Shown here: positions 1 to 64,000 of the stretch, piece after piece
How the letters are laid out: every line of letters starts with the position of its first letter
Numbering within the stretch: position 1 is the first letter of the stretch
Source: a candidate division TM6 bacterium GW2011_GWE2_42_60
Lineage (GTDB): Bacteria > Babelota > Babeliae > Babelales > Babelaceae
Assembly (NCBI GenBank): GCA_000996275.1
Contig: LCEG01000001.1
Span: forward strand, 186,001 to 250,000
Length of the DNA stretch: 64,000 nucleotides
Direction: 5' to 3'
Position numbers and translations under genes: made by a program
The notes under the pieces: generated by a model
What the model saw: the letters and a program-made list of their open reading frames with translations, nothing else
Database searches by the model: none
What the model was told of the DNA's origin: nothing

Positions 1-69
1 ATACTTCAAAGACCAGACCGTGCATGGCCTCTTGATTTTTATGCGATGAACTTGGTAGGATACGGCTGA
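1..69 (+). CDS. C-terminal end of a truncated CDS
   Basis: Frame 1 is open from the window edge to a TGA at 67-69 and would encode the last 22 residues of a protein, ending NLVGYG. The next gene on the same strand begins 43 bases later with its own ribosome binding site, so a real upstream gene ending here is plausible. Too short to identify. Confidence 0.4.
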   Translation: MLQRPDRAWPLDFYAMNLVGYG

Positions 70-112
70 TGGAAAAAGTCTGATGTTTTTAAAGAGAAAA
101 AGGAGCGTTGTA

Positions 113-1051
113 ATGAAGCGACTTGGTTTAATTTTATGCAGCCTGCTTGTGCTGAGTGGGGTTTATAAGGTCTGTTTTGCCTCAGAAGAAGTGGATGTTC
201 CACCACCTCCATCAGAAGAAGCACGTCAAGAATATGAACAAGAAATCAAGAAAACAGGTGCTATAACACCTATTGTAATTGCAAAAAAAGCTGATTTGAT
301 TTCGATTGATGGTATAGAAGAGCCAGATTTTGGTGCGCAGCAACAGGTGCTTCGTGCTCGATTAAATGAATATGTAGAAGCGCAAGCTTTCAGGCAACCT
401 GTAATACTTGCTCAGCTGTACGAGGCTCTTAATATACAGAGTCAAAGTCAAGAGAAGCAGAGAGTTACTCTTGTCAAATTTATAAATGCTTATGCAAGTC
501 GATACAAAATAGATAAAACTCTACTTTTCAAGGGAGTTGCACCTAAAAAAGTAGAGTTACAGACGGGAAAAACGAAAGGGAAGCAGAAGCCGGTTGCATT
601 TTTCACTTTTTATTCTACATACAATGTAAATTCGCCTACCGGTATTAAGGCTGTCGAAAAAAATACTCAGAATACATTGTCTTCAGCACTTAATAAAGCG
701 CTTGATGAGCTGTTGAAATCTAGTCCTGATTTGTCAAATGAAGCGGCTTTTAAAACAATATTTACGAATAAGATAGAAACTGCGTTAAAAGAAGCAAAAG
801 CGACAGAAAATACTGTCAAGATCTTCTTAGCATCTGAGGATTTTAAGAAATTATTTAGGGATTCAGTTGAATATCTTAAGGATAAAAGTAAAACAGAAAA
901 GCTTGAAATTATAGTGAAAGAAGAGTCGAAAAAACCAATCGAAGAAAAACCAATAAAAATTAAACCAGCTTTGCCAAAAAAACCGGCACCTTTAATTAAT
1001 AAAAATCTTTTTCCTGACTTTGCAAAAGCACTGGATGCCGTAAAAGCCTAG
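113..1051 (+). CDS. exported protein of unknown function
   Basis: 312 aa if started at the ATG at 113, which has AAGGAG at 100-105 and 7 nt spacing; an in-frame ATG at 83 lacks such a site. The N-terminus (MKRLGLILCSLLVLSGV, then KVCFA before SEEVD) is a typical Sec signal peptide. The mature protein is hydrophilic and mostly helical, rich in Lys and Glu. It has a Pro-rich patch just after the signal (VPPPPSEE) and a Lys/Pro-rich tail (residues ~280-300). No known domain was recognised. It belongs to a set of exported, Lys-rich proteins in this window that may act in the periplasm or towards a host; that role is inference. Confidence 0.75.
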   Translation: MKRLGLILCSLLVLSGVYKVCFASEEVDVPPPPSEEARQEYEQEIKKTGAITPIVIAKKADLISIDGIEEPDFGAQQQVLRARLNEYVEAQAFRQPVILAQLYEALNIQSQSQEKQRVTLVKFINAYASRYKIDKTLLFKGVAPKKVELQTGKTKGKQKPVAFFTFYSTYNVNSPTGIKAVEKNTQNTLSSALNKALDELLKSSPDLSNEAAFKTIFTNKIETALKEAKATENTVKIFLASEDFKKLFRDSVEYLKDKSKTEKLEIIVKEESKKPIEEKPIKIKPALPKKPAPLINKNLFPDFAKALDAVKA

Positions 1052-1082
1052 TATTGTAAACAAGAGCTAAGTAGTGGCCGGA

Positions 1083-1116
1083 TGGGTAAAAACTCCCTGT
1101 TCGGCCACTGCCATTT
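1083..1116 (+). repeat. 34-nt direct repeat, copy A (left of HEPN/MNT pair)
   Basis: Begins TGGGTAAAAACTCCCTGTTC and ends GGCCACTGCCATTT. It matches 1996-2029 at 32 of 34 positions in the same orientation. The two copies bracket the HEPN/MNT gene pair at 1186-1883. Confidence 0.85.
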
Positions 1117-1185
1117 TGCAGTGAACAAAAATATGGTACAGTGGAGAAGTGTTTGAGAATGATTGGTTTGTGATTGAGATATTAT

Positions 1186-1476
1186 ATGATATTGGACCGA
1201 TATAAAAGGGACATTCTTCGGGCTCTAAAATACCACTTTCCAGATGCAAAAATTTATCTTTTTGGTTCACGAGCCACGGGGAAAGCAAAAGAAACTTCAG
1301 ATATTGATCTTGCACTTGATGCAGGGCATGAGCTTTCTTTTAGAGAAATGGGACGAGCGCAGATTACGCTTGAGCACCTAAATATTCCTTATAAAATTGA
1401 TTTAGTCGATTGTTTTTCTGCAACGCCAGAGCTTAAACAATATATTGAGCGTGATAGGGTCTTATGGAGCGACTAG
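1186..1476 (+). CDS. MNT-type minimal nucleotidyltransferase (HEPN/MNT pair 1)
   Basis: About 96 aa from the ATG at 1186 (a TTG at 1174 would add four residues; neither has a strong ribosome binding site). The nucleotidyltransferase signature GSRATGKAKETSDIDLAL gives the GS and DxD residues that bind NTP and metal. The protein is only the core fold, like HI0073 and the MntA antitoxin. Its 3' end overlaps the HEPN-like partner by 13 nt, implying translational coupling. In characterised HEPN/MNT systems the MNT protein AMPylates a Tyr of the HEPN RNase and silences it. Toxin neutralisation is the best guess here, but HI0073/HI0074-type pairs of unproven function look the same. Confidence 0.85.
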   Translation: MILDRYKRDILRALKYHFPDAKIYLFGSRATGKAKETSDIDLALDAGHELSFREMGRAQITLEHLNIPYKIDLVDCFSATPELKQYIERDRVLWSD

Positions 1477-1883
1477 TTTTACGGTATGGCTCGTTATTGC
1501 AGGCTCTCAATACGCTTGAGAAGGCCTTAGAGTTAACAAAGTTGCAGTTAGATCAGGATATTTTACAGGGATTGCGTGACTCAGAGATTCAACGTTTTGA
1601 GTATTGCGTTGATGAGTTTTGGAAGTATCTTAAATTTTATTTAGAATATTATTTCGAATACGAATATGTGCTTGCTTCACCACGATTAACGCTTAGAGAA
1701 TGCTTTCAGCGACAACTTATTTCAGCTGAAGAACTTGAAACGTGCTTAAATATGGTTGACGATCGAAACAGCACTTCCCATGGGTATCGATTTATTATTG
1801 CTGAGAAGATTAGGGAATCTATCCCTCCATATCTAGCAGTAATGCGTTGTGTTGTGGACCGTATTAAACCAAAAGAAAAATAA
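1464..1883 (+). CDS. HEPN-like / HI0074-type nucleotidyltransferase substrate-binding protein
   Basis: 139 aa, all-helical, matching the NTase_sub_bind/HepT-like group. Residues near 113-120 read RNSTSHGY, which fits the RX4HXY motif of HEPN RNases, including the Tyr that MNT partners modify. It starts inside the last codons of the MNT gene (ATG at 1464). A second, diverged copy of the pair lies at 39439-40160 with the same gene order and the same 13-nt overlap. Probable toxin or regulatory RNase; activity cannot be judged from sequence alone. Confidence 0.8.
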   Translation: MERLVLRYGSLLQALNTLEKALELTKLQLDQDILQGLRDSEIQRFEYCVDEFWKYLKFYLEYYFEYEYVLASPRLTLRECFQRQLISAEELETCLNMVDDRNSTSHGYRFIIAEKIRESIPPYLAVMRCVVDRIKPKEK

Positions 1884-1915
1884 TTTATTTATCTGAAGAT
1901 TCGGCTGTTAATCTA

Positions 1916-1966
1916 CCGCTCGTATGGATTCGATACATTTGCTTCGCAAACACTCACCATGAGCGG
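1916..1966 (+). repeat. dispersed palindromic intergenic element, copy a
   Basis: Opens CCGCTC and closes GAGCGG. Inside lie TCGATACA (1930-1937), a small palindrome TTTGC-TTC-GCAAA (1938-1950) and CACTC (1951-1955). The same architecture recurs near 10.2, 35.6-36.0 and 61.3 kb with different palindrome arms. Confidence 0.8.
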
Positions 1967-1995
1967 AGCAAGCCTGTTTTTATTCAATAAAGGTT

Positions 1996-2029
1996 TGGGT
2001 AAAAATTCCCCGTTCGGCCACTGCCATTT
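1996..2029 (+). repeat. 34-nt direct repeat, copy B (right of HEPN/MNT pair)
   Basis: Begins TGGGTAAAAATTCCCCGTTC; 32/34 match to 1083-1116. It lies in the leader of pheT. Confidence 0.85.
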
Positions 2030-2102
2030 GCCTCATTCTCGCTTTTCTCTTATCCTTAAAAATAAAAACGCATGGGGCTTGTTTCTCCTAGAGGCAGATT
2101 GT

Positions 2103-4409
2103 ATGAAAATTTCGGTAGCATGGTTATTTGATCATTTAGGTGCAGACTGGCACGCGTATGACATGCGCGACCTTATGGCTCGTTTAAGCGCAACAACCGC
2201 AGAAATCGACGGAGCAGAACCCGTATCATGGGCGTGGAATCAGTTTTTTATTGCTGAAGTTATCGCACGCAATGAACATGAGGTTCAGATCAAAATTGCA
2301 GAACGTAAAAAACAGTTTAAACTACCCGCGCGTTTAGATGCGGCTTTAAACGCTTTTTTCTTGGTGGTAATGACGGAAAACACTGTCCGTTGGGCAACAC
2401 TAGCTGACCTTAGCGCTGGACGGGATGGATTAGTCCCGGCGCTTCTTATCTCACCAACACAACTTGAAGGCGCGTGGCGCGATGGACTTGAGCAGGATGA
2501 CTGGATTATCGAAATTGATAACAAGTCTCTCACCAATCGTCCCGATTTATGGGGACATCGTGGCTTTGCGCGTGAAGTTGCAGCGCTCGTAGGCCTTAAA
2601 CTTCTTCCCGAAGAACAGATTTGTGTGCAAAAGCCTATTCGCCACTACGAAAAAAAAGCACCCTATATCGATCTTTCTCCAGATTCAGCCTGTTCTCGCT
2701 TTGCCGGAATCAAAGTAACTAAGGTTACCTGTGAACCATCACGGCTTTTTTATGCACACCGTCTTGCGCGTGTTGATGCAAAGGCAATGAATACTTTGGT
2801 AGATTTTACCAACTATGTAATGCTCGATATTGGTCATCCAATGCATGTTTTTGATGCAGATAAAGTTGAGGGAAGTCTTGTCGTACGTCAGGCGCGCAAT
2901 GGTGAAAAACTAGCACTCCTTGATGGTGATACCGTTGAGCTTTCATCTGCAGATTGTGTTGTGGCCGATGAGCGCAAACCTCTCTCTGTTGCTGGAGTGA
3001 TGGGAGGCTCTCAGAGCGCTTTTCAACAAGATACTAAAGCAATTATTCTTGAAGCAGCGCTTTTTGATGCTGCGGCTATTCGACGGACGGCGGCACGGCT
3101 TAAAAAGCGGACTGAAAGTTCGGCTCGTTTTGAAAAAAGTCTTGATCCAAACCAGAACACGGTTGCGCTTTCACGCTATTTGTGGCTTTTAGAGGCTTCG
3201 GGTGTTTCGTGCACGGTTGATGAAGCGATCTGTTCTGTAGGGCCACTTTCTGTTGAACATGAAATTTTGCTCCCACATCGTCTTTTGGTTGAGCGTCTTG
3301 GCGCAACGATTACTGAAAGCCAGGTCTGTTCTATTTTGAGCAAATTAGATTTTGGGGTTCAGGTTATTGAGAGTGGCCAGGGGTTAAGTTATTCCGTTAC
3401 CGTTCCAACATTCCGGGGAACCAAAGATATTCGAATTCCTGAAGATATTATTGAAGAGGTGGCCCGCTTTTTTGGGTATGATGCAATTCCATTAGTTATG
3501 CCTGTGCGGGTTATGCGGCCCTATGATATGTCAGTAGTTCATCGCAAACGACTTGTAAAGCAGCTTTGTGCTACAGCGCTCTCTATGCGAGAAGTGCAGA
3601 CCTATCCATTATTTGATGAGCGGTGGCTTAAACAACTTAATTATCAACCAGTTGGTGCACCAGCACTGTTAAATCCTGTGTCTGAGCACTGGGGAAAAAT
3701 GGTCACATCGCTGATCCCTGGTATTCTCCAGGCGATAGCAACCAATGCGGTTTCAGAAAAGCGGTTGCGCTTTTTTGAACTTAATCGAGTCTGGTCGATG
3801 CCGACTGAATCTGAGATCAAAGAGCAACAGGTCTGTTCAGGAATATTTTATGAGCGTGCAGGGATCTCTTTTTATGAAGCAAAAGCGCTGCTTGAAAAAC
3901 TCTTTATAGCATTGGGGCATCTGGTTGAATGGAGAAAGCCGATTGATGGAGCGCCTTTCTGGGCTGAACAGTACCGGGTAGCGGAGCTTTGGATTGGTAA
4001 AGAACGTCTTGGTTATGCGGGCATGGTTGCACAGCATCTTTTGACTGTAGCTGCTGAAGGTGAGGCTTTCGCCTTTGAATTTGATCTTGGCATGGTCTTA
4101 TCCATTTTTGAGCAGAAAGAATTTGTGATACCGGGTCGCTACCAGGCGGTCTCGCTTGATATCAGTATGTTCTGCCATCGGCGTATTGCGGTTTCTGAAC
4201 TTGAAGAAGCGATTGCGCTTTCAGACTCACGCATTAAGGATGTATTCTTGCTTGATGTGTTTGAAAAAGATGAGTGGCCTGACCGTCGCTCAGTTGCTTT
4301 GCGGTATGTGGTACAAGATGATACGAAGACACTTTCAAAAGAAGAAATTGATGAGGTTCAGAATGCCGTTTATGCAGCAGTTAAGCCTATGGGAGTAGAA
4401 ATACGATGA
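2103..4409 (+). CDS. pheT: phenylalanine--tRNA ligase beta subunit
   Basis: 768 aa from the ATG at 2103, which has GAGG at 2091-2094; the open frame reaches back to 1959 but that part contains repeat DNA. PheT forms the alpha2beta2 enzyme charging tRNA-Phe. The N-terminal EMAP/OB-like tRNA-binding region (residues ~40-150) is poorly conserved. The B3/B4 region contains MNTLVDFTNYVMLDIGHPMH. The B5 and catalytic-like domains follow (RIPEDIIEEVARFFGYD). The C-terminal ~90 residues form the FDX-ACB anticodon-binding domain. pheS is not adjacent, which is unusual because pheST is usually one operon. The stop overlaps lspA (ATGA). Confidence 0.95.
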   Translation: MKISVAWLFDHLGADWHAYDMRDLMARLSATTAEIDGAEPVSWAWNQFFIAEVIARNEHEVQIKIAERKKQFKLPARLDAALNAFFLVVMTENTVRWATLADLSAGRDGLVPALLISPTQLEGAWRDGLEQDDWIIEIDNKSLTNRPDLWGHRGFAREVAALVGLKLLPEEQICVQKPIRHYEKKAPYIDLSPDSACSRFAGIKVTKVTCEPSRLFYAHRLARVDAKAMNTLVDFTNYVMLDIGHPMHVFDADKVEGSLVVRQARNGEKLALLDGDTVELSSADCVVADERKPLSVAGVMGGSQSAFQQDTKAIILEAALFDAAAIRRTAARLKKRTESSARFEKSLDPNQNTVALSRYLWLLEASGVSCTVDEAICSVGPLSVEHEILLPHRLLVERLGATITESQVCSILSKLDFGVQVIESGQGLSYSVTVPTFRGTKDIRIPEDIIEEVARFFGYDAIPLVMPVRVMRPYDMSVVHRKRLVKQLCATALSMREVQTYPLFDERWLKQLNYQPVGAPALLNPVSEHWGKMVTSLIPGILQAIATNAVSEKRLRFFELNRVWSMPTESEIKEQQVCSGIFYERAGISFYEAKALLEKLFIALGHLVEWRKPIDGAPFWAEQYRVAELWIGKERLGYAGMVAQHLLTVAAEGEAFAFEFDLGMVLSIFEQKEFVIPGRYQAVSLDISMFCHRRIAVSELEEAIALSDSRIKDVFLLDVFEKDEWPDRRSVALRYVVQDDTKTLSKEEIDEVQNAVYAAVKPMGVEIR

Positions 4410-4822
4410 TCGGATATAGTATTCTTTTTAGTTCGATTTTGGGTATAGATTTGATTACCAAGCAGTTAGCGCTCTGGTATGCACCTACAACTGTATCGAT
4501 TAATCGTGGTGTTTCGTGGAGTCTGTTCCATTCACATTCGGACCTTATTTTTTGGAGCGTGTCGACGCTTGTTCTTATTTTTGTACTTGCATTTGCAGGG
4601 TATACGCTTGGGCGCTTAAAACGGCATGAATTTATAGGTGCTGAAGTTATTGTGCTGGGTGGAGCTTGTGCAAATCTTTTGAGCCGCCTCTTGTATGCGG
4701 GAGTTGTTGATTTTATCGGTATTAGTGCCTATGGGTATCAGTGGCCTTTGTTGAACATTGCTGATGTGGTGATTGTTCTTGGTGTCTTCTGGATTATGAT
4801 TCGGGAGTATTGGCGGCCATGA
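4406..4822 (+). CDS. lspA: lipoprotein signal peptidase (signal peptidase II)
   Basis: 138 aa inner-membrane aspartyl protease that cleaves prolipoproteins before the lipidated Cys. Family motifs in order: DLITKQ near the N-terminus, NRGVSWSL, GGACANLLSRLLYAGVVDFI with the first catalytic Asp, and NIADVVI with the second. Four membrane segments are apparent. Slightly short for the family. The start overlaps the pheT stop by 4 nt and the stop overlaps the pgpA start (ATGA), so the operon is translationally coupled. Lipoprotein candidates in the window include the chaperone at 8042. Confidence 0.93.
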   Translation: MIGYSILFSSILGIDLITKQLALWYAPTTVSINRGVSWSLFHSHSDLIFWSVSTLVLIFVLAFAGYTLGRLKRHEFIGAEVIVLGGACANLLSRLLYAGVVDFIGISAYGYQWPLLNIADVVIVLGVFWIMIREYWRP

Positions 4823-5292
4823 ATATAAAAATTTTGGGTGCACGTGTTTGTGCACTGATCGCATCGCTTGGACCAGTTGGTTATTTGCCTTATCCAGGGA
4901 CGTGCGGAACGCTCTGCGCAATTCCGCTGCTGATAGGAATGCGTCGTTATGGATATGCATTTGGGCTATCCGAAATGATTTTATTTCTTCTTTTAGCGAT
5001 TGCGGCATTTTTTATTATTGATTATGCGCTTACTGTTTTGGTTGGGCATGATCCGCAAGAAATTGTTTTAGATGAGGTTGTTGGGCTTGCGGTAGCGCTC
5101 TATGGTTTGCCGTTTACACCGATTAATCTCTTGCTGGCGTTTCTTTTATTCCGTTTTTTTGACGGGCTTAAGCCGCTTGGTATTGAAGCGCTCGAAAATT
5201 TTCCTGGCGCCTTTGGGGTGATGGGGGATGATCTTGCGGCAGGGGCTATGGCGCATATGGTGATGGTTTTGATATTGCCTCTTTTGCGTTGA
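4819..5292 (+). CDS. pgpA: phosphatidylglycerophosphatase A
   Basis: 157 aa from the ATG at 4819 (a TTG at 4810 is less likely). Dephosphorylates phosphatidylglycerophosphate to phosphatidylglycerol at the inner membrane. The PgpA motifs are complete: LPYPGTCGTL, HDPQEIVLDEVVG, FRFFDGLKPLGI and VMGDDLAAG. Three to four hydrophobic segments. Third gene of the pheT-lspA-pgpA-comF run. It supplies phosphatidylglycerol, the diacylglyceryl donor for lipoproteins, which fits next to lspA. Confidence 0.93.
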   Translation: MNIKILGARVCALIASLGPVGYLPYPGTCGTLCAIPLLIGMRRYGYAFGLSEMILFLLLAIAAFFIIDYALTVLVGHDPQEIVLDEVVGLAVALYGLPFTPINLLLAFLLFRFFDGLKPLGIEALENFPGAFGVMGDDLAAGAMAHMVMVLILPLLR

Positions 5293-5304
5293 AAAGTGTA
5301 CTCT

Positions 5305-5991
5305 ATGCCTCATGCCTTCTTCAATAAAATACGTGGGCCGGTTGATTTTGTTTATAACGGCGTCTGCGATCTTTTAGCGCCGCCGTATTGTGTCTCATGC
5401 CATCGTTTTTTGGAAGAGCGAATACCGCTGTGCACCTCTTGTGAGCGCTTTTTAGAGCCGGTCGTATCGCTCGAAGTATCGGTAACGAGTAACTATGCTA
5501 TGCGTGTCTACGCTTTAACGTCATACGATAAAGTAGTTCGGTCGTTGGTCTTGGCAAAACATTCGCGGCAACGGATTGCAAGTCGGCAGCTGGGCGAATT
5601 AGTTGCCCGTGGATGCTATTGCCCGTGGGAGCAGTTTGATTGTTTGGTACCGGTACCATTACATTGGCAGCGATATGCCGCGCGTGGGTATAATCAGGCA
5701 AAGGTTATGGCGGAGCGTATCGCTCAGGTTCGTGGAATTACTGTTTCTGATGGTGTTCGGCGTGTCCGTGCAACACGGTTTCAGGCAACGTTATCTGCTG
5801 AAGAGCGAATAGAGAATGTAATGGCAATGTCGGTACTCAAAAAAGGTTTTGCAGAGCAGTATAGAGGAAAGCATGTAGTGCTTATTGATGATGTTTTTAC
5901 AACGGGCGCAACATTATGCGCTGTGGCAAAAGCGATTGCAGTAGCTAACCCAAAAACAATTTCAGCTCTTGTTGCAGCGCGGGTCGTATGA
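5305..5991 (+). CDS. comF: ComF-family phosphoribosyltransferase-like protein
   Basis: 228 aa from the ATG at 5305 (GTG at 5296 possible). An N-terminal zinc-ribbon-like module has CVSCH and CTSCE. A type I PRTase domain follows, with the PRPP loop VVLIDDVFTTGATLCAV near the C-terminus. ComF proteins assist natural transformation, probably handling incoming single-stranded DNA. The prepilin peptidase at 59757 is the only other gene here that could belong to a type IV pilus/competence apparatus. Confidence 0.9.
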   Translation: MPHAFFNKIRGPVDFVYNGVCDLLAPPYCVSCHRFLEERIPLCTSCERFLEPVVSLEVSVTSNYAMRVYALTSYDKVVRSLVLAKHSRQRIASRQLGELVARGCYCPWEQFDCLVPVPLHWQRYAARGYNQAKVMAERIAQVRGITVSDGVRRVRATRFQATLSAEERIENVMAMSVLKKGFAEQYRGKHVVLIDDVFTTGATLCAVAKAIAVANPKTISALVAARVV

Positions 5992-5994
5992 ACG
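5981..5994 (+). repeat. 14-nt direct repeat left of the AAA-ATPase gene
   Basis: GGGTCGTATGAACG, identical to 7944-7957. It overlaps the 3' end of comF. The two copies bracket the AAA-ATPase/nuclease gene. Confidence 0.6.
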
Positions 5995-6106
5995 CTTGTC
6001 AACGCAAGGTGAAAAGTTCCTCGACAACACTACAACCTCATGGGATTTGCAGTTAAATTTGGTAAACTAAATAAAAAGGTGTCGGATAAAAGTAGAGGAG
6101 CGTGAG

Positions 6107-7792
6107 ATGGCAGAGGCAAAGAAAAAATATATTTCGGTAGGCATTGACGATTTTAGTGAACTGATTAACGAGAACTATTATTTTGTAGATAAGAGCTTGC
6201 TTATCAAAGAAATTCTTGATTCAAAAGCAAAAGTGACGCTCTTGCCTCGTCCCCGCCGGTTTGGTAAAACTCTTAATATGTCGATGCTCCAATGTTTTTT
6301 TGAAAAAACTGATCCAACTAAACTCCGACGTCAATTATTTAATGGCCTTAATATTGAGCAGTTTGCCGACTGCATGGAGCATCAGGGGAAATATCCGGTT
6401 ATCTGGCTTACATTTAAAGATGTAAAAACGGAAGAGTGGTCTGATTGCTACCGTTTATTACGCATGCAGATTATTAAAGAGTTTGAGCGGCACATATACG
6501 TTCGAGATTTTCTCTCGGATACTGAAAAAGACAGGTTTGAGCGGGTGCGGCAGGGAACCGGAGATTTGGCCGATTTTATGAGTGCTCTGCTCGACTTGTC
6601 GATGTATCTGGAGCGTGCTTATAAAGCCAAAGTCATGATTTTTATCGACGAATACGATGCGCCTATTCATGCGGCTTACCTCAAAGGTTATTACCAAGAA
6701 GTTATAGGCTTTATGCGGGGCTTTTTGGGGGCTGGATTAAAGGGGAATAGTGCTCTTAATCTTAGTGTTATGACCGGTATTTTACGTGTGGCAAAAGAGA
6801 GTATTTTTAGTGGTATTAACCATCTTGAAGTACGAACTTTTTTACAGCAAGATTATTCAGACAAGTTTGGTTTTTTGGAGTCTGAAGTAATAGCGATGCT
6901 CGATTTTTTTGGGCTCGACAATAATCTTGATGACGTGCGACGCTGGTATGATGGATACCAAAGTGGGAAACATAAAGTTTATAATCCCTGGTCGATTATT
7001 AATTTAGTTAAAAATCGGGGAGAGTACCAGACTTATTGGGTTAATACGAGCGACAACGCCCTTATTAAAGATCTACTCAAACGGTGCACACCTGAAATGA
7101 AAGAAGATCTCGAAGTGCTCATAAAGGGGGGTAGGGTAACCAAGCCGATTCAAGAAAACATTATCATGACTGATATTGAAAAGAACGATGAAGTCCTCTG
7201 GAACTTTCTGATTTTTTCGGGCTATCTGACCTTTGAGAACTATCGATTGGTAGTGGATACTAATTATGCAGAGCTTTTAATCCCCAATATTGAAGTTGGC
7301 ACAACCTATAAAATATCGTTTAAAAACTGGTTCGCCGAAGGCTCCGGAATGGGTAGTTATAACCGAATGCTAGACAGTTTGGTTACGGGTGACTCTATAA
7401 AATTTAAAAAAACCTTTGAACAGTTTGCGCGCGAAAGTTTAAGCTATTTTGATATGCAGGGTGATGCGCCAGAGAATTTTTATCATGCCCTTGTTCTTGG
7501 CATGCTTTCAAGTCTTATGCAGACGCACCAAGTCCGATCAAATCGCGAAAGTGGGTATGGTCGCTATGATGTCATGATCATTCCAAATGATCGATCAAAA
7601 CCTGGGACGGTGATAGAATTTAAGGCTGTGGATCTGGATGAGAAAGAAACGCTTGAAATCGCAGCTCAAAAAGCGCTCAAACAGCTTAATGATAGATTGT
7701 ATGCGACGGAGCTTACTACTCTGGGCTTAACAACTATTTTAAAGTTTGGAATAGCTTTTAAGGGTAAAGAGAGCCTGGTTTTGGTTGGGTAA
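6107..7792 (+). CDS. AAA-ATPase-like / PD-(D/E)XK nuclease protein
   Basis: 561 aa; start supported by GAGGAG upstream of 6107. The N-terminal AAA-ATPase-like domain (PF09820 type) begins SVGIDDFSELINE, then YFVDKSLLIKEIL, and has the P-loop variant RPRRFGKTLNMSML. Walker B-like VMIFIDEYDAPI lies near residue 185. The C-terminal PDDEXK_9-type nuclease has GRYDVMI and, ~15 residues later, VIEFKAVD, the D...ExK active site. Such proteins are expanded in some host-associated bacteria; their role (selfish element, defence or effector) is unresolved. The gene stands alone between comF and a chaperone, bracketed by a 14-nt direct repeat. Confidence 0.88.
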   Translation: MAEAKKKYISVGIDDFSELINENYYFVDKSLLIKEILDSKAKVTLLPRPRRFGKTLNMSMLQCFFEKTDPTKLRRQLFNGLNIEQFADCMEHQGKYPVIWLTFKDVKTEEWSDCYRLLRMQIIKEFERHIYVRDFLSDTEKDRFERVRQGTGDLADFMSALLDLSMYLERAYKAKVMIFIDEYDAPIHAAYLKGYYQEVIGFMRGFLGAGLKGNSALNLSVMTGILRVAKESIFSGINHLEVRTFLQQDYSDKFGFLESEVIAMLDFFGLDNNLDDVRRWYDGYQSGKHKVYNPWSIINLVKNRGEYQTYWVNTSDNALIKDLLKRCTPEMKEDLEVLIKGGRVTKPIQENIIMTDIEKNDEVLWNFLIFSGYLTFENYRLVVDTNYAELLIPNIEVGTTYKISFKNWFAEGSGMGSYNRMLDSLVTGDSIKFKKTFEQFARESLSYFDMQGDAPENFYHALVLGMLSSLMQTHQVRSNRESGYGRYDVMIIPNDRSKPGTVIEFKAVDLDEKETLEIAAQKALKQLNDRLYATELTTLGLTTILKFGIAFKGKESLVLVG

Positions 7793-7943
7793 CCTATGGA
7801 AAAATTATAGTCAACATGCGCGGATTGTATGGTTAAGCGGGTCAGGTCTGGTTTGATCGCATGCCCAATACATAAATTTTTTAGTATCTCAGTGGCAGCT
7901 TTCCGTGTTAAAACCATTTTCAAATCTCTCCTAGCTACAACAT

Positions 7944-7957
7944 GGGTCGTATGAACG
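7944..7957 (+). repeat. 14-nt direct repeat right of the AAA-ATPase gene
   Basis: GGGTCGTATGAACG, identical to 5981-5994, in the intergenic stretch before the chaperone at 8042. The rest of 7793-8041 holds no convincing gene. Confidence 0.6.
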
Positions 7958-8041
7958 TCTTTGCAATGATTGCATTATGTGCTAAGATACGCGAGCAGTG
8001 TTTAGTGTTTTTATACTTACAGAAGGTCTAAGGAAGGACGT

Positions 8042-16698: not shown

Positions 16699-19401
16699 AT
16701 GATTACACTTCCATTAAATGAAATTATTGGTTTTTTGGCAAGTCCAAAACTGCGGCTTATTGAAGCAGTTTTGTTTTTTGTACTTAAGCTATTCTTTATT
16801 TTGTGGTTATTACGCTATCGTTCCAAAAACTCAAAAAATAATCTATTTGATATTAAGGCGAGTAATATATTATTTGCTCTTTTAATCTCAGCTTCAGTTG
16901 TAGATGGTTATGTGGTATCTCTGACTTTAGACAACATAGGCTTTTTTAATATGACCGAGGCCCTTTATAATATTCTTAGCCGTCTTTGTTGGATTGCTCA
17001 GATTGCTTTTCACGTAGGGCTTTTATATTTTATCCGGCGATTATTACGTAAGTCTCTTCTGGAGGGATCTGCAAAAATTTTAACGGCGATGGGCGGGCTG
17101 TTGGTTGGCTTAGTTAGCTTGCAGTTTATACAGAATTATTGTTGGAGTGCTTCGAACGAACTTAAACTATGGCAAGTGTCTTACTTCTATATCTTGATAA
17201 TGGCCATTTTTACTGTGCTTGAAGCGTATTCAGGAGTTAAAAATACAAAGACGCCTCTTCTTTTGCGTATGCAGCTTAAAATGCTTCTGATTGCTTTTAT
17301 ATTGCCAATTTTCCTTATGAAGTTTTGTAATCTTTGGCTATTTATTCAAACCGATAGTCTTGTGATTTTATGGCAGGCGCTTTTTAGTATGGCGACTGTT
17401 CTTCTCATTGCCGCAACCTACTACAGCGCAACGCGCTTAGTCCGCATTCGCTTCCTCAATATCAAAAATAAATCACGTGAGCCGCTTAAATATAATGCTA
17501 TGGAGCTTATAAGCCCGCTCATTGATCAAATTCAACGTATTCGCGCAACGAATGAGTTCGGCTATGTTACGTGTTCATTTTTTACCCGAACGTTTGGTTG
17601 TGCAGAAGATCAGGTGAAATTGGTGATTTTCGATGACCCTTGTGACGATCATACCATGGCGTTGCAACAGAAGGTTAAGAAAGCACTTGATGCCGTGCCG
17701 CTCCTTGTTGATTTTCTTGATCAAGAGCAGTTGTTTGCACGTTCCGAGATTGAATTCTCTTGGTATCATGAAGAAGCGCTGATTTACGCAGAAGCGGTAC
17801 AATTCCTTAATTTAATAGATGCGGACCTTTTTGTTCCTTGCTTTGATCAGGGTCTTTTGGTCGGTTTTATCGTGGTAGAATCGCGGGATTCTGAAGTAAC
17901 CTGTTTTTCTCTTGAAGAACGGGGAATGTTAAAGATTTTTGCCAAAATGTTAGGCGCGGCTGTTCGTCAGGTGCGTCAGAAAGATTACCAAACTCTTTTG
18001 GGTGAAAAACGGCGTCTTCAGGATGATGCCCATTTCCGCCATTGTGAACTTGAACATCTGCGTGAAGGAATTTTTTCTTATACCCGTCGAGCCGTCGACC
18101 GGCAGATTGGTGTTCTTTTTTACCGACGGCGTAAATATCTTTTTGCCAATCGTGCATCTGAAATTCTTTTAGGTTGCGATCCAAATAGCCAGCGGGGGCA
18201 TCCGGTTGCTGAGGCACTTGCTAAGTTAGTTGATTATACCCTTCAGTCAAAACAATTTTCTTCGACGATAGTGACACTGCATCGTGACATGCAACTTGCT
18301 TTGACAACGTTTCCTGGTGAAAATGAGCATGAAGTAATTATCATTGCAACACGTCCTGAATTGTCTGATCTTATCGCGTTTCAGGAGAGTATGATTAAAG
18401 ATCCTTCGCAATGGGATTATCTTTTGTACCTCGAAACAACCGAAAAAGGACGTCGAATCAATGAGTTAATTCCTGGTGTAGGCGCAACGCTTGTACAACT
18501 TAAAATTACCCTCCTTCGTCTTGTCTTTGGACGAAGTTCCGTATTTTTGAACACGACGAGTGGAGATCGCAAAGCACTCGTACTTTTGCTGCATGAAGCG
18601 AGTTTACGTACACAATTATATACGTTATCGCTCAATGAACGGGAACATGGTCAAGAAGTTGCAGCCCGCATCTTTGGCCTATCGGCCCTTTTTTCTGAAG
18701 AAACGGGTGCAACGCCACTGTTGGTTCAGCTTGAAAAAGATGCAACGTTGATGATTGAAAATATTCAGTATCTTTCGGCCGAAACTCAAAAACGATTGGC
18801 AGAGTTTATACGGCTTGGTGCATTTAAACGTGTGGGAAGTTCTTTTTTAGTAGCGAGTGATGCTCGTATTATCTGTTCAAGTGACCGTTCACTCGAAGCT
18901 TTAGTGCAGGATGGACTTATTATTCCTGAATTGTATCAGATGCTTACGGCGACAAGCTTTACGATCCCACGACCTTCACAACTACCGTATGAAGAATTTT
19001 GTAGCACGGTTGACAGTATTGCACAGCTTTTCTTGACGACGGCTTCTTTGAAAAAAGTACTCGGTTTAACTGAACGCGAAAGAAAGCAGCTTTTGAAAGA
19101 AGATATTCCTTCTTTTGATCTTCTTAAAAAACGTGTCTATGGACTCTTGCATCTCAAAGCAGTATCACAGCAGGTTGAGCTTGAGGGTGAATTAGTAGAT
19201 GCCTATGATGAAGAGCTTAATCGGATGGTATTGATGGGTGCTCGGGCGCTTAAAGATCGGGAAACACTCGTCTATCTTTGGGATAAGTTTAAGTGTCAGG
19301 CAAAAATAGCCTCTATTTTAGGGGTGAATAAATCGTCGGTTAGTCGTCGTTGTAAAATGTTTGGAATTGAATCGATTTCAGTAAAGGGGCAAAAAGAATG
19401 A
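16699..19401 (+). CDS. 7TM-GAF-PAS-degenerate NtrC-like-Fis HTH regulator
   Basis: About 900 aa from the ATG at 16699 (GTG at 16690 possible). Seven hydrophobic segments span residues ~12-245. A GAF-like domain (~265-430), a helical linker and a PAS-like domain (~455-560) follow. Next comes a region aligning with NtrC-type AAA+ domains: ATLMIENIQYLS at the Walker B position, LAEFIRLGAFKRVGS, DARIICSSDRSLEALVQ and LIIPELYQML. The P-loop reads NTTSGDRKA rather than GESGTGKE, the DE of Walker B is EN, and GAFTGA is not recognisable, so ATP hydrolysis and sigma-54 contact are probably lost. Residues ~860-893 form a Fis-type HTH (AKIASILGVNKSSVSRR). Likely a membrane-bound one-component regulator. 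Its stop overlaps the transporter start (ATGA). Confidence 0.75.
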   Translation: MITLPLNEIIGFLASPKLRLIEAVLFFVLKLFFILWLLRYRSKNSKNNLFDIKASNILFALLISASVVDGYVVSLTLDNIGFFNMTEALYNILSRLCWIAQIAFHVGLLYFIRRLLRKSLLEGSAKILTAMGGLLVGLVSLQFIQNYCWSASNELKLWQVSYFYILIMAIFTVLEAYSGVKNTKTPLLLRMQLKMLLIAFILPIFLMKFCNLWLFIQTDSLVILWQALFSMATVLLIAATYYSATRLVRIRFLNIKNKSREPLKYNAMELISPLIDQIQRIRATNEFGYVTCSFFTRTFGCAEDQVKLVIFDDPCDDHTMALQQKVKKALDAVPLLVDFLDQEQLFARSEIEFSWYHEEALIYAEAVQFLNLIDADLFVPCFDQGLLVGFIVVESRDSEVTCFSLEERGMLKIFAKMLGAAVRQVRQKDYQTLLGEKRRLQDDAHFRHCELEHLREGIFSYTRRAVDRQIGVLFYRRRKYLFANRASEILLGCDPNSQRGHPVAEALAKLVDYTLQSKQFSSTIVTLHRDMQLALTTFPGENEHEVIIIATRPELSDLIAFQESMIKDPSQWDYLLYLETTEKGRRINELIPGVGATLVQLKITLLRLVFGRSSVFLNTTSGDRKALVLLLHEASLRTQLYTLSLNEREHGQEVAARIFGLSALFSEETGATPLLVQLEKDATLMIENIQYLSAETQKRLAEFIRLGAFKRVGSSFLVASDARIICSSDRSLEALVQDGLIIPELYQMLTATSFTIPRPSQLPYEEFCSTVDSIAQLFLTTASLKKVLGLTERERKQLLKEDIPSFDLLKKRVYGLLHLKAVSQQVELEGELVDAYDEELNRMVLMGARALKDRETLVYLWDKFKCQAKIASILGVNKSSVSRRCKMFGIESISVKGQKE

Positions 19402-21041
19402 TTGCTAGTCTTATTGCGTTTGCCGGGGCACTGGTCTTTGTCTGTTTTGCGATTGTAGTTCAGAGTTTTATTTCGATGGCAACGCCGGTAGGACCATGGA
19501 TTGAACCGATTGTTGCTCTTTTTATGCTTTTGGTGGTGAGGAGCGTGCTTCTTTTTTCAAAGCGTATTGAAGCTGCACAAGGTTCACGCGTTGCGTGCTT
19601 AGTAACGGTCGCTTCAGGGGTTGGTGGCGCGGTTGCAACAGCATTTGGATTTTCATTTCCAACACTCTATTTTCTTGATAAGACACTCTTTAATTCATGG
19701 ATGGCGTCTCCGTATCTTGTAGCATTTTTCGCTTTTGGTATTACTATTGTTTGCGGTGCGTTAGCATTTTTCTTGGTGCACTATCTTGAAGAAAAAACAT
19801 TGAATGACCCGGCGATGCCCTTCCCTATTGGGCAGATGGTTGGCCGTGTTCTTTCTGTTGCGCAAGAGATTAGACATTCGGTGATGTTGGTAATCGGCTT
19901 TGTGTCGACTTTTATTTTTTCGATGGTGCAGTGGATTTGGCAGCTGCTACCTCAAACAATCTCATTTTTTTCCGGCGCCACAATTTCTTTGTTCCGGCTT
20001 CCTGCTCTTGCTATTCAGACTAACTTAGTCTTAGTTTTTTTAGCAATTGGATTTATTGCAGGGTCATTGTTGGTTGTTCCATTGATTGTTGGTATTCTCT
20101 CAAAAATTATTCTTTTAGAACCGCTTCAAAAACTCTTTTTTCCTCAGATGCTTTTTAAAACATTTTTAATTGCATTTGCAGGGGGCATTATGTTGCAAGA
20201 GGCTCTCTTGAGTCTCTTGAAGTTACCACCGCTTGTTTTGGGCGGTATGCGCTGGGTAATCGCATGGTGGAAGCGTGATCGGACAGCAGAAAAAGGTGAT
20301 GCAACAACCGTAGATTCTGTAAAAGCAGGAATACGTTCATTTTGGTGGGTTGTTCTTGTCTTTGGGGTAGGGATCGCCTATTTTTCTTATTACGGTTTCT
20401 CGATTCCTTCACAATTTTATCTCTATCTTTTTACCATTGTTTGTGTGCAACAGGCGCTGGTGATTGGGGGGAAAGCGGGGATGGCTCCGATGGGGCGCTA
20501 TGCTACCTTTGTGATGCTTCCGGGGCTTTTATTATTTCATTATTCTCATACGCAAGCGATGATGGTTTCGTTGTTTGTCTGGTTGGTCGGTATGCTTACC
20601 GTCGATCTTTTCTTCGGGCGTGTTGCAGGGCGTATGGTAAAGATTGATCGACGATCAATTATTATGTTTCAAGCTATAGGGCTTGTTTTGAGTGCATTGC
20701 TGGTTGGACCAGTCTGTTGGCTTTTGATTAATGCTTTTGGACTTGATTCTCCTGAGCTTTGTGCACAACGCGCACAGGCACGTGCACTCTTGGTAACCGC
20801 TTGGCAGTTTGATCCGATAGTTTTGCTTTTGGGTGCGGCCTTTGGATTCATTCTACAACGCCTCAAAATTAATCCGATACTTGTTTTTACCGGATTGGTG
20901 ATTGCAGAACAGTTCTCGCTTTTATTAATTGCAGGTGGGGTTCTTGCCCTCTTGGTACGAGATCGTGCTGAATGGGAGCCGTTCTGGTCTGGTGTTTTTG
21001 CCGCCGGGTCGCTTGCGATGCTTATCAAAGTATTTGTCTAA
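19398..21041 (+). CDS. polytopic membrane protein, probable OPT-family-like transporter
   Basis: 547 aa with roughly 13-15 membrane segments. Features recalling OPT oligopeptide/metal-chelate transporters are PFPIGQMVGRVLSVAQE, KAGMAPMGRYATFVMLPG and the closing region with AEWEPFWSGVFAAGSLAML. It is shorter than most OPT proteins, so the assignment is tentative. It starts inside the stop of the 7TM regulator gene (4-nt overlap), so the two are co-translated. A sensor-transporter pair controlling nutrient uptake is a reasonable inference. Confidence 0.55.
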   Translation: MIASLIAFAGALVFVCFAIVVQSFISMATPVGPWIEPIVALFMLLVVRSVLLFSKRIEAAQGSRVACLVTVASGVGGAVATAFGFSFPTLYFLDKTLFNSWMASPYLVAFFAFGITIVCGALAFFLVHYLEEKTLNDPAMPFPIGQMVGRVLSVAQEIRHSVMLVIGFVSTFIFSMVQWIWQLLPQTISFFSGATISLFRLPALAIQTNLVLVFLAIGFIAGSLLVVPLIVGILSKIILLEPLQKLFFPQMLFKTFLIAFAGGIMLQEALLSLLKLPPLVLGGMRWVIAWWKRDRTAEKGDATTVDSVKAGIRSFWWVVLVFGVGIAYFSYYGFSIPSQFYLYLFTIVCVQQALVIGGKAGMAPMGRYATFVMLPGLLLFHYSHTQAMMVSLFVWLVGMLTVDLFFGRVAGRMVKIDRRSIIMFQAIGLVLSALLVGPVCWLLINAFGLDSPELCAQRAQARALLVTAWQFDPIVLLLGAAFGFILQRLKINPILVFTGLVIAEQFSLLLIAGGVLALLVRDRAEWEPFWSGVFAAGSLAMLIKVFV

Positions 21042-21137
21042 TACTTTTTTGTTCTTGATAAAATCATAGACAGCTCTGTAGCCAAATTTGTACAGTAACA
21101 AAGAAGAAGCAAGTCGGCTTTACAGAGGGGGTTTTCT

Positions 21138-21833
21138 ATGAATGGATGGAGTCGTGTTCGGCTAGTATTTTATCTTATGGGCCTTTATATTAAGCTGTTT
21201 TTTCAGATGGTGCGTGGGCTTTGGATTGTCTCTAAATTACCTCATCCCATAGTGACCTTTTTCGGGGGAAGGCGGCTGACAAAAGAATGTGTTTATGCCG
21301 AGCAGGCATTTGAGCTTGCGCGGCGCCTTTCGGAGTGTAAAATATCAGTTATTACGGGTGGTGGTCCTGGCCTTATGGAAGCTGCTAATTGTGGGGCAGC
21401 GGCGGCAAAAGATGGTGCATCAAGAACGATGGGTGTTGGAGTCACTGGTGTTAACGATATGGAGCCGAAAAATCAGTGTGCAAAATATCATTTTATGACC
21501 GATTATTTTGATTTGCGAAAACATCTTTTAATAGCCTATTCTCATGCCTATGTCATCTTCCCTGGTGGGTTTGGGACGCTGGATGAGCTTTTTGAAGTGC
21601 TGACGCTTATGCAGACAAAAAAATTACCACCTATGCCAGTCGTCCTTTTTGGTTCGAGTTATTGGAAGGACCTGCTTGAATGGGTTGACGAAGCTGTTGG
21701 GCTTGGGCTTGTAACGCCTGAACACGCGGCTCTCATTTTTGTCACCGATAACATTGATGAAGCAGAGAAAGCTCTCGTTGATTTCTGTTCTTCGCCTCAG
21801 TGTGATAAATGGAAACACCGCGGCTCTATTTAA
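21138..21833 (+). CDS. LOG family (TIGR00730-type) nucleotide phosphoribohydrolase
   Basis: 231 aa; GAGGGGG precedes the ATG. Rossmann-like protein with TGGGPGLMEAANCGA and the catalytic PGGFGTLDELFEVLT (PGGxGTxxE). Plant and bacterial LOG enzymes hydrolyse cytokinin or other nucleoside 5'-monophosphates to base and ribose 5-phosphate. The first ~30 residues are hydrophobic (LVFYLMGLYIKLFFQMV), suggesting membrane association, which is unusual. Monocistronic; convergent with the ABC exporter gene. Confidence 0.88.
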   Translation: MNGWSRVRLVFYLMGLYIKLFFQMVRGLWIVSKLPHPIVTFFGGRRLTKECVYAEQAFELARRLSECKISVITGGGPGLMEAANCGAAAAKDGASRTMGVGVTGVNDMEPKNQCAKYHFMTDYFDLRKHLLIAYSHAYVIFPGGFGTLDELFEVLTLMQTKKLPPMPVVLFGSSYWKDLLEWVDEAVGLGLVTPEHAALIFVTDNIDEAEKALVDFCSSPQCDKWKHRGSI

Positions 21834-21841
21834 TCTGCTAC

Positions 21842-23677
21842 TTATTCTTCGAGGAGAGCATGCCCTTCAATGAGCTTTTGATAGTAAGGTGAACGCTTGT
21901 GGAGCTCGTGACGGTCATAAAAAATAAGGCTACTGCTTTCGTTAATAAGGCAAAAGTCGAGAATTTTATGGGCATCTTCAAGGGTTTTGAGCCGGTGCGC
22001 AATAACGAGTGTTAGGCTGGTTTTTGCGAGGTCGTCTATAAGGTCCGTAATCTTTTGTTCACTTACTTCGTCAAGGCTACTCGTGGGCTCGTCAATCAAA
22101 ATAAGTGAAGGTTTGTACGTTTTTGCACGGAGGTAGAGGTTTGCAAAATTAAGACGCTGCCTTTGCCCACCTGAAAGGGTGAATCCACCTTCTCCAATCA
22201 TGGTATCAAGTCCTTTTTTCTCTTTAAAAAGAAACCAAAGCCCGACAGAATCAAGAAGATCGATGAGTACTTGGTCGGAATAGGCGTGGTCGGCGGGGAG
22301 TCCGAACGTAATATTATATCTGAGGGCGCCAAACACATTGGTTGCAATTTGGCCTTGCAGCGCTATAAGTCGCTGTCTTTGGCTATCATTAATTTGGTAA
22401 ATGTCGCATCCATTGATAAGAATATGCCCACCTGATGGTTTGAGTTGCCCACCGATTAACGAGAGAAAAGTTGTTTTACCAATACCAGAGGGGCCGATGA
22501 TGCCAAAGAGTTTATTGGTTGCACTGCGTGGGATGGCTAGTTGAAGTGAGATATCTTTTAAAAGAGGCTTCCCTTCAATATACGAGGCAGATGCATGGTC
22601 AACAATAAGACTGATAGGGTCAGTAACGCACATTTGACTACTGAGCTCTGCTCCGCGTTCATTGGCAAGTACCGGATATGTTTGAGCGCCATAGGTGCGA
22701 ATATAGGTGTAGAAGTCAGTTATTTTTCGGTAGGCTGAAACTGCTTCTGTAACGTATTTGTCTATCTTAAGAAGTGGATGAGTGCTTCGTAGGATCATGA
22801 CTAAAAGTGCGAGCGCTGTTGCGGAAGTAAGTGCTCCTGATTTGATCATCGAAATTAAAAGAGCCGCAATACATCCAATGGCGACAATATAGATAAAAAC
22901 AAAGAATCCGCGTAGCAGGCGATAGGTCATAAAAAAGGTTGTTGAAGAGCGCATAACCGCAAGATAGCCATCGTTAAGCTGTTTTTCTACCTGATCACTT
23001 GCAAATGATGAGCGAATAAATTGAACGCGTGAAATTGACTCTGTTCCGACATGGTTTGCCCGGTCATCATCACGATTTGCCTGAAGTTCGTAGGGTTTAG
23101 TGACGAGAGTGATAACAGTGCTAAAAAGAAGCGCTAGAAAGACGATAACAGCTCCTACTGCAAGCCCTAGTTGTGTATTGTAAGAAAGTACTGACGCTAT
23201 TGTTGTAATAAGAATGATCGTCAGAGGAACAAGGTCATCAAGCAACTTTTTTACCAATTTAAAATAGGCTTCAGTGGTTCTTCGTATTTTCCCCATGCTG
23301 ACGCCACTTGAATGGGTAGCATGTGCCGTTGGGTCGATGATGAGAAGAGCACGAGAGGCACTGTAGCGGAAGCTTTCTACTGTTTGTGCATGTAATCGGG
23401 TAATAATGGGTCTGATGATGAACCAGCTGACTACCTCTTCGAGAAGATAGGGCGACAGAACAAGCACAAGAAAAGATATGCTTGCACGATCGAGCGCTTT
23501 GCCGATTAAAAGAGGGAAGATAGTGTCGAGAATTTCGTATACAAGGGTCGAAAGCAGAATGACAACAATCATCCCCTTTTGTGCCCATAAAATTGACCAC
23601 CATGGTTTTGAAAAATCTATCGTAATTAATGATACTGCTTGTGCTGGTTTTGAGACCCAGCGTTTAAAAAATCCCAT
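21842..23677 (-). CDS. ABC transporter, fused permease and ATPase
   Basis: 611 aa; AAAGG before the ATG. An N-terminal six-helix exporter domain (~30-320) is followed by a nucleotide-binding domain with Walker A GPSGIGKTTFL, signature LSGGQRQRLNFA, Walker B SLILIDEPTSSLD and the switch His in VIAHRL. Half-size exporter, presumably a homodimer of the MsbA/ATM1-like general type. Substrate not predictable from sequence. Codirectional with the acyl-CoA ligase upstream (26 nt gap), so possibly one operon. Confidence 0.92.
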   Translation of the reverse strand: MGFFKRWVSKPAQAVSLITIDFSKPWWSILWAQKGMIVVILLSTLVYEILDTIFPLLIGKALDRASISFLVLVLSPYLLEEVVSWFIIRPIITRLHAQTVESFRYSASRALLIIDPTAHATHSSGVSMGKIRRTTEAYFKLVKKLLDDLVPLTIILITTIASVLSYNTQLGLAVGAVIVFLALLFSTVITLVTKPYELQANRDDDRANHVGTESISRVQFIRSSFASDQVEKQLNDGYLAVMRSSTTFFMTYRLLRGFFVFIYIVAIGCIAALLISMIKSGALTSATALALLVMILRSTHPLLKIDKYVTEAVSAYRKITDFYTYIRTYGAQTYPVLANERGAELSSQMCVTDPISLIVDHASASYIEGKPLLKDISLQLAIPRSATNKLFGIIGPSGIGKTTFLSLIGGQLKPSGGHILINGCDIYQINDSQRQRLIALQGQIATNVFGALRYNITFGLPADHAYSDQVLIDLLDSVGLWFLFKEKKGLDTMIGEGGFTLSGGQRQRLNFANLYLRAKTYKPSLILIDEPTSSLDEVSEQKITDLIDDLAKTSLTLVIAHRLKTLEDAHKILDFCLINESSSLIFYDRHELHKRSPYYQKLIEGHALLEE

Positions 23678-23703
23678 AAAAAGCCTTTCGGATTAACTAT
23701 GTA

Positions 23704-25248
23704 TTATACTATCCCATTCTGTAGCTCTAATTTCAAGACTTTCTTATCTATTTTTCCTGTTGCAGTCTGAGGAAGCGTGGTGCGAATAAAAATCCGATGC
23801 GGTACCTTGTAGGGAGCAAGATGTTCGCGACAGTACTGTTTGAGCGTTGTTTCAGGGTCAGCGAGTTCTTGCGAGAGGGTGACAAATGCAACGGGTGTTT
23901 CGGTCTCTTCTTTTTTGAATCCAACGACTGCTGCAAAAACGACAGCAGGGTGTTGAGCAAGTAACCCTTCTATTTCTTGGGGATAGATATTGATCCCTTT
24001 GTGGACAATAAGATCTTTCTCTCGCCCTGCAAGGACGAGGCATCCGTCTTTGGAAAGGTACCCTAGGTCGCCGGTATTGAGCCATCCATCAACTAATACT
24101 TTCTGCGTTGCCTCTGGCGCGTTATAGTACCCCAGCATGAGATTGTCGCCTTGGACCCAAATTGTTCCAATTTGAGCGTTTGTGTCACGAATAGCAACGG
24201 TAATGCCATAGAGCGGCACTCCAACGGCGTGTGGCCTGGCGCAGGTGTCTGTAAGATTGACTGCAATGAGTGGTGCGGACTCGGTAAGCCCATAGCCATT
24301 AACAATGCGTCGTCCGTACAGTAGCTCAAATCCAAGGCGCGTTGGTTCATGCAGTGCATCGCCCCCCGAAACAAAAAGTCGCACTGATGAAAAATCAAGA
24401 TTTTTCATGAGGCAGAAGAGGCCAAATAGCTGCGGGATGCCAAGGACAATAGTTGGTTTTTTTGCAAGGCCCTCTTTAATAGCTTTTCGATTGATCCGTG
24501 GCACGACAATGGTAGCAATTCCTAAGATAATGGTGCACCAGACGGCAACGTTTTGCATGTAGCTGTGGAAAAGAGGCAATATTGCAAAAATTCGTTCATG
24601 GTCATCAAGCGCGAAGGTAGCTATACCCTGCAGGCAGTTGGTCATAATCGCTTTCCCGCTAAGCATGACGCCTTTGGGCATGCCCGTTGTGCCCGATGTG
24701 TAGAGAATGACCGTGCAGGCGTCGAGAGCAGGATGCGGTATAGAAAAAGTGAGATCAAGCTGCGCATCACGTGTGCTAAGATCTTCGATGCTCATGAGCA
24801 TGTCGGTACTAAAAGCGGCTTCTGCGCAAGCGGCTTCAATTTTTGAGCGTAGGGTTTGAGAAACGAGAATGAGCGTAGGTTGTGCGTCTTTGACAATATA
24901 GGTGAGTTCTTTTTCATGTAAAAATACGTTAAGTGGTGCAACAATGGCTCCCGTCATCCAGGCGGCATGGTAGGCGCGATAAAAATTACTGCTATTTTCG
25001 TAAAGAATAAGGACATGGTCTCCGGGTTTAACCCCCTTTTTTTGAAGTTGCTTTGCAAGTGCTACTGCCTGGGTAAAAAGCTCTTTGAATGAGAGTTCTT
25101 CTGCTTCGTAAAGCAGTGCAGTGCGATTGGGCCAGAGCGTTGCGGCGCGTTTTAAGAGGGTGCTTGGATGTATAAGATTGCCCTGGGGGCTGAGAGAGCG
25201 GACAAGCGCTTCAAATCTTTTTTTGTAGATCTGCTTGTAATTCTTCAT
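23704..25248 (-). CDS. AMP-forming acyl-CoA synthetase/ligase
   Basis: 514 aa ANL-superfamily enzyme. Motifs: ILYTSGTTGMPKGVMLS (A3), GYGLTESAP (A5), LNTGDLGYL (A7), GREKDLIVHKGINIYPQEIE (A8) and the catalytic Lys region TATGKIDKK (A10). Activates a carboxylate, probably a fatty acid, to an acyl-AMP then a thioester. Full length. Divergent from tmk, upstream of the ABC exporter gene. In an organism with few biosynthetic genes it could activate host-derived fatty acids (inference). Confidence 0.9.
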   Translation of the reverse strand: MKNYKQIYKKRFEALVRSLSPQGNLIHPSTLLKRAATLWPNRTALLYEAEELSFKELFTQAVALAKQLQKKGVKPGDHVLILYENSSNFYRAYHAAWMTGAIVAPLNVFLHEKELTYIVKDAQPTLILVSQTLRSKIEAACAEAAFSTDMLMSIEDLSTRDAQLDLTFSIPHPALDACTVILYTSGTTGMPKGVMLSGKAIMTNCLQGIATFALDDHERIFAILPLFHSYMQNVAVWCTIILGIATIVVPRINRKAIKEGLAKKPTIVLGIPQLFGLFCLMKNLDFSSVRLFVSGGDALHEPTRLGFELLYGRRIVNGYGLTESAPLIAVNLTDTCARPHAVGVPLYGITVAIRDTNAQIGTIWVQGDNLMLGYYNAPEATQKVLVDGWLNTGDLGYLSKDGCLVLAGREKDLIVHKGINIYPQEIEGLLAQHPAVVFAAVVGFKKEETETPVAFVTLSQELADPETTLKQYCREHLAPYKVPHRIFIRTTLPQTATGKIDKKVLKLELQNGIV

Positions 25249-25320
25249 GATATACTCTTTATCAAGAGAGGGTTTGAAAATAGTTTGTTGTCCTCAGTGT
25301 AAAAGAGGTGTGAGGGTATT

Positions 25321-25980
25321 ATGAATAGATTGCCGGATGGATTTTTGGTGGCGATTGAGGGCCTTGATGGAGCGGGTAAAACGACACTCGCGCAAGCTTT
25401 GGTAGAACGGCTTGAAAAAGAAGGCTTTTTAGTTCTTCTTACGCGCCAGCCAGGAGGAACCTCTTTTGGTGAAAAAATTCGACGGCTGCTCCATGACGCC
25501 GAAAAACGACCAGTGCCATTGGCGGAGTATCTTCTTTTTGCTGCTGATCGTGCAGAGCATATGGAGACTACTGTTCTTCCTGCATTGCGTGAAGGAAAAA
25601 TTGTTATTTCTGACCGTATGAGCGATTCTTCTCTCGCTTACCAGGGGTATGGGAGTGGGGTTGATAAAGATTTTATTGGTTTAGTAAACGCAAAAGCGCT
25701 TCAGGGTAGAAAAGCTGACTTGACGATCTATGTTCGCCTGGCTCCCGAAGCAGTTCAGACCCGTATTGGAGCACGAGGCAAAGAAAAGACTTCGTTTGAG
25801 CGTGAGCATGGTCTGTTTTTTGCTCGTGTTGCAGAGGGTTTTGATATGTTGTACAGAGAGCCAAGATCTAATCTTTGTGTTCTCGATGCGATGTTAGCCC
25901 CGACTGTTTTGGCAGAACAAGCATATGCTGCCTTAGATGCATTGCTGCATAAGCAACTTCATGAATCGCGTGATCGGTAA
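25321..25980 (+). CDS. tmk: thymidylate kinase
   Basis: 219 aa. P-loop [31 protein letters not shown] with the DR(E/Q)PGGT-type segment, and [15 protein letters not shown] are diagnostic. Phosphorylates dTMP to dTDP. GAGGTGTGAGGG lies upstream of the ATG. Its stop overlaps the holB start (TAATG), the common tmk-holB arrangement. Confidence 0.96.
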
Positions 25981-26720
25981 TGGTTTTTTTATCTTCCCAA
26001 CACCAAACTACTCATCAGGTAACTCTTTTTATCGGGGGTGCGACCGCACAAAAAGCCCTTTTTGATGAACTTTGTCGACTGGTTCTTGTTGATGAAACAG
26101 ACGCGACCCTGCGTCAGTTAGTGCACGAGCATAAACATCCTCAAGTTCGGTGGGTTGAGCGTTCTGGAGGGGCGTATAAACGGGACGACTTGGAAGAAGT
26201 TTTTACAGAAAGTTCTGCACGAAGAGGCGAGCGTGAGCGGCTTGTTTTTGTGTTTGATCGTGCTGACCTTTTGACAGAAAGTTGCGCGAACAGTCTCCTA
26301 AAACTGGTTGAAGAACCCCCCGGAGGGGTCTTTTTTCTCTTCTTGGCATCGCGACGTGAATTTGTGATCCCCACAATCGTCTCTCGATCGGTTATATTTG
26401 AGTTTTCTGGTGAATGTGTAGCGGTAGGACATGGATTGGTGGCGCTTTTTAAAAATCCCCAGATTGCAACGCACGCAGATCTTACTCGCGTTCTTGAGGC
26501 TGAACCTCTTTCTGAACATGAAACAAAACAGGTGCTCGATACGCTTTTAGTCTATTGGCAAGACTCTTTTAAAACGGCCCTTGAACAGCATGATCTTGAA
26601 AAACAATCTCAGGCTGAGCGCATGCTCAAGTTGTTTGCATACGGTCTTGACCGGATTCCTATGCCGGGTGGGGCAAAATTTTTCTGGAGAACACTCTTTC
26701 TTTTCTTAGAGAAAAAGTGA
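25980..26720 (+). CDS. holB: DNA polymerase III delta' subunit-like protein
   Basis: 246 aa, short for delta' and missing a canonical P-loop: it begins [17 protein letters not shown]. The AAA+ region has [26 protein letters not shown] and IVSRS, hallmarks of clamp-loader delta'/tau proteins. Coupled to tmk, which strengthens the call. Its 3' end is partly duplicated at 29922-29993 as part of a tandem duplication. Confidence 0.85.
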
Positions 26721-26751
26721 CAGCGCTGTGTTTTCTATTTGAATTTAGTAT

Positions 26752-26780
26752 TTGACAAAGTCTTGTTTTTTCCGCATAAT
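26752..26780 (+). promoter_or_regulatory. sigma-70-type promoter of the first giant exported protein
   Basis: TTGACA (26752-26757), 17-nt spacer, CATAAT (26775-26780), 67 nt ahead of the start codon. The same sequence, with a perfect TATAAT, precedes the paralogue at 30120. Confidence 0.85.
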
Positions 26781-26846
26781 TATAAAGTATAAAATTATAG
26801 TGTGTGTTAAAGTGCTTAAAATAATTGATCAAGTGGAGTTTTTCAT

Positions 26847-29831
26847 ATGATATTTTTAAAATTCAAAAGATTTTTTTTGTTAAGTGCAGTTGCCTGTTGT
26901 GCTGCTGTTTCTTTAACAGTTGCGGCGAGCAATGTCCCAGTGCCGCCTGTTCACAAGCAAATGGCTGATGAAGTTGCGCTTAGATGCTCTTTAGATCAGC
27001 TTTTTGAAACTATTCTTGAGTGGAAGGCCCAGGGTAAGCCATTTGACAATGGGGCGATTGGTGCGTTGCTTGAAAGTGCTTTTGAACACTGGAACCGGAT
27101 CCAAACTAAATTTATTAATGCGGGCTGGTACCAAAATTTAATGCCACAGGCATGTGGGGCTATTTCAGAAAAATTTGATGAGCTTTTCAAGCTCTTATTA
27201 CAAGAAAAAAATAGTCAGCACTATGTTGAACAGGTTGTTAAATTACGCTCTATGATTGAGCAGCTTATGTTGAATGTTCAAGATAGAGTTTCTGGTTTTT
27301 CAGAGCTCAGTAAGCCTTCCAGCAATGTGCAAAAGCCAATATTTACAACAACATTTTCGCAAGAAGTGTTAAAGCAAAGCAAAACTACTGAGGCAAAAAT
27401 GGCTGATTTTCTTCTGAAATTGACGAAAAACTTTGACCAGAATGAGCTTGATTTTAAGACGTTAATGACGAAAGGGGTTACATCTTTTTGTGAAAAAATT
27501 GAGTGTCCTGAGTATAGAAAAATTTTATTGAAATCAATTTTGAAGAGTGAATTAGATTTATTTTCAGGTCAAGTGGTGCATTTTCTATGTATGATAACTG
27601 ATGCTTTGCATCTGAGAGATTTTTATCGCGAAAAAGAATTTGAGATTTTATTGACTAAGATCTTTGAAGAAAATAAAAAATGGTTTAAGTCTTGGGCTCT
27701 AAAGATTTCGGATATACTCACTCGTGATATATTTTTTCTTGTGCGCGAATCCGATGGTGTAGTGATGCAGCCCACTGACCAAGAAGCCCGGGATTATGAC
27801 ATTGAAAAAGCAGCTGAATCAATTAATAAGCTTGAAGAACAATTTAAGAAGTATGGTCACTCGTTTAGCGTGCCAAAAGGTTATGTACATATTGTTAACG
27901 AAGCATCAATATTGATAAAGGTGTGTCGCGAAAATCTTGGCAAACTCACACCAACGTGGGCTGGCTCAGTGGGTACATTTTTTGGATTGAGCAAAAAACT
28001 TTCTACCGAAGAAGAGCTTGTGATACGTAAAAAGTTAGTGATAAATCTTTATAAACTCTTAGCGTATGCTGAGTATGCTAAATATCTGCCTGTTTTTGAT
28101 ACACACTACTTTGAGACTCAATTAAATGTACAGGTGAATGATTTTATTAGTAAAATACCTCACCCTCGGGATATTTGCAAAACGTACGCAGACACATGTG
28201 GTAGTCCGGCGCTTTATGTAGTTAAAAAAGAGCGTTTGGCGCTGTATAAAGATCGTATCAATCAAATTGAATATATTGTAGAAATACAAGATAAGATGCT
28301 AGAAAATTTACCGGAAGATCAAAACGCAGAACATGTGCTTATGCGCAAAGCGGTATCCAAAGCATCTACGCATTTGTACGAATGCAAGAGACTTGTTGAG
28401 CAGTACAATTCTTTTGTTTGTTCAACGGGAAAAATTGACGATTTACAAAAAATGTTTGATATCTGTGAAGCACAGCTAGATCGATCGTTTGTATTGCTTA
28501 AGCAAGCTTCTTGTGAGTTTGGAAGGCCTATTTTTACGGCAAACTTGTGCGCTCCACGAAAATCATATAAAGATGTTGAACCAGAGATGGTTTTAAATCA
28601 GCAAAAATTTGGTGTGGTCGGGAAAAAATCTGCATTTTCGCTATGGATACTCGATCCTTGTATTGTAAATCCGTTCATTACTCACGTAAAAAATATGGCT
28701 GCAGGAAAAATTGATGAGGTAATTCAACAAACACTTGGGGTTGGTGGTTTTGACGATACTGCGCAGGAAATTATCAAAAAACTTAAAGCTATTCCTGATG
28801 CAACTTTGAGGAGTATTGGCAGGGGATTGAGGTGGAGAGAAAGTTCAGTAACTTCTTTTGCGGCGTCATTATTAAATTATAAGGTGTCTCGATGGTTTGT
28901 GCGTGCAGTGTTGCCTGATACGATTTCGTATCTTGAGTATTTGGATAATGCAGGGCTTGATGTGCAGCAAGTTGTCGGTTTATTGAACCAGTTCTCTGCT
29001 CTGACGCTTGGTAAAATATCAACTAATGACCTGATTTCCCAGATGATTGAACAGCCTGCTTGCTTTAAATTGTACTTAAAGCATATTGTGTTGAAATGGC
29101 AAAATAAGTTTGATGGTTTAAAGCCAAATTCGGTAAGTTCGCTTTCTCAGACAAAGAAAGACAAATTATATCGTAAAGCAACTGAGACTTATTTTCCAGA
29201 TGTAGAACCTCGTATTGTTATGGATAAAAAGGGAGTTGTGGATAAATGGTTGTTAGCAAAAACTCTTTCAACCGGGATGGGGGTTCCACAGGTGAGCAAA
29301 AAAACATTTGAAATGTGGAAGAGTTTTGCCAAAGAATCAGAGCACCTATTGCCTCTTACTTCATTGCAAGGTGTTAGAAATAATTGTTTTGCGACCAGTC
29401 TTAAGTCTTATTTAACAAGTCATCTTATGGGTCTTATCAAAATGGTGCCTGTGCAGGATGATCAAGACGCCTGGGCGAAGCGTATAACTAACGCTGATGT
29501 TGCCGCCCTCAACAATGCACGAAAGAGTATTTCTTTGGAATTAAACAACCTTAAAAATCAGAAAAAAACGCTTGATGGATCATACTCCTGGTACCACTAT
29601 CTTTGGTTCCCCAGTTTGATTTCTTATTGGAAACAAGATTCGTTACTGCAGTTAAACAAACAGTCGCTTTCTCTACAGAAAAAACTGTGCGTACATGCAA
29701 TAGCGCTTTCTAATGTTAACAAGATGTTTGCCGCATACGAGAAGGTCGGTTTAAAAGGTGAGCAACAAAAAGATGTCAATCGTATGCCACAAGTTGGCAA
29801 CAAAACTAAAAAAAAGCTTTATCTGCAGTGA
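26847..29831 (+). CDS. giant exported protein, paralogue 1 (994 aa)
   Basis: GTGGAG lies upstream of the ATG. The signal peptide is MIFLKFKRFFLLSAVACCAA through VSLTVAAS. The rest is alpha-helical with no recognised domain. A segment at ~664-735 (RESSVTSF, RWFVRAVLP, GLDVQQVVGLLNQF) is homologous to two segments of the neighbouring 1256-aa protein. Near residue 912 is the motif WYHYLWFPSLISYWK, also shared. Own promoter (26752) and terminator (29862). The two genes arose by tandem duplication and then diverged strongly except in their promoter and first 15 codons. Possible host-directed or envelope protein; function unknown. Confidence 0.85.
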   Translation: MIFLKFKRFFLLSAVACCAAVSLTVAASNVPVPPVHKQMADEVALRCSLDQLFETILEWKAQGKPFDNGAIGALLESAFEHWNRIQTKFINAGWYQNLMPQACGAISEKFDELFKLLLQEKNSQHYVEQVVKLRSMIEQLMLNVQDRVSGFSELSKPSSNVQKPIFTTTFSQEVLKQSKTTEAKMADFLLKLTKNFDQNELDFKTLMTKGVTSFCEKIECPEYRKILLKSILKSELDLFSGQVVHFLCMITDALHLRDFYREKEFEILLTKIFEENKKWFKSWALKISDILTRDIFFLVRESDGVVMQPTDQEARDYDIEKAAESINKLEEQFKKYGHSFSVPKGYVHIVNEASILIKVCRENLGKLTPTWAGSVGTFFGLSKKLSTEEELVIRKKLVINLYKLLAYAEYAKYLPVFDTHYFETQLNVQVNDFISKIPHPRDICKTYADTCGSPALYVVKKERLALYKDRINQIEYIVEIQDKMLENLPEDQNAEHVLMRKAVSKASTHLYECKRLVEQYNSFVCSTGKIDDLQKMFDICEAQLDRSFVLLKQASCEFGRPIFTANLCAPRKSYKDVEPEMVLNQQKFGVVGKKSAFSLWILDPCIVNPFITHVKNMAAGKIDEVIQQTLGVGGFDDTAQEIIKKLKAIPDATLRSIGRGLRWRESSVTSFAASLLNYKVSRWFVRAVLPDTISYLEYLDNAGLDVQQVVGLLNQFSALTLGKISTNDLISQMIEQPACFKLYLKHIVLKWQNKFDGLKPNSVSSLSQTKKDKLYRKATETYFPDVEPRIVMDKKGVVDKWLLAKTLSTGMGVPQVSKKTFEMWKSFAKESEHLLPLTSLQGVRNNCFATSLKSYLTSHLMGLIKMVPVQDDQDAWAKRITNADVAALNNARKSISLELNNLKNQKKTLDGSYSWYHYLWFPSLISYWKQDSLLQLNKQSLSLQKKLCVHAIALSNVNKMFAAYEKVGLKGEQQKDVNRMPQVGNKTKKKLYLQ

Positions 29832-29861
29832 AGATTTAGCGGCCATTGCGCTTCAATTTTT

Positions 29862-29911
29862 AAAAGCGGTGAAGATGAAAAAATAAAACTTTCATTCTCA
29901 CCGCTTTTTTT
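29862..29911 (+). terminator. Rho-independent terminator after paralogue 1
   Basis: AAAAGCGGTGAAGATGAAA (from 29862) pairs with TTTCATTCTCACCGCTTTT, then a T tract. A related hairpin with different outer bases closes paralogue 2 at 33924. Confidence 0.9.
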
Positions 29912-29921
29912 ATAAAATCCT

Positions 29922-29993
29922 TCTCAGGCCGAGCGCATGCTCAAGTTGTTTACGTATGGACTTGACCGGCTTCTTTTCTTAGGGAAAATGTGA
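29922..29993 (+). pseudogene. duplicated 3' fragment of holB with internal deletion
   Basis: Sequence from TCTCAGGCCGAGCGCATGCT onward matches 26607-26651 of holB. It then skips about 40 bases and rejoins at CTTTTCTTAGGGAAAATGTGA, equivalent to the holB stop. It marks the boundary of the tandem duplication that produced the two giant exported proteins. Confidence 0.85.
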
Positions 29994-30024
29994 TAGCGCT
30001 GTGTTTTCTATTTGAATTTGGCAT

Positions 30025-30053
30025 TTGACAAAGTCTTGTTTTTCCCCTATAAT
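30025..30053 (+). promoter_or_regulatory. consensus sigma-70 promoter of the second giant exported protein
   Basis: TTGACA (30025-30030), 17-nt spacer, TATAAT (30048-30053): a perfect match to the consensus. Flanks are nearly identical to the promoter at 26752. Confidence 0.92.
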
Positions 30054-30119
30054 TACAGAGTATAAAATTATAGTGTGTGCTAAAGTGCTTAAAATAATTG
30101 ATCAAGTGGAGTTTTTCAT

Positions 30120-33100
30120 ATGATATTTTTAAAATTCAAAAGACTTTCTCTGTGGGCAATGCTGGCTTGTGGGGTGGGTAGTTTTTTGTCCGTGTTTGCG
30201 ATGCAAGAGTCTGAAGTCATTAACCGTATTGGCGATGATACAAAAGAGTTGCATACATTGCTTACACAGACCTTTGATGCTTTGTGTAAAGATGATAGGC
30301 CTGCAGCTAATAAAACAATGAAAGAAGCCTCTGCCTGTTGGAATCGAATGCAGACGGTTTTGCTTTCTTCGTATAGGTATTCGATGCCTATGGATAATGC
30401 CTGCAAACAGATTTCATCAATGTTTGTATTGAAAGATTCGATGCCGCTTAAAGTAAGTATAAAGGAAGTTTTGCAGCTTCGTGAGTCCATCAAGCTGTTT
30501 CTGTGTAATGTGCAGAATAATGTGGGCGAAAACCCTAAATTGGTTTTGGTTAAAAAAGATGATTTTAAGCCAAAGACGTTCAAAGAGCTTTATGAAGAAA
30601 AATGCAAAGAAGTAGTCACGAAGAACAAAGGCGAGCGCGATAAGCGGATTCTTAAGTTTAAAGAAGAGCGTACAAAAGAAATACATAAGAAAAAAGATGT
30701 TATTGAGAAAAAAATAGATGAATTTTTAAATGAAATAACGGTTTCTGATGAGCATAAGGAAGAGATTCGAAAGCTTGTGAAAGAAAAACTTATCCTATTG
30801 CAGGAAGAAGTAGAAGACTTTTATGGGCCTATTAAGTTGCCCCACCCGGGCGAAGGTGACAAAAAGTTAAAATCTTTACTGCAAAAAGATTTTGATGAAA
30901 AGTATAAGCAATTATTAAAAGCAGATGGTCTTGAACTCGACTTCTACGGAAGTTTCTATTTCCCTAAAGATGCGTTGCCAGCGGTGAATGAGGGGAACGA
31001 TAATTGTCGCTTGAATATACAAGAGGCAGCGTCTCATTTTAATATCCTTGAACAAAAAATAAAAAATTTGCGCGATTTCAAAAACCAAGAGCAAGAGAAA
31101 CACTTGATTAGCCTTTTAGGTGTAGCAATGGAATCGCTTGAAAAGTGTCATGATTGTTTGGCTCAGCTGAATCCAGGTACGGGCAATTGGCTTTTAACAA
31201 AGATTGGTTATTTAAAAGCAGATGTTCTCTCTGAGTGTAAGGCGCGTGCTCGTTTTGAAGCGCATTATAATCGCTTGCTGGCCATTGAAAAACTCTTGTT
31301 TGGTAGTGAAAAGGTTATTTCTGACTCGATGCTTGAATTTTTTTCACCAGAAAAGATGTTTGATGTTTTTGTTGAGCTACGAGATAGTGAGCGAAAGACT
31401 ATTGCGCATAACCTGAGAAAAAAATGGCAAGACGAGTGGTTGAGTAAAAAAGATAAGCTTAAAGGCGATCAAGAGTACATTGATGGATGGGAAAAAAATC
31501 TCGGAAAAATTAACTGCCCGGCCTTTGCAGGTGAGTATGCTTACTTAAAACATGCTCAACAACAGGCGCAAAATCACTTTGATAAGTGCAAGGTCATTGC
31601 CAATAAATACAATAATCCAAATTTTTTAACAGGGTTTTTTACAGAAGGTGCATATTTGGAAGACCAAGAACGTTTTAACATTGCGTGTGCACGTGGGAAT
31701 TTTAAAGATTTATCAGAATACGACCAAAAAATATTTGCTGATGAATATGAGCAAATGAATAAATGGTTGGCATATCGTGATGAGAAGCTTCTCTTGGTCG
31801 ATCTGCTTGGGGAATGTGATAAGGAGCACCGAGTTAGCCTTTTGGAATTTGTTGAAAGATTTAATTTAAAGCCGAATCGTTTACAAGAACTTAAAGCAAC
31901 GCTTAAAAAAGGCGTCGATATGTTTTTTGAGAATGAGAAGCTTGGCTCATTGATTCCTCGAGCTGTTGGTCTTGTGTCTTTATGTCGAGAGTCCACTCTA
32001 GTTTCTCAAGCTTTAAAAAAAGGATGGTTTTGCTCATGGTTAGGCTCTCTGGTACTTCCGCAATATCCAGCAGGGTTTGAACTTTTTATTAATGGTGGCT
32101 TGACGCTTGATCAAGCCCTAGATCTGATCAATGCGATTATTAATTCTACCGAGGTTGGCAAGGTTCTTTTTAGAATTGGTGCCCAAAATCTTGTTACTTG
32201 TCCTGATACGCTTAAAAAGTATTGTTATATGTGTATTGATGCGATTGGGGCGGGTGTTAATACACTTGAGAATCTGCAGTTAGCCGACTTATTAAAAGAG
32301 CTTGCAAATAAAAACATAATTTCTCCCTTATTGCAAAAGACAACGAAGTTTCTTACCACTGTTAATGAGACAAGTACTGATCTGCACACTAACTGCGAAA
32401 CAGTTGTTCCGAATATTAAAAAAACAGCAAATACGGTAATCGAGGTGACAAATCACTTGCCTAATGTAGTGGTTTGGGGCCCTGGAATGGGATTGCAGTC
32501 TGTGCATGAATCAAAAGCACTTGGATGGGCCGCATGGCTTGCTAGTTTTAATTTGCCTTATGATGTCATTGCAAAAATAAGCCCAGAAATGGGGACACGG
32601 CTTAAGGCGGTTGTTGATTATGGGCTTACTCCCGAACAAGCGCTTAAGTTGATACGAGTGGTTATTGATTCGAACAGCATTGGGAAAGCACTTTTTGAGA
32701 TTTTTGAACAAAAGATGCGGCAGAAGCCAGAAGTAATAAAAGGTTATTTTACTGCGATAATAAGCCTTATGGAAACGTTGGCGACTGGAACACTCGGTGG
32801 CGCTGACAAGGTTGCACTTCTATTGAAAAATAAGATTGAAGAGTATGAACCTTTTATGGACACATTAAAATGGACATTTTCTGTTGGTAGTTTTTCTCCA
32901 AAAATCCGTCAGAAGTTTGCAGAAGAACTGGCTCAGAAATTTATTACACAGGTGCCGCAGCCGTACAAAAAAACAAATCCAGAAAAGCGACCTATTCCTG
33001 AAGAAATTAACGCTGATGCGCTTAAATATAAATTAGATGTTGCTAGTCTTATAAATAAAGCTGATCAAGAGGCAAATGCATTGAAGAATGCTAGCTCAAA

Positions 33101-33890
33101 CCAAAATGTCAGCGAAGAAATTTATGAGAAGCATTACACACACTGTTTCTCAACTCAATGTATGCAAGTAGCAGATAAGCTTAAAAAAGAAGAATTATTG
33201 TTACAGCAGTCTATAGACCAGATAAAAAATCCACTTGACCCTATGACCAAAAAACAGGAAGAAGGGCTCAAACAAGTGCGTGAAACGAGAGCTACGCTTG
33301 CGAATTCAATGCGCTGGTACAAGTATCTCTGGTTGCCAGGTGTGCTTGCGTATTGGAAAAAAGATTCAGAATTAGAGAGGCTTGAACAGCGATGGGCATG
33401 GAATTTGGCCTCTGAGACACAATCTATTTTGGAAAAAATACGAGAACAGAGAAGAGAGTTAAATATGCCGATGATAGACAAGTTGTATCGACTTGTGGAA
33501 TCGGCGGGAAATTCGACCGTGCGTTTTTTGAAAGACCAGGTTTCATTCGACTATTTTTCCACGCTTATTCAAGGGAAGTCCCTTGCAGAAAAAGAGAAGG
33601 TCGAGAAAAAAGAGAGTCCGGCCATTAAGGAATTTTCTCTGCGTTGGTATCACTGTCTTTGGTTGCCAAATGTATTTGCAAAAGTTCAAGATGCTGCATT
33701 GAAAAAAGACGAGTCTAAATTTAGCAAGCGAATAATCGAGTTTAATACAAGAGCATCATACGCAAAAGACCAAGTTGAAATACAAAAAGAGCTCCTACAA
33801 CAAAAAATGCTTGCATTGAAGCTTTCGCAAAAAAGATGGCGAGAATATGCCACGAGCTTGCAGAATAGTCAAAAAACGCTTCTGCTGTAG
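30120..33890 (+). CDS. giant exported protein, paralogue 2 (1256 aa)
   Basis: Same leader, ribosome binding site (GTGGAG) and opening MIFLKFKR as paralogue 1; the signal peptide runs through WAMLACGVGSFLSVFAM. Residues ~150-260 are very Lys/Glu-rich and coiled-coil-like. The homologous segment of paralogue 1 occurs twice here, at ~622-690 (WFCSWLGSLVLP, GLTLDQALDLINAI) and ~803-865 (WAAWLASFNLP, GLTPEQALKLIRVV). The WYxxLWxP motif also occurs twice, near 1063 (RWYKYLWLPGVLAYWKKD) and 1173 (RWYHCLWLPNVFAKV). Unknown function; no membrane anchor besides the signal. The consensus promoter predicts strong expression. Confidence 0.85.
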   Translation: MIFLKFKRLSLWAMLACGVGSFLSVFAMQESEVINRIGDDTKELHTLLTQTFDALCKDDRPAANKTMKEASACWNRMQTVLLSSYRYSMPMDNACKQISSMFVLKDSMPLKVSIKEVLQLRESIKLFLCNVQNNVGENPKLVLVKKDDFKPKTFKELYEEKCKEVVTKNKGERDKRILKFKEERTKEIHKKKDVIEKKIDEFLNEITVSDEHKEEIRKLVKEKLILLQEEVEDFYGPIKLPHPGEGDKKLKSLLQKDFDEKYKQLLKADGLELDFYGSFYFPKDALPAVNEGNDNCRLNIQEAASHFNILEQKIKNLRDFKNQEQEKHLISLLGVAMESLEKCHDCLAQLNPGTGNWLLTKIGYLKADVLSECKARARFEAHYNRLLAIEKLLFGSEKVISDSMLEFFSPEKMFDVFVELRDSERKTIAHNLRKKWQDEWLSKKDKLKGDQEYIDGWEKNLGKINCPAFAGEYAYLKHAQQQAQNHFDKCKVIANKYNNPNFLTGFFTEGAYLEDQERFNIACARGNFKDLSEYDQKIFADEYEQMNKWLAYRDEKLLLVDLLGECDKEHRVSLLEFVERFNLKPNRLQELKATLKKGVDMFFENEKLGSLIPRAVGLVSLCRESTLVSQALKKGWFCSWLGSLVLPQYPAGFELFINGGLTLDQALDLINAIINSTEVGKVLFRIGAQNLVTCPDTLKKYCYMCIDAIGAGVNTLENLQLADLLKELANKNIISPLLQKTTKFLTTVNETSTDLHTNCETVVPNIKKTANTVIEVTNHLPNVVVWGPGMGLQSVHESKALGWAAWLASFNLPYDVIAKISPEMGTRLKAVVDYGLTPEQALKLIRVVIDSNSIGKALFEIFEQKMRQKPEVIKGYFTAIISLMETLATGTLGGADKVALLLKNKIEEYEPFMDTLKWTFSVGSFSPKIRQKFAEELAQKFITQVPQPYKKTNPEKRPIPEEINADALKYKLDVASLINKADQEANALKNASSNQNVSEEIYEKHYTHCFSTQCMQVADKLKKEELLLQQSIDQIKNPLDPMTKKQEEGLKQVRETRATLANSMRWYKYLWLPGVLAYWKKDSELERLEQRWAWNLASETQSILEKIREQRRELNMPMIDKLYRLVESAGNSTVRFLKDQVSFDYFSTLIQGKSLAEKEKVEKKESPAIKEFSLRWYHCLWLPNVFAKVQDAALKKDESKFSKRIIEFNTRASYAKDQVEIQKELLQQKMLALKLSQKRWREYATSLQNSQKTLLL

Positions 33891-33923
33891 TGAAGATCTC
33901 GCGATAATCGCGTTGCAATTTTT

Positions 33924-33973
33924 AAAAACAGGCGAGGATGAAAAGATAAAACTTTCATCCTCGCCTGTTTTTT
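33924..33973 (+). terminator. Rho-independent terminator after paralogue 2
   Basis: AAAAACAGGCGAGGATGAAA (from 33924) pairs with TTTCATCCTCGCCTGTTTTT. The loop matches that of 29862, but the outer stem differs with both arms changed, so pairing is kept. Confidence 0.92.
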
Positions 33974-34036
33974 ATAAAATCCTCAAATCTCTAGAACAGA
34001 GCCGTTGCTTTTTGGGATAATTCTCCTACACTGAAA

Positions 34037-34510
34037 ATGAAAGTTAGGTTTTTTTCTGCAACCAAAAAGGCTGTGAAAATGGCATTTTCTTCAATGAAAG
34101 ATCTTTTGGGGTCTGTACTTACAACCAAAGGAAATTGGCAAATTCGTCTTATGAAAGATTGGCCGCTGATCGTCGGTGACCTCCAGGTGCATATGCGTCT
34201 TGAACGTGTCTTAGGGAACGTTCTTGTTGTTGGCGTCTACGATTCGCATTGGCTCCATGAGCTCTCCATGCTCTCACCAATGGTGGTACAGACGATTAAT
34301 GACCATCTTGGCGGTGCATTTGTGACTCGTATACGCTTTATTGTGGTTGAACGAAAAGAAAAAAAGTCTGAGCAACCCGCAAGTCGAGAACGGGAGCTGA
34401 GTATGCCAGAAGTAGCGATGAATTCTCGACAGGAATATGTATTGCGATCGGTTAAAGATGTTCAGCTTCAAAAAGTTCTTGAAAAAGTTTTTTATCGTTG
34501 TGTTGTGTAG
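34037..34510 (+). CDS. DciA-like (DUF721) protein
   Basis: 157 aa. The core (~35-105) has the DUF721 pattern: WPLIVGDLQVHMRLER, LVVGVYDSHWLHEL and a basic TRIRFIVVE strand. DciA proteins help load the replicative helicase DnaB in most bacteria that lack DnaC. The N-terminus before residue 15 is uncertain (ATG at 34079 also possible). The last 74 nt overlap the murG-like gene in another frame, an unusually long overlap. Confidence 0.7.
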   Translation: MKVRFFSATKKAVKMAFSSMKDLLGSVLTTKGNWQIRLMKDWPLIVGDLQVHMRLERVLGNVLVVGVYDSHWLHELSMLSPMVVQTINDHLGGAFVTRIRFIVVERKEKKSEQPASRERELSMPEVAMNSRQEYVLRSVKDVQLQKVLEKVFYRCVV

Positions 34511-35603
34511 CATTTTGCTTGGAGCAATCATCATTGGGATTATCTCTTTTGTGGTGATGCGAAAAGCAAAAACAGAGACACAGCAAAATGGAAGTATCTG
34601 TTGTGTTGCCGGTAAATCAGGCGGACATCTTATCCCTGCCCTTACGCTTGCGCGTCGGTATCGTGAAGAACACCCTAACGCACATGTTCTCTTCTTTTCA
34701 ACAGATACGCCTCTTGATAAGAATATTGTGCAAAAGGCGGGATTTGTGAACGAGCATATTACTTTTGCATTGGGTAATGTTCCGCGCTGGGATTTTTGGA
34801 ATTGGCCAAAATATTTTTGGAATTTAAGTAAAGTTTCGTGGTACGCATGGCGTGCTCTTTTAAAAGCGCGGCCCGAAAAAGTAATGACCACTGGAGGCTT
34901 TATCTCTTTACCGATTGGGATTATATCGAGGACCCTTGGAATTCCTATTTATCTCTATGAGTTGAATGCAGTACCTGGAAAAGCGGCAACTGTTTTGAGT
35001 ATTTTTGCAACCAAAACGTTTGTCTGTTTTGATGAAGCATTTTCTAAATTTCCTCGATCTGCTCGAGTAATACGTGGCACATATCCCTTGCGTTTTGATG
35101 CAAACGACCGTTTGACCAAAGAAGAAGCGCGTGTGCGACTTGGTATAGAAAATGCGGATCGCGTTATGCTGGTGATTGGTGGATCTCAGGGGTCGTTTTT
35201 TATTAATACGATAATGCCAGAGGTGATTGCGGGGCTTGCTTTATCTAAAAAAATTATGGTGATGCATCAGACGGGAGAGAGTGATGTAACTCGTGTTCGG
35301 GATCTTTATCGAGAACGGGGCATACAGGCTCTTGTCTTTGCTTATCGTGAAGATATGGCTGTTCTCTATTCTGCTGCAGATTGTGTTATTTCACGAGCTG
35401 GTGCAGGCTCTCTTTTTGAATTACTCTTTTTTGAGAAACCTTCAATTATTGTACCTTTGGAGACACTGATTACTGATCATCAACTGGATAATGCACAGGC
35501 GATGGCCGAGCAGTATCCAGCGTTTTTCTCAGTCTTTAGACAGGCTGATCTTGAACGGTCAACTCAAGGTTTTGCGCGGAAATTAAGTACGTTGCTTTCT
35601 TGA
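34437..35603 (+). CDS. murG: MurG-like glycosyltransferase with N-terminal membrane anchor
   Basis: 388 aa. A basic start is followed by a membrane segment (FFIVVLCSILLGAIIIGIIS, residues ~19-38). The GT-B enzyme follows: AGKSGGHLIPALTLARRY, TTGGFISLPIGI, YELNAVPGKA, VIGGSQGSFFIN and the donor-site SRAGAGSLFELLF. MurG adds GlcNAc to lipid I to form lipid II on the cytoplasmic face. Usual MurG is peripheral and ~355 aa, so the added anchor is odd. An ATG at 34458 would keep the anchor. Not in a mur cluster; it overlaps the DciA-like gene. Confidence 0.88.
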   Translation: MYCDRLKMFSFKKFLKKFFIVVLCSILLGAIIIGIISFVVMRKAKTETQQNGSICCVAGKSGGHLIPALTLARRYREEHPNAHVLFFSTDTPLDKNIVQKAGFVNEHITFALGNVPRWDFWNWPKYFWNLSKVSWYAWRALLKARPEKVMTTGGFISLPIGIISRTLGIPIYLYELNAVPGKAATVLSIFATKTFVCFDEAFSKFPRSARVIRGTYPLRFDANDRLTKEEARVRLGIENADRVMLVIGGSQGSFFINTIMPEVIAGLALSKKIMVMHQTGESDVTRVRDLYRERGIQALVFAYREDMAVLYSAADCVISRAGAGSLFELLFFEKPSIIVPLETLITDHQLDNAQAMAEQYPAFFSVFRQADLERSTQGFARKLSTLLS

Positions 35604-35620
35604 ATTTTGGTGCTGCTTCT

Positions 35621-35978
35621 ATGCTTCGATACATTTTCCTACGGAAAACACTCAGCATGAGCGGTGGGAGCGAATTTACTTTCACCGCTCATCCAGGCGT
35701 TTTAATGCACCATCCGCTCATCCCGAGTATTTTTACCATTCTTGAACTTCAAAGTTAATCTTTAGTAAAAATGTATCGAGGGAGAAATGCGGCTCAAGTT
35801 TTTTGTTTCTCAAGGTCGACAAAATCACTTTATCACCTCGCCTCCCTCGATACATTTCCTCCTGTGTCGGAAACACTCGGGATGAGCGGTAGAGAACAGT
35901 AATAAATTCGCCCTATCCGCTCATGGTGAGCGAGTTTACCCTGAGTGACCCGAAGGGTTGTATCGAAGGGAATCTATA
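35621..35978 (+). repeat. block of dispersed palindromic elements (copies c, d, e)
   Basis: Fills the 386-bp gap between convergent murG and the PBP gene. Copy c: TCGATACA 35626-35633, TTTTCC-TAC-GGAAAA. Copy d: TCGATACA 35847-35854, TTTCC-(9 nt)-GGAAA. Copy e is reversed: TGTATCGA at 35959-35966 with palindrome ACCC-GAA-GGGT. CCGCTC/GAGCGG ends recur. No gene is seen here. Confidence 0.85.
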
Positions 35979-35989
35979 AGAGCGGTAAT

Positions 35990-45086: not shown

Positions 45087-46063
45087 CGATGATTTTCAGA
45101 GCGTAAAGCGGCTAAGAGATTTTCGAGAGGGGCGTTTTTAAATATAATCGAAAAAAGAGCATCGCAGCAGGGGAGTATGATCGTATGTTTTTTTGCGTGA
45201 GCACAGATGCTTGGGAGGGTGTTGAGGCCTTCTGCGGTAAGGGTATTTTGTGCAAGTGTAGAGGCTAGATTTTTACCTTCCCCGATCATTTTACCAAGAC
45301 GCATATTACGACTCTGACAACTAAAACAGGTAAGCATGAGATCGCCTATTCCGGCTGGCCCATAAAGCGTCTCTTCCCGTCCATTAAGGGCAACAAAAAG
45401 CGCTTTCAATTCTTCAAGACATCGAAGTACAAATAAAACTTGCGTATTACTTCCAAATCCAGCGCCACTGAGGAGTCCTACTCCAAGAGCGAATACATTT
45501 TTAAGAGCTCCAGAAAGCTCAACGCCGACAAGATCGTCGGTTGGGGTGACTATAAAATAGTTGTTAGCAATCAGCGGTATGAGTGTTTTGAGAGTCGATT
45601 GTGATTGTGCAGCTAGAGCAACAATAGTCGGTTCTTTTTGAGCAACCTCACGAGCAAAACTTGGTCCAGAAAGCGCAGCAACCGTTGTTTCGGGCCCAAA
45701 AACATCGCGTATAATTGCTGTAGGAAACAAGAATGTATCGTTTTCAATGCCCTTGCTGAGCGAGATCCAAAGGGTATCATCTCTTTTAAATTGGGCGCAT
45801 TGGATGAGAATATCTCGCATAAAAACAATGGGGATCGCCTCAAAAATAAAAGAATTTTTTAGAGCGTCTTCGAGTGAAGTGGTTGCTTTTATTGAAGAAG
45901 GAAGCGAAATGCCAGGGAGATAAAGATGATTTACCTTTGTTGTGGTAATAGAATGAGCAACTGCATTGTTAATGCACCAGAGGGTGACTTGGTGCCCATT
46001 TTGAGCTAAAAGCGATGCGCATGCAGTTCCCCAGGCTCCATCGCCTAATACGGTTATATTCAT
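45083..46063 (-). CDS. gpsA: glycerol-3-phosphate dehydrogenase [NAD(P)+]
   Basis: 326 aa. Rossmann start ITVLGDGAWGTACASLLAQNGH; catalytic Lys region SLSKGIENDTF, SGPSFAREVAQ and GVELSGALKNVFALGVGL; TYGPAGIGDLMLTC-like segment (LYGPAGIGDLMLTCFS). Makes glycerol 3-phosphate for phospholipids from dihydroxyacetone phosphate. The start overlaps the uppS stop (ATGA), forming a lipid-precursor operon. Confidence 0.95.
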   Translation of the reverse strand: MNITVLGDGAWGTACASLLAQNGHQVTLWCINNAVAHSITTTKVNHLYLPGISLPSSIKATTSLEDALKNSFIFEAIPIVFMRDILIQCAQFKRDDTLWISLSKGIENDTFLFPTAIIRDVFGPETTVAALSGPSFAREVAQKEPTIVALAAQSQSTLKTLIPLIANNYFIVTPTDDLVGVELSGALKNVFALGVGLLSGAGFGSNTQVLFVLRCLEELKALFVALNGREETLYGPAGIGDLMLTCFSCQSRNMRLGKMIGEGKNLASTLAQNTLTAEGLNTLPSICAHAKKHTIILPCCDALFSIIFKNAPLENLLAALRSENHR

Positions 46064-46884
46064 TTACCAAATCTTCTTTTTCTTTGTACAAAGATTTCGA
46101 CTGCCTGTTCAAGGTCCTCGTAGGTGATTGCTGGCCAATATTTTTCTATAAAAAGAAGCTCGCTGTAGGCGCATTCCCATGATAAGAAATTACTTAAGCG
46201 CTGTTCTCCGCTCGTGCGAATAACGAGATCTGGTGGAGGCACCCCTTTCATCCAGAGATGGGCTTCGATAGTTTGTGGGGTGATATCGGCTGGTGTAAGC
46301 TCACCGCGTGAAACTTGTTCTGCGATGGCTTTGACCGAAGCGGTAATTTCTTGTTGCCCACCGTAGCAAAAGAGAATATTGAGTTGGAGTGCTGTTCCGT
46401 TAAGTGTTTTGTTTTCTAGAGTGGTGATGGTTGGCATGAGGTCTGCAGGAATTCGGGAACGATCGCCAATAAACCTGATACAGACGCCTTTATCAATTAC
46501 CTCTTGCATTTCCTCTATTCGGAGGCCTTCTTTAACAATATGAAATATGTGAGCTAACTCGTCTGGAGAGCGATTAAAGTTTTCTAAAGAAAAGGCATAG
46601 ACAGACAGATAGGGAATATGCTGGTCGATGCAAAAACGGACAGCCATCTTAAGAGGATCTACGCCATGTGAGTGCCCTTCGATGCGGCTCAAACCATGTT
46701 GTTCTGCCCAGCGGCGATTGCCGTCCATCATGATCGCGAGGTGCCGTATGGTATGTATTAGTTTTTTATGACTCTTGGATTCATCTGGCCTGAGAGCGTT
46801 TTTTGGTGAAAAAAGATAGAAGAGAGAGCTCGTCATAACGATGAGACAGATACTGCTTATAAGAATAATTTTTTTCATAGTCAT
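46060..46884 (-). CDS. uppS: isoprenyl transferase (undecaprenyl-PP synthase) with N-terminal anchor
   Basis: About 274 aa from the ATG at 46884 (TTG 46899 and ATG 46878 are alternatives; no clear ribosome binding site). A membrane segment (IILISSICLIVMTSSLFYLF) precedes the enzyme. HLAIMMDGNRRWAEQHGLSRIEGH contains the catalytic Asp and FPP-binding motif. YLSVYAFSLENFNRS and PDLVIRTSGEQRLSNFLSW are also diagnostic. Makes the C55 carrier for wall and LPS synthesis. Most UppS are soluble and ~250 aa; the anchor matches the odd anchor on MurG in this genome. Confidence 0.93.
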   Translation of the reverse strand: MTMKKIILISSICLIVMTSSLFYLFSPKNALRPDESKSHKKLIHTIRHLAIMMDGNRRWAEQHGLSRIEGHSHGVDPLKMAVRFCIDQHIPYLSVYAFSLENFNRSPDELAHIFHIVKEGLRIEEMQEVIDKGVCIRFIGDRSRIPADLMPTITTLENKTLNGTALQLNILFCYGGQQEITASVKAIAEQVSRGELTPADITPQTIEAHLWMKGVPPPDLVIRTSGEQRLSNFLSWECAYSELLFIEKYWPAITYEDLEQAVEIFVQRKRRFGK

Positions 46885-46908
46885 TATGAGATAATCCAAC
46901 GATTTTTA

Positions 46909-47652
46909 TTAAATTTTATTTTTTACACAGAGCGTTTGATGTATTTTGGGCCGTAGCCAAAAAGAGAGTTTCGATTTGATAAATGCGAACAGGGTTGCAA
47001 AAAGCATTCCAATAATGCAAGATCCTAAAGCAAAAATGAGGCGTTCACTGGCTACCACGGGAATGAGATTGTTCCACGCTAAAGCCGAGGGGATTTTGCC
47101 TGCGTAGAGCCACAAAACAGATCCGACTGCATGGCAAGCAAAGGTGCTGCCAAGTGCCGTTAAAAATATTGAGGGTTTTGGAATAAAGGCTATAATAAGC
47201 GGTATAAACCAGAAACAGGGGTAGAGTAGTGCAAACCGTCCAACCGGATGAATAATAAAAGCGATGCCACAAACGAATACCATCGCTGCGCAGAGCCCTC
47301 GTTTAAAATAGAGATAGTTTGATGAAGCAATGAGCGCTGCATAGAGCATGCCACAACTGCTTGCTAAATGTGCCGCAAGAAGTGTTTTGCAGATGGCTGC
47401 TGAAAATGAAAAATGTAGAACAAAATTCAAGAACCCCCAGAGACTCATAAGCAGTGGTCCAGCGACCATGCCAATAAGTGGGTAAAGTGATTGGTTGAAC
47501 GCGAATATCCCACTGAGAGATCCCTGAATGTGAGTGATATTCCAGAAAGAAAGGAGAAATGCGAGTATGATTAAACAGATCACTTTTATACAAGTGGATG
47601 AAAAAGGTGAAAAAGAGTGATTGGTAAAAGAGGTGCGATACGGTTTTGTCAT
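46909..47652 (-). CDS. six-helix integral membrane protein, unknown
   Basis: 247 aa from the ATG at 47652 (AGGA 8 nt upstream). Hydrophobic segments are spread throughout, with a basic C-terminal tail. Size and layout resemble ECF-transporter S components, but no diagnostic motif (such as AxxxA of the T-component interface) could be assigned. It lies upstream of uppS-gpsA on the same strand, so a precursor or vitamin transport role is possible. Confidence 0.65.
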   Translation of the reverse strand: MTKPYRTSFTNHSFSPFSSTCIKVICLIILAFLLSFWNITHIQGSLSGIFAFNQSLYPLIGMVAGPLLMSLWGFLNFVLHFSFSAAICKTLLAAHLASSCGMLYAALIASSNYLYFKRGLCAAMVFVCGIAFIIHPVGRFALLYPCFWFIPLIIAFIPKPSIFLTALGSTFACHAVGSVLWLYAGKIPSALAWNNLIPVVASERLIFALGSCIIGMLFATLFAFIKSKLSFWLRPKIHQTLCVKNKI

Positions 47653-47778
47653 TTTTAATCCTAAAAGCATATCATGAACACTGTATAGGTGGTTGATTAC
47701 AGCGTATCATAAAGTTTATATTTCTAAAATACGTGAAGTCAGTTAAATTTAGTATGTTTAAACAAGAGGTAGAATAGC

Positions 47779-48639
47779 ATGCCAATGTGGACTTTTATCT
47801 TTATATCATTGATAGTGACGTCATTTTTGTGGGGTTTAGGGCGAGCTGAGCGCGCATGGGCGCGGAATGAGCCTGAGATTGATATACTTCGATTTCCTTC
47901 AAAGCGGGTGGCGATAGCCTTCGACATTCATGGCGTTCTCTTTTCTTTTGACGGTGGTGCTGCTGCCACGGTGACGCTTTCGTACGGCACCCTCGTAGCA
48001 CTTGCGCAAAAATTTTTTGGGTTTAAGGGCTTCTTGATAAGCAGCGCTCCTGTTTTAATTCCACTCTGTTATGGGCTTGGAAAATATGGTTATTATGCTC
48101 TTTATTATGGAGTAATTCCTACGGTTGAATACCATATTTTTGGGGGCAATTTTTTTCTTTTTAGAGCTTTACGGTGGGCATGGGTTCTGCTTTCTCGTTT
48201 TTATTCCCCTTGTTCTGACGTCTTTGAATATGCGTGGTCTTTAAAAAAGCGTGGATATGTTCTTTTTATTGAGTCTGACATAGGGCCCTGGGCGTATGAA
48301 GATTTGAAAGAGCGCTATCATGAGTTCTTTGTGCGGGATGGTGTTGAGCTTTTTGATGCAGTTTTCTCTCCAGGAGGAGATTTTTTGTGCGAAGCTGTTG
48401 AAAGCGATGATCATGAACAGGTAAAATGGGTTAATAAGTCTGATGAGCGTTATTTAGACCTCTTTAAGATTGCAACCAAGTCTCGCTGGCCCGATTTAGA
48501 GAAGGTTATTCTTGTTGATAACAATGCGCGTAATTTGCGCTGCTCTTTGAGATCAACCTTTTCTGGGTTTTACATTCCGCTTCTCTTTTCTAAAATAGAT
48601 AAGCTAGAAGATGACTTCAAAGAATTAGGTGTTTTTTAA
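47779..48639 (+). CDS. membrane-anchored HAD-like hydrolase
   Basis: 286 aa; AAGAGG upstream. N-terminal membrane segment (TFIFISLIVTSFLWGLG). AIAFDIHGVLFSF is a HAD motif I (DxxG with the nucleophile Asp and general acid replaced by I-H). YVLFIESDIG may be motif II (Ser) and KVILVDNNARNL the acidic motif IV, where the usual DD is DN. A long hydrophobic cap insertion (~65-140) is unusual. Substrate unknown; the deviations leave catalytic activity uncertain. Confidence 0.65.
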   Translation: MPMWTFIFISLIVTSFLWGLGRAERAWARNEPEIDILRFPSKRVAIAFDIHGVLFSFDGGAAATVTLSYGTLVALAQKFFGFKGFLISSAPVLIPLCYGLGKYGYYALYYGVIPTVEYHIFGGNFFLFRALRWAWVLLSRFYSPCSDVFEYAWSLKKRGYVLFIESDIGPWAYEDLKERYHEFFVRDGVELFDAVFSPGGDFLCEAVESDDHEQVKWVNKSDERYLDLFKIATKSRWPDLEKVILVDNNARNLRCSLRSTFSGFYIPLLFSKIDKLEDDFKELGVF

Positions 48640-48702
48640 GATTTTTTTAAAAAAGTGCGAAAAAGTTTTGCATTTTAAAAAAAATCGGATACGATATTAA
48701 TA

Positions 48703-48780
48703 ACTTTGAATAAGGTTGTTGATCAATTTGACCTCCATTTCCCCTGTCTTGGACTGTTCTAGTCCAGATGGGGGTTTCTT
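48703..48780 (+). ncRNA. candidate small RNA or leader ending in a strong terminator
   Basis: TTGCAT (48669-48674) and TACGAT (48691-48696), 16 nt apart, could start a ~75-nt RNA. It ends in a 14-bp stem with one bulge: CCCCTGTC-T-TGGACT (48741-48755), loop GTTCT, AGTCCAGATGGGG (48761-48773), then TTTCTTT. Alternatively it is just the terminator of the HAD gene 100 nt upstream. Confidence 0.35.
48741..48780 (+). terminator. Rho-independent terminator
   Basis: Outer CCCC (48741-48744) pairs with GGGG, and inner TGGACT (48750-48755) with AGTCCA (48761-48766), continuous but for one bulged T. A TTTCTTT tail follows. No gene directly abuts it on the left; the HAD gene stops at 48639. Confidence 0.85.
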
Positions 48781-48883
48781 TATGGTTTTTTAGTGTAGTA
48801 AAGTCATCGAGAGAGCTTGTTATGGGTTCATATTGCTATTGATCCTCTCTTGTTTACCGGTTGTCTTCTGCGAAAGCGTTTAG

Positions 48884-49963
48884 ATGAAAATCCCTTTTCC
48901 TCGGATGTTTCCCTTTAAAAAACAGGGACGATTTTTAAATTATATTGAAGAGCAGCAAGAAGGTTTTGCTGGTGTTGTGCGTATGTGTACACGAGCAATT
49001 TTTCAGCGCAATACGGGTATTGATGAACTTCGAGCAGGGTGGGTTACACTACCAGGAGCTCCTCATGCTAGTGAGACAGCGTCAGGTGACGATATTCCTC
49101 GTATTCAATGGATTGGCCATTCTTCTTTTTTGATTACTATTGGTGGATTTACGGTTATAACAGACCCCATTTTTGGGAGCTCTTCATGGCTTTTCCCCCG
49201 GTGGACACCGCCAGGAATTTCTCTTGATGCGCTGCCGCATATTGATGCAGTTTTAATTTCCCACAATCATTATGATCATCTTGATATTCCAAGCATTCGT
49301 TTGATTGCCAAGCGGAATCCTTTGGTTCAAATCTTTGCGCCTTGGGGTGACCGGGCATTGCTTGTTCGATCAGGTTTTTCTCGGGTGACTGAGTGCATGT
49401 GGTGGGATGATTTTTCGCTTGTACATGATGCGCTTAAGCAAAAGCTTGAGCTCTATTTTCTACCTGCCGTGCACTGGTCTCGACGTGCCTTATTTGACCG
49501 GAATCGGTCTCTCTGGGGGAGTTGGATAGTGCGAGTTGGCGAACAGGCTGTCTATTTTGCCGGAGATACCGCTTCGGGAGAGCATTTTAAAGCAATTGCT
49601 CACGAGTTTCCGTCTATTAATACAGCTCTTATGCCTGTAAGCCCCTGTGAACCACGTGCATCCATGCGCTTTGTACATCTTTCTGCTGAAGATGCCGGAG
49701 AGGCGTTTCTTGCGCTTGGTGCCCATCGGTTTGTTCCAATGCATTGGGGAACATATCACTTTGGGGAAGATCACCCTTTGGTGCCGATTCGGCGTCTTAC
49801 TGCTTGGTGGGAACGCGAAAAAGAGCAGCTTTTAGACCGACAACTAGCACTTCTTAAAATAGGGGAATGTTGTGTCTGCACTCCAGCTCTACCTCAAAAA
49901 GTTGAAGAACAGCAATCTCCTCTTTATGTGCGTCCTGCTAGAGAATCAGAGCTAGCGCCTTAG
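48884..49963 (+). CDS. metallo-beta-lactamase-fold hydrolase, NAPE-PLD-like
   Basis: 359 aa. IQWIGHSSFLITIGGFTVITDP starts the fold. The metal site SHNHYDHLD (HxHxDH), PAVHWSRR, FAGDTASG and PMHWGTYHFGEDHP are all present. The pattern matches N-acylphosphatidylethanolamine-hydrolysing phospholipase D-like proteins, which are found in bacteria with uncertain substrates. A phospholipid or N-acyl lipid substrate would suit an organism exposed to host membranes (inference). No signal peptide. Its 3' end overlaps the convergent ankyrin gene by 26 nt. Confidence 0.88.
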   Translation: MKIPFPRMFPFKKQGRFLNYIEEQQEGFAGVVRMCTRAIFQRNTGIDELRAGWVTLPGAPHASETASGDDIPRIQWIGHSSFLITIGGFTVITDPIFGSSSWLFPRWTPPGISLDALPHIDAVLISHNHYDHLDIPSIRLIAKRNPLVQIFAPWGDRALLVRSGFSRVTECMWWDDFSLVHDALKQKLELYFLPAVHWSRRALFDRNRSLWGSWIVRVGEQAVYFAGDTASGEHFKAIAHEFPSINTALMPVSPCEPRASMRFVHLSAEDAGEAFLALGAHRFVPMHWGTYHFGEDHPLVPIRRLTAWWEREKEQLLDRQLALLKIGECCVCTPALPQKVEEQQSPLYVRPARESELAP

Positions 49964-51794
49964 CAACAGCCTCGGAAGAACTTCCCGTTGCAGGTGCTTT
50001 GAGTGCCGCTAAGTAATCTATTATCTCTTTCCATTCTCGAGCAATGGCAATATCCCGTGCGGTTATGGAGGTGTTTGTGGTGTTTTGTTGTACTGAAAAG
50101 ACTTGTCCTGGATTTGCAACAAGGCTCTTATTACTTGGATTTTCAACAAGTTGTTTAACAATTTCTTTATTGCCAAGTGCGGCTGCAAGATGAATTGGGT
50201 AGAAGGTCATTTCAGCAAGTCCTGACCCTTCTGTTTTGACGGGTTGGTTTGGGTTAACGCCGAGTTTGAGGAGTAACGCAACAAGGTCGGGTGAATCTGC
50301 CTTAATGGCAAACCAGAGCGGCCGTACTAATGCTTTTTCTCTTTTTACGGGTGTTGAAAAATTAAAGCCCTGTTTTTTAAAGAGTTCGAGCTGGGGTTTG
50401 TCGATTTTACGGAGTGCAAGCGCAATTTTTTCTTCGGGGGGGAGTTTGTTGGGAAAGGCTTCTGCAAGAAAATCACCAACGTCTTCGTGATCATTTTCGT
50501 ATGCGGCAAAAATAGCGGTATTGTCGGGGCCTACGAGTGCATTTTTATTCACCAGGTATTTAACGACATCAAGAAGGCCTTCCCGTGCATTTGCAACAAG
50601 TAAAGCATCATTATTGCTGTGAATATCAACTTTGGCTTTTTCAAATAATTGAATAAGTGCAATGGAGCGTGCAAGCAGAAGCGGGGTAAGCCCTGCTTTA
50701 TTAGGTGTGTTCGGTTCTGCTTTATTTTTCAAGAGAAAAGCGGCTATATCAAGTTTTTTTTGTTTGACTGCTTCGTGAAGAAGCGAGTTCCCTTGGTCGT
50801 CTTTACTTGAAGGATTGAGCCCATTTTCGACAAGTTTTTTAATAGTGCTCCAATCATTTGCGGCGCGGGCGCTGGGAAGTCGGAGTTCAAGAAATGTTTT
50901 ATTGCGCTTATCTGAAGCAAGTAATTCATCCGCAACATCAAGATGATTGTATTTGAGTGCTTCTTTAAGTGCTGACCCCTCGACATTCATTTTTATGCCG
51001 CGGCGGAGCAGCTCTTTGACGATTGCAAGTGAGCCGTTACGTGAGGCAAGCTCAAGAAATTTCCCCTTATCGACGTTGAGGTCAGCGCCTGTTTTTGCAA
51101 TAAGCATGAAAAGATCAAAGTTCTGCGCTGTCAAAAGCAGAGGAGTTTCGCCTGCATTGTTGGTGATTGCAGTTGAAGCGCCTTTTTTAAGAAGATAATC
51201 AACCTCATCAATCTTCGCAGCTTTAAGTGCATAAAAGAGAAGGGTATTGCCATCAAAAAAGCGTCGATCAATGGGGAGCCCCAATTCTATGTTATTGCGA
51301 ATGCTCTTCCAGTCGTCTTTTTTGAGTGCGTTTTCTGTTTCGACTTGGAGGATGCCGTGGTTTTTTGGATTTGGACTTTTAAGTAGATTTGCAATTGTTT
51401 GAAATCCTCCATTGAGAGCTGCTCGATAGGCATTTCCATCAGGTTGTAGTTGAATACCCTGTGTTAAAAGCCATTCGACCAGTTCTTGGTTTCCGGCGCC
51501 AGCAGCTTTTGTCAAAAGTGAGTTGCTATCGACGTGCCCGTCGGCACCAGAAAAGATAAGGAATTGAGCGATCTTTGTTTTATCTTGTTGGTAGGCGTAA
51601 AGGAGGGGTGGCGTTCCCGTTTCGTCACGTAGGTTGACGAGTGAGTTGTCTTTGCCCACAAGCTGTTGTACAAGATCAAGATTGGCTGCCTTGACGGCAT
51701 CGGTAAGTGCGTTTGGATGTAAGCTTGAATAAAACCCTAGAATGAAAAAAAGCCCTAACCGGGCTAAAATTTTATACGCCTGACTTTTGATCAT
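49938..51794 (-). CDS. exported ankyrin-repeat protein with a 150-residue super-repeat
   Basis: 618 aa from the ATG at 51794 (AAGGAG, 7 nt spacing). N-terminal signal/anchor ILARLGLFFILGFYSSLHPNA. The rest is about fifteen ankyrin units (for example GNSLLHEAVKQKKLDIAAFL, FYPIHLAAALGNKEIVKQLV). Groups of about five units are themselves repeated: DWKSIRNNIELGL and DWSTIKKLVENGL open two blocks that align over ~130 residues, and the N-terminal block matches more weakly. Ankyrin proteins of intracellular bacteria often bind host proteins; here export makes a host-facing or envelope role possible. Confidence 0.9.
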   Translation of the reverse strand: MIKSQAYKILARLGLFFILGFYSSLHPNALTDAVKAANLDLVQQLVGKDNSLVNLRDETGTPPLLYAYQQDKTKIAQFLIFSGADGHVDSNSLLTKAAGAGNQELVEWLLTQGIQLQPDGNAYRAALNGGFQTIANLLKSPNPKNHGILQVETENALKKDDWKSIRNNIELGLPIDRRFFDGNTLLFYALKAAKIDEVDYLLKKGASTAITNNAGETPLLLTAQNFDLFMLIAKTGADLNVDKGKFLELASRNGSLAIVKELLRRGIKMNVEGSALKEALKYNHLDVADELLASDKRNKTFLELRLPSARAANDWSTIKKLVENGLNPSSKDDQGNSLLHEAVKQKKLDIAAFLLKNKAEPNTPNKAGLTPLLLARSIALIQLFEKAKVDIHSNNDALLVANAREGLLDVVKYLVNKNALVGPDNTAIFAAYENDHEDVGDFLAEAFPNKLPPEEKIALALRKIDKPQLELFKKQGFNFSTPVKREKALVRPLWFAIKADSPDLVALLLKLGVNPNQPVKTEGSGLAEMTFYPIHLAAALGNKEIVKQLVENPSNKSLVANPGQVFSVQQNTTNTSITARDIAIAREWKEIIDYLAALKAPATGSSSEAVAKALALIL

Positions 51795-51824
51795 TACGTT
51801 ACTCCTTTTTACGTATATATCGGA

Positions 51825-51853
51825 AGGGGCCCTTCTGTTATTGAAAGGCCCCT
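51825..51853 (-). terminator. hairpin between the cysteine synthase and ankyrin genes
   Basis: On the minus strand GGGGCCTTT pairs with AAGGGCCCC around CAATAACAG. The tail is TTCCGATATA, only weakly T-rich, so it may terminate or attenuate transcription from the cysteine synthase gene into the ankyrin gene. Confidence 0.5.
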
Positions 51854-51861
51854 CGGGTTTT

Positions 51862-52776
51862 TTACTCGAAATAATTCTTAGTGAGGTAGGCTCGGCCAGA
51901 GTCTCCAAAGATGATAACAACGATGTCTTTTGGTGAGAGCTTTTTTGAATACTCATAGGCAGCATACGCAACAGCACCACTGGATGGACCAAGTAAGAAG
52001 CCATGTTTGTGGGCCATTGTTTTGAGTATTGCTATGGCATTTTCGTCGCTTACTCCAATAAATTCATCAATTGGTGCGGCTGCTACGTGGGGAGAGTCAT
52101 AATCGACGCCGAGTCCTTCAAGCTGGTATGGCTGAGGGTGCCCTTTTGTCGAAAGGTAAGATGTTGCAGCGTCAACACCAACAACGACAATGTTTTTGTT
52201 CCGTTCTTTGAGATAGGATCCGGCACCACAAATGGTTCCTCCGCTTCCTGCAGCTGCAATAAAGTGTGTTATTTCACCACCCGTTTGATTCCAAATTTCG
52301 GGGCCGAGGCTGTAGTAATGAGCACGAGGGTTGTCGCGATTAAAATACTGAGCAATCATAAACGAGTTTGGGGTTTCTTTATGAATGCGAACGGCCGTGG
52401 CATAGTATCCTTCTGGATCTTCAAGATCACCAGTCGGTTTGCAAATGACGACTTTTGCACCATATGCCGCGAGTGTTGTTTTCTTTTCTTTACTTACTTT
52501 TTCAGAGACAGTAATGATAACAGGATACCCTTTTATGGCTCCAATCATTGCTGTTGCAATGCCTTGGTTTCCCGATGAAGCTTCAATAATTGTTCCGCCT
52601 GGCTTGAGTTGTCCTGTGCGTTCAGCTTCTTCTATCATAAAAGCAGCTGAGCGATCTTTTATACTGCCGGCAGGGTTAAGATATTCGAGCTTTGCGTAAA
52701 TGCGAGGTGGAGTGCCAAAATTGACAGCGACAAGCGGAGTGTTTCCAATTGCGTGAATAAGACTTTCGTAATACAT
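51862..52776 (-). CDS. cysteine synthase family PLP enzyme (CysK/CysM-like)
   Basis: 304 aa fold-type II PLP enzyme. IGNTPLVAVNF starts the fold; the PLP Lys is in NPAGSIKDRSA. EASSGNQGIATAM is the Asn loop, and AAAGSGGTICGAGSYL is the phosphate-binding loop. Full length for O-acetylserine sulfhydrylase or a CBS-like enzyme. Without a cysE neighbour the actual substrate pair is open. Separate from atpE upstream by 82 nt. Confidence 0.88.
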   Translation of the reverse strand: MYYESLIHAIGNTPLVAVNFGTPPRIYAKLEYLNPAGSIKDRSAAFMIEEAERTGQLKPGGTIIEASSGNQGIATAMIGAIKGYPVIITVSEKVSKEKKTTLAAYGAKVVICKPTGDLEDPEGYYATAVRIHKETPNSFMIAQYFNRDNPRAHYYSLGPEIWNQTGGEITHFIAAAGSGGTICGAGSYLKERNKNIVVVGVDAATSYLSTKGHPQPYQLEGLGVDYDSPHVAAAPIDEFIGVSDENAIAILKTMAHKHGFLLGPSSGAVAYAAYEYSKKLSPKDIVVIIFGDSGRAYLTKNYFE

Positions 52777-52858
52777 GCTTATCCTAAAATAAAGCAGAAA
52801 AATAGGAAAATTACGTTATTTAGTATACGGCTGTTTTTAATTGAGCGGCAAGGGGTTT

Positions 52859-53809
52859 TTATGAAATCATAAAAATAAGTCCAAATGAGATGAGTAGACC
52901 GTAAATAACATTGGTGTCAATTAACGTTTGCGCGATGATGCTTGTTCGCGAGATAGTTGCATATTGTTCTGGGTGATAGGCAATTTGCAAACATGCTGCG
53001 GCGGCTGTTTTCCCTGAGCCAATGCCAAGCCCGAAGGTGCACATACCAATTGAAATGGCAGCGCAAACGCAAAGAATGCCGTTAAGTAGTAGGGTTCCTG
53101 GATGTGTAAAAAGAGTAAGAATGGAAACAACCAGTGCAAAAAGTACCGGTGTTTCTATCATTGCTTGGCTTACGAATGAAAAAGAAAAAATCTGGTTGTA
53201 AGCGTGCCGATTGAGCCCAATGCTTTGACAAGAACTTCCTCCAAAGCGAGCAAGCCCAAGTGCGGGGCCGAGGGCACCCAATCCAAGTGCGATGCCACTT
53301 GCAAGAAGCCCTAACGCTTCTGGAACGGTGGTGATGCTTGCTGCATTATTTCGAATGATAAGGCTAATTAAAAAACCAAAAATAATAGGTGTCTGTTGAA
53401 TTGAGAGTGTGAGAAAGAGGAGGTACATGATTTTTTGGGAAAAAAGCGGTTGTCGCGCTACAGCGGCGAGTGCATTCTTAATGGGGAGTGAGGCAGCCAT
53501 TCCAATAGCACATCCGGGGATACCGAGTGCGCAGGCTATGCCGAGATGGGCAATCGCTTCAGGAAGTGAGTGGGCACCGCCCAATAATACTATGACTGCA
53601 ACAATGGTAGCGAGGAGTGCCGCGGTTTCGGTAAGTGCAAGAGAGATCATGATAATCTTGCTGACGTTTTCACGCGATGCTGGTTGTTCGTTGAGCGTTT
53701 TGAGCGCTGCACGCGCTGAAGTTGCTTGTCCAACTGCGGTTCCGATGATAGGAAGCCCAGCGGTAAAAGCTATCGATAAAAAATGGATACTGGTTGTTGG
53801 ATCAAACAT
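52859..53809 (-). CDS. atpE: ATP synthase c-subunit with four fused hairpins
   Basis: 316 aa instead of the usual ~75-90. Four tandem hairpins of ~79 residues, each with Gly-rich helix 1, a polar loop and helix 2. The ion-binding carboxylate positions are E61 (ALTETAALLA), Q139 (SIQQTPIIFG), E219 (AMIETPVLFA) and D298 (TLIDTNVIYG), at spacings 78, 80 and 79. Hairpin 2 has the loop ARQP. Hairpin 1 helix 1 keeps Gly-Gln (AVGQAT), part of the Na+-type signature. One site in four has lost its carboxylate, which lowers ions per ATP. Starts 2 nt after the atpB stop. No other ATP synthase genes are nearby. Confidence 0.9.
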   Translation of the reverse strand: MFDPTTSIHFLSIAFTAGLPIIGTAVGQATSARAALKTLNEQPASRENVSKIIMISLALTETAALLATIVAVIVLLGGAHSLPEAIAHLGIACALGIPGCAIGMAASLPIKNALAAVARQPLFSQKIMYLLFLTLSIQQTPIIFGFLISLIIRNNAASITTVPEALGLLASGIALGLGALGPALGLARFGGSSCQSIGLNRHAYNQIFSFSFVSQAMIETPVLFALVVSILTLFTHPGTLLLNGILCVCAAISIGMCTFGLGIGSGKTAAAACLQIAYHPEQYATISRTSIIAQTLIDTNVIYGLLISFGLIFMIS

Positions 53810-53811
53810 AG

Positions 53812-54660
53812 TTATTGCTTTCTTTCTGAGTGAGCATGCGATGTTTCTGGTTCACTACTCTGAGTTCCCATTGAGATATAGGTTAAACTGAGAGTTGAAA
53901 ATACGAATGCCTGGATAAAGGCTTCAAACAGTCCGAAGAAGAGCGTTACGATAAGATTGAGACCTGTTGCAAGAGTAAGTACCTGTATAAGTAGGGAGCT
54001 GGCTCCTGCTTGTTTAAGGAGCGTTGCAATCATTGATCCGCCAAAAATATTTCCAAAAAGTCGTAACGAAAGTGACATGAGGCTCGAAAGCTTACTTAAA
54101 AGCTCGAGGGGAAACGAAACAAGCCCGACAATAAGATTTAAAAGGCCTCTGAGTATGGCCATGATAATGGAGCCAAAGGTGAGTTTTTTTGAGGGGAAAA
54201 GAGCGAGTGGCATTTTAAAATATTCTTGAAGAAAACCGATCAGCCCATGAGCGCGCAAGGTCTCTATTTGCGTGTAAGAAAAGGCGATAATGCCAAACGC
54301 AAAGGTTGTGTAAGGATCCTTTGTTGGTTCTTCAAACCCAGGAATAATAATAAGAGAGTTGCAGATGACTAAGAAAATAAAGAGCGCTGAAACGTAATAA
54401 AAATAGCGATCTTTGACGCGGCCAAAAGCCTGATGCACCATTCCCATAAAACTGCGCAGAATCCAGATGGTAATATGCCCACCGATTGAGTCTGGTTTTC
54501 GAAGTGAAAACCGCCCTAAAAGCGCAAGTACAAGAAGCACTCCAAGAGCCGCCCAGGTATTGACGACTACTTCTTGGTTGACCGTAAAAAATGGTAGAGA
54601 AAGTCCTAATGGTGCGATAAGGTTTAATGGTTCACCATGCCCCATTATGTCCATATTCAT
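53812..54660 (-). CDS. atpB: ATP synthase F0 subunit a
   Basis: 282 aa. Five to six membrane helices. The essential Arg is in SLSLRLFGNIFGGSMIA, and the last helix has GLFEAFIQAFVFSTLSLTYIS with the expected Gln. Forms the ion half-channels facing the c-ring. Pairs with the fused proteolipid gene just downstream; atpF/H/A/G/D/C are absent here, so the F0 genes are split from F1. GAGGG precedes the ATG. Confidence 0.95.
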   Translation of the reverse strand: MNMDIMGHGEPLNLIAPLGLSLPFFTVNQEVVVNTWAALGVLLVLALLGRFSLRKPDSIGGHITIWILRSFMGMVHQAFGRVKDRYFYYVSALFIFLVICNSLIIIPGFEEPTKDPYTTFAFGIIAFSYTQIETLRAHGLIGFLQEYFKMPLALFPSKKLTFGSIIMAILRGLLNLIVGLVSFPLELLSKLSSLMSLSLRLFGNIFGGSMIATLLKQAGASSLLIQVLTLATGLNLIVTLFFGLFEAFIQAFVFSTLSLTYISMGTQSSEPETSHAHSERKQ

Positions 54661-54830
54661 AGAGTATACCCTCGAAAAGCAGCTCAGGTTGGGCTAAACA
54701 ACCGTTTTTACCGTTGGCTAAAATACCAACGTTGAGTATACTCCTGCACCCAGGTAAACTCAAGGCTTTCATGAGGGTTTTATTAAAAAACCAGCGAAAA
54801 GACCGCAAAAAGAACTCAAAAAGAAGAGGT

Positions 54831-54870
54831 AAAAAAGGCAGGAAGTGTTTTTATAAAAACACTTCCTGCC
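54831..54870 (-). terminator. Rho-independent terminator of the FolC-like gene
   Basis: Perfect stem GGCAGGAAGTG (54837-54847) with CACTTCCTGCC (54860-54870), extended by TTTTT/AAAAA; on the minus strand it runs into TTTTTT. Located 35 nt beyond the stop. Confidence 0.92.
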
Positions 54871-54904
54871 CGAGAATTACTGAAGAATTACTGCAGTGGA
54901 ACGT

Positions 54905-56341
54905 TTAACCGAGTTTTTTAATGCCGCGGTGCTTCCAATATTCGTGAACAATCGCAGTCGAACCGGTAATGACCACAAGACCATGCCGCTCATCAACGGT
55001 TGTTTTTGCAGCATCAAAGGCCTGAGCAAACGAAGCGAATGCTGTAGCTTTGATCTTCTTTGCTTTGAGGTCACTGACGACTTGCTCGACATTCCAGCAT
55101 TCAAGCTCGCCATTACCAGGAGTTGCTGAGGCATTATCGATTGGGCAAATAAATGCTTGGCCAGATGTTTTTTTGAAGAAATAACGAAGTGCTTTGAGGA
55201 ATTCTTCATCATGGAGCGCGTTCTTGCCGGCGCCAAGAATAAAGGTAAGCCCTTTAATTGGACGTTGGTAGTGGAAGAGACGGACACCAAGAAGGACGTT
55301 TTCAAGAGCATCGATATTATCTGCACTGTCGAGAAGGATTGAAGGCTTTTCTTTGTCTAAAAGCTCGAATTTTGCAGGGAGCGTGCTCGCTGTTTCTTTC
55401 CAGAACTGTTCAACGGTCTTCTTTGGGTTAAGTTTTGAAATGCGTTTTGCTTCGAGTGTTGGCCGACCGCGTTGTCCTTTTTGTTTAATCAAAAGACTGT
55501 CATTAACGATAGTGGCGCCATTGGCTGAAAAATGGTTCATGTAGAGCGAGGCAATACGTTCAGCCATTGCACCGCAACGGCCAAAGAGCTGTTCAAATGG
55601 ATAGGCAAGCGGTGCCAATTTGCGGATAGGCATAGCCCAGATACCGCCTTGTGCAACCGTTATGTCTTCAATCATTTGAAGGTGAGTTTTCATCTGGTCG
55701 CCCGCAACAACGTGAGTTCCTTTTTTAATCACGCCTGCCATTTCAACAAGAGATTGCTCGAGAGCTTCTTGGGAAAGGTCAGTACGGGAAGGGGTAACAC
55801 GGGTGATAGCGACGACTTTAGCGTGGCAGACATTGACGGGGTCAACTGTTCCGCCATTGTGAGTTTCTAGAATAACGACATCAGTTTTTTGTTCTTCACA
55901 AAAGAGCAGCGCCATCATGGTAAGGATTTCACTACTGTTACAGGACAGTTTGAGCCGTTCGACTGCATCAATAACGTTATTACCGATATCGGTAAATGAT
56001 TTATTTTGAATGTAGGTGCCATTAAAAGCAATACGTTCATTGTAAGAAAGGATATGTGGTGACGAAAGTGCCCCTACAGAAAGTCCTTCTGCTTGCAATA
56101 ATTTTGTTGCAAAATGGATGGTTAAACTTTTGCCATTGGTTCCGCCAACAATAATCGCGTCACGCTTTTGTGAAATACGATCAAAATGGTGGTCAAGTTG
56201 CGTCATACGTTCGAGCGTCTGCTCGTGCGCTGCAACGTTCCAGTGTTCGTTCAAGTAGGTAACAATCTCTTGGTAGCTACGCAACCGGGTCGCGGCTGAG
56301 CTCTGTTCAGAGATGCCCTTTTTAATTTGTGTGGTTTCCAT
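54905..56341 (-). CDS. Mur-ligase-family protein, FolC-like (divergent)
   Basis: 478 aa from the ATG at 56341 (CAGGAG upstream). Mur-ligase ATPase with P-loop VGGTNGKSLT, then ALSSPHILSYNERIAFNG, which is close to the folate-family TSPHL...ERI.inG segment, and ETHNGGTVDPVNV in place of ExGxGGxxDxTN. The usual LDH after the central strand is replaced by VTPSRTD. The second half holds FILGAGKNALHDEEFL. Best call is folylpolyglutamate/dihydrofolate synthase; the changed P-loop and missing His leave room for a different amino-acid ligase. No other folate genes nearby. Confidence 0.72.
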   Translation of the reverse strand: METTQIKKGISEQSSAATRLRSYQEIVTYLNEHWNVAAHEQTLERMTQLDHHFDRISQKRDAIIVGGTNGKSLTIHFATKLLQAEGLSVGALSSPHILSYNERIAFNGTYIQNKSFTDIGNNVIDAVERLKLSCNSSEILTMMALLFCEEQKTDVVILETHNGGTVDPVNVCHAKVVAITRVTPSRTDLSQEALEQSLVEMAGVIKKGTHVVAGDQMKTHLQMIEDITVAQGGIWAMPIRKLAPLAYPFEQLFGRCGAMAERIASLYMNHFSANGATIVNDSLLIKQKGQRGRPTLEAKRISKLNPKKTVEQFWKETASTLPAKFELLDKEKPSILLDSADNIDALENVLLGVRLFHYQRPIKGLTFILGAGKNALHDEEFLKALRYFFKKTSGQAFICPIDNASATPGNGELECWNVEQVVSDLKAKKIKATAFASFAQAFDAAKTTVDERHGLVVITGSTAIVHEYWKHRGIKKLG

Positions 56342-56565
56342 CACTATAAACTCCTGCCGTGTAAATTCCATATTTTATAAATAAAGGTCTTTAATACCAC
56401 AAAAAATGAGGGTTTTTATCAGCACCCTTTATCTATATTTTCATTCTCAAGACTCGTTTTCATTTAAGTCTTATTAGCATTAATTTACCAGAAAGAATAG
56501 AAATGTCAAACAATAAATAGAAGAAAGCCTTATGTTGGTTGTTAAATTTCAGAGAGAATAATATC

Positions 56566-56609
56566 AATAAGCCCGTGCAAGCGCTCAAATCTGTTTGCAT
56601 GGGCTTATT
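56566..56609 (-). terminator. Rho-independent-like hairpin after the repeat protein
   Basis: AATAAGCCCGTGCAA (56566-56580) pairs with TTGCATGGGCTTATT (56595-56609) with one G-T pair. It is the only structure seen in the 293-nt gap 56342-56634. Confidence 0.75.
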
Positions 56610-56634
56610 TCATTGCATAAAAATAAATACTTTC

Positions 56635-59600
56635 TTATGAGGGAACACCCCACGTGAGCCATTCGGCGAGGGACGTTATTGAGCCGTTTGGTGTTACCAC
56701 GGGAACTTCAATGTCTGTGTTGGGGGCGAATGGCTTCGTTTGCCCAATGGCGACGTATTTTTGCCCACAAATATTTAATCTTGAGGTCCATTTGCCAGTC
56801 GTGGCTTGTACGAGATCATATTTATAGCACTTTTTGCATTTTATTGGTAATACAGAGGATTTTGAGTCATTATTGAGAGGCATTACCAGAAGCAGTGTGG
56901 TGACGGGAGAAAATTGTGAAGCAGGTCTTGTGGCATAGACTGAAAGATACACTTCTCTCAAGAAAAACGTTGATTGTCCTGATTTTCCATTGAGTCCGAC
57001 GATGAAAATATTTTTATAGTTTGGATCAAGGAAGTTTAGAGCCTCGAGTTTTGGCCACTTCCTTTTATTAATACCTTTAGCAAGTTCTTCATCATAGTTA
57101 ATCCACTCTACTGTTGTTGTAGAGAGCTTGTTTTCTTTTATATATTCTTCAATTTCTTTTTTTACGTTCTGTTGGTCAATGGGGTTTTCGCCCTCAGTTG
57201 AAATAATAATCCGTAACTTCGGCGTTTTTTTGTATTTGAAGGCAAGTGCTTTTTTGAGTCCCTCTTCCCAGTCTGTTTTTTCTTGTTCTTCTGATGAGAG
57301 CTTTTTCGAGCTGGTCGAAGATGAAGCTGGTTTTTTTATTTTCTTTGCTGCAGCCCCACCAACACCCCACGTAAGCCAGTCGGCGACTGTGGAGAGTGAT
57401 CCATCGCGCTTGAAGACGATGAAAGGGGTGGAATCTTGATAAACGGGTGTTGATTGGCCGATAGTTACATATTTGCTTCCGATACTATTGAATTTAAATT
57501 TAATTGAATACAGGCTATCAAAAAAACCCCTAAATATTATTTCAAAATCAGTTTTTACTTTTTCGTCTAATGGCACAACAAGCAACAGTGTTGTGTTGGG
57601 AGAAAAATCTGTTGTGCGAGTATATTTAGTGAAAGCTCCATCAGGTCTAAAAAAGATATATGACGCATCATCAGTTTTTCTGCCATACACAAAGATGTTT
57701 TTGTAAATGTTCTGGTCTGTATTTTCAAGATTGCTTAATGTAAGAAGTGGAGAGTCAGAATCATACGTTACGCTTTCAATGCCATCGAAGAGATCTTTAT
57801 GTTGGTCAAGATATTTGATGACTTGATTTTTTGCCTCCTCACTGTTGTTTTTAGTGTTAGGCGTTGAGGTAATAATTAGCCGAACTTTAGGTTTTTGATT
57901 GTAGGTTAAAGAAAGAGCCTTCTCGAGGCCTTTTTCCCAGTCTACCTTTTTTTGTTCTTCTGGTGAGAGTTTTTTTGAGCTGGTCGATGACGAAGCTGGT
58001 TTTTTTACAGGTTCTTCAACAACTGTGATTTTAGTTGGTTTTACGGACTCTTTCTTGGGTTTAGTTGATTTTTTTGTTTTCTTTTCTGATTCGGCCTTAG
58101 CCTCACCAACACCCCACGTGAGCCAGTTGGCGACTGTGGAGAGTGATCCATCGCGTTTGAAAACAATAAATGGTGTGGAATCTCCATAAACGGGTGTTGA
58201 TTGGCCAATGACGACATACTTGTCTCCAGAGGAATCTCCCTCAGCTTTATTAGTATAATAGTGGGTTTCTAACCCTAGGTGGATCAAGATTGAGAGCTTA
58301 TCTGTCTCTTCTTCGGCTAATGGCACTATGAGCAGAAGGGTTGAGTTGGGTGAGAAGTCTGTTGCCTTTTGATAAGCCGAAAAATCTCCGTCAGACCTAA
58401 AGAAAAGATATGCTTTGTCCGAAGCTCCCCTCCCGGTAACAAAGATATTTTTATAATTGCCATCGCGCAAATTGAGCAGTTGAGCTTTTTGATCATAATT
58501 TACAATTTCGATGGGGCCCTCAAAGAGATTACCCTGCTTTGTGAGGTAGTCAGTGACTATTTTTAAGGCTGCATCGTTATGCCCAGGTGGGTTTGAAGTT
58601 ACAATTAAACGGAGTTTAGGTTTTTTGCCTTCGGACAGATTGTAGGTAAATTTCTTTGCTTTTTCAAACCCTTTTGTCCAAAGATCTTGCGGGTTCGGTT
58701 CTTGAAGAAAAATCCCAATTGATGGCTTTTTTGAGCTGGTCGATGACGAAGCTGGTATTGTTGCTGGTTTTTCAACAACTTTGGTTTTAGTTGGGTTTAC
58801 GAGCTCTTTCTTAGTTTGAGTTGGTTCAATTTTTTTTTCTATTTTTTCTTCAATTTTCTTGGGAATCGCTTTTGCGGGAACAAGTGGAAGCTTAAGCCAG
58901 TCTTGAAGAGTCATGTTCGATTCTTTTGCAGAGTTTCCGTCAGCAGGGTCTACTGAATAAAGAGTTAAGTCAGAGAGCTGATTATCTTTAAAAATGGCAG
59001 ATGCAAGGGTGATCGTGCCCTGAAGGTCTTCTTGCGAGCGGTCCGTAAAGGATTGTGTCAGTTTGTATTCAAAAGTATCGCGCTGGAGCTTTTCTTCTAA
59101 GCTATTTTCTTGAGTAGAAAGTAAAACGAGCATTATAAGAATGGCACTTTTATCTTTGGGTGTGGTTTCAAAATCACCAAAGTAATTACGCACAGTTTCA
59201 TCAAAAGTCTCTTTGTGGAAAAGCACTGGAGATGGCGTCCAATACTTTGATGTACTTATTGTCGGTTTCCATCCAGCGATCAGAATAGTTTTGTATCTTT
59301 GTTCGATTTGAAAATCTTTTGTCAGATGTTTTTTTGCTTGATCATAGTCTTCTGTGTTGACTGTTCTAAACAGCTTATCGCCTGAATTTTTATTGAGTTT
59401 TTTTAAAACCCCAGTAAGTGTGTTACGATCAAAAAGTTTTTCATCGTCACTTTGAACAATAACACGGACTGCAGGAAGACCAGGTGCCGCTTCAATGTCT
59501 TTTTTTTCGTCTTTTTTTTCTAGTATCGGGGATGATTCTTTTTGCTTCTCTTCTATTGAAAGAATCGAGGGTTGAACACGTTCAAGTGCCTTGGAAAAGT

Positions 59601-59682
59601 CGGTAAATTCATCTCCACAGAGAGAGAATAAGCAGAAGAGTGTGGTGAGGAGGGGTAGGTATGATAATTTTTTTAGGGGCAT
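56635..59682 (-). CDS. exported protein with four tandem ~200-residue repeats, unknown
   Basis: 1015 aa from the ATG at 59682; the open frame extends to 59898 but that part overlaps pilD. Signal peptide LSYLPLLTTLFCLFSLCG. Four repeats joined by Lys/Pro/Ser-rich linkers (ASSSTSSKK occurs three times). Each well-kept unit contains a strand KxRLIITS, the motif YKNIFVxGR, the stretch DFSPNTTLLLVVPL, KYVxIGQSTPVY, PFIVFKRDGSLSTV and WLTWGV at its end. The first repeat is the most diverged. Units 2 and 3 are nearly identical in their last ~30 residues. No known family recognised. Lies at the end of the rpsU-rbfA-pilD strand run, 74 nt after pilD. Confidence 0.88.
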   Translation of the reverse strand: MPLKKLSYLPLLTTLFCLFSLCGDEFTDFSKALERVQPSILSIEEKQKESSPILEKKDEKKDIEAAPGLPAVRVIVQSDDEKLFDRNTLTGVLKKLNKNSGDKLFRTVNTEDYDQAKKHLTKDFQIEQRYKTILIAGWKPTISTSKYWTPSPVLFHKETFDETVRNYFGDFETTPKDKSAILIMLVLLSTQENSLEEKLQRDTFEYKLTQSFTDRSQEDLQGTITLASAIFKDNQLSDLTLYSVDPADGNSAKESNMTLQDWLKLPLVPAKAIPKKIEEKIEKKIEPTQTKKELVNPTKTKVVEKPATIPASSSTSSKKPSIGIFLQEPNPQDLWTKGFEKAKKFTYNLSEGKKPKLRLIVTSNPPGHNDAALKIVTDYLTKQGNLFEGPIEIVNYDQKAQLLNLRDGNYKNIFVTGRGASDKAYLFFRSDGDFSAYQKATDFSPNSTLLLIVPLAEEETDKLSILIHLGLETHYYTNKAEGDSSGDKYVVIGQSTPVYGDSTPFIVFKRDGSLSTVANWLTWGVGEAKAESEKKTKKSTKPKKESVKPTKITVVEEPVKKPASSSTSSKKLSPEEQKKVDWEKGLEKALSLTYNQKPKVRLIITSTPNTKNNSEEAKNQVIKYLDQHKDLFDGIESVTYDSDSPLLTLSNLENTDQNIYKNIFVYGRKTDDASYIFFRPDGAFTKYTRTTDFSPNTTLLLVVPLDEKVKTDFEIIFRGFFDSLYSIKFKFNSIGSKYVTIGQSTPVYQDSTPFIVFKRDGSLSTVADWLTWGVGGAAAKKIKKPASSSTSSKKLSSEEQEKTDWEEGLKKALAFKYKKTPKLRIIISTEGENPIDQQNVKKEIEEYIKENKLSTTTVEWINYDEELAKGINKRKWPKLEALNFLDPNYKNIFIVGLNGKSGQSTFFLREVYLSVYATRPASQFSPVTTLLLVMPLNNDSKSSVLPIKCKKCYKYDLVQATTGKWTSRLNICGQKYVAIGQTKPFAPNTDIEVPVVTPNGSITSLAEWLTWGVPS

Positions 59683-59756
59683 AGAAAACTCTCTTTTTTT
59701 GAATGGGTATGCTTCAAAATGAAATTCTAGTGAAGCCGAATCAAAAATGCAATTAA

Positions 59757-60530
59757 TTAGAAAAGCGTAGTAAGTGGTACAGCTAAAAAGAGCGAGATAA
59801 GCCCGCCCAGGGCCAAAAATGCTCCAAATGGAAGAGGTGTTGTGCGCGTTGCTTTGCCCTGAATGAGCATGAAAACGCCGATAAGTGATCCGATACATGA
59901 TGCAATAAAGAGTGAGCTCCAGAGCCCGAATGGCCCTAAAAATGCCCCGATCATTGCGAGCATCTCGGCATCACCAAGTCCCATGCCAATGCGTCCTGTG
60001 ATAAGCTGCGAAAGAAATCGCACAGACCATAAGATACCGTAGCCAAGCACTGTGCCAATGAGCGAAAAAGTGAGTGAAAGCGGTAAAAGATTGAACCAGG
60101 CGCCTAGCCAGGCAAGCGGAATAAGAAAGAGTGTACAATAACGGAAAATCACCAGCTGTTCAATATCTGTTCTTAACGAGACTAAGAGCGCAGAAATAAA
60201 AACGGCGAGAAATGGAATAAAACGCAGTGGAAAAGTAATAAAAAGAAGTCCAAAACTAATGCCGCCAAGCAATTCAAGAGTTGGATAGAGCCATGAGATA
60301 GATGCTTTACAGGTACGGCATCGGCCGCGTAAAAAAATCCACGAAACTAAAGGAAGAAGCTCAAACCATCGCAATTGTCGATCGCATTGCGGACAGTGTG
60401 ATCGAGGTCGCCAAAAAGGGAGATCAAAAGCAAGACGAAAAGCGACAACGTTTAAAAAAGAGCCCCAAAGAAGTCCAAATACTGCAGCGAAAACGAATAA
60501 AATGACGCTTTCATCGAGTATTAAGAACAT
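59757..60530 (-). CDS. pilD: type IV prepilin peptidase
   Basis: 257 aa. N-terminal methylase-like region with the two zinc Cys pairs (CPQCDRQLRW, CRTCKASISW). Aspartyl protease motifs: SLRTDIEQL (first Asp) and GMGLGDAEMLAMIG (GxGD). About eight membrane helices. Cleaves and N-methylates type IV prepilins or pseudopilins, so the genome should encode a pilus or competence system. Its start overlaps the rbfA stop by one nt. Confidence 0.94.
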   Translation of the reverse strand: MFLILDESVILFVFAAVFGLLWGSFLNVVAFRLAFDLPFWRPRSHCPQCDRQLRWFELLPLVSWIFLRGRCRTCKASISWLYPTLELLGGISFGLLFITFPLRFIPFLAVFISALLVSLRTDIEQLVIFRYCTLFLIPLAWLGAWFNLLPLSLTFSLIGTVLGYGILWSVRFLSQLITGRIGMGLGDAEMLAMIGAFLGPFGLWSSLFIASCIGSLIGVFMLIQGKATRTTPLPFGAFLALGGLISLFLAVPLTTLF

Positions 60531-60883
60531 TAGTCTTTGAGGCTTTCTATAAGGTTTTCAAGAGCCAATTGTTTGATTAACTGGTCATCATACCGAAATA
60601 CAATATCCGGGGTATATCTTCCCGGAACTTCGCGAGCAATAGCCGACCTGAGCGAAGGTTTATAAAGAATAAGGTGTTGTAAAATTTTTTCAAAATGCTC
60701 TTTGCCTAATTCACTATAAAAAAGAACCGTACAGACCGTTTTCTTCGGGTTTAACTCGGCACGATTAACAAAGATCCCTTTTAAAATAGGATCATCGAGT
60801 GTCTGTTCGAGAAGAAGCTGCGAAACAACTCGTTGGAGTTGTGATTCTTTACGCGCTCTTTTGATTTCGGAAACTGATTTCAT
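60530..60883 (-). CDS. rbfA: ribosome-binding factor A
   Basis: 117 aa KH-fold protein. RARKESQLQRVVSQLLLEQ, a DDPILKG segment, and the end region YTPDIVFRYDD fit RbfA, which aids 30S maturation at the 16S 5' end. Follows rpsU by 5 nt, so the two are co-transcribed. Confidence 0.9.
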   Translation of the reverse strand: MKSVSEIKRARKESQLQRVVSQLLLEQTLDDPILKGIFVNRAELNPKKTVCTVLFYSELGKEHFEKILQHLILYKPSLRSAIAREVPGRYTPDIVFRYDDQLIKQLALENLIESLKD

Positions 60884-60888
60884 ACTGG

Positions 60889-61101
60889 TTAAATGAGCTT
60901 GTGAGCCGCCATCCGAATCCAGTTTTGTTTAACTGCTCGCATATGACGTTTACGCCGTTTTTGTGAAGTTGGTTCAAAGTAGATAATGCGTTTCATATCG
61001 CGTACAATGCCTTCGCGTTCACTCCGTTTTTTGAGTTGCCGCATTGCGCGTTCAATATTGTGATCGTTTACCGTCACGACAAGATTTGCTCTTTTGCTCA
61101 T
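60889..61101 (-). CDS. rpsU: 30S ribosomal protein S21
   Basis: 70 aa, basic. Opens with VVTVNDHNIERAMRQLKKR and continues with KRIIYFEPTSQKRRKR, diagnostic of bS21. First gene of the rpsU-rbfA-pilD run. Confidence 0.93.
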   Translation of the reverse strand: MSKRANLVVTVNDHNIERAMRQLKKRSEREGIVRDMKRIIYFEPTSQKRRKRHMRAVKQNWIRMAAHKLI

Positions 61102-61257
61102 GAAAAATGCCGCCGTCCAATCGTAAAAAAGGGTTCTAATAATTCTACCTGCTGATTAGTTTAACAAAGACAAGATGAATGTCTAGAGAGTGATGCCGTG
61201 TCTAAAAGGTTTTGCCTAAGTTTTTTGATATTATTTGTTGGCTGATATCGCCTTTTC

Positions 61258-61496
61258 ACCGATCATCCCGCGTGACCCGGAGGGTTGTATCGAGGGAGTA
61301 GGTGATAAAAAATCAAACTTTAAGCTCAGGGTAAACTCAACCCCGCTCATGGTGACCCCTCGATACATTTTTTCTTCGAAAAAACACTCGGGGTGAGCGG
61401 ACGGGCATATCGAACAATCGGGATGAGCGGTTGCGTGGAATTCGGGGTGAGCGGACGGGCATATCGAACAATCGGGATGAGCGGTTGCGTGGAATT
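61258..61496 (+). repeat. block of dispersed palindromic elements (copies f, g) plus a 54-bp tandem repeat
   Basis: Copy f is reversed: TGTATCGA at 61286-61293 with palindrome ACCC-GGA-GGGT. Copy g: TCGATACA 61360-61367 with palindrome TTTTTTC-TTC-GAAAAAA. A 54-bp unit starting CGGGGTGAGCGGACGGGCAT follows twice without mismatch (61389-61442 and 61443-61496). The 427-nt gap 61102-61528 contains no convincing gene. Confidence 0.88.
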
Positions 61497-61528
61497 TTGA
61501 TATAAGCAAGTGCCAAGTAGTATTGGTA

Positions 61529-63124
61529 TTAAAAACTCAATACAAACGAACCCATAACCGTTGTTGGACGATACGCATACCGCTGACGGACCGGTGCCTG
61601 CCAGAAGATTCCCAACTGAAGATTTTGCGAAATATCGTAGGTAATCGCTGAGTTTACCATAAAGGTTGAGAAGCAGCTTTCCCGCTCCATCTTGGGGATG
61701 GCAATGCTTTCGGTAACAAAATCGTCAGTGGTGATGATATCTTTTGCGGGGATATCCGCAACTCCGGCAGCCCGGGGATACCAGGCATCTTTAGGAACGG
61801 TAATTGGTTCTACGCGAATAACCTCTATGGAGTCTTTACAATGGTGCACATACCGCATCTGCACCGAAGCAGAGAAGTTGTCGAGGAAGTGATTTGCCCA
61901 GAATCCAGCGCCGGTACACCAGTTGTTGCCAGGTTCGATTGAAAGATCAGCTCTGCGGGGGAATATGCCTGCTTGCAAACAGTGCGTTGGAACGGGCCAG
62001 TTGGCATAACCTTCACGTGAAAATGCTGTGACGCCAGCATCAAAACCAATTAAAACTGTTTCTAAAAAGTTAATCGTTAATCCACCCATTAAGCCATACG
62101 AAAAGTGTCCACCATTACCAAAGGGGATGCCAAAGAGCATATTGGTCGGTTTCTTTTTGCCGGTGAAAGGGGTTGCTTCTGCAACAATAAACGGAGTGAC
62201 GGTGAGCCATGGATAGCCTGATTTCTCAGGATTGTTGGGTGGGCAATTTGTTTCAAAACAGTGACGCCAATAAACGCTTAAAGTGCATGATTCAATGTCA
62301 CTGTCGCAAAATGGATTGATTGAATAACCAAGAGCATCGGCCATTTTTTTAATTTTATCACAACTCATAAAAGTTTTGGAGACATCTGTTTTTTTTGCAT
62401 CGCTACTTGCGCTTGATTGATCAATAAAGATAGAGGGGGATGTTTGCGCTGGGGTTACCCCTACCAGTGCAGGAGGGGACATTGGACACTGTTGTGCTTG
62501 GGCAAAGCTGAGATTGATCATAGCGCCAAAGTCGAAGCAGGAGCAGAAATCCATTTCAAAGCGTCCACCATATTTGCGGTACGAGAGCGGTACTGAAGCG
62601 ACGCCGAGATTCCCATCAAATTTATTGGGGGAATAATAGGCATAATCAAAAACATTGTTGGTGTTCTCGGGGTCTACGGCGTTAATTTTTTGCGTCAACA
62701 TCGATTGTATACTGACATTTGGTTTTACAAGTGTTGGATCGCCATCCTTGAACGAGGTTGATCCATCAGTTTCTTGGTAGAAAAGTCCTAAAATATTCCA
62801 TTTGCCGAGCATATCGCCTAATTCAACTTCATCGGGGCTGGTCATTGATTTTGGATTTGGGGTGACGGTGAGTTGGTTGTAGTAGATTTCGTCATGATAT
62901 GCCCCTGCGCGCCAGGCATTCTGCCGGAACCCAGAGAAAGAGACCCGCACGTGATAAAGCTGTTCGCAATCTTCAAAATGGGTAAACGAACCGTAGGGAT
63001 TTGCTGAGGTAAAGACAGGGTAAGGGTCGATACGAGAATAGAAGCTATAGCCACACAGACGTGTCGACGCAGAAAAGAGCGGCAGCAGTGCGAGAAGCAC
63101 GAGAAGAAAACGTTTTTTCATCAC
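61529..63124 (-). CDS. putative outer-membrane beta-barrel protein
   Basis: 531 aa. Signal peptide KKRFLLVLLALLPLFSASTRL. Alternating polar/nonpolar strands through the mature part (FEMDFCSCFDFGAMINLSF, FSYGLMGGLTINFLETV, LQLGIFWQAPVRQRYAYR) and the final FVLSF fit a barrel inserted by BAM. Several Cys (CSCF, CPPN) may form disulfides. No named family. Likely a lineage-specific surface protein; compare the 436-aa protein at 13104. Confidence 0.75.
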   Translation of the reverse strand: MMKKRFLLVLLALLPLFSASTRLCGYSFYSRIDPYPVFTSANPYGSFTHFEDCEQLYHVRVSFSGFRQNAWRAGAYHDEIYYNQLTVTPNPKSMTSPDEVELGDMLGKWNILGLFYQETDGSTSFKDGDPTLVKPNVSIQSMLTQKINAVDPENTNNVFDYAYYSPNKFDGNLGVASVPLSYRKYGGRFEMDFCSCFDFGAMINLSFAQAQQCPMSPPALVGVTPAQTSPSIFIDQSSASSDAKKTDVSKTFMSCDKIKKMADALGYSINPFCDSDIESCTLSVYWRHCFETNCPPNNPEKSGYPWLTVTPFIVAEATPFTGKKKPTNMLFGIPFGNGGHFSYGLMGGLTINFLETVLIGFDAGVTAFSREGYANWPVPTHCLQAGIFPRRADLSIEPGNNWCTGAGFWANHFLDNFSASVQMRYVHHCKDSIEVIRVEPITVPKDAWYPRAAGVADIPAKDIITTDDFVTESIAIPKMERESCFSTFMVNSAITYDISQNLQLGIFWQAPVRQRYAYRPTTVMGSFVLSF

Positions 63125-63221
63125 TATCCTTTGGCCCCTAATTGGCGAAAATCATACGCTTTTGAGTTATGGTATAACTTTTTATCAACGCGCCGTCAAT
63201 CTTCGGATCGCTTTTTTTTAC

Positions 63222-64000
63222 TTACGAAACAAAAATTCCTACTAAGCCACAGATTGCAATGAGTGCTGTTCCACCTAGTCCTGCAAGAGCAATAAATCGA
63301 TAGAAAAATGACTCTGATTTGTCAAGCAAGAGTGGCACAATACTTCCTGCAAATGCAGCAGTAATACCAAGAGCGACTAAGCTAAAAAGCGTATTGATAT
63401 CGTTAAAAATAAAGGTGCAGCAGATGGCGCCAAAGGCGATGAGGATAAGCGAGTTCCTGATTGATGAAAAAGGTGAATGTATAGTTATTTTTTTAATGGT
63501 TGCTGAAAAAATACTGCTGACCGCAAGGAGCATCGAATGGAGCGTTCCCGCGATGGTAATAATGATCGAGAGATCGATTCCTATTACGAGCCATTTGTAG
63601 GTTGGGAAAATAACTAACAATGCTTTTGAAAGTGGTGTTGAACTGTTTTCAAAAAGAGCTGTTGGAAGCGCAAGCAGCATGGCAGTGGTGAAAGAAAGAT
63701 AGACGATTCCCGTGATAAGTACGGTCAATATAATCGCGCGAGGAATTGTTCTTTGTGGATTTTTTATGCTCGAAAAGAGTGAAGGAATTGCTTCGAACCC
63801 AAAGAAACCAAATACTACGGCTTTGATAGCAGAAAATGCGCCCCAAGCGCCATGTGGCGCAAAGGGAATAAGATTGTTAAAGTCTGCTTTTGAACTACAA
63901 AGAGCGGTTATAAGTACCAGCGGAAGAATGGTAAAAATAATTAAAATAATTTGGCTTACGTGAGTTCCTTTTGCTCCGGTAAAACAGAGTGCAGTTAATC
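63222..64000 (-). CDS. APC-superfamily amino-acid permease, N-terminus beyond window
   Basis: The minus-strand frame is open from the window edge to the stop at 63222, giving 259 C-terminal residues. GFFGFEAIPSLFSSIKNPQR followed by TIPRAI is the hallmark of APC permeases (FFxFxGFE...KNPxRxIP). At least seven membrane helices remain. Probably imports amino acids or exchanges metabolites, as expected for a host-dependent cell. Only the last 168 residues follow a methionine; the real start lies outside. Confidence 0.88.
   Translation of the reverse strand, partial: LTALCFTGAKGTHVSQIILIIFTILPLVLITALCSSKADFNNLIPFAPHGAWGAFSAIKAVVFGFFGFEAIPSLFSSIKNPQRTIPRAIILTVLITGIVYLSFTTAMLLALPTALFENSSTPLSKALLVIFPTYKWLVIGIDLSIIITIAGTLHSMLLAVSSIFSATIKKITIHSPFSSIRNSLILIAFGAICCTFIFNDINTLFSLVALGITAAFAGSIVPLLLDKSESFFYRFIALAGLGGTALIAICGLVGIFVS

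Follow-up and report, generated by a model that had tools for sequence, protein, structure and literature searches.

The locus described here raises the question of what an NtrC-like regulator that has lost its ATPase motifs could be doing in the membrane of a bacterium without sigma-54, and whether the transporter gene that overlaps its stop codon is its partner. The window, a 64,000-nucleotide stretch (contig C1, 186001-250000) of a 1.14-Mb Babelota (Dependentiae/TM6) genome that is 93.6% complete, encodes a 900-aa 7TM-GAF-PAS-pseudoAAA-HTH regulator (REG; 16699..19401, + strand), for which an in-frame GTG at 16690 is a possible alternative start (16690-19401 +, 903 aa), and a putative OPT-family transporter of 547 aa (OPT; 19398..21041, + strand). 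An earlier note on this DNA had described both reading frames, the domain set of REG and the overlap of its stop with the transporter start, and these were broadly confirmed by our analysis: the REG TGA (19399-19401) and the OPT ATG (19398-19400) share an ATGA. With a probability of roughly 0.7, we interpret REG as a one-component regulator that is held in the membrane, has a dead ATPase domain, acts independently of sigma-54 and takes the role of NtrYX.

An AlphaFold2 model of REG, built from a 66-sequence alignment (mean pLDDT 87.1, pTM 0.54), begins with seven long helices and continues with a GAF-like domain, another long helix, a domain of PAS topology, an AAA+ domain and, at the C-terminus, a helical HTH. 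The seven helices (residues 16-47, 52-79, 87-116, 123-144, 151-181, 187-213 and 219-252) form a putative membrane domain with a GPCR-like fold (residues 14-252; 16738..17454 +), in line with the seven membrane helices proposed earlier, and family-average hydropathy agrees with them only broadly. Within the full-length model this part matched GPCR folds at Z 16-17.5, including 8z7j_R (Z 17.5, 240 residues, 4.5 A), values obtained from one predicted helical bundle, as a domain within the full chain, with a tool whose typical best Z is about 14 for helical models that have no clear match. A profile of the 7TM alignment found no match in the PDB at E ≤ 1. Bacterial signalling proteins are known to carry seven-helix sensor domains, as in the 7TMR-DISM and HisKA_7TM receptors; REG differs from these in that none of 52 REG N-termini gave a match to a 7TM receptor family of Pfam at E ≤ 0.1.

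The GAF-like domain (residues 258-428; 17470..17982 +) matched a phytochrome GAF in fold (2o9c; Z 12.8, 150 residues, 3.1 A), which bears out the GAF assignment, and its Pfam matches were weak (GAF_2 in 14/63 REG proteins at E ≤ 1, with the window protein below the cut-off). A long signalling helix (residues 429-466; 17983..18096 +) joins it to the PAS-topology domain (residues 467-552; 18097..18354 +). The PAS proposal stood in part: the strand-strand-helices-three-strands topology of the model fits, but there was no strong Pfam match, three PAS families each being found in 2/63 REG proteins at E ≤ 1. The structure-search list for the GAF-PAS model held no separate PAS entry, a profile of the GAF-PAS alignment had no PDB match at E ≤ 1, and the LOV protein YtvA, which may match another part of the chain, appeared at Foldseek rank 48. 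Three relatives of 795-798 aa from a single genus (g2; loci L077, L078 and L079) lack the PAS segment and keep all other parts.

The C-terminal half begins with a conserved family-specific segment (WDYLLYLETT..LIPG; residues 553-600, 18355..18498 +) followed by an NtrC-like AAA+ domain that has lost its ATPase motifs (residues 601-835; 18499..19203 +), the only domain that Pfam found confidently in REG. PF00158 matched above its cut-off (E = 1e-10, aa 615-755 of the GTG-numbered window protein) and was detected in 39/39 family members at E ≤ 0.01; a profile of the domain matched NtrC4 in the PDB (3dzd, E = 1.7e-23), and its modelled fold matched DmpR (Z 19.8, 232 residues, 4.7 A) and NtrX (Z 18.5). 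Brucella NtrX was the top Foldseek match of the REG model (E 5.8e-8). The NCBIfam models for TyrR (E to 1.2e-19) and NtrX likewise matched 39/39 members, and those for PspF and DhaR 38, at scores far below the model cut-offs in all three members whose tables were inspected. Walker A (GxxxxGK[ST]), Walker B (DE) and GAFTGA were each retained by none of the members in two alignments, A1 (0/39) and A2 (0/66). The former P-loop (residues 611-636; 18529..18606 +) has no GK[ST] and instead an aspartate, D623 (window 18565-18567), invariant in 66/66, while the acids of the former Walker B strand (residues 682-692; 18742..18774 +) are replaced by EN in the window protein, with KN and QN commonest across the family. 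The degraded Walker A, Walker B (EN) and GAFTGA read from the window were thus a family-wide trait.

A Fis-like helix-turn-helix (residues 854-890; 19258..19368 +) completes the chain. Here the earlier proposal held at the level of the family alignment, where the motif is clear, and of the model, where its helices are present, but Pfam recognised it weakly (HTH_50 at E = 0.098 in the window protein; HTH_8 in 2/39, best 2.7e-4). Residues V876, S879, R883 and R884 were kept in 39/39, in an alignment (A1) whose members were not selected by the HTH motif. Mean pairwise identity in A1 was highest in the HTH (64%) and next highest in the pre-AAA segment (54%), with 46% for the linker helix, 43% for the pseudo-AAA domain, 37% for PAS, 35% for GAF, 32% for the lid and 23% for the 7TM domain. 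Pfam detected neither a kinase nor a receiver domain (Response_reg) in REG of the window or in the 39 members, as the earlier note had stated.

That note had asked whether rpoN exists in the genome. The gene (PF04552) is absent from the window genome (0/1) and from 101/101 Babelota genomes, in a search that matched 4/14 control genomes, and our literature search found no paper joining Dependentiae with sigma-54 or Babelota with NtrC. The other PF00158 matches of the window genome are presumably ClpB-, ComM- and MoxR-like proteins, not bEBPs. Of the bEBP features, REG has the PF00158 AAA+ domain; GAFTGA, Walker A, Walker B and rpoN are all missing. Architecture, motif loss, an rpoN-less genome and phylum-wide conservation together uphold the membrane-anchored pseudo-NtrC regulator without sigma-54 that was first read from the window, and from the absence of rpoN alone we infer that REG works with sigma-70 polymerase.

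Precedents exist for parts of this arrangement. According to the account in PMC3162934, TyrR, DhaR and HupR are GAFTGA-defective, sigma-70-dependent members of the NtrC family, and Fusobacterium and Jannaschia, which lack rpoN, carry GAFTGA-altered homologues. These three regulators resemble REG in their NtrC-family AAA+ domain, defective GAFTGA and C-terminal HTH, but they are soluble, whereas REG has a 7TM domain and neither Walker motif. TyrR, DhaR and HupR retain the P-loop. ToxR and CadC are membrane one-component regulators in which an N-terminal DNA-binding domain is joined to a membrane sensor through one TM helix, and they differ from REG in having no NtrC-type AAA+ domain. ChiS also joins a DNA-binding domain to a membrane sensor, again with no NtrC-type AAA+ domain in the description drawn on here (PMC8092284). 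Within the literature searched, the full loss of both Walker motifs, the fusion to a predicted 7TM membrane sensor and the spread across a phylum appear to be new.

Babelota are bacteria that live as parasites within single-celled hosts. A query with alignment A1 matched 80/101 of their genomes, 13 of these through weak matches to another, NtrX-like protein, and REG itself is present in 67/101, with full-length reading frames in most of the 67. The NtrX-like protein (REC-AAA+-HTH, 425-479 aa where complete) occurs in 16/101 genomes, belonging to families f10, f11 and f17, and NtrX was the best NCBIfam model for the single Babelota representative checked. No genome has both REG and NtrX (0/101) and 18/101 have neither. 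HisKA was found in 17/101 genomes, comprising 14/16 NtrX genomes and 3/67 REG genomes, and the Fisher values calculated for the REG, NtrX and HisKA distributions ignore kinship; in the three REG genomes (G007, G088 and G099) the contigs that carry the domain measure 4.6-6.2 kb in the cases with a known length. The 13 kinases read from f10, f11 and f17 are NtrY-like, with HAMP, HisKA and HATPase in 5/5 scanned and NtrY_N, below cut-off, in 3/5. NtrX resembles REG in its model and fold matches and complements it in distribution; REG differs in that it lacks both a receiver domain and a partner kinase, its putative sensor being part of the same chain.

Several observations concern the NtrX-like proteins themselves. 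Judged by eye, they retain a P-loop-like motif, and the GAFTGA segment is missing (L140-L149, e.g. L145:2452-3756; f10, f11 and f17, in genomes without rpoN). Their gene neighbours we take to be mostly secG/mlaE/mlaF-like and MoxR-like, and the NtrY-like kinase genes sit elsewhere in the genome. One genome (G007) also encodes a REC-PAS-PAS-NtrC protein in which GESGTGKE and GAFTGA are both intact (L150:873-3050, contig C6). It was set aside as a likely contaminant (5.9-kb contig in a genome with 4% contamination) and left out of the NtrX count.

How REG and NtrYX came to exclude each other was considered on a midpoint-rooted, single-gene OPT tree of 40 rows, in which a 100/100 split sets off a side that holds the NtrX genomes, f4 and f18, which have neither system, and f15, which has REG. 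The tree allows few independent events, so that replacement of NtrYX by REG is something we infer from a distribution pattern in which 18/101 genomes have neither. A direct fusion of the 7TM-GAF-PAS sensor of a kinase with the output of its partner was rejected, since the kinases of f10, f11 and f17 are NtrY-like; the direct sensor donor of REG was therefore not found among them.

The genomic setting of REG was compared across 35 loci, 34 from relatives and one being the second copy of the window genome. Its usual home (21/35) is upstream of genes for a Xer recombinase and a PBP2-type transpeptidase, xer being the next tracked gene downstream on the same strand within 600 nt in those 21/35 loci and within 50 nt in 14 of them. 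In 21/35 loci the upstream side has a divergent nth-like gene, and Pfam recognised a tyrosine recombinase, a PBP transpeptidase and an HhH-GPD protein among these neighbours. The window genome has the xer-PBP2 pair and REG is not beside it: the two REG copies, 60% identical, are both outside this home, one upstream of OPT and the other upstream of a MATE transporter gene. Tandem REG copies occur at four loci (L051, L053, L056 and L060). A search for operators upstream of 67 REG genes found inverted repeats in excess of shuffled sequences only in the form of A/T runs. At one locus (L055) a frameshift or an assembly error divides the PBP2-type gene that follows REG into ORFs of 175 and 391 aa. 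The window also contains two similar ORFs of 139 aa (1464-1883 + and 39439-39858 -), which look HEPN-like to us, and a homologue of these stands beside a REG copy at another locus (L048, 3723-4151).

The transporter identity proposed earlier was partly sustained: the window protein scored 22.8 bits against PF03169, below the cut-off of 25.8, but 6/8 homologues scored above it, the other two having no match at E ≤ 0.01. The ATGA overlap would be consistent with a dedicated sensor-transporter unit in which REG controls uptake by OPT. An intrinsic-terminator-like hairpin (16347..16391 +; -22.3 kcal/mol, z -5.2) with a T-rich tail separates rsmA from REG, and sites at the REG-OPT junction were not above shuffles; the two genes are therefore likely to share one transcript. 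The consensus terminator scan, whose site count was not above shuffles, does not list this hairpin because its loop exceeds the length that the scan allows. OPT homologues occur in 41/50 genomes, however, and 27 genomes have both genes, which are adjacent only in the window genome. In 0/26 relatives with both was the pair found together, the very result that the earlier note had named as counting against it, and in three of the genomes (G001, G003 and G026) REG and OPT share a contig at distances of hundreds of kb. None of 20 OPT neighbourhoods contains REG, the genes there being presumably HIT, prfB and gmk-like, as named from sequence, and 14/41 OPT-bearing genomes have no REG match. Some REG loci stop close to contig ends, so that single adjacent cases could be missed. 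REG-OPT as a conserved unit was accordingly rejected, and a dedicated sensor-transporter unit is an unlikely reading even of the window genome, where OPT may be co-transcribed with REG or be its target. What survives of the original interpretation is the pseudo-NtrC membrane regulator, with Xer and PBP2 as its conserved partners.

Other explanations concern how REG itself would operate. A protease could free it from the membrane, leaving a soluble C-terminal part to regulate genes, and both a low-confidence hinge at residues 831-836, before the HTH in the model, and a gene that we take to be ftsH-like in the conserved neighbourhood (15/35 REG loci) would suit this. Conservation of GAF, long helix, PAS and pseudo-AAA as a single chain, with the pre-AAA segment second only to the HTH, argues against cleavage, and the nearness of ftsH may be chance; we regard this mechanism as improbable. 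Loss of every ATPase motif, and the failure of Pfam to detect the HTH in nearly all members, might instead mark REG as a relic undergoing decay or as a scaffold in the membrane that does not bind DNA, which is very improbable given full-length frames in most of the 67 genomes, retained tandem copies and an HTH that is the most conserved domain. That REG is still an NTP-driven activator, through an unrecognised site or an intact bEBP partner, would fit the AAA+ fold retained in the model and the invariant D623, but is extremely improbable where neither Walker motif is present, rpoN is absent from 101 genomes and the other PF00158 matches of the window genome are presumably not bEBPs.

Under the preferred reading of REG as an ATPase-dead, membrane-tethered one-component regulator, the GPCR-like 7TM domain, GAF and PAS would sense a signal, and the long helix and dead AAA+ domain would provide a scaffold for dimers or oligomers, not a motor. 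The HTH dimer would then bind operators near the membrane, and REG would repress or activate sigma-70-type promoters in the manner of TyrR, DhaR and HupR. Its probable targets in most Babelota are the REG-xer-PBP2 operon to which it belongs or envelope genes, and it would replace the NtrYX system kept by other families of the phylum. More tentatively, a GPCR-shaped 7TM domain with GAF and PAS, set on an ATPase-dead NtrX/TyrR-like output, might have replaced NtrYX in one deep branch of this sigma-54-less phylum, controlling from the membrane the genes for cell-wall synthesis on which the intracellular life cycle depends.

Five predicted regulators are given for Babela massiliensis in the account of PMC4378268. 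Regulators are very few in these intracellular parasites, and 67/101 genomes of the phylum have kept an NtrC-type activator that has lost both motor and sigma factor and is fused to a putative membrane receptor. REG would represent a natural case of a one-component membrane regulator taking the place of a two-component system, and it offers a concrete candidate for host sensing by Babelota parasites.

What the first reader, a model, noticed from the sequence alone, without database searches (positions are those of the whole stretch)
52859..53809. Four-hairpin fused F-type c-subunit with carboxylates E/Q/E/D
The proteolipid is 316 aa with four c-like hairpins. Aligning helix 2 of each gives E61, Q139, E219 and D298 at the ion site, so one site in four is neutral and one is Asp. 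Fused, partly defective hairpins are known from V-type and some archaeal or Acetobacterium rotors and favour ATP-driven pumping. A tetra-hairpin next to a bacterial F-type a-subunit is unusual. Fewer ions per ATP would suit a parasite that pumps ions using ATP taken from a host (inference).
Basis: partly seen in the sequence, partly recalled or inferred. Interest (0 to 1): 0.88.

Follow-up and report, generated by a model that had tools for sequence, protein, structure and literature searches.

The report
Four-hairpin rotor subunit, phylum-wide
Intracellular bacteria of the phylum Dependentiae/Babelota seem to build the spinning ring of their ATP-driven ion pump from two kinds of part, a normal small rotor protein and an apparently undescribed large one made of four such units fused together, which would make the rotor asymmetric and gives a test case for how such motors tolerate dead ion sites.

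Summary
Window 52859-53809, minus strand, encodes a 316-aa F-type c-subunit of four hairpins with E61/Q139/E219/D298 at the ion site. It is no assembly artefact: a full-length copy (310-351 aa) occurs in 96 of 101 species genomes of the phylum, including a complete 1.22-Mb genome; the five without one are 53-78% complete. Where testable, it directly follows the F-type a-subunit gene on the same strand (94/94; median gap -1 base).

The site-2 loss is a clade trait: one deep clade keeps E at 139 (23 of 24), the other has Q/M/V (71 of 72). Sites 1, 3 and 4 stay acidic almost everywhere.

Best reading: one F1Fo per cell with a hybrid ring (one or few four-hairpin subunits plus single c's), run as an ATP-driven ion pump. 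Support: ATP/ADP translocases in 98/101 genomes, epsilon cut to its N-terminal domain, almost no complex-I-type subunits. Ring composition is inferred. If hybrid, ions per ATP hardly fall (about 10/3 against 11/3). Closest known case: two-hairpin c1 in the Acetobacterium hybrid rotor.

The parts
52859..53809 (-). four-hairpin F-type c-subunit (316 aa); ion-site residues E61, Q139, E219, D298
53812..54660 (-). AtpB, F-type a-subunit (282 aa), directly upstream, 2-base gap; stator Arg in LRLFGN
   Evidence: single copy per genome; adjacency 94/94
53627..53629 (-). codon of E61 (site 1, hairpin 1): E 92, D 4 of 96 species
   Evidence: position computed from the ORF start at 53809
53393..53395 (-). 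codon of Q139 (site 2, hairpin 2): Q 62, E 24, M 7, V 2, G 1 of 96
   Evidence: tree
53153..53155 (-). codon of E219 (site 3, hairpin 3): E 91 of 96
52916..52918 (-). codon of D298 (site 4, hairpin 4): D 56, E 39, G 1 of 96
53447..53455 (-). codons of R119-Q120-P121, cytoplasmic loop of hairpin 2 (R 92, Q 88, P 95 of 96); hairpin 1 keeps mainly Q42-P43, the other loops lack the motif

Best explanation
The gene encodes a rotor (c-ring) subunit of the cell's single F1Fo-ATPase. It arose by fusion of four c-hairpins before the phylum radiated. Shown: four hairpins; phylum-wide conservation; strict linkage to the only a-subunit; coexistence with a normal, mostly Na+-type single-hairpin c; only one F1. 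Inferred: both c types share one ring, with one (or few) four-hairpin subunits completed by single c's, as in the Acetobacterium woodii hybrid rotor. Inferred: the free ends of the fused protein dock onto single c's. The start (hairpin 1) offers Glu61 plus Gln/Glu28; the end (hairpin 4) offers Thr/Ser299 plus Tyr303. These are the two halves of a normal c-c site. The three inner sites have drifted, and hairpin 2 has become mainly structural in the larger clade, passing the a-subunit with no ion. Its nearly invariant RQP loop may anchor gamma/epsilon. The machine runs mainly backwards: ATP imported by translocases is hydrolysed to pump ions (Na+ or H+) out and energise the membrane.
For: Sequence and fold; best PDB match by profile (E 6e-24) and by fold is 4bem_J, A. 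woodii c1 of the hybrid ring. Spread. One a, one alpha, one beta, one gamma per genome (the third, weaker PF00006 match is Rho-like), yet two c genes. Linkage to a: same strand in 94/94, median gap -1; since a is one per enzyme this fits, weakly, about one four-hairpin subunit per ring. Canonical single c: Q 65, E 72, S/T 65, Y 61 of 72 species. Ligand pattern: hairpin 1 helix-1 Q/E in 72/96; Tyr at +5 only in hairpin 4 (91/96) and the single c, while hairpins 1-3 have L/I/M, F, F; assignment of the two faces follows the I. tartaricus and E. hirae sites in PMC2359735. ATP-driven mode: TLC translocase in 98/101, directly behind beta-epsilon in at least five species (coordinates); epsilon open frames 79-112 aa with only the N-terminal domain; PF00361 in 1 of 34. 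Precedent with the same E-to-Q change in one hairpin of a fused c beside a single c: C. aceticum and A. woodii c1 (PMC7911925).
Against: No direct evidence for one mixed ring. Covariation between single c and four-hairpin was uninformative (neighbouring hairpins did not outscore distant ones). Hairpin 1 and hairpin 4 faces would also fit each other in a ring of four-hairpin subunits alone. Hairpin 1 lacks Q/E28 in 24 of 96 species although the single c usually keeps Q there. PF00401 is not a sensitive test (it found 4 of the 9 F-type controls), so epsilon truncation rests mainly on ORF length. Other ion pumps (decarboxylases, pyrophosphatase, terminal oxidases) were not searched.
Confidence: 0.6

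Rival explanations
1. Homomeric ring: the working rotor is made only of four-hairpin subunits (for example three, giving 12 hairpins with 9 ion sites in Q-clade species, 3 ions per ATP), and the single c forms a separate ring or is used under other conditions, for instance ATP synthesis outside the host.
For: End faces of the four-hairpin protein are mutually complementary. The gene is coupled to a. The single c lies in another gene cluster with b, delta and alpha.
Against: Only one a and one F1 for two rings. Reduced genomes keep both genes. The A. woodii precedent co-assembles. The Q clade and the E clade would then differ by a third in ions per ATP (9 against 12 sites) although both are translocase-bearing, reduced genomes.
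Confidence: 0.22
2. The four-hairpin protein sits in the membrane sector but not as an ion-carrying rotor: an assembly scaffold or structural sector that seeds the ring (AtpI-like role) or a plug.
For: Hairpin 2 has drifted most from the single c (18% identity) and the inner sites lack parts of the usual ligand set.
Against: Carboxylates at sites 1, 3 and 4 are kept in 96, 91 and 95 of 96 species across a deep phylum, hard to explain without ion binding.
Confidence: 0.1
3. Assembly error or chimeric ORF.
For: Tandem homologous repeats can be mis-assembled.
Against: 96 species from many independent assemblies, a complete genome, hairpins only 17-28% identical to each other within a species.
Confidence: 0.01

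Closest known systems
Acetobacterium woodii / Clostridium aceticum F/V-hybrid rotor (c1 with two hairpins plus single c2/c3; PDB 4bem)
   Same: F-type enzyme; fused c beside single c; one hairpin has lost its carboxylate by E-to-Q; single c has the Na+ motif; best sequence and fold match of our protein.
   Different: Two hairpins there, four here. c1 and c2 lie in one atp operon there; here the fused c is coupled to a and the single c to b-delta-alpha at another locus. ATP synthesis in free-living acetogens against probable ATP-driven pumping in intracellular bacteria. Co-assembly shown there (crystal structure), inferred here.
Archaeal A-type K-subunits with three (Methanocaldococcus) or 13 hairpins (Methanopyrus) (PMC2359735)
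   Same: Serial fusion of c-hairpins.
   Different: A/V-type enzymes; Methanopyrus hairpins keep all ligands. Ours belongs to an F-type enzyme with PF00119 a, F1 alpha/beta, delta and epsilon, and coexists with a single c.
Eukaryotic V-ATPase c/c'/c'' rings and Enterococcus NtpK
   Same: Double hairpins with a lost site in one; in yeast, a heteromeric ring of defined make-up (own knowledge).
   Different: V-type stator and catalytic subunits; two hairpins; E. hirae ring is homomeric.
F. nucleatum-type two-carboxylate c (PMC3692424)
   Same: Glu in place of the helix-1 Gln, as at position 28 in 17 of our 96 species.
   Different: Single hairpin, uniform ring.

Membership tests
F-type ATP synthase subunit c (PF00137 in an F1Fo context) | c-hairpins matching PF00137, with conserved helix-2 carboxylate | tested here: met
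   four matches, 108 bits; carboxylate at sites 1, 3, 4; site 2 neutral in 72 of 96 species
F-type ATP synthase subunit c (PF00137 in an F1Fo context) | Encoded with an F-type a-subunit and F1 genes in the genome | tested here: met
   PF00119 next door; alpha, beta, gamma, delta, epsilon found
F/V-hybrid rotor (A. woodii type) | Fused c and single c coexist with a single a and F1 | tested here: met
F/V-hybrid rotor (A. woodii type) | Fused subunit has two hairpins (V-type) | tested here: not met
   four hairpins in 96 of 96 full-length homologues
F/V-hybrid rotor (A. woodii type) | One hairpin of the fused subunit has lost its carboxylate | tested here: met
   met in the 72-species clade (71 of 72), which holds the window's species; not in the 24-species clade
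F/V-hybrid rotor (A. woodii type) | Both c types in one ring | not testable with these tools
   no complex prediction available; covariation uninformative
V/A-type K-subunit | Belongs to a V/A-type enzyme | tested here: not met
   stator and F1 genes found are F-type; NCBIfam V-type models far under cut-off
N-ATPase (alternate F1F0) | c and a pass the alternate-F1F0 models, as a second ATPase beside the housekeeping one | tested here: not met
   TIGR03322 96 of 131 bits, TIGR03306 60 of 302 bits; only one F1Fo set per genome
Na+-coupled ring | Helix-1 Gln/Glu, helix-2 Glu-Ser/Thr, Tyr at +5 | tested here: inconclusive
   full in most single c's; in the four-hairpin protein only across hairpin-1 and hairpin-4 faces; some species have an H+-like single c (L or M for Q, A for S/T)

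The most novel reading that the evidence does not exclude
An obligately asymmetric rotor: exactly one four-hairpin subunit per ring forms a fixed sector, with its conserved RQP loop in hairpin 2 fixing gamma/epsilon at one place and (in most species) one ion-free step at a set angle, in an F1Fo used only as an ATP-driven pump, conserved across a whole phylum.
Probability: 0.3. Interest if true: 0.85.

Novelty: new variant of a known kind. Interest (0 to 1): 0.68.

Why it matters
No four-hairpin F-type c-subunit was found in the literature searched. It is nearly universal in a phylum and always paired with the only a-subunit, so it is an established design. It offers a natural set of rotors that differ by one ion site (24 species with four acidic sites or nearly so, 72 mostly with three), which makes the long-standing questions of how a ring passes a dead site, whether rings may be asymmetric, and whether site loss tunes ions per ATP directly testable. 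It also gives a concrete picture of how energy parasites energise their membrane from imported ATP.

Tried and rejected
Assembly error: rejected. Decay of site 2 as scattered drift: rejected, since acidic residues are missing at site 2 in 72 of 96 but in 6 of 288 cells at the other three sites, and the loss maps to a few changes on the tree (3 for E against non-E; the Fisher p ignores relatedness and is not used). N-ATPase membership: rejected. Covariation to decide ring composition: tried, positive control failed. Joint loss of Tyr in single c and hairpin 4 (3 of 11 against 1 of 60) is suggestive, but two of the three belong to one family. Matthies et al. 2014 was not held.

Full report
WHAT IS THERE. 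The 951-base ORF at 52859-53809 lies on the minus strand and encodes 316 aa. Pfam ATP-synt_C matches four times, and AlphaFold2 gives helices for eight transmembrane segments at mean pLDDT 97.6. Residues E61, Q139, E219 and D298 occupy the helix-2 ion-site position of hairpins 1 to 4. The F-type a-subunit gene lies directly upstream (53812-54660, minus strand, 2-base gap) and carries the stator arginine motif LRLFGN.

WHERE IT LIVES. The window's genome is a 1.14-Mb assembly of 94% completeness. A same-genus genome has a contig of 403,498 bases, the length of a contig of candidate division TM6 bacterium GW2011_GWF2_43_87, and the other named loci are Candidatus Dependentiae, Babeliales or TM6 records, or records titled only 'bacterium'. 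All 101 species genomes held for the phylum fall in one order.

HOW WIDESPREAD. A profile of 48 homologues finds a match in 100 of 101 genomes and a full-length four-hairpin protein in 96; all 68 genomes of at least 90% completeness and low contamination have a match. Genomes with only the single c, or nothing, are G011, G052, G059, G061 and G071, all 53-78% complete. Lengths run from 310 to 351 aa. A complete genome, AP025250.1 (Dependentiae bacterium Noda2021), has it. Hairpins within one protein share only 17-28% identity, so mis-assembly of repeats is not an explanation.

TWO C GENES, ONE ENZYME. The genomes examined also have a single-hairpin c (mostly about 80-93 aa). In contrast there is one a-subunit, one alpha and one beta (the third, weaker PF00006 match per genome is Rho-like) and one gamma. 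In the window's genome the clusters are: a/four-hairpin c (this window), deoxynucleoside kinase-c-b-b'-delta-alpha (L031), beta-epsilon (L166) and gamma (C1:118974-119801). The two b genes are assigned by position and length only; the 125-aa one has no Pfam match. The a and four-hairpin genes are adjacent on one strand in 94 of 94 testable species, with a median gap of -1 base, an arrangement typical of translational coupling.

THE ION SITES. Over 96 species: site 1 E 92, D 4; site 2 Q 62, E 24, M 7, V 2, G 1; site 3 E 91, G 2, Q 2, S 1; site 4 D 56, E 39, G 1. On a tree of four-hairpin plus a-subunit sequences with the site columns removed, the phylum splits (SH-aLRT 100) into 24 species with E at site 2 (23 E, one G) and 72 with a neutral residue (71; the exception is G079), so E against non-E needs three changes. 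The root is not inferred, but a four-acid ancestor is the simplest reading because the single c has Glu in 72 of 72 species (inference). In the 24-species clade hairpin 3 also keeps the helix-1 Gln (24 of 24), which the larger clade has mostly replaced by Leu.

FACES. In known rings a site takes Glu and Gln from one hairpin and Ser/Thr, a backbone carbonyl and Tyr from the hairpin before it (PMC2359735, I. tartaricus and E. hirae). In the four-hairpin protein, helix-1 Gln or Glu is kept in hairpin 1 (Q 55, E 17 of 96), and Tyr at +5 only in hairpin 4 (91 of 96), where Thr/Ser at +1 is also kept (87). The inner positions have I/L (hairpin 2) and mostly S (hairpin 4) for Gln, and L/I/M, F and F for Tyr. 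So the free ends present the chemistry of an ordinary c-c contact, while the fused inner contacts have drifted. Glu at the helix-1 position is known to work in F. nucleatum (PMC3692424). The single c has the full Na+ motif in most species, but a few have H+-like replacements (G044, G050, G056, G064, G072), so the coupling ion may vary.

DIRECTION OF WORK. TLC ATP/ADP translocases are present in 98 of 101 genomes, and in at least G024, G029, G032, G034 and G038 a TLC gene directly follows beta-epsilon (coordinates). Epsilon ORFs are 79-112 aa and match only the N-terminal domain; the C-terminal helical domain is not found in 34 genomes, though that model is insensitive (4 of 9 F-type controls). 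That domain is a brake on ATP hydrolysis in many bacteria (own knowledge). Complex-I-type antiporter subunits (PF00361) occur in 1 of 34 genomes. Reverse operation was already suggested for Chromulinavorax destructans (PMC6561590).

HOW IT MOST LIKELY WORKS. The four-hairpin protein is a rotor sector built into a ring that is completed by single c's, as c1 is in A. woodii, its closest match by profile and fold. If the ring has 11 hairpins like the Na+ F-type rings listed in PMC3692424, one four-hairpin subunit plus seven single c's would carry 10 ions per turn in the larger clade and 11 in the smaller: 3.3 or 3.7 per ATP. These numbers are illustrative. They show that a neutral site 2 need not give a low-ratio motor. 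If the ring were three four-hairpin subunits it would carry 9 (or 12) ions. The hairpin-2 loop RQP (R 92, Q 88, P 95 of 96) is the motif that in E. coli c contacts gamma/epsilon (own knowledge); in the other hairpins and in the single c it is incomplete or absent in most species, so hairpin 2 may be the anchor; this is speculation.

WHAT IS KNOWN. The E-to-Q change in one hairpin of a fused c beside a single c is also found in A. woodii and C. aceticum (hairpin 2, QT; PMC7911925). Three- and 13-hairpin subunits exist in archaeal A/V-type enzymes (PMC2359735). I found no paper describing a four-hairpin F-type c or two c types in Dependentiae, within a library that lacks most subscription journals.

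VERDICT. Real, phylum-wide and probably an undescribed variant of the hybrid rotor. Ring composition is the open point and is directly testable.

Noticed in passing
G024:C3, G029:C9, G032:C11, G034:C9, G038:C12: ATP/ADP translocase (TLC) gene directly behind atpD-atpC (beta-epsilon) in at least five species, all of the clade with Glu at site 2.
   Followed up: partly
G000:C4:13506-13742 and relatives: Epsilon subunits are 79-112-aa open frames with only the N-terminal beta-sandwich domain, lacking the C-terminal helical domain.
   Followed up: partly
L031:7135-8024: Two b-like genes (125 and 171 aa, overlapping) between c and delta; the shorter has no Pfam match.
   Followed up: no
window 56635-59898 (-): 1087-aa protein with about three internal copies of a domain (repeated 'YKNIFV.GR...FFR.DG' and 'KYVTIGQSTPV' motifs, by eye).
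   Followed up: no
window 49938-52004 (-): 688-aa ankyrin-repeat-like protein (by eye) directly downstream of a PLP enzyme of the cysteine-synthase type (51862-52776), which follows the four-hairpin gene.
   Followed up: no
window 54905-56371 (-): 488-aa protein with a folylpolyglutamate-synthase/Mur-ligase-like motif by eye (GTNGK) but no Pfam match at 1e-3.
   Followed up: no
G044, G050, G051, G056, G064, G072 single c: Scattered losses of the helix-1 Gln (to L or M), most with Ala after the Glu, suggesting Na+-to-H+ switches of the single c within the phylum.
   Followed up: partly
G027:C2:14027-14677: The only PF00361 (complex-I/Mrp antiporter type) match among 34 genomes.
   Followed up: no
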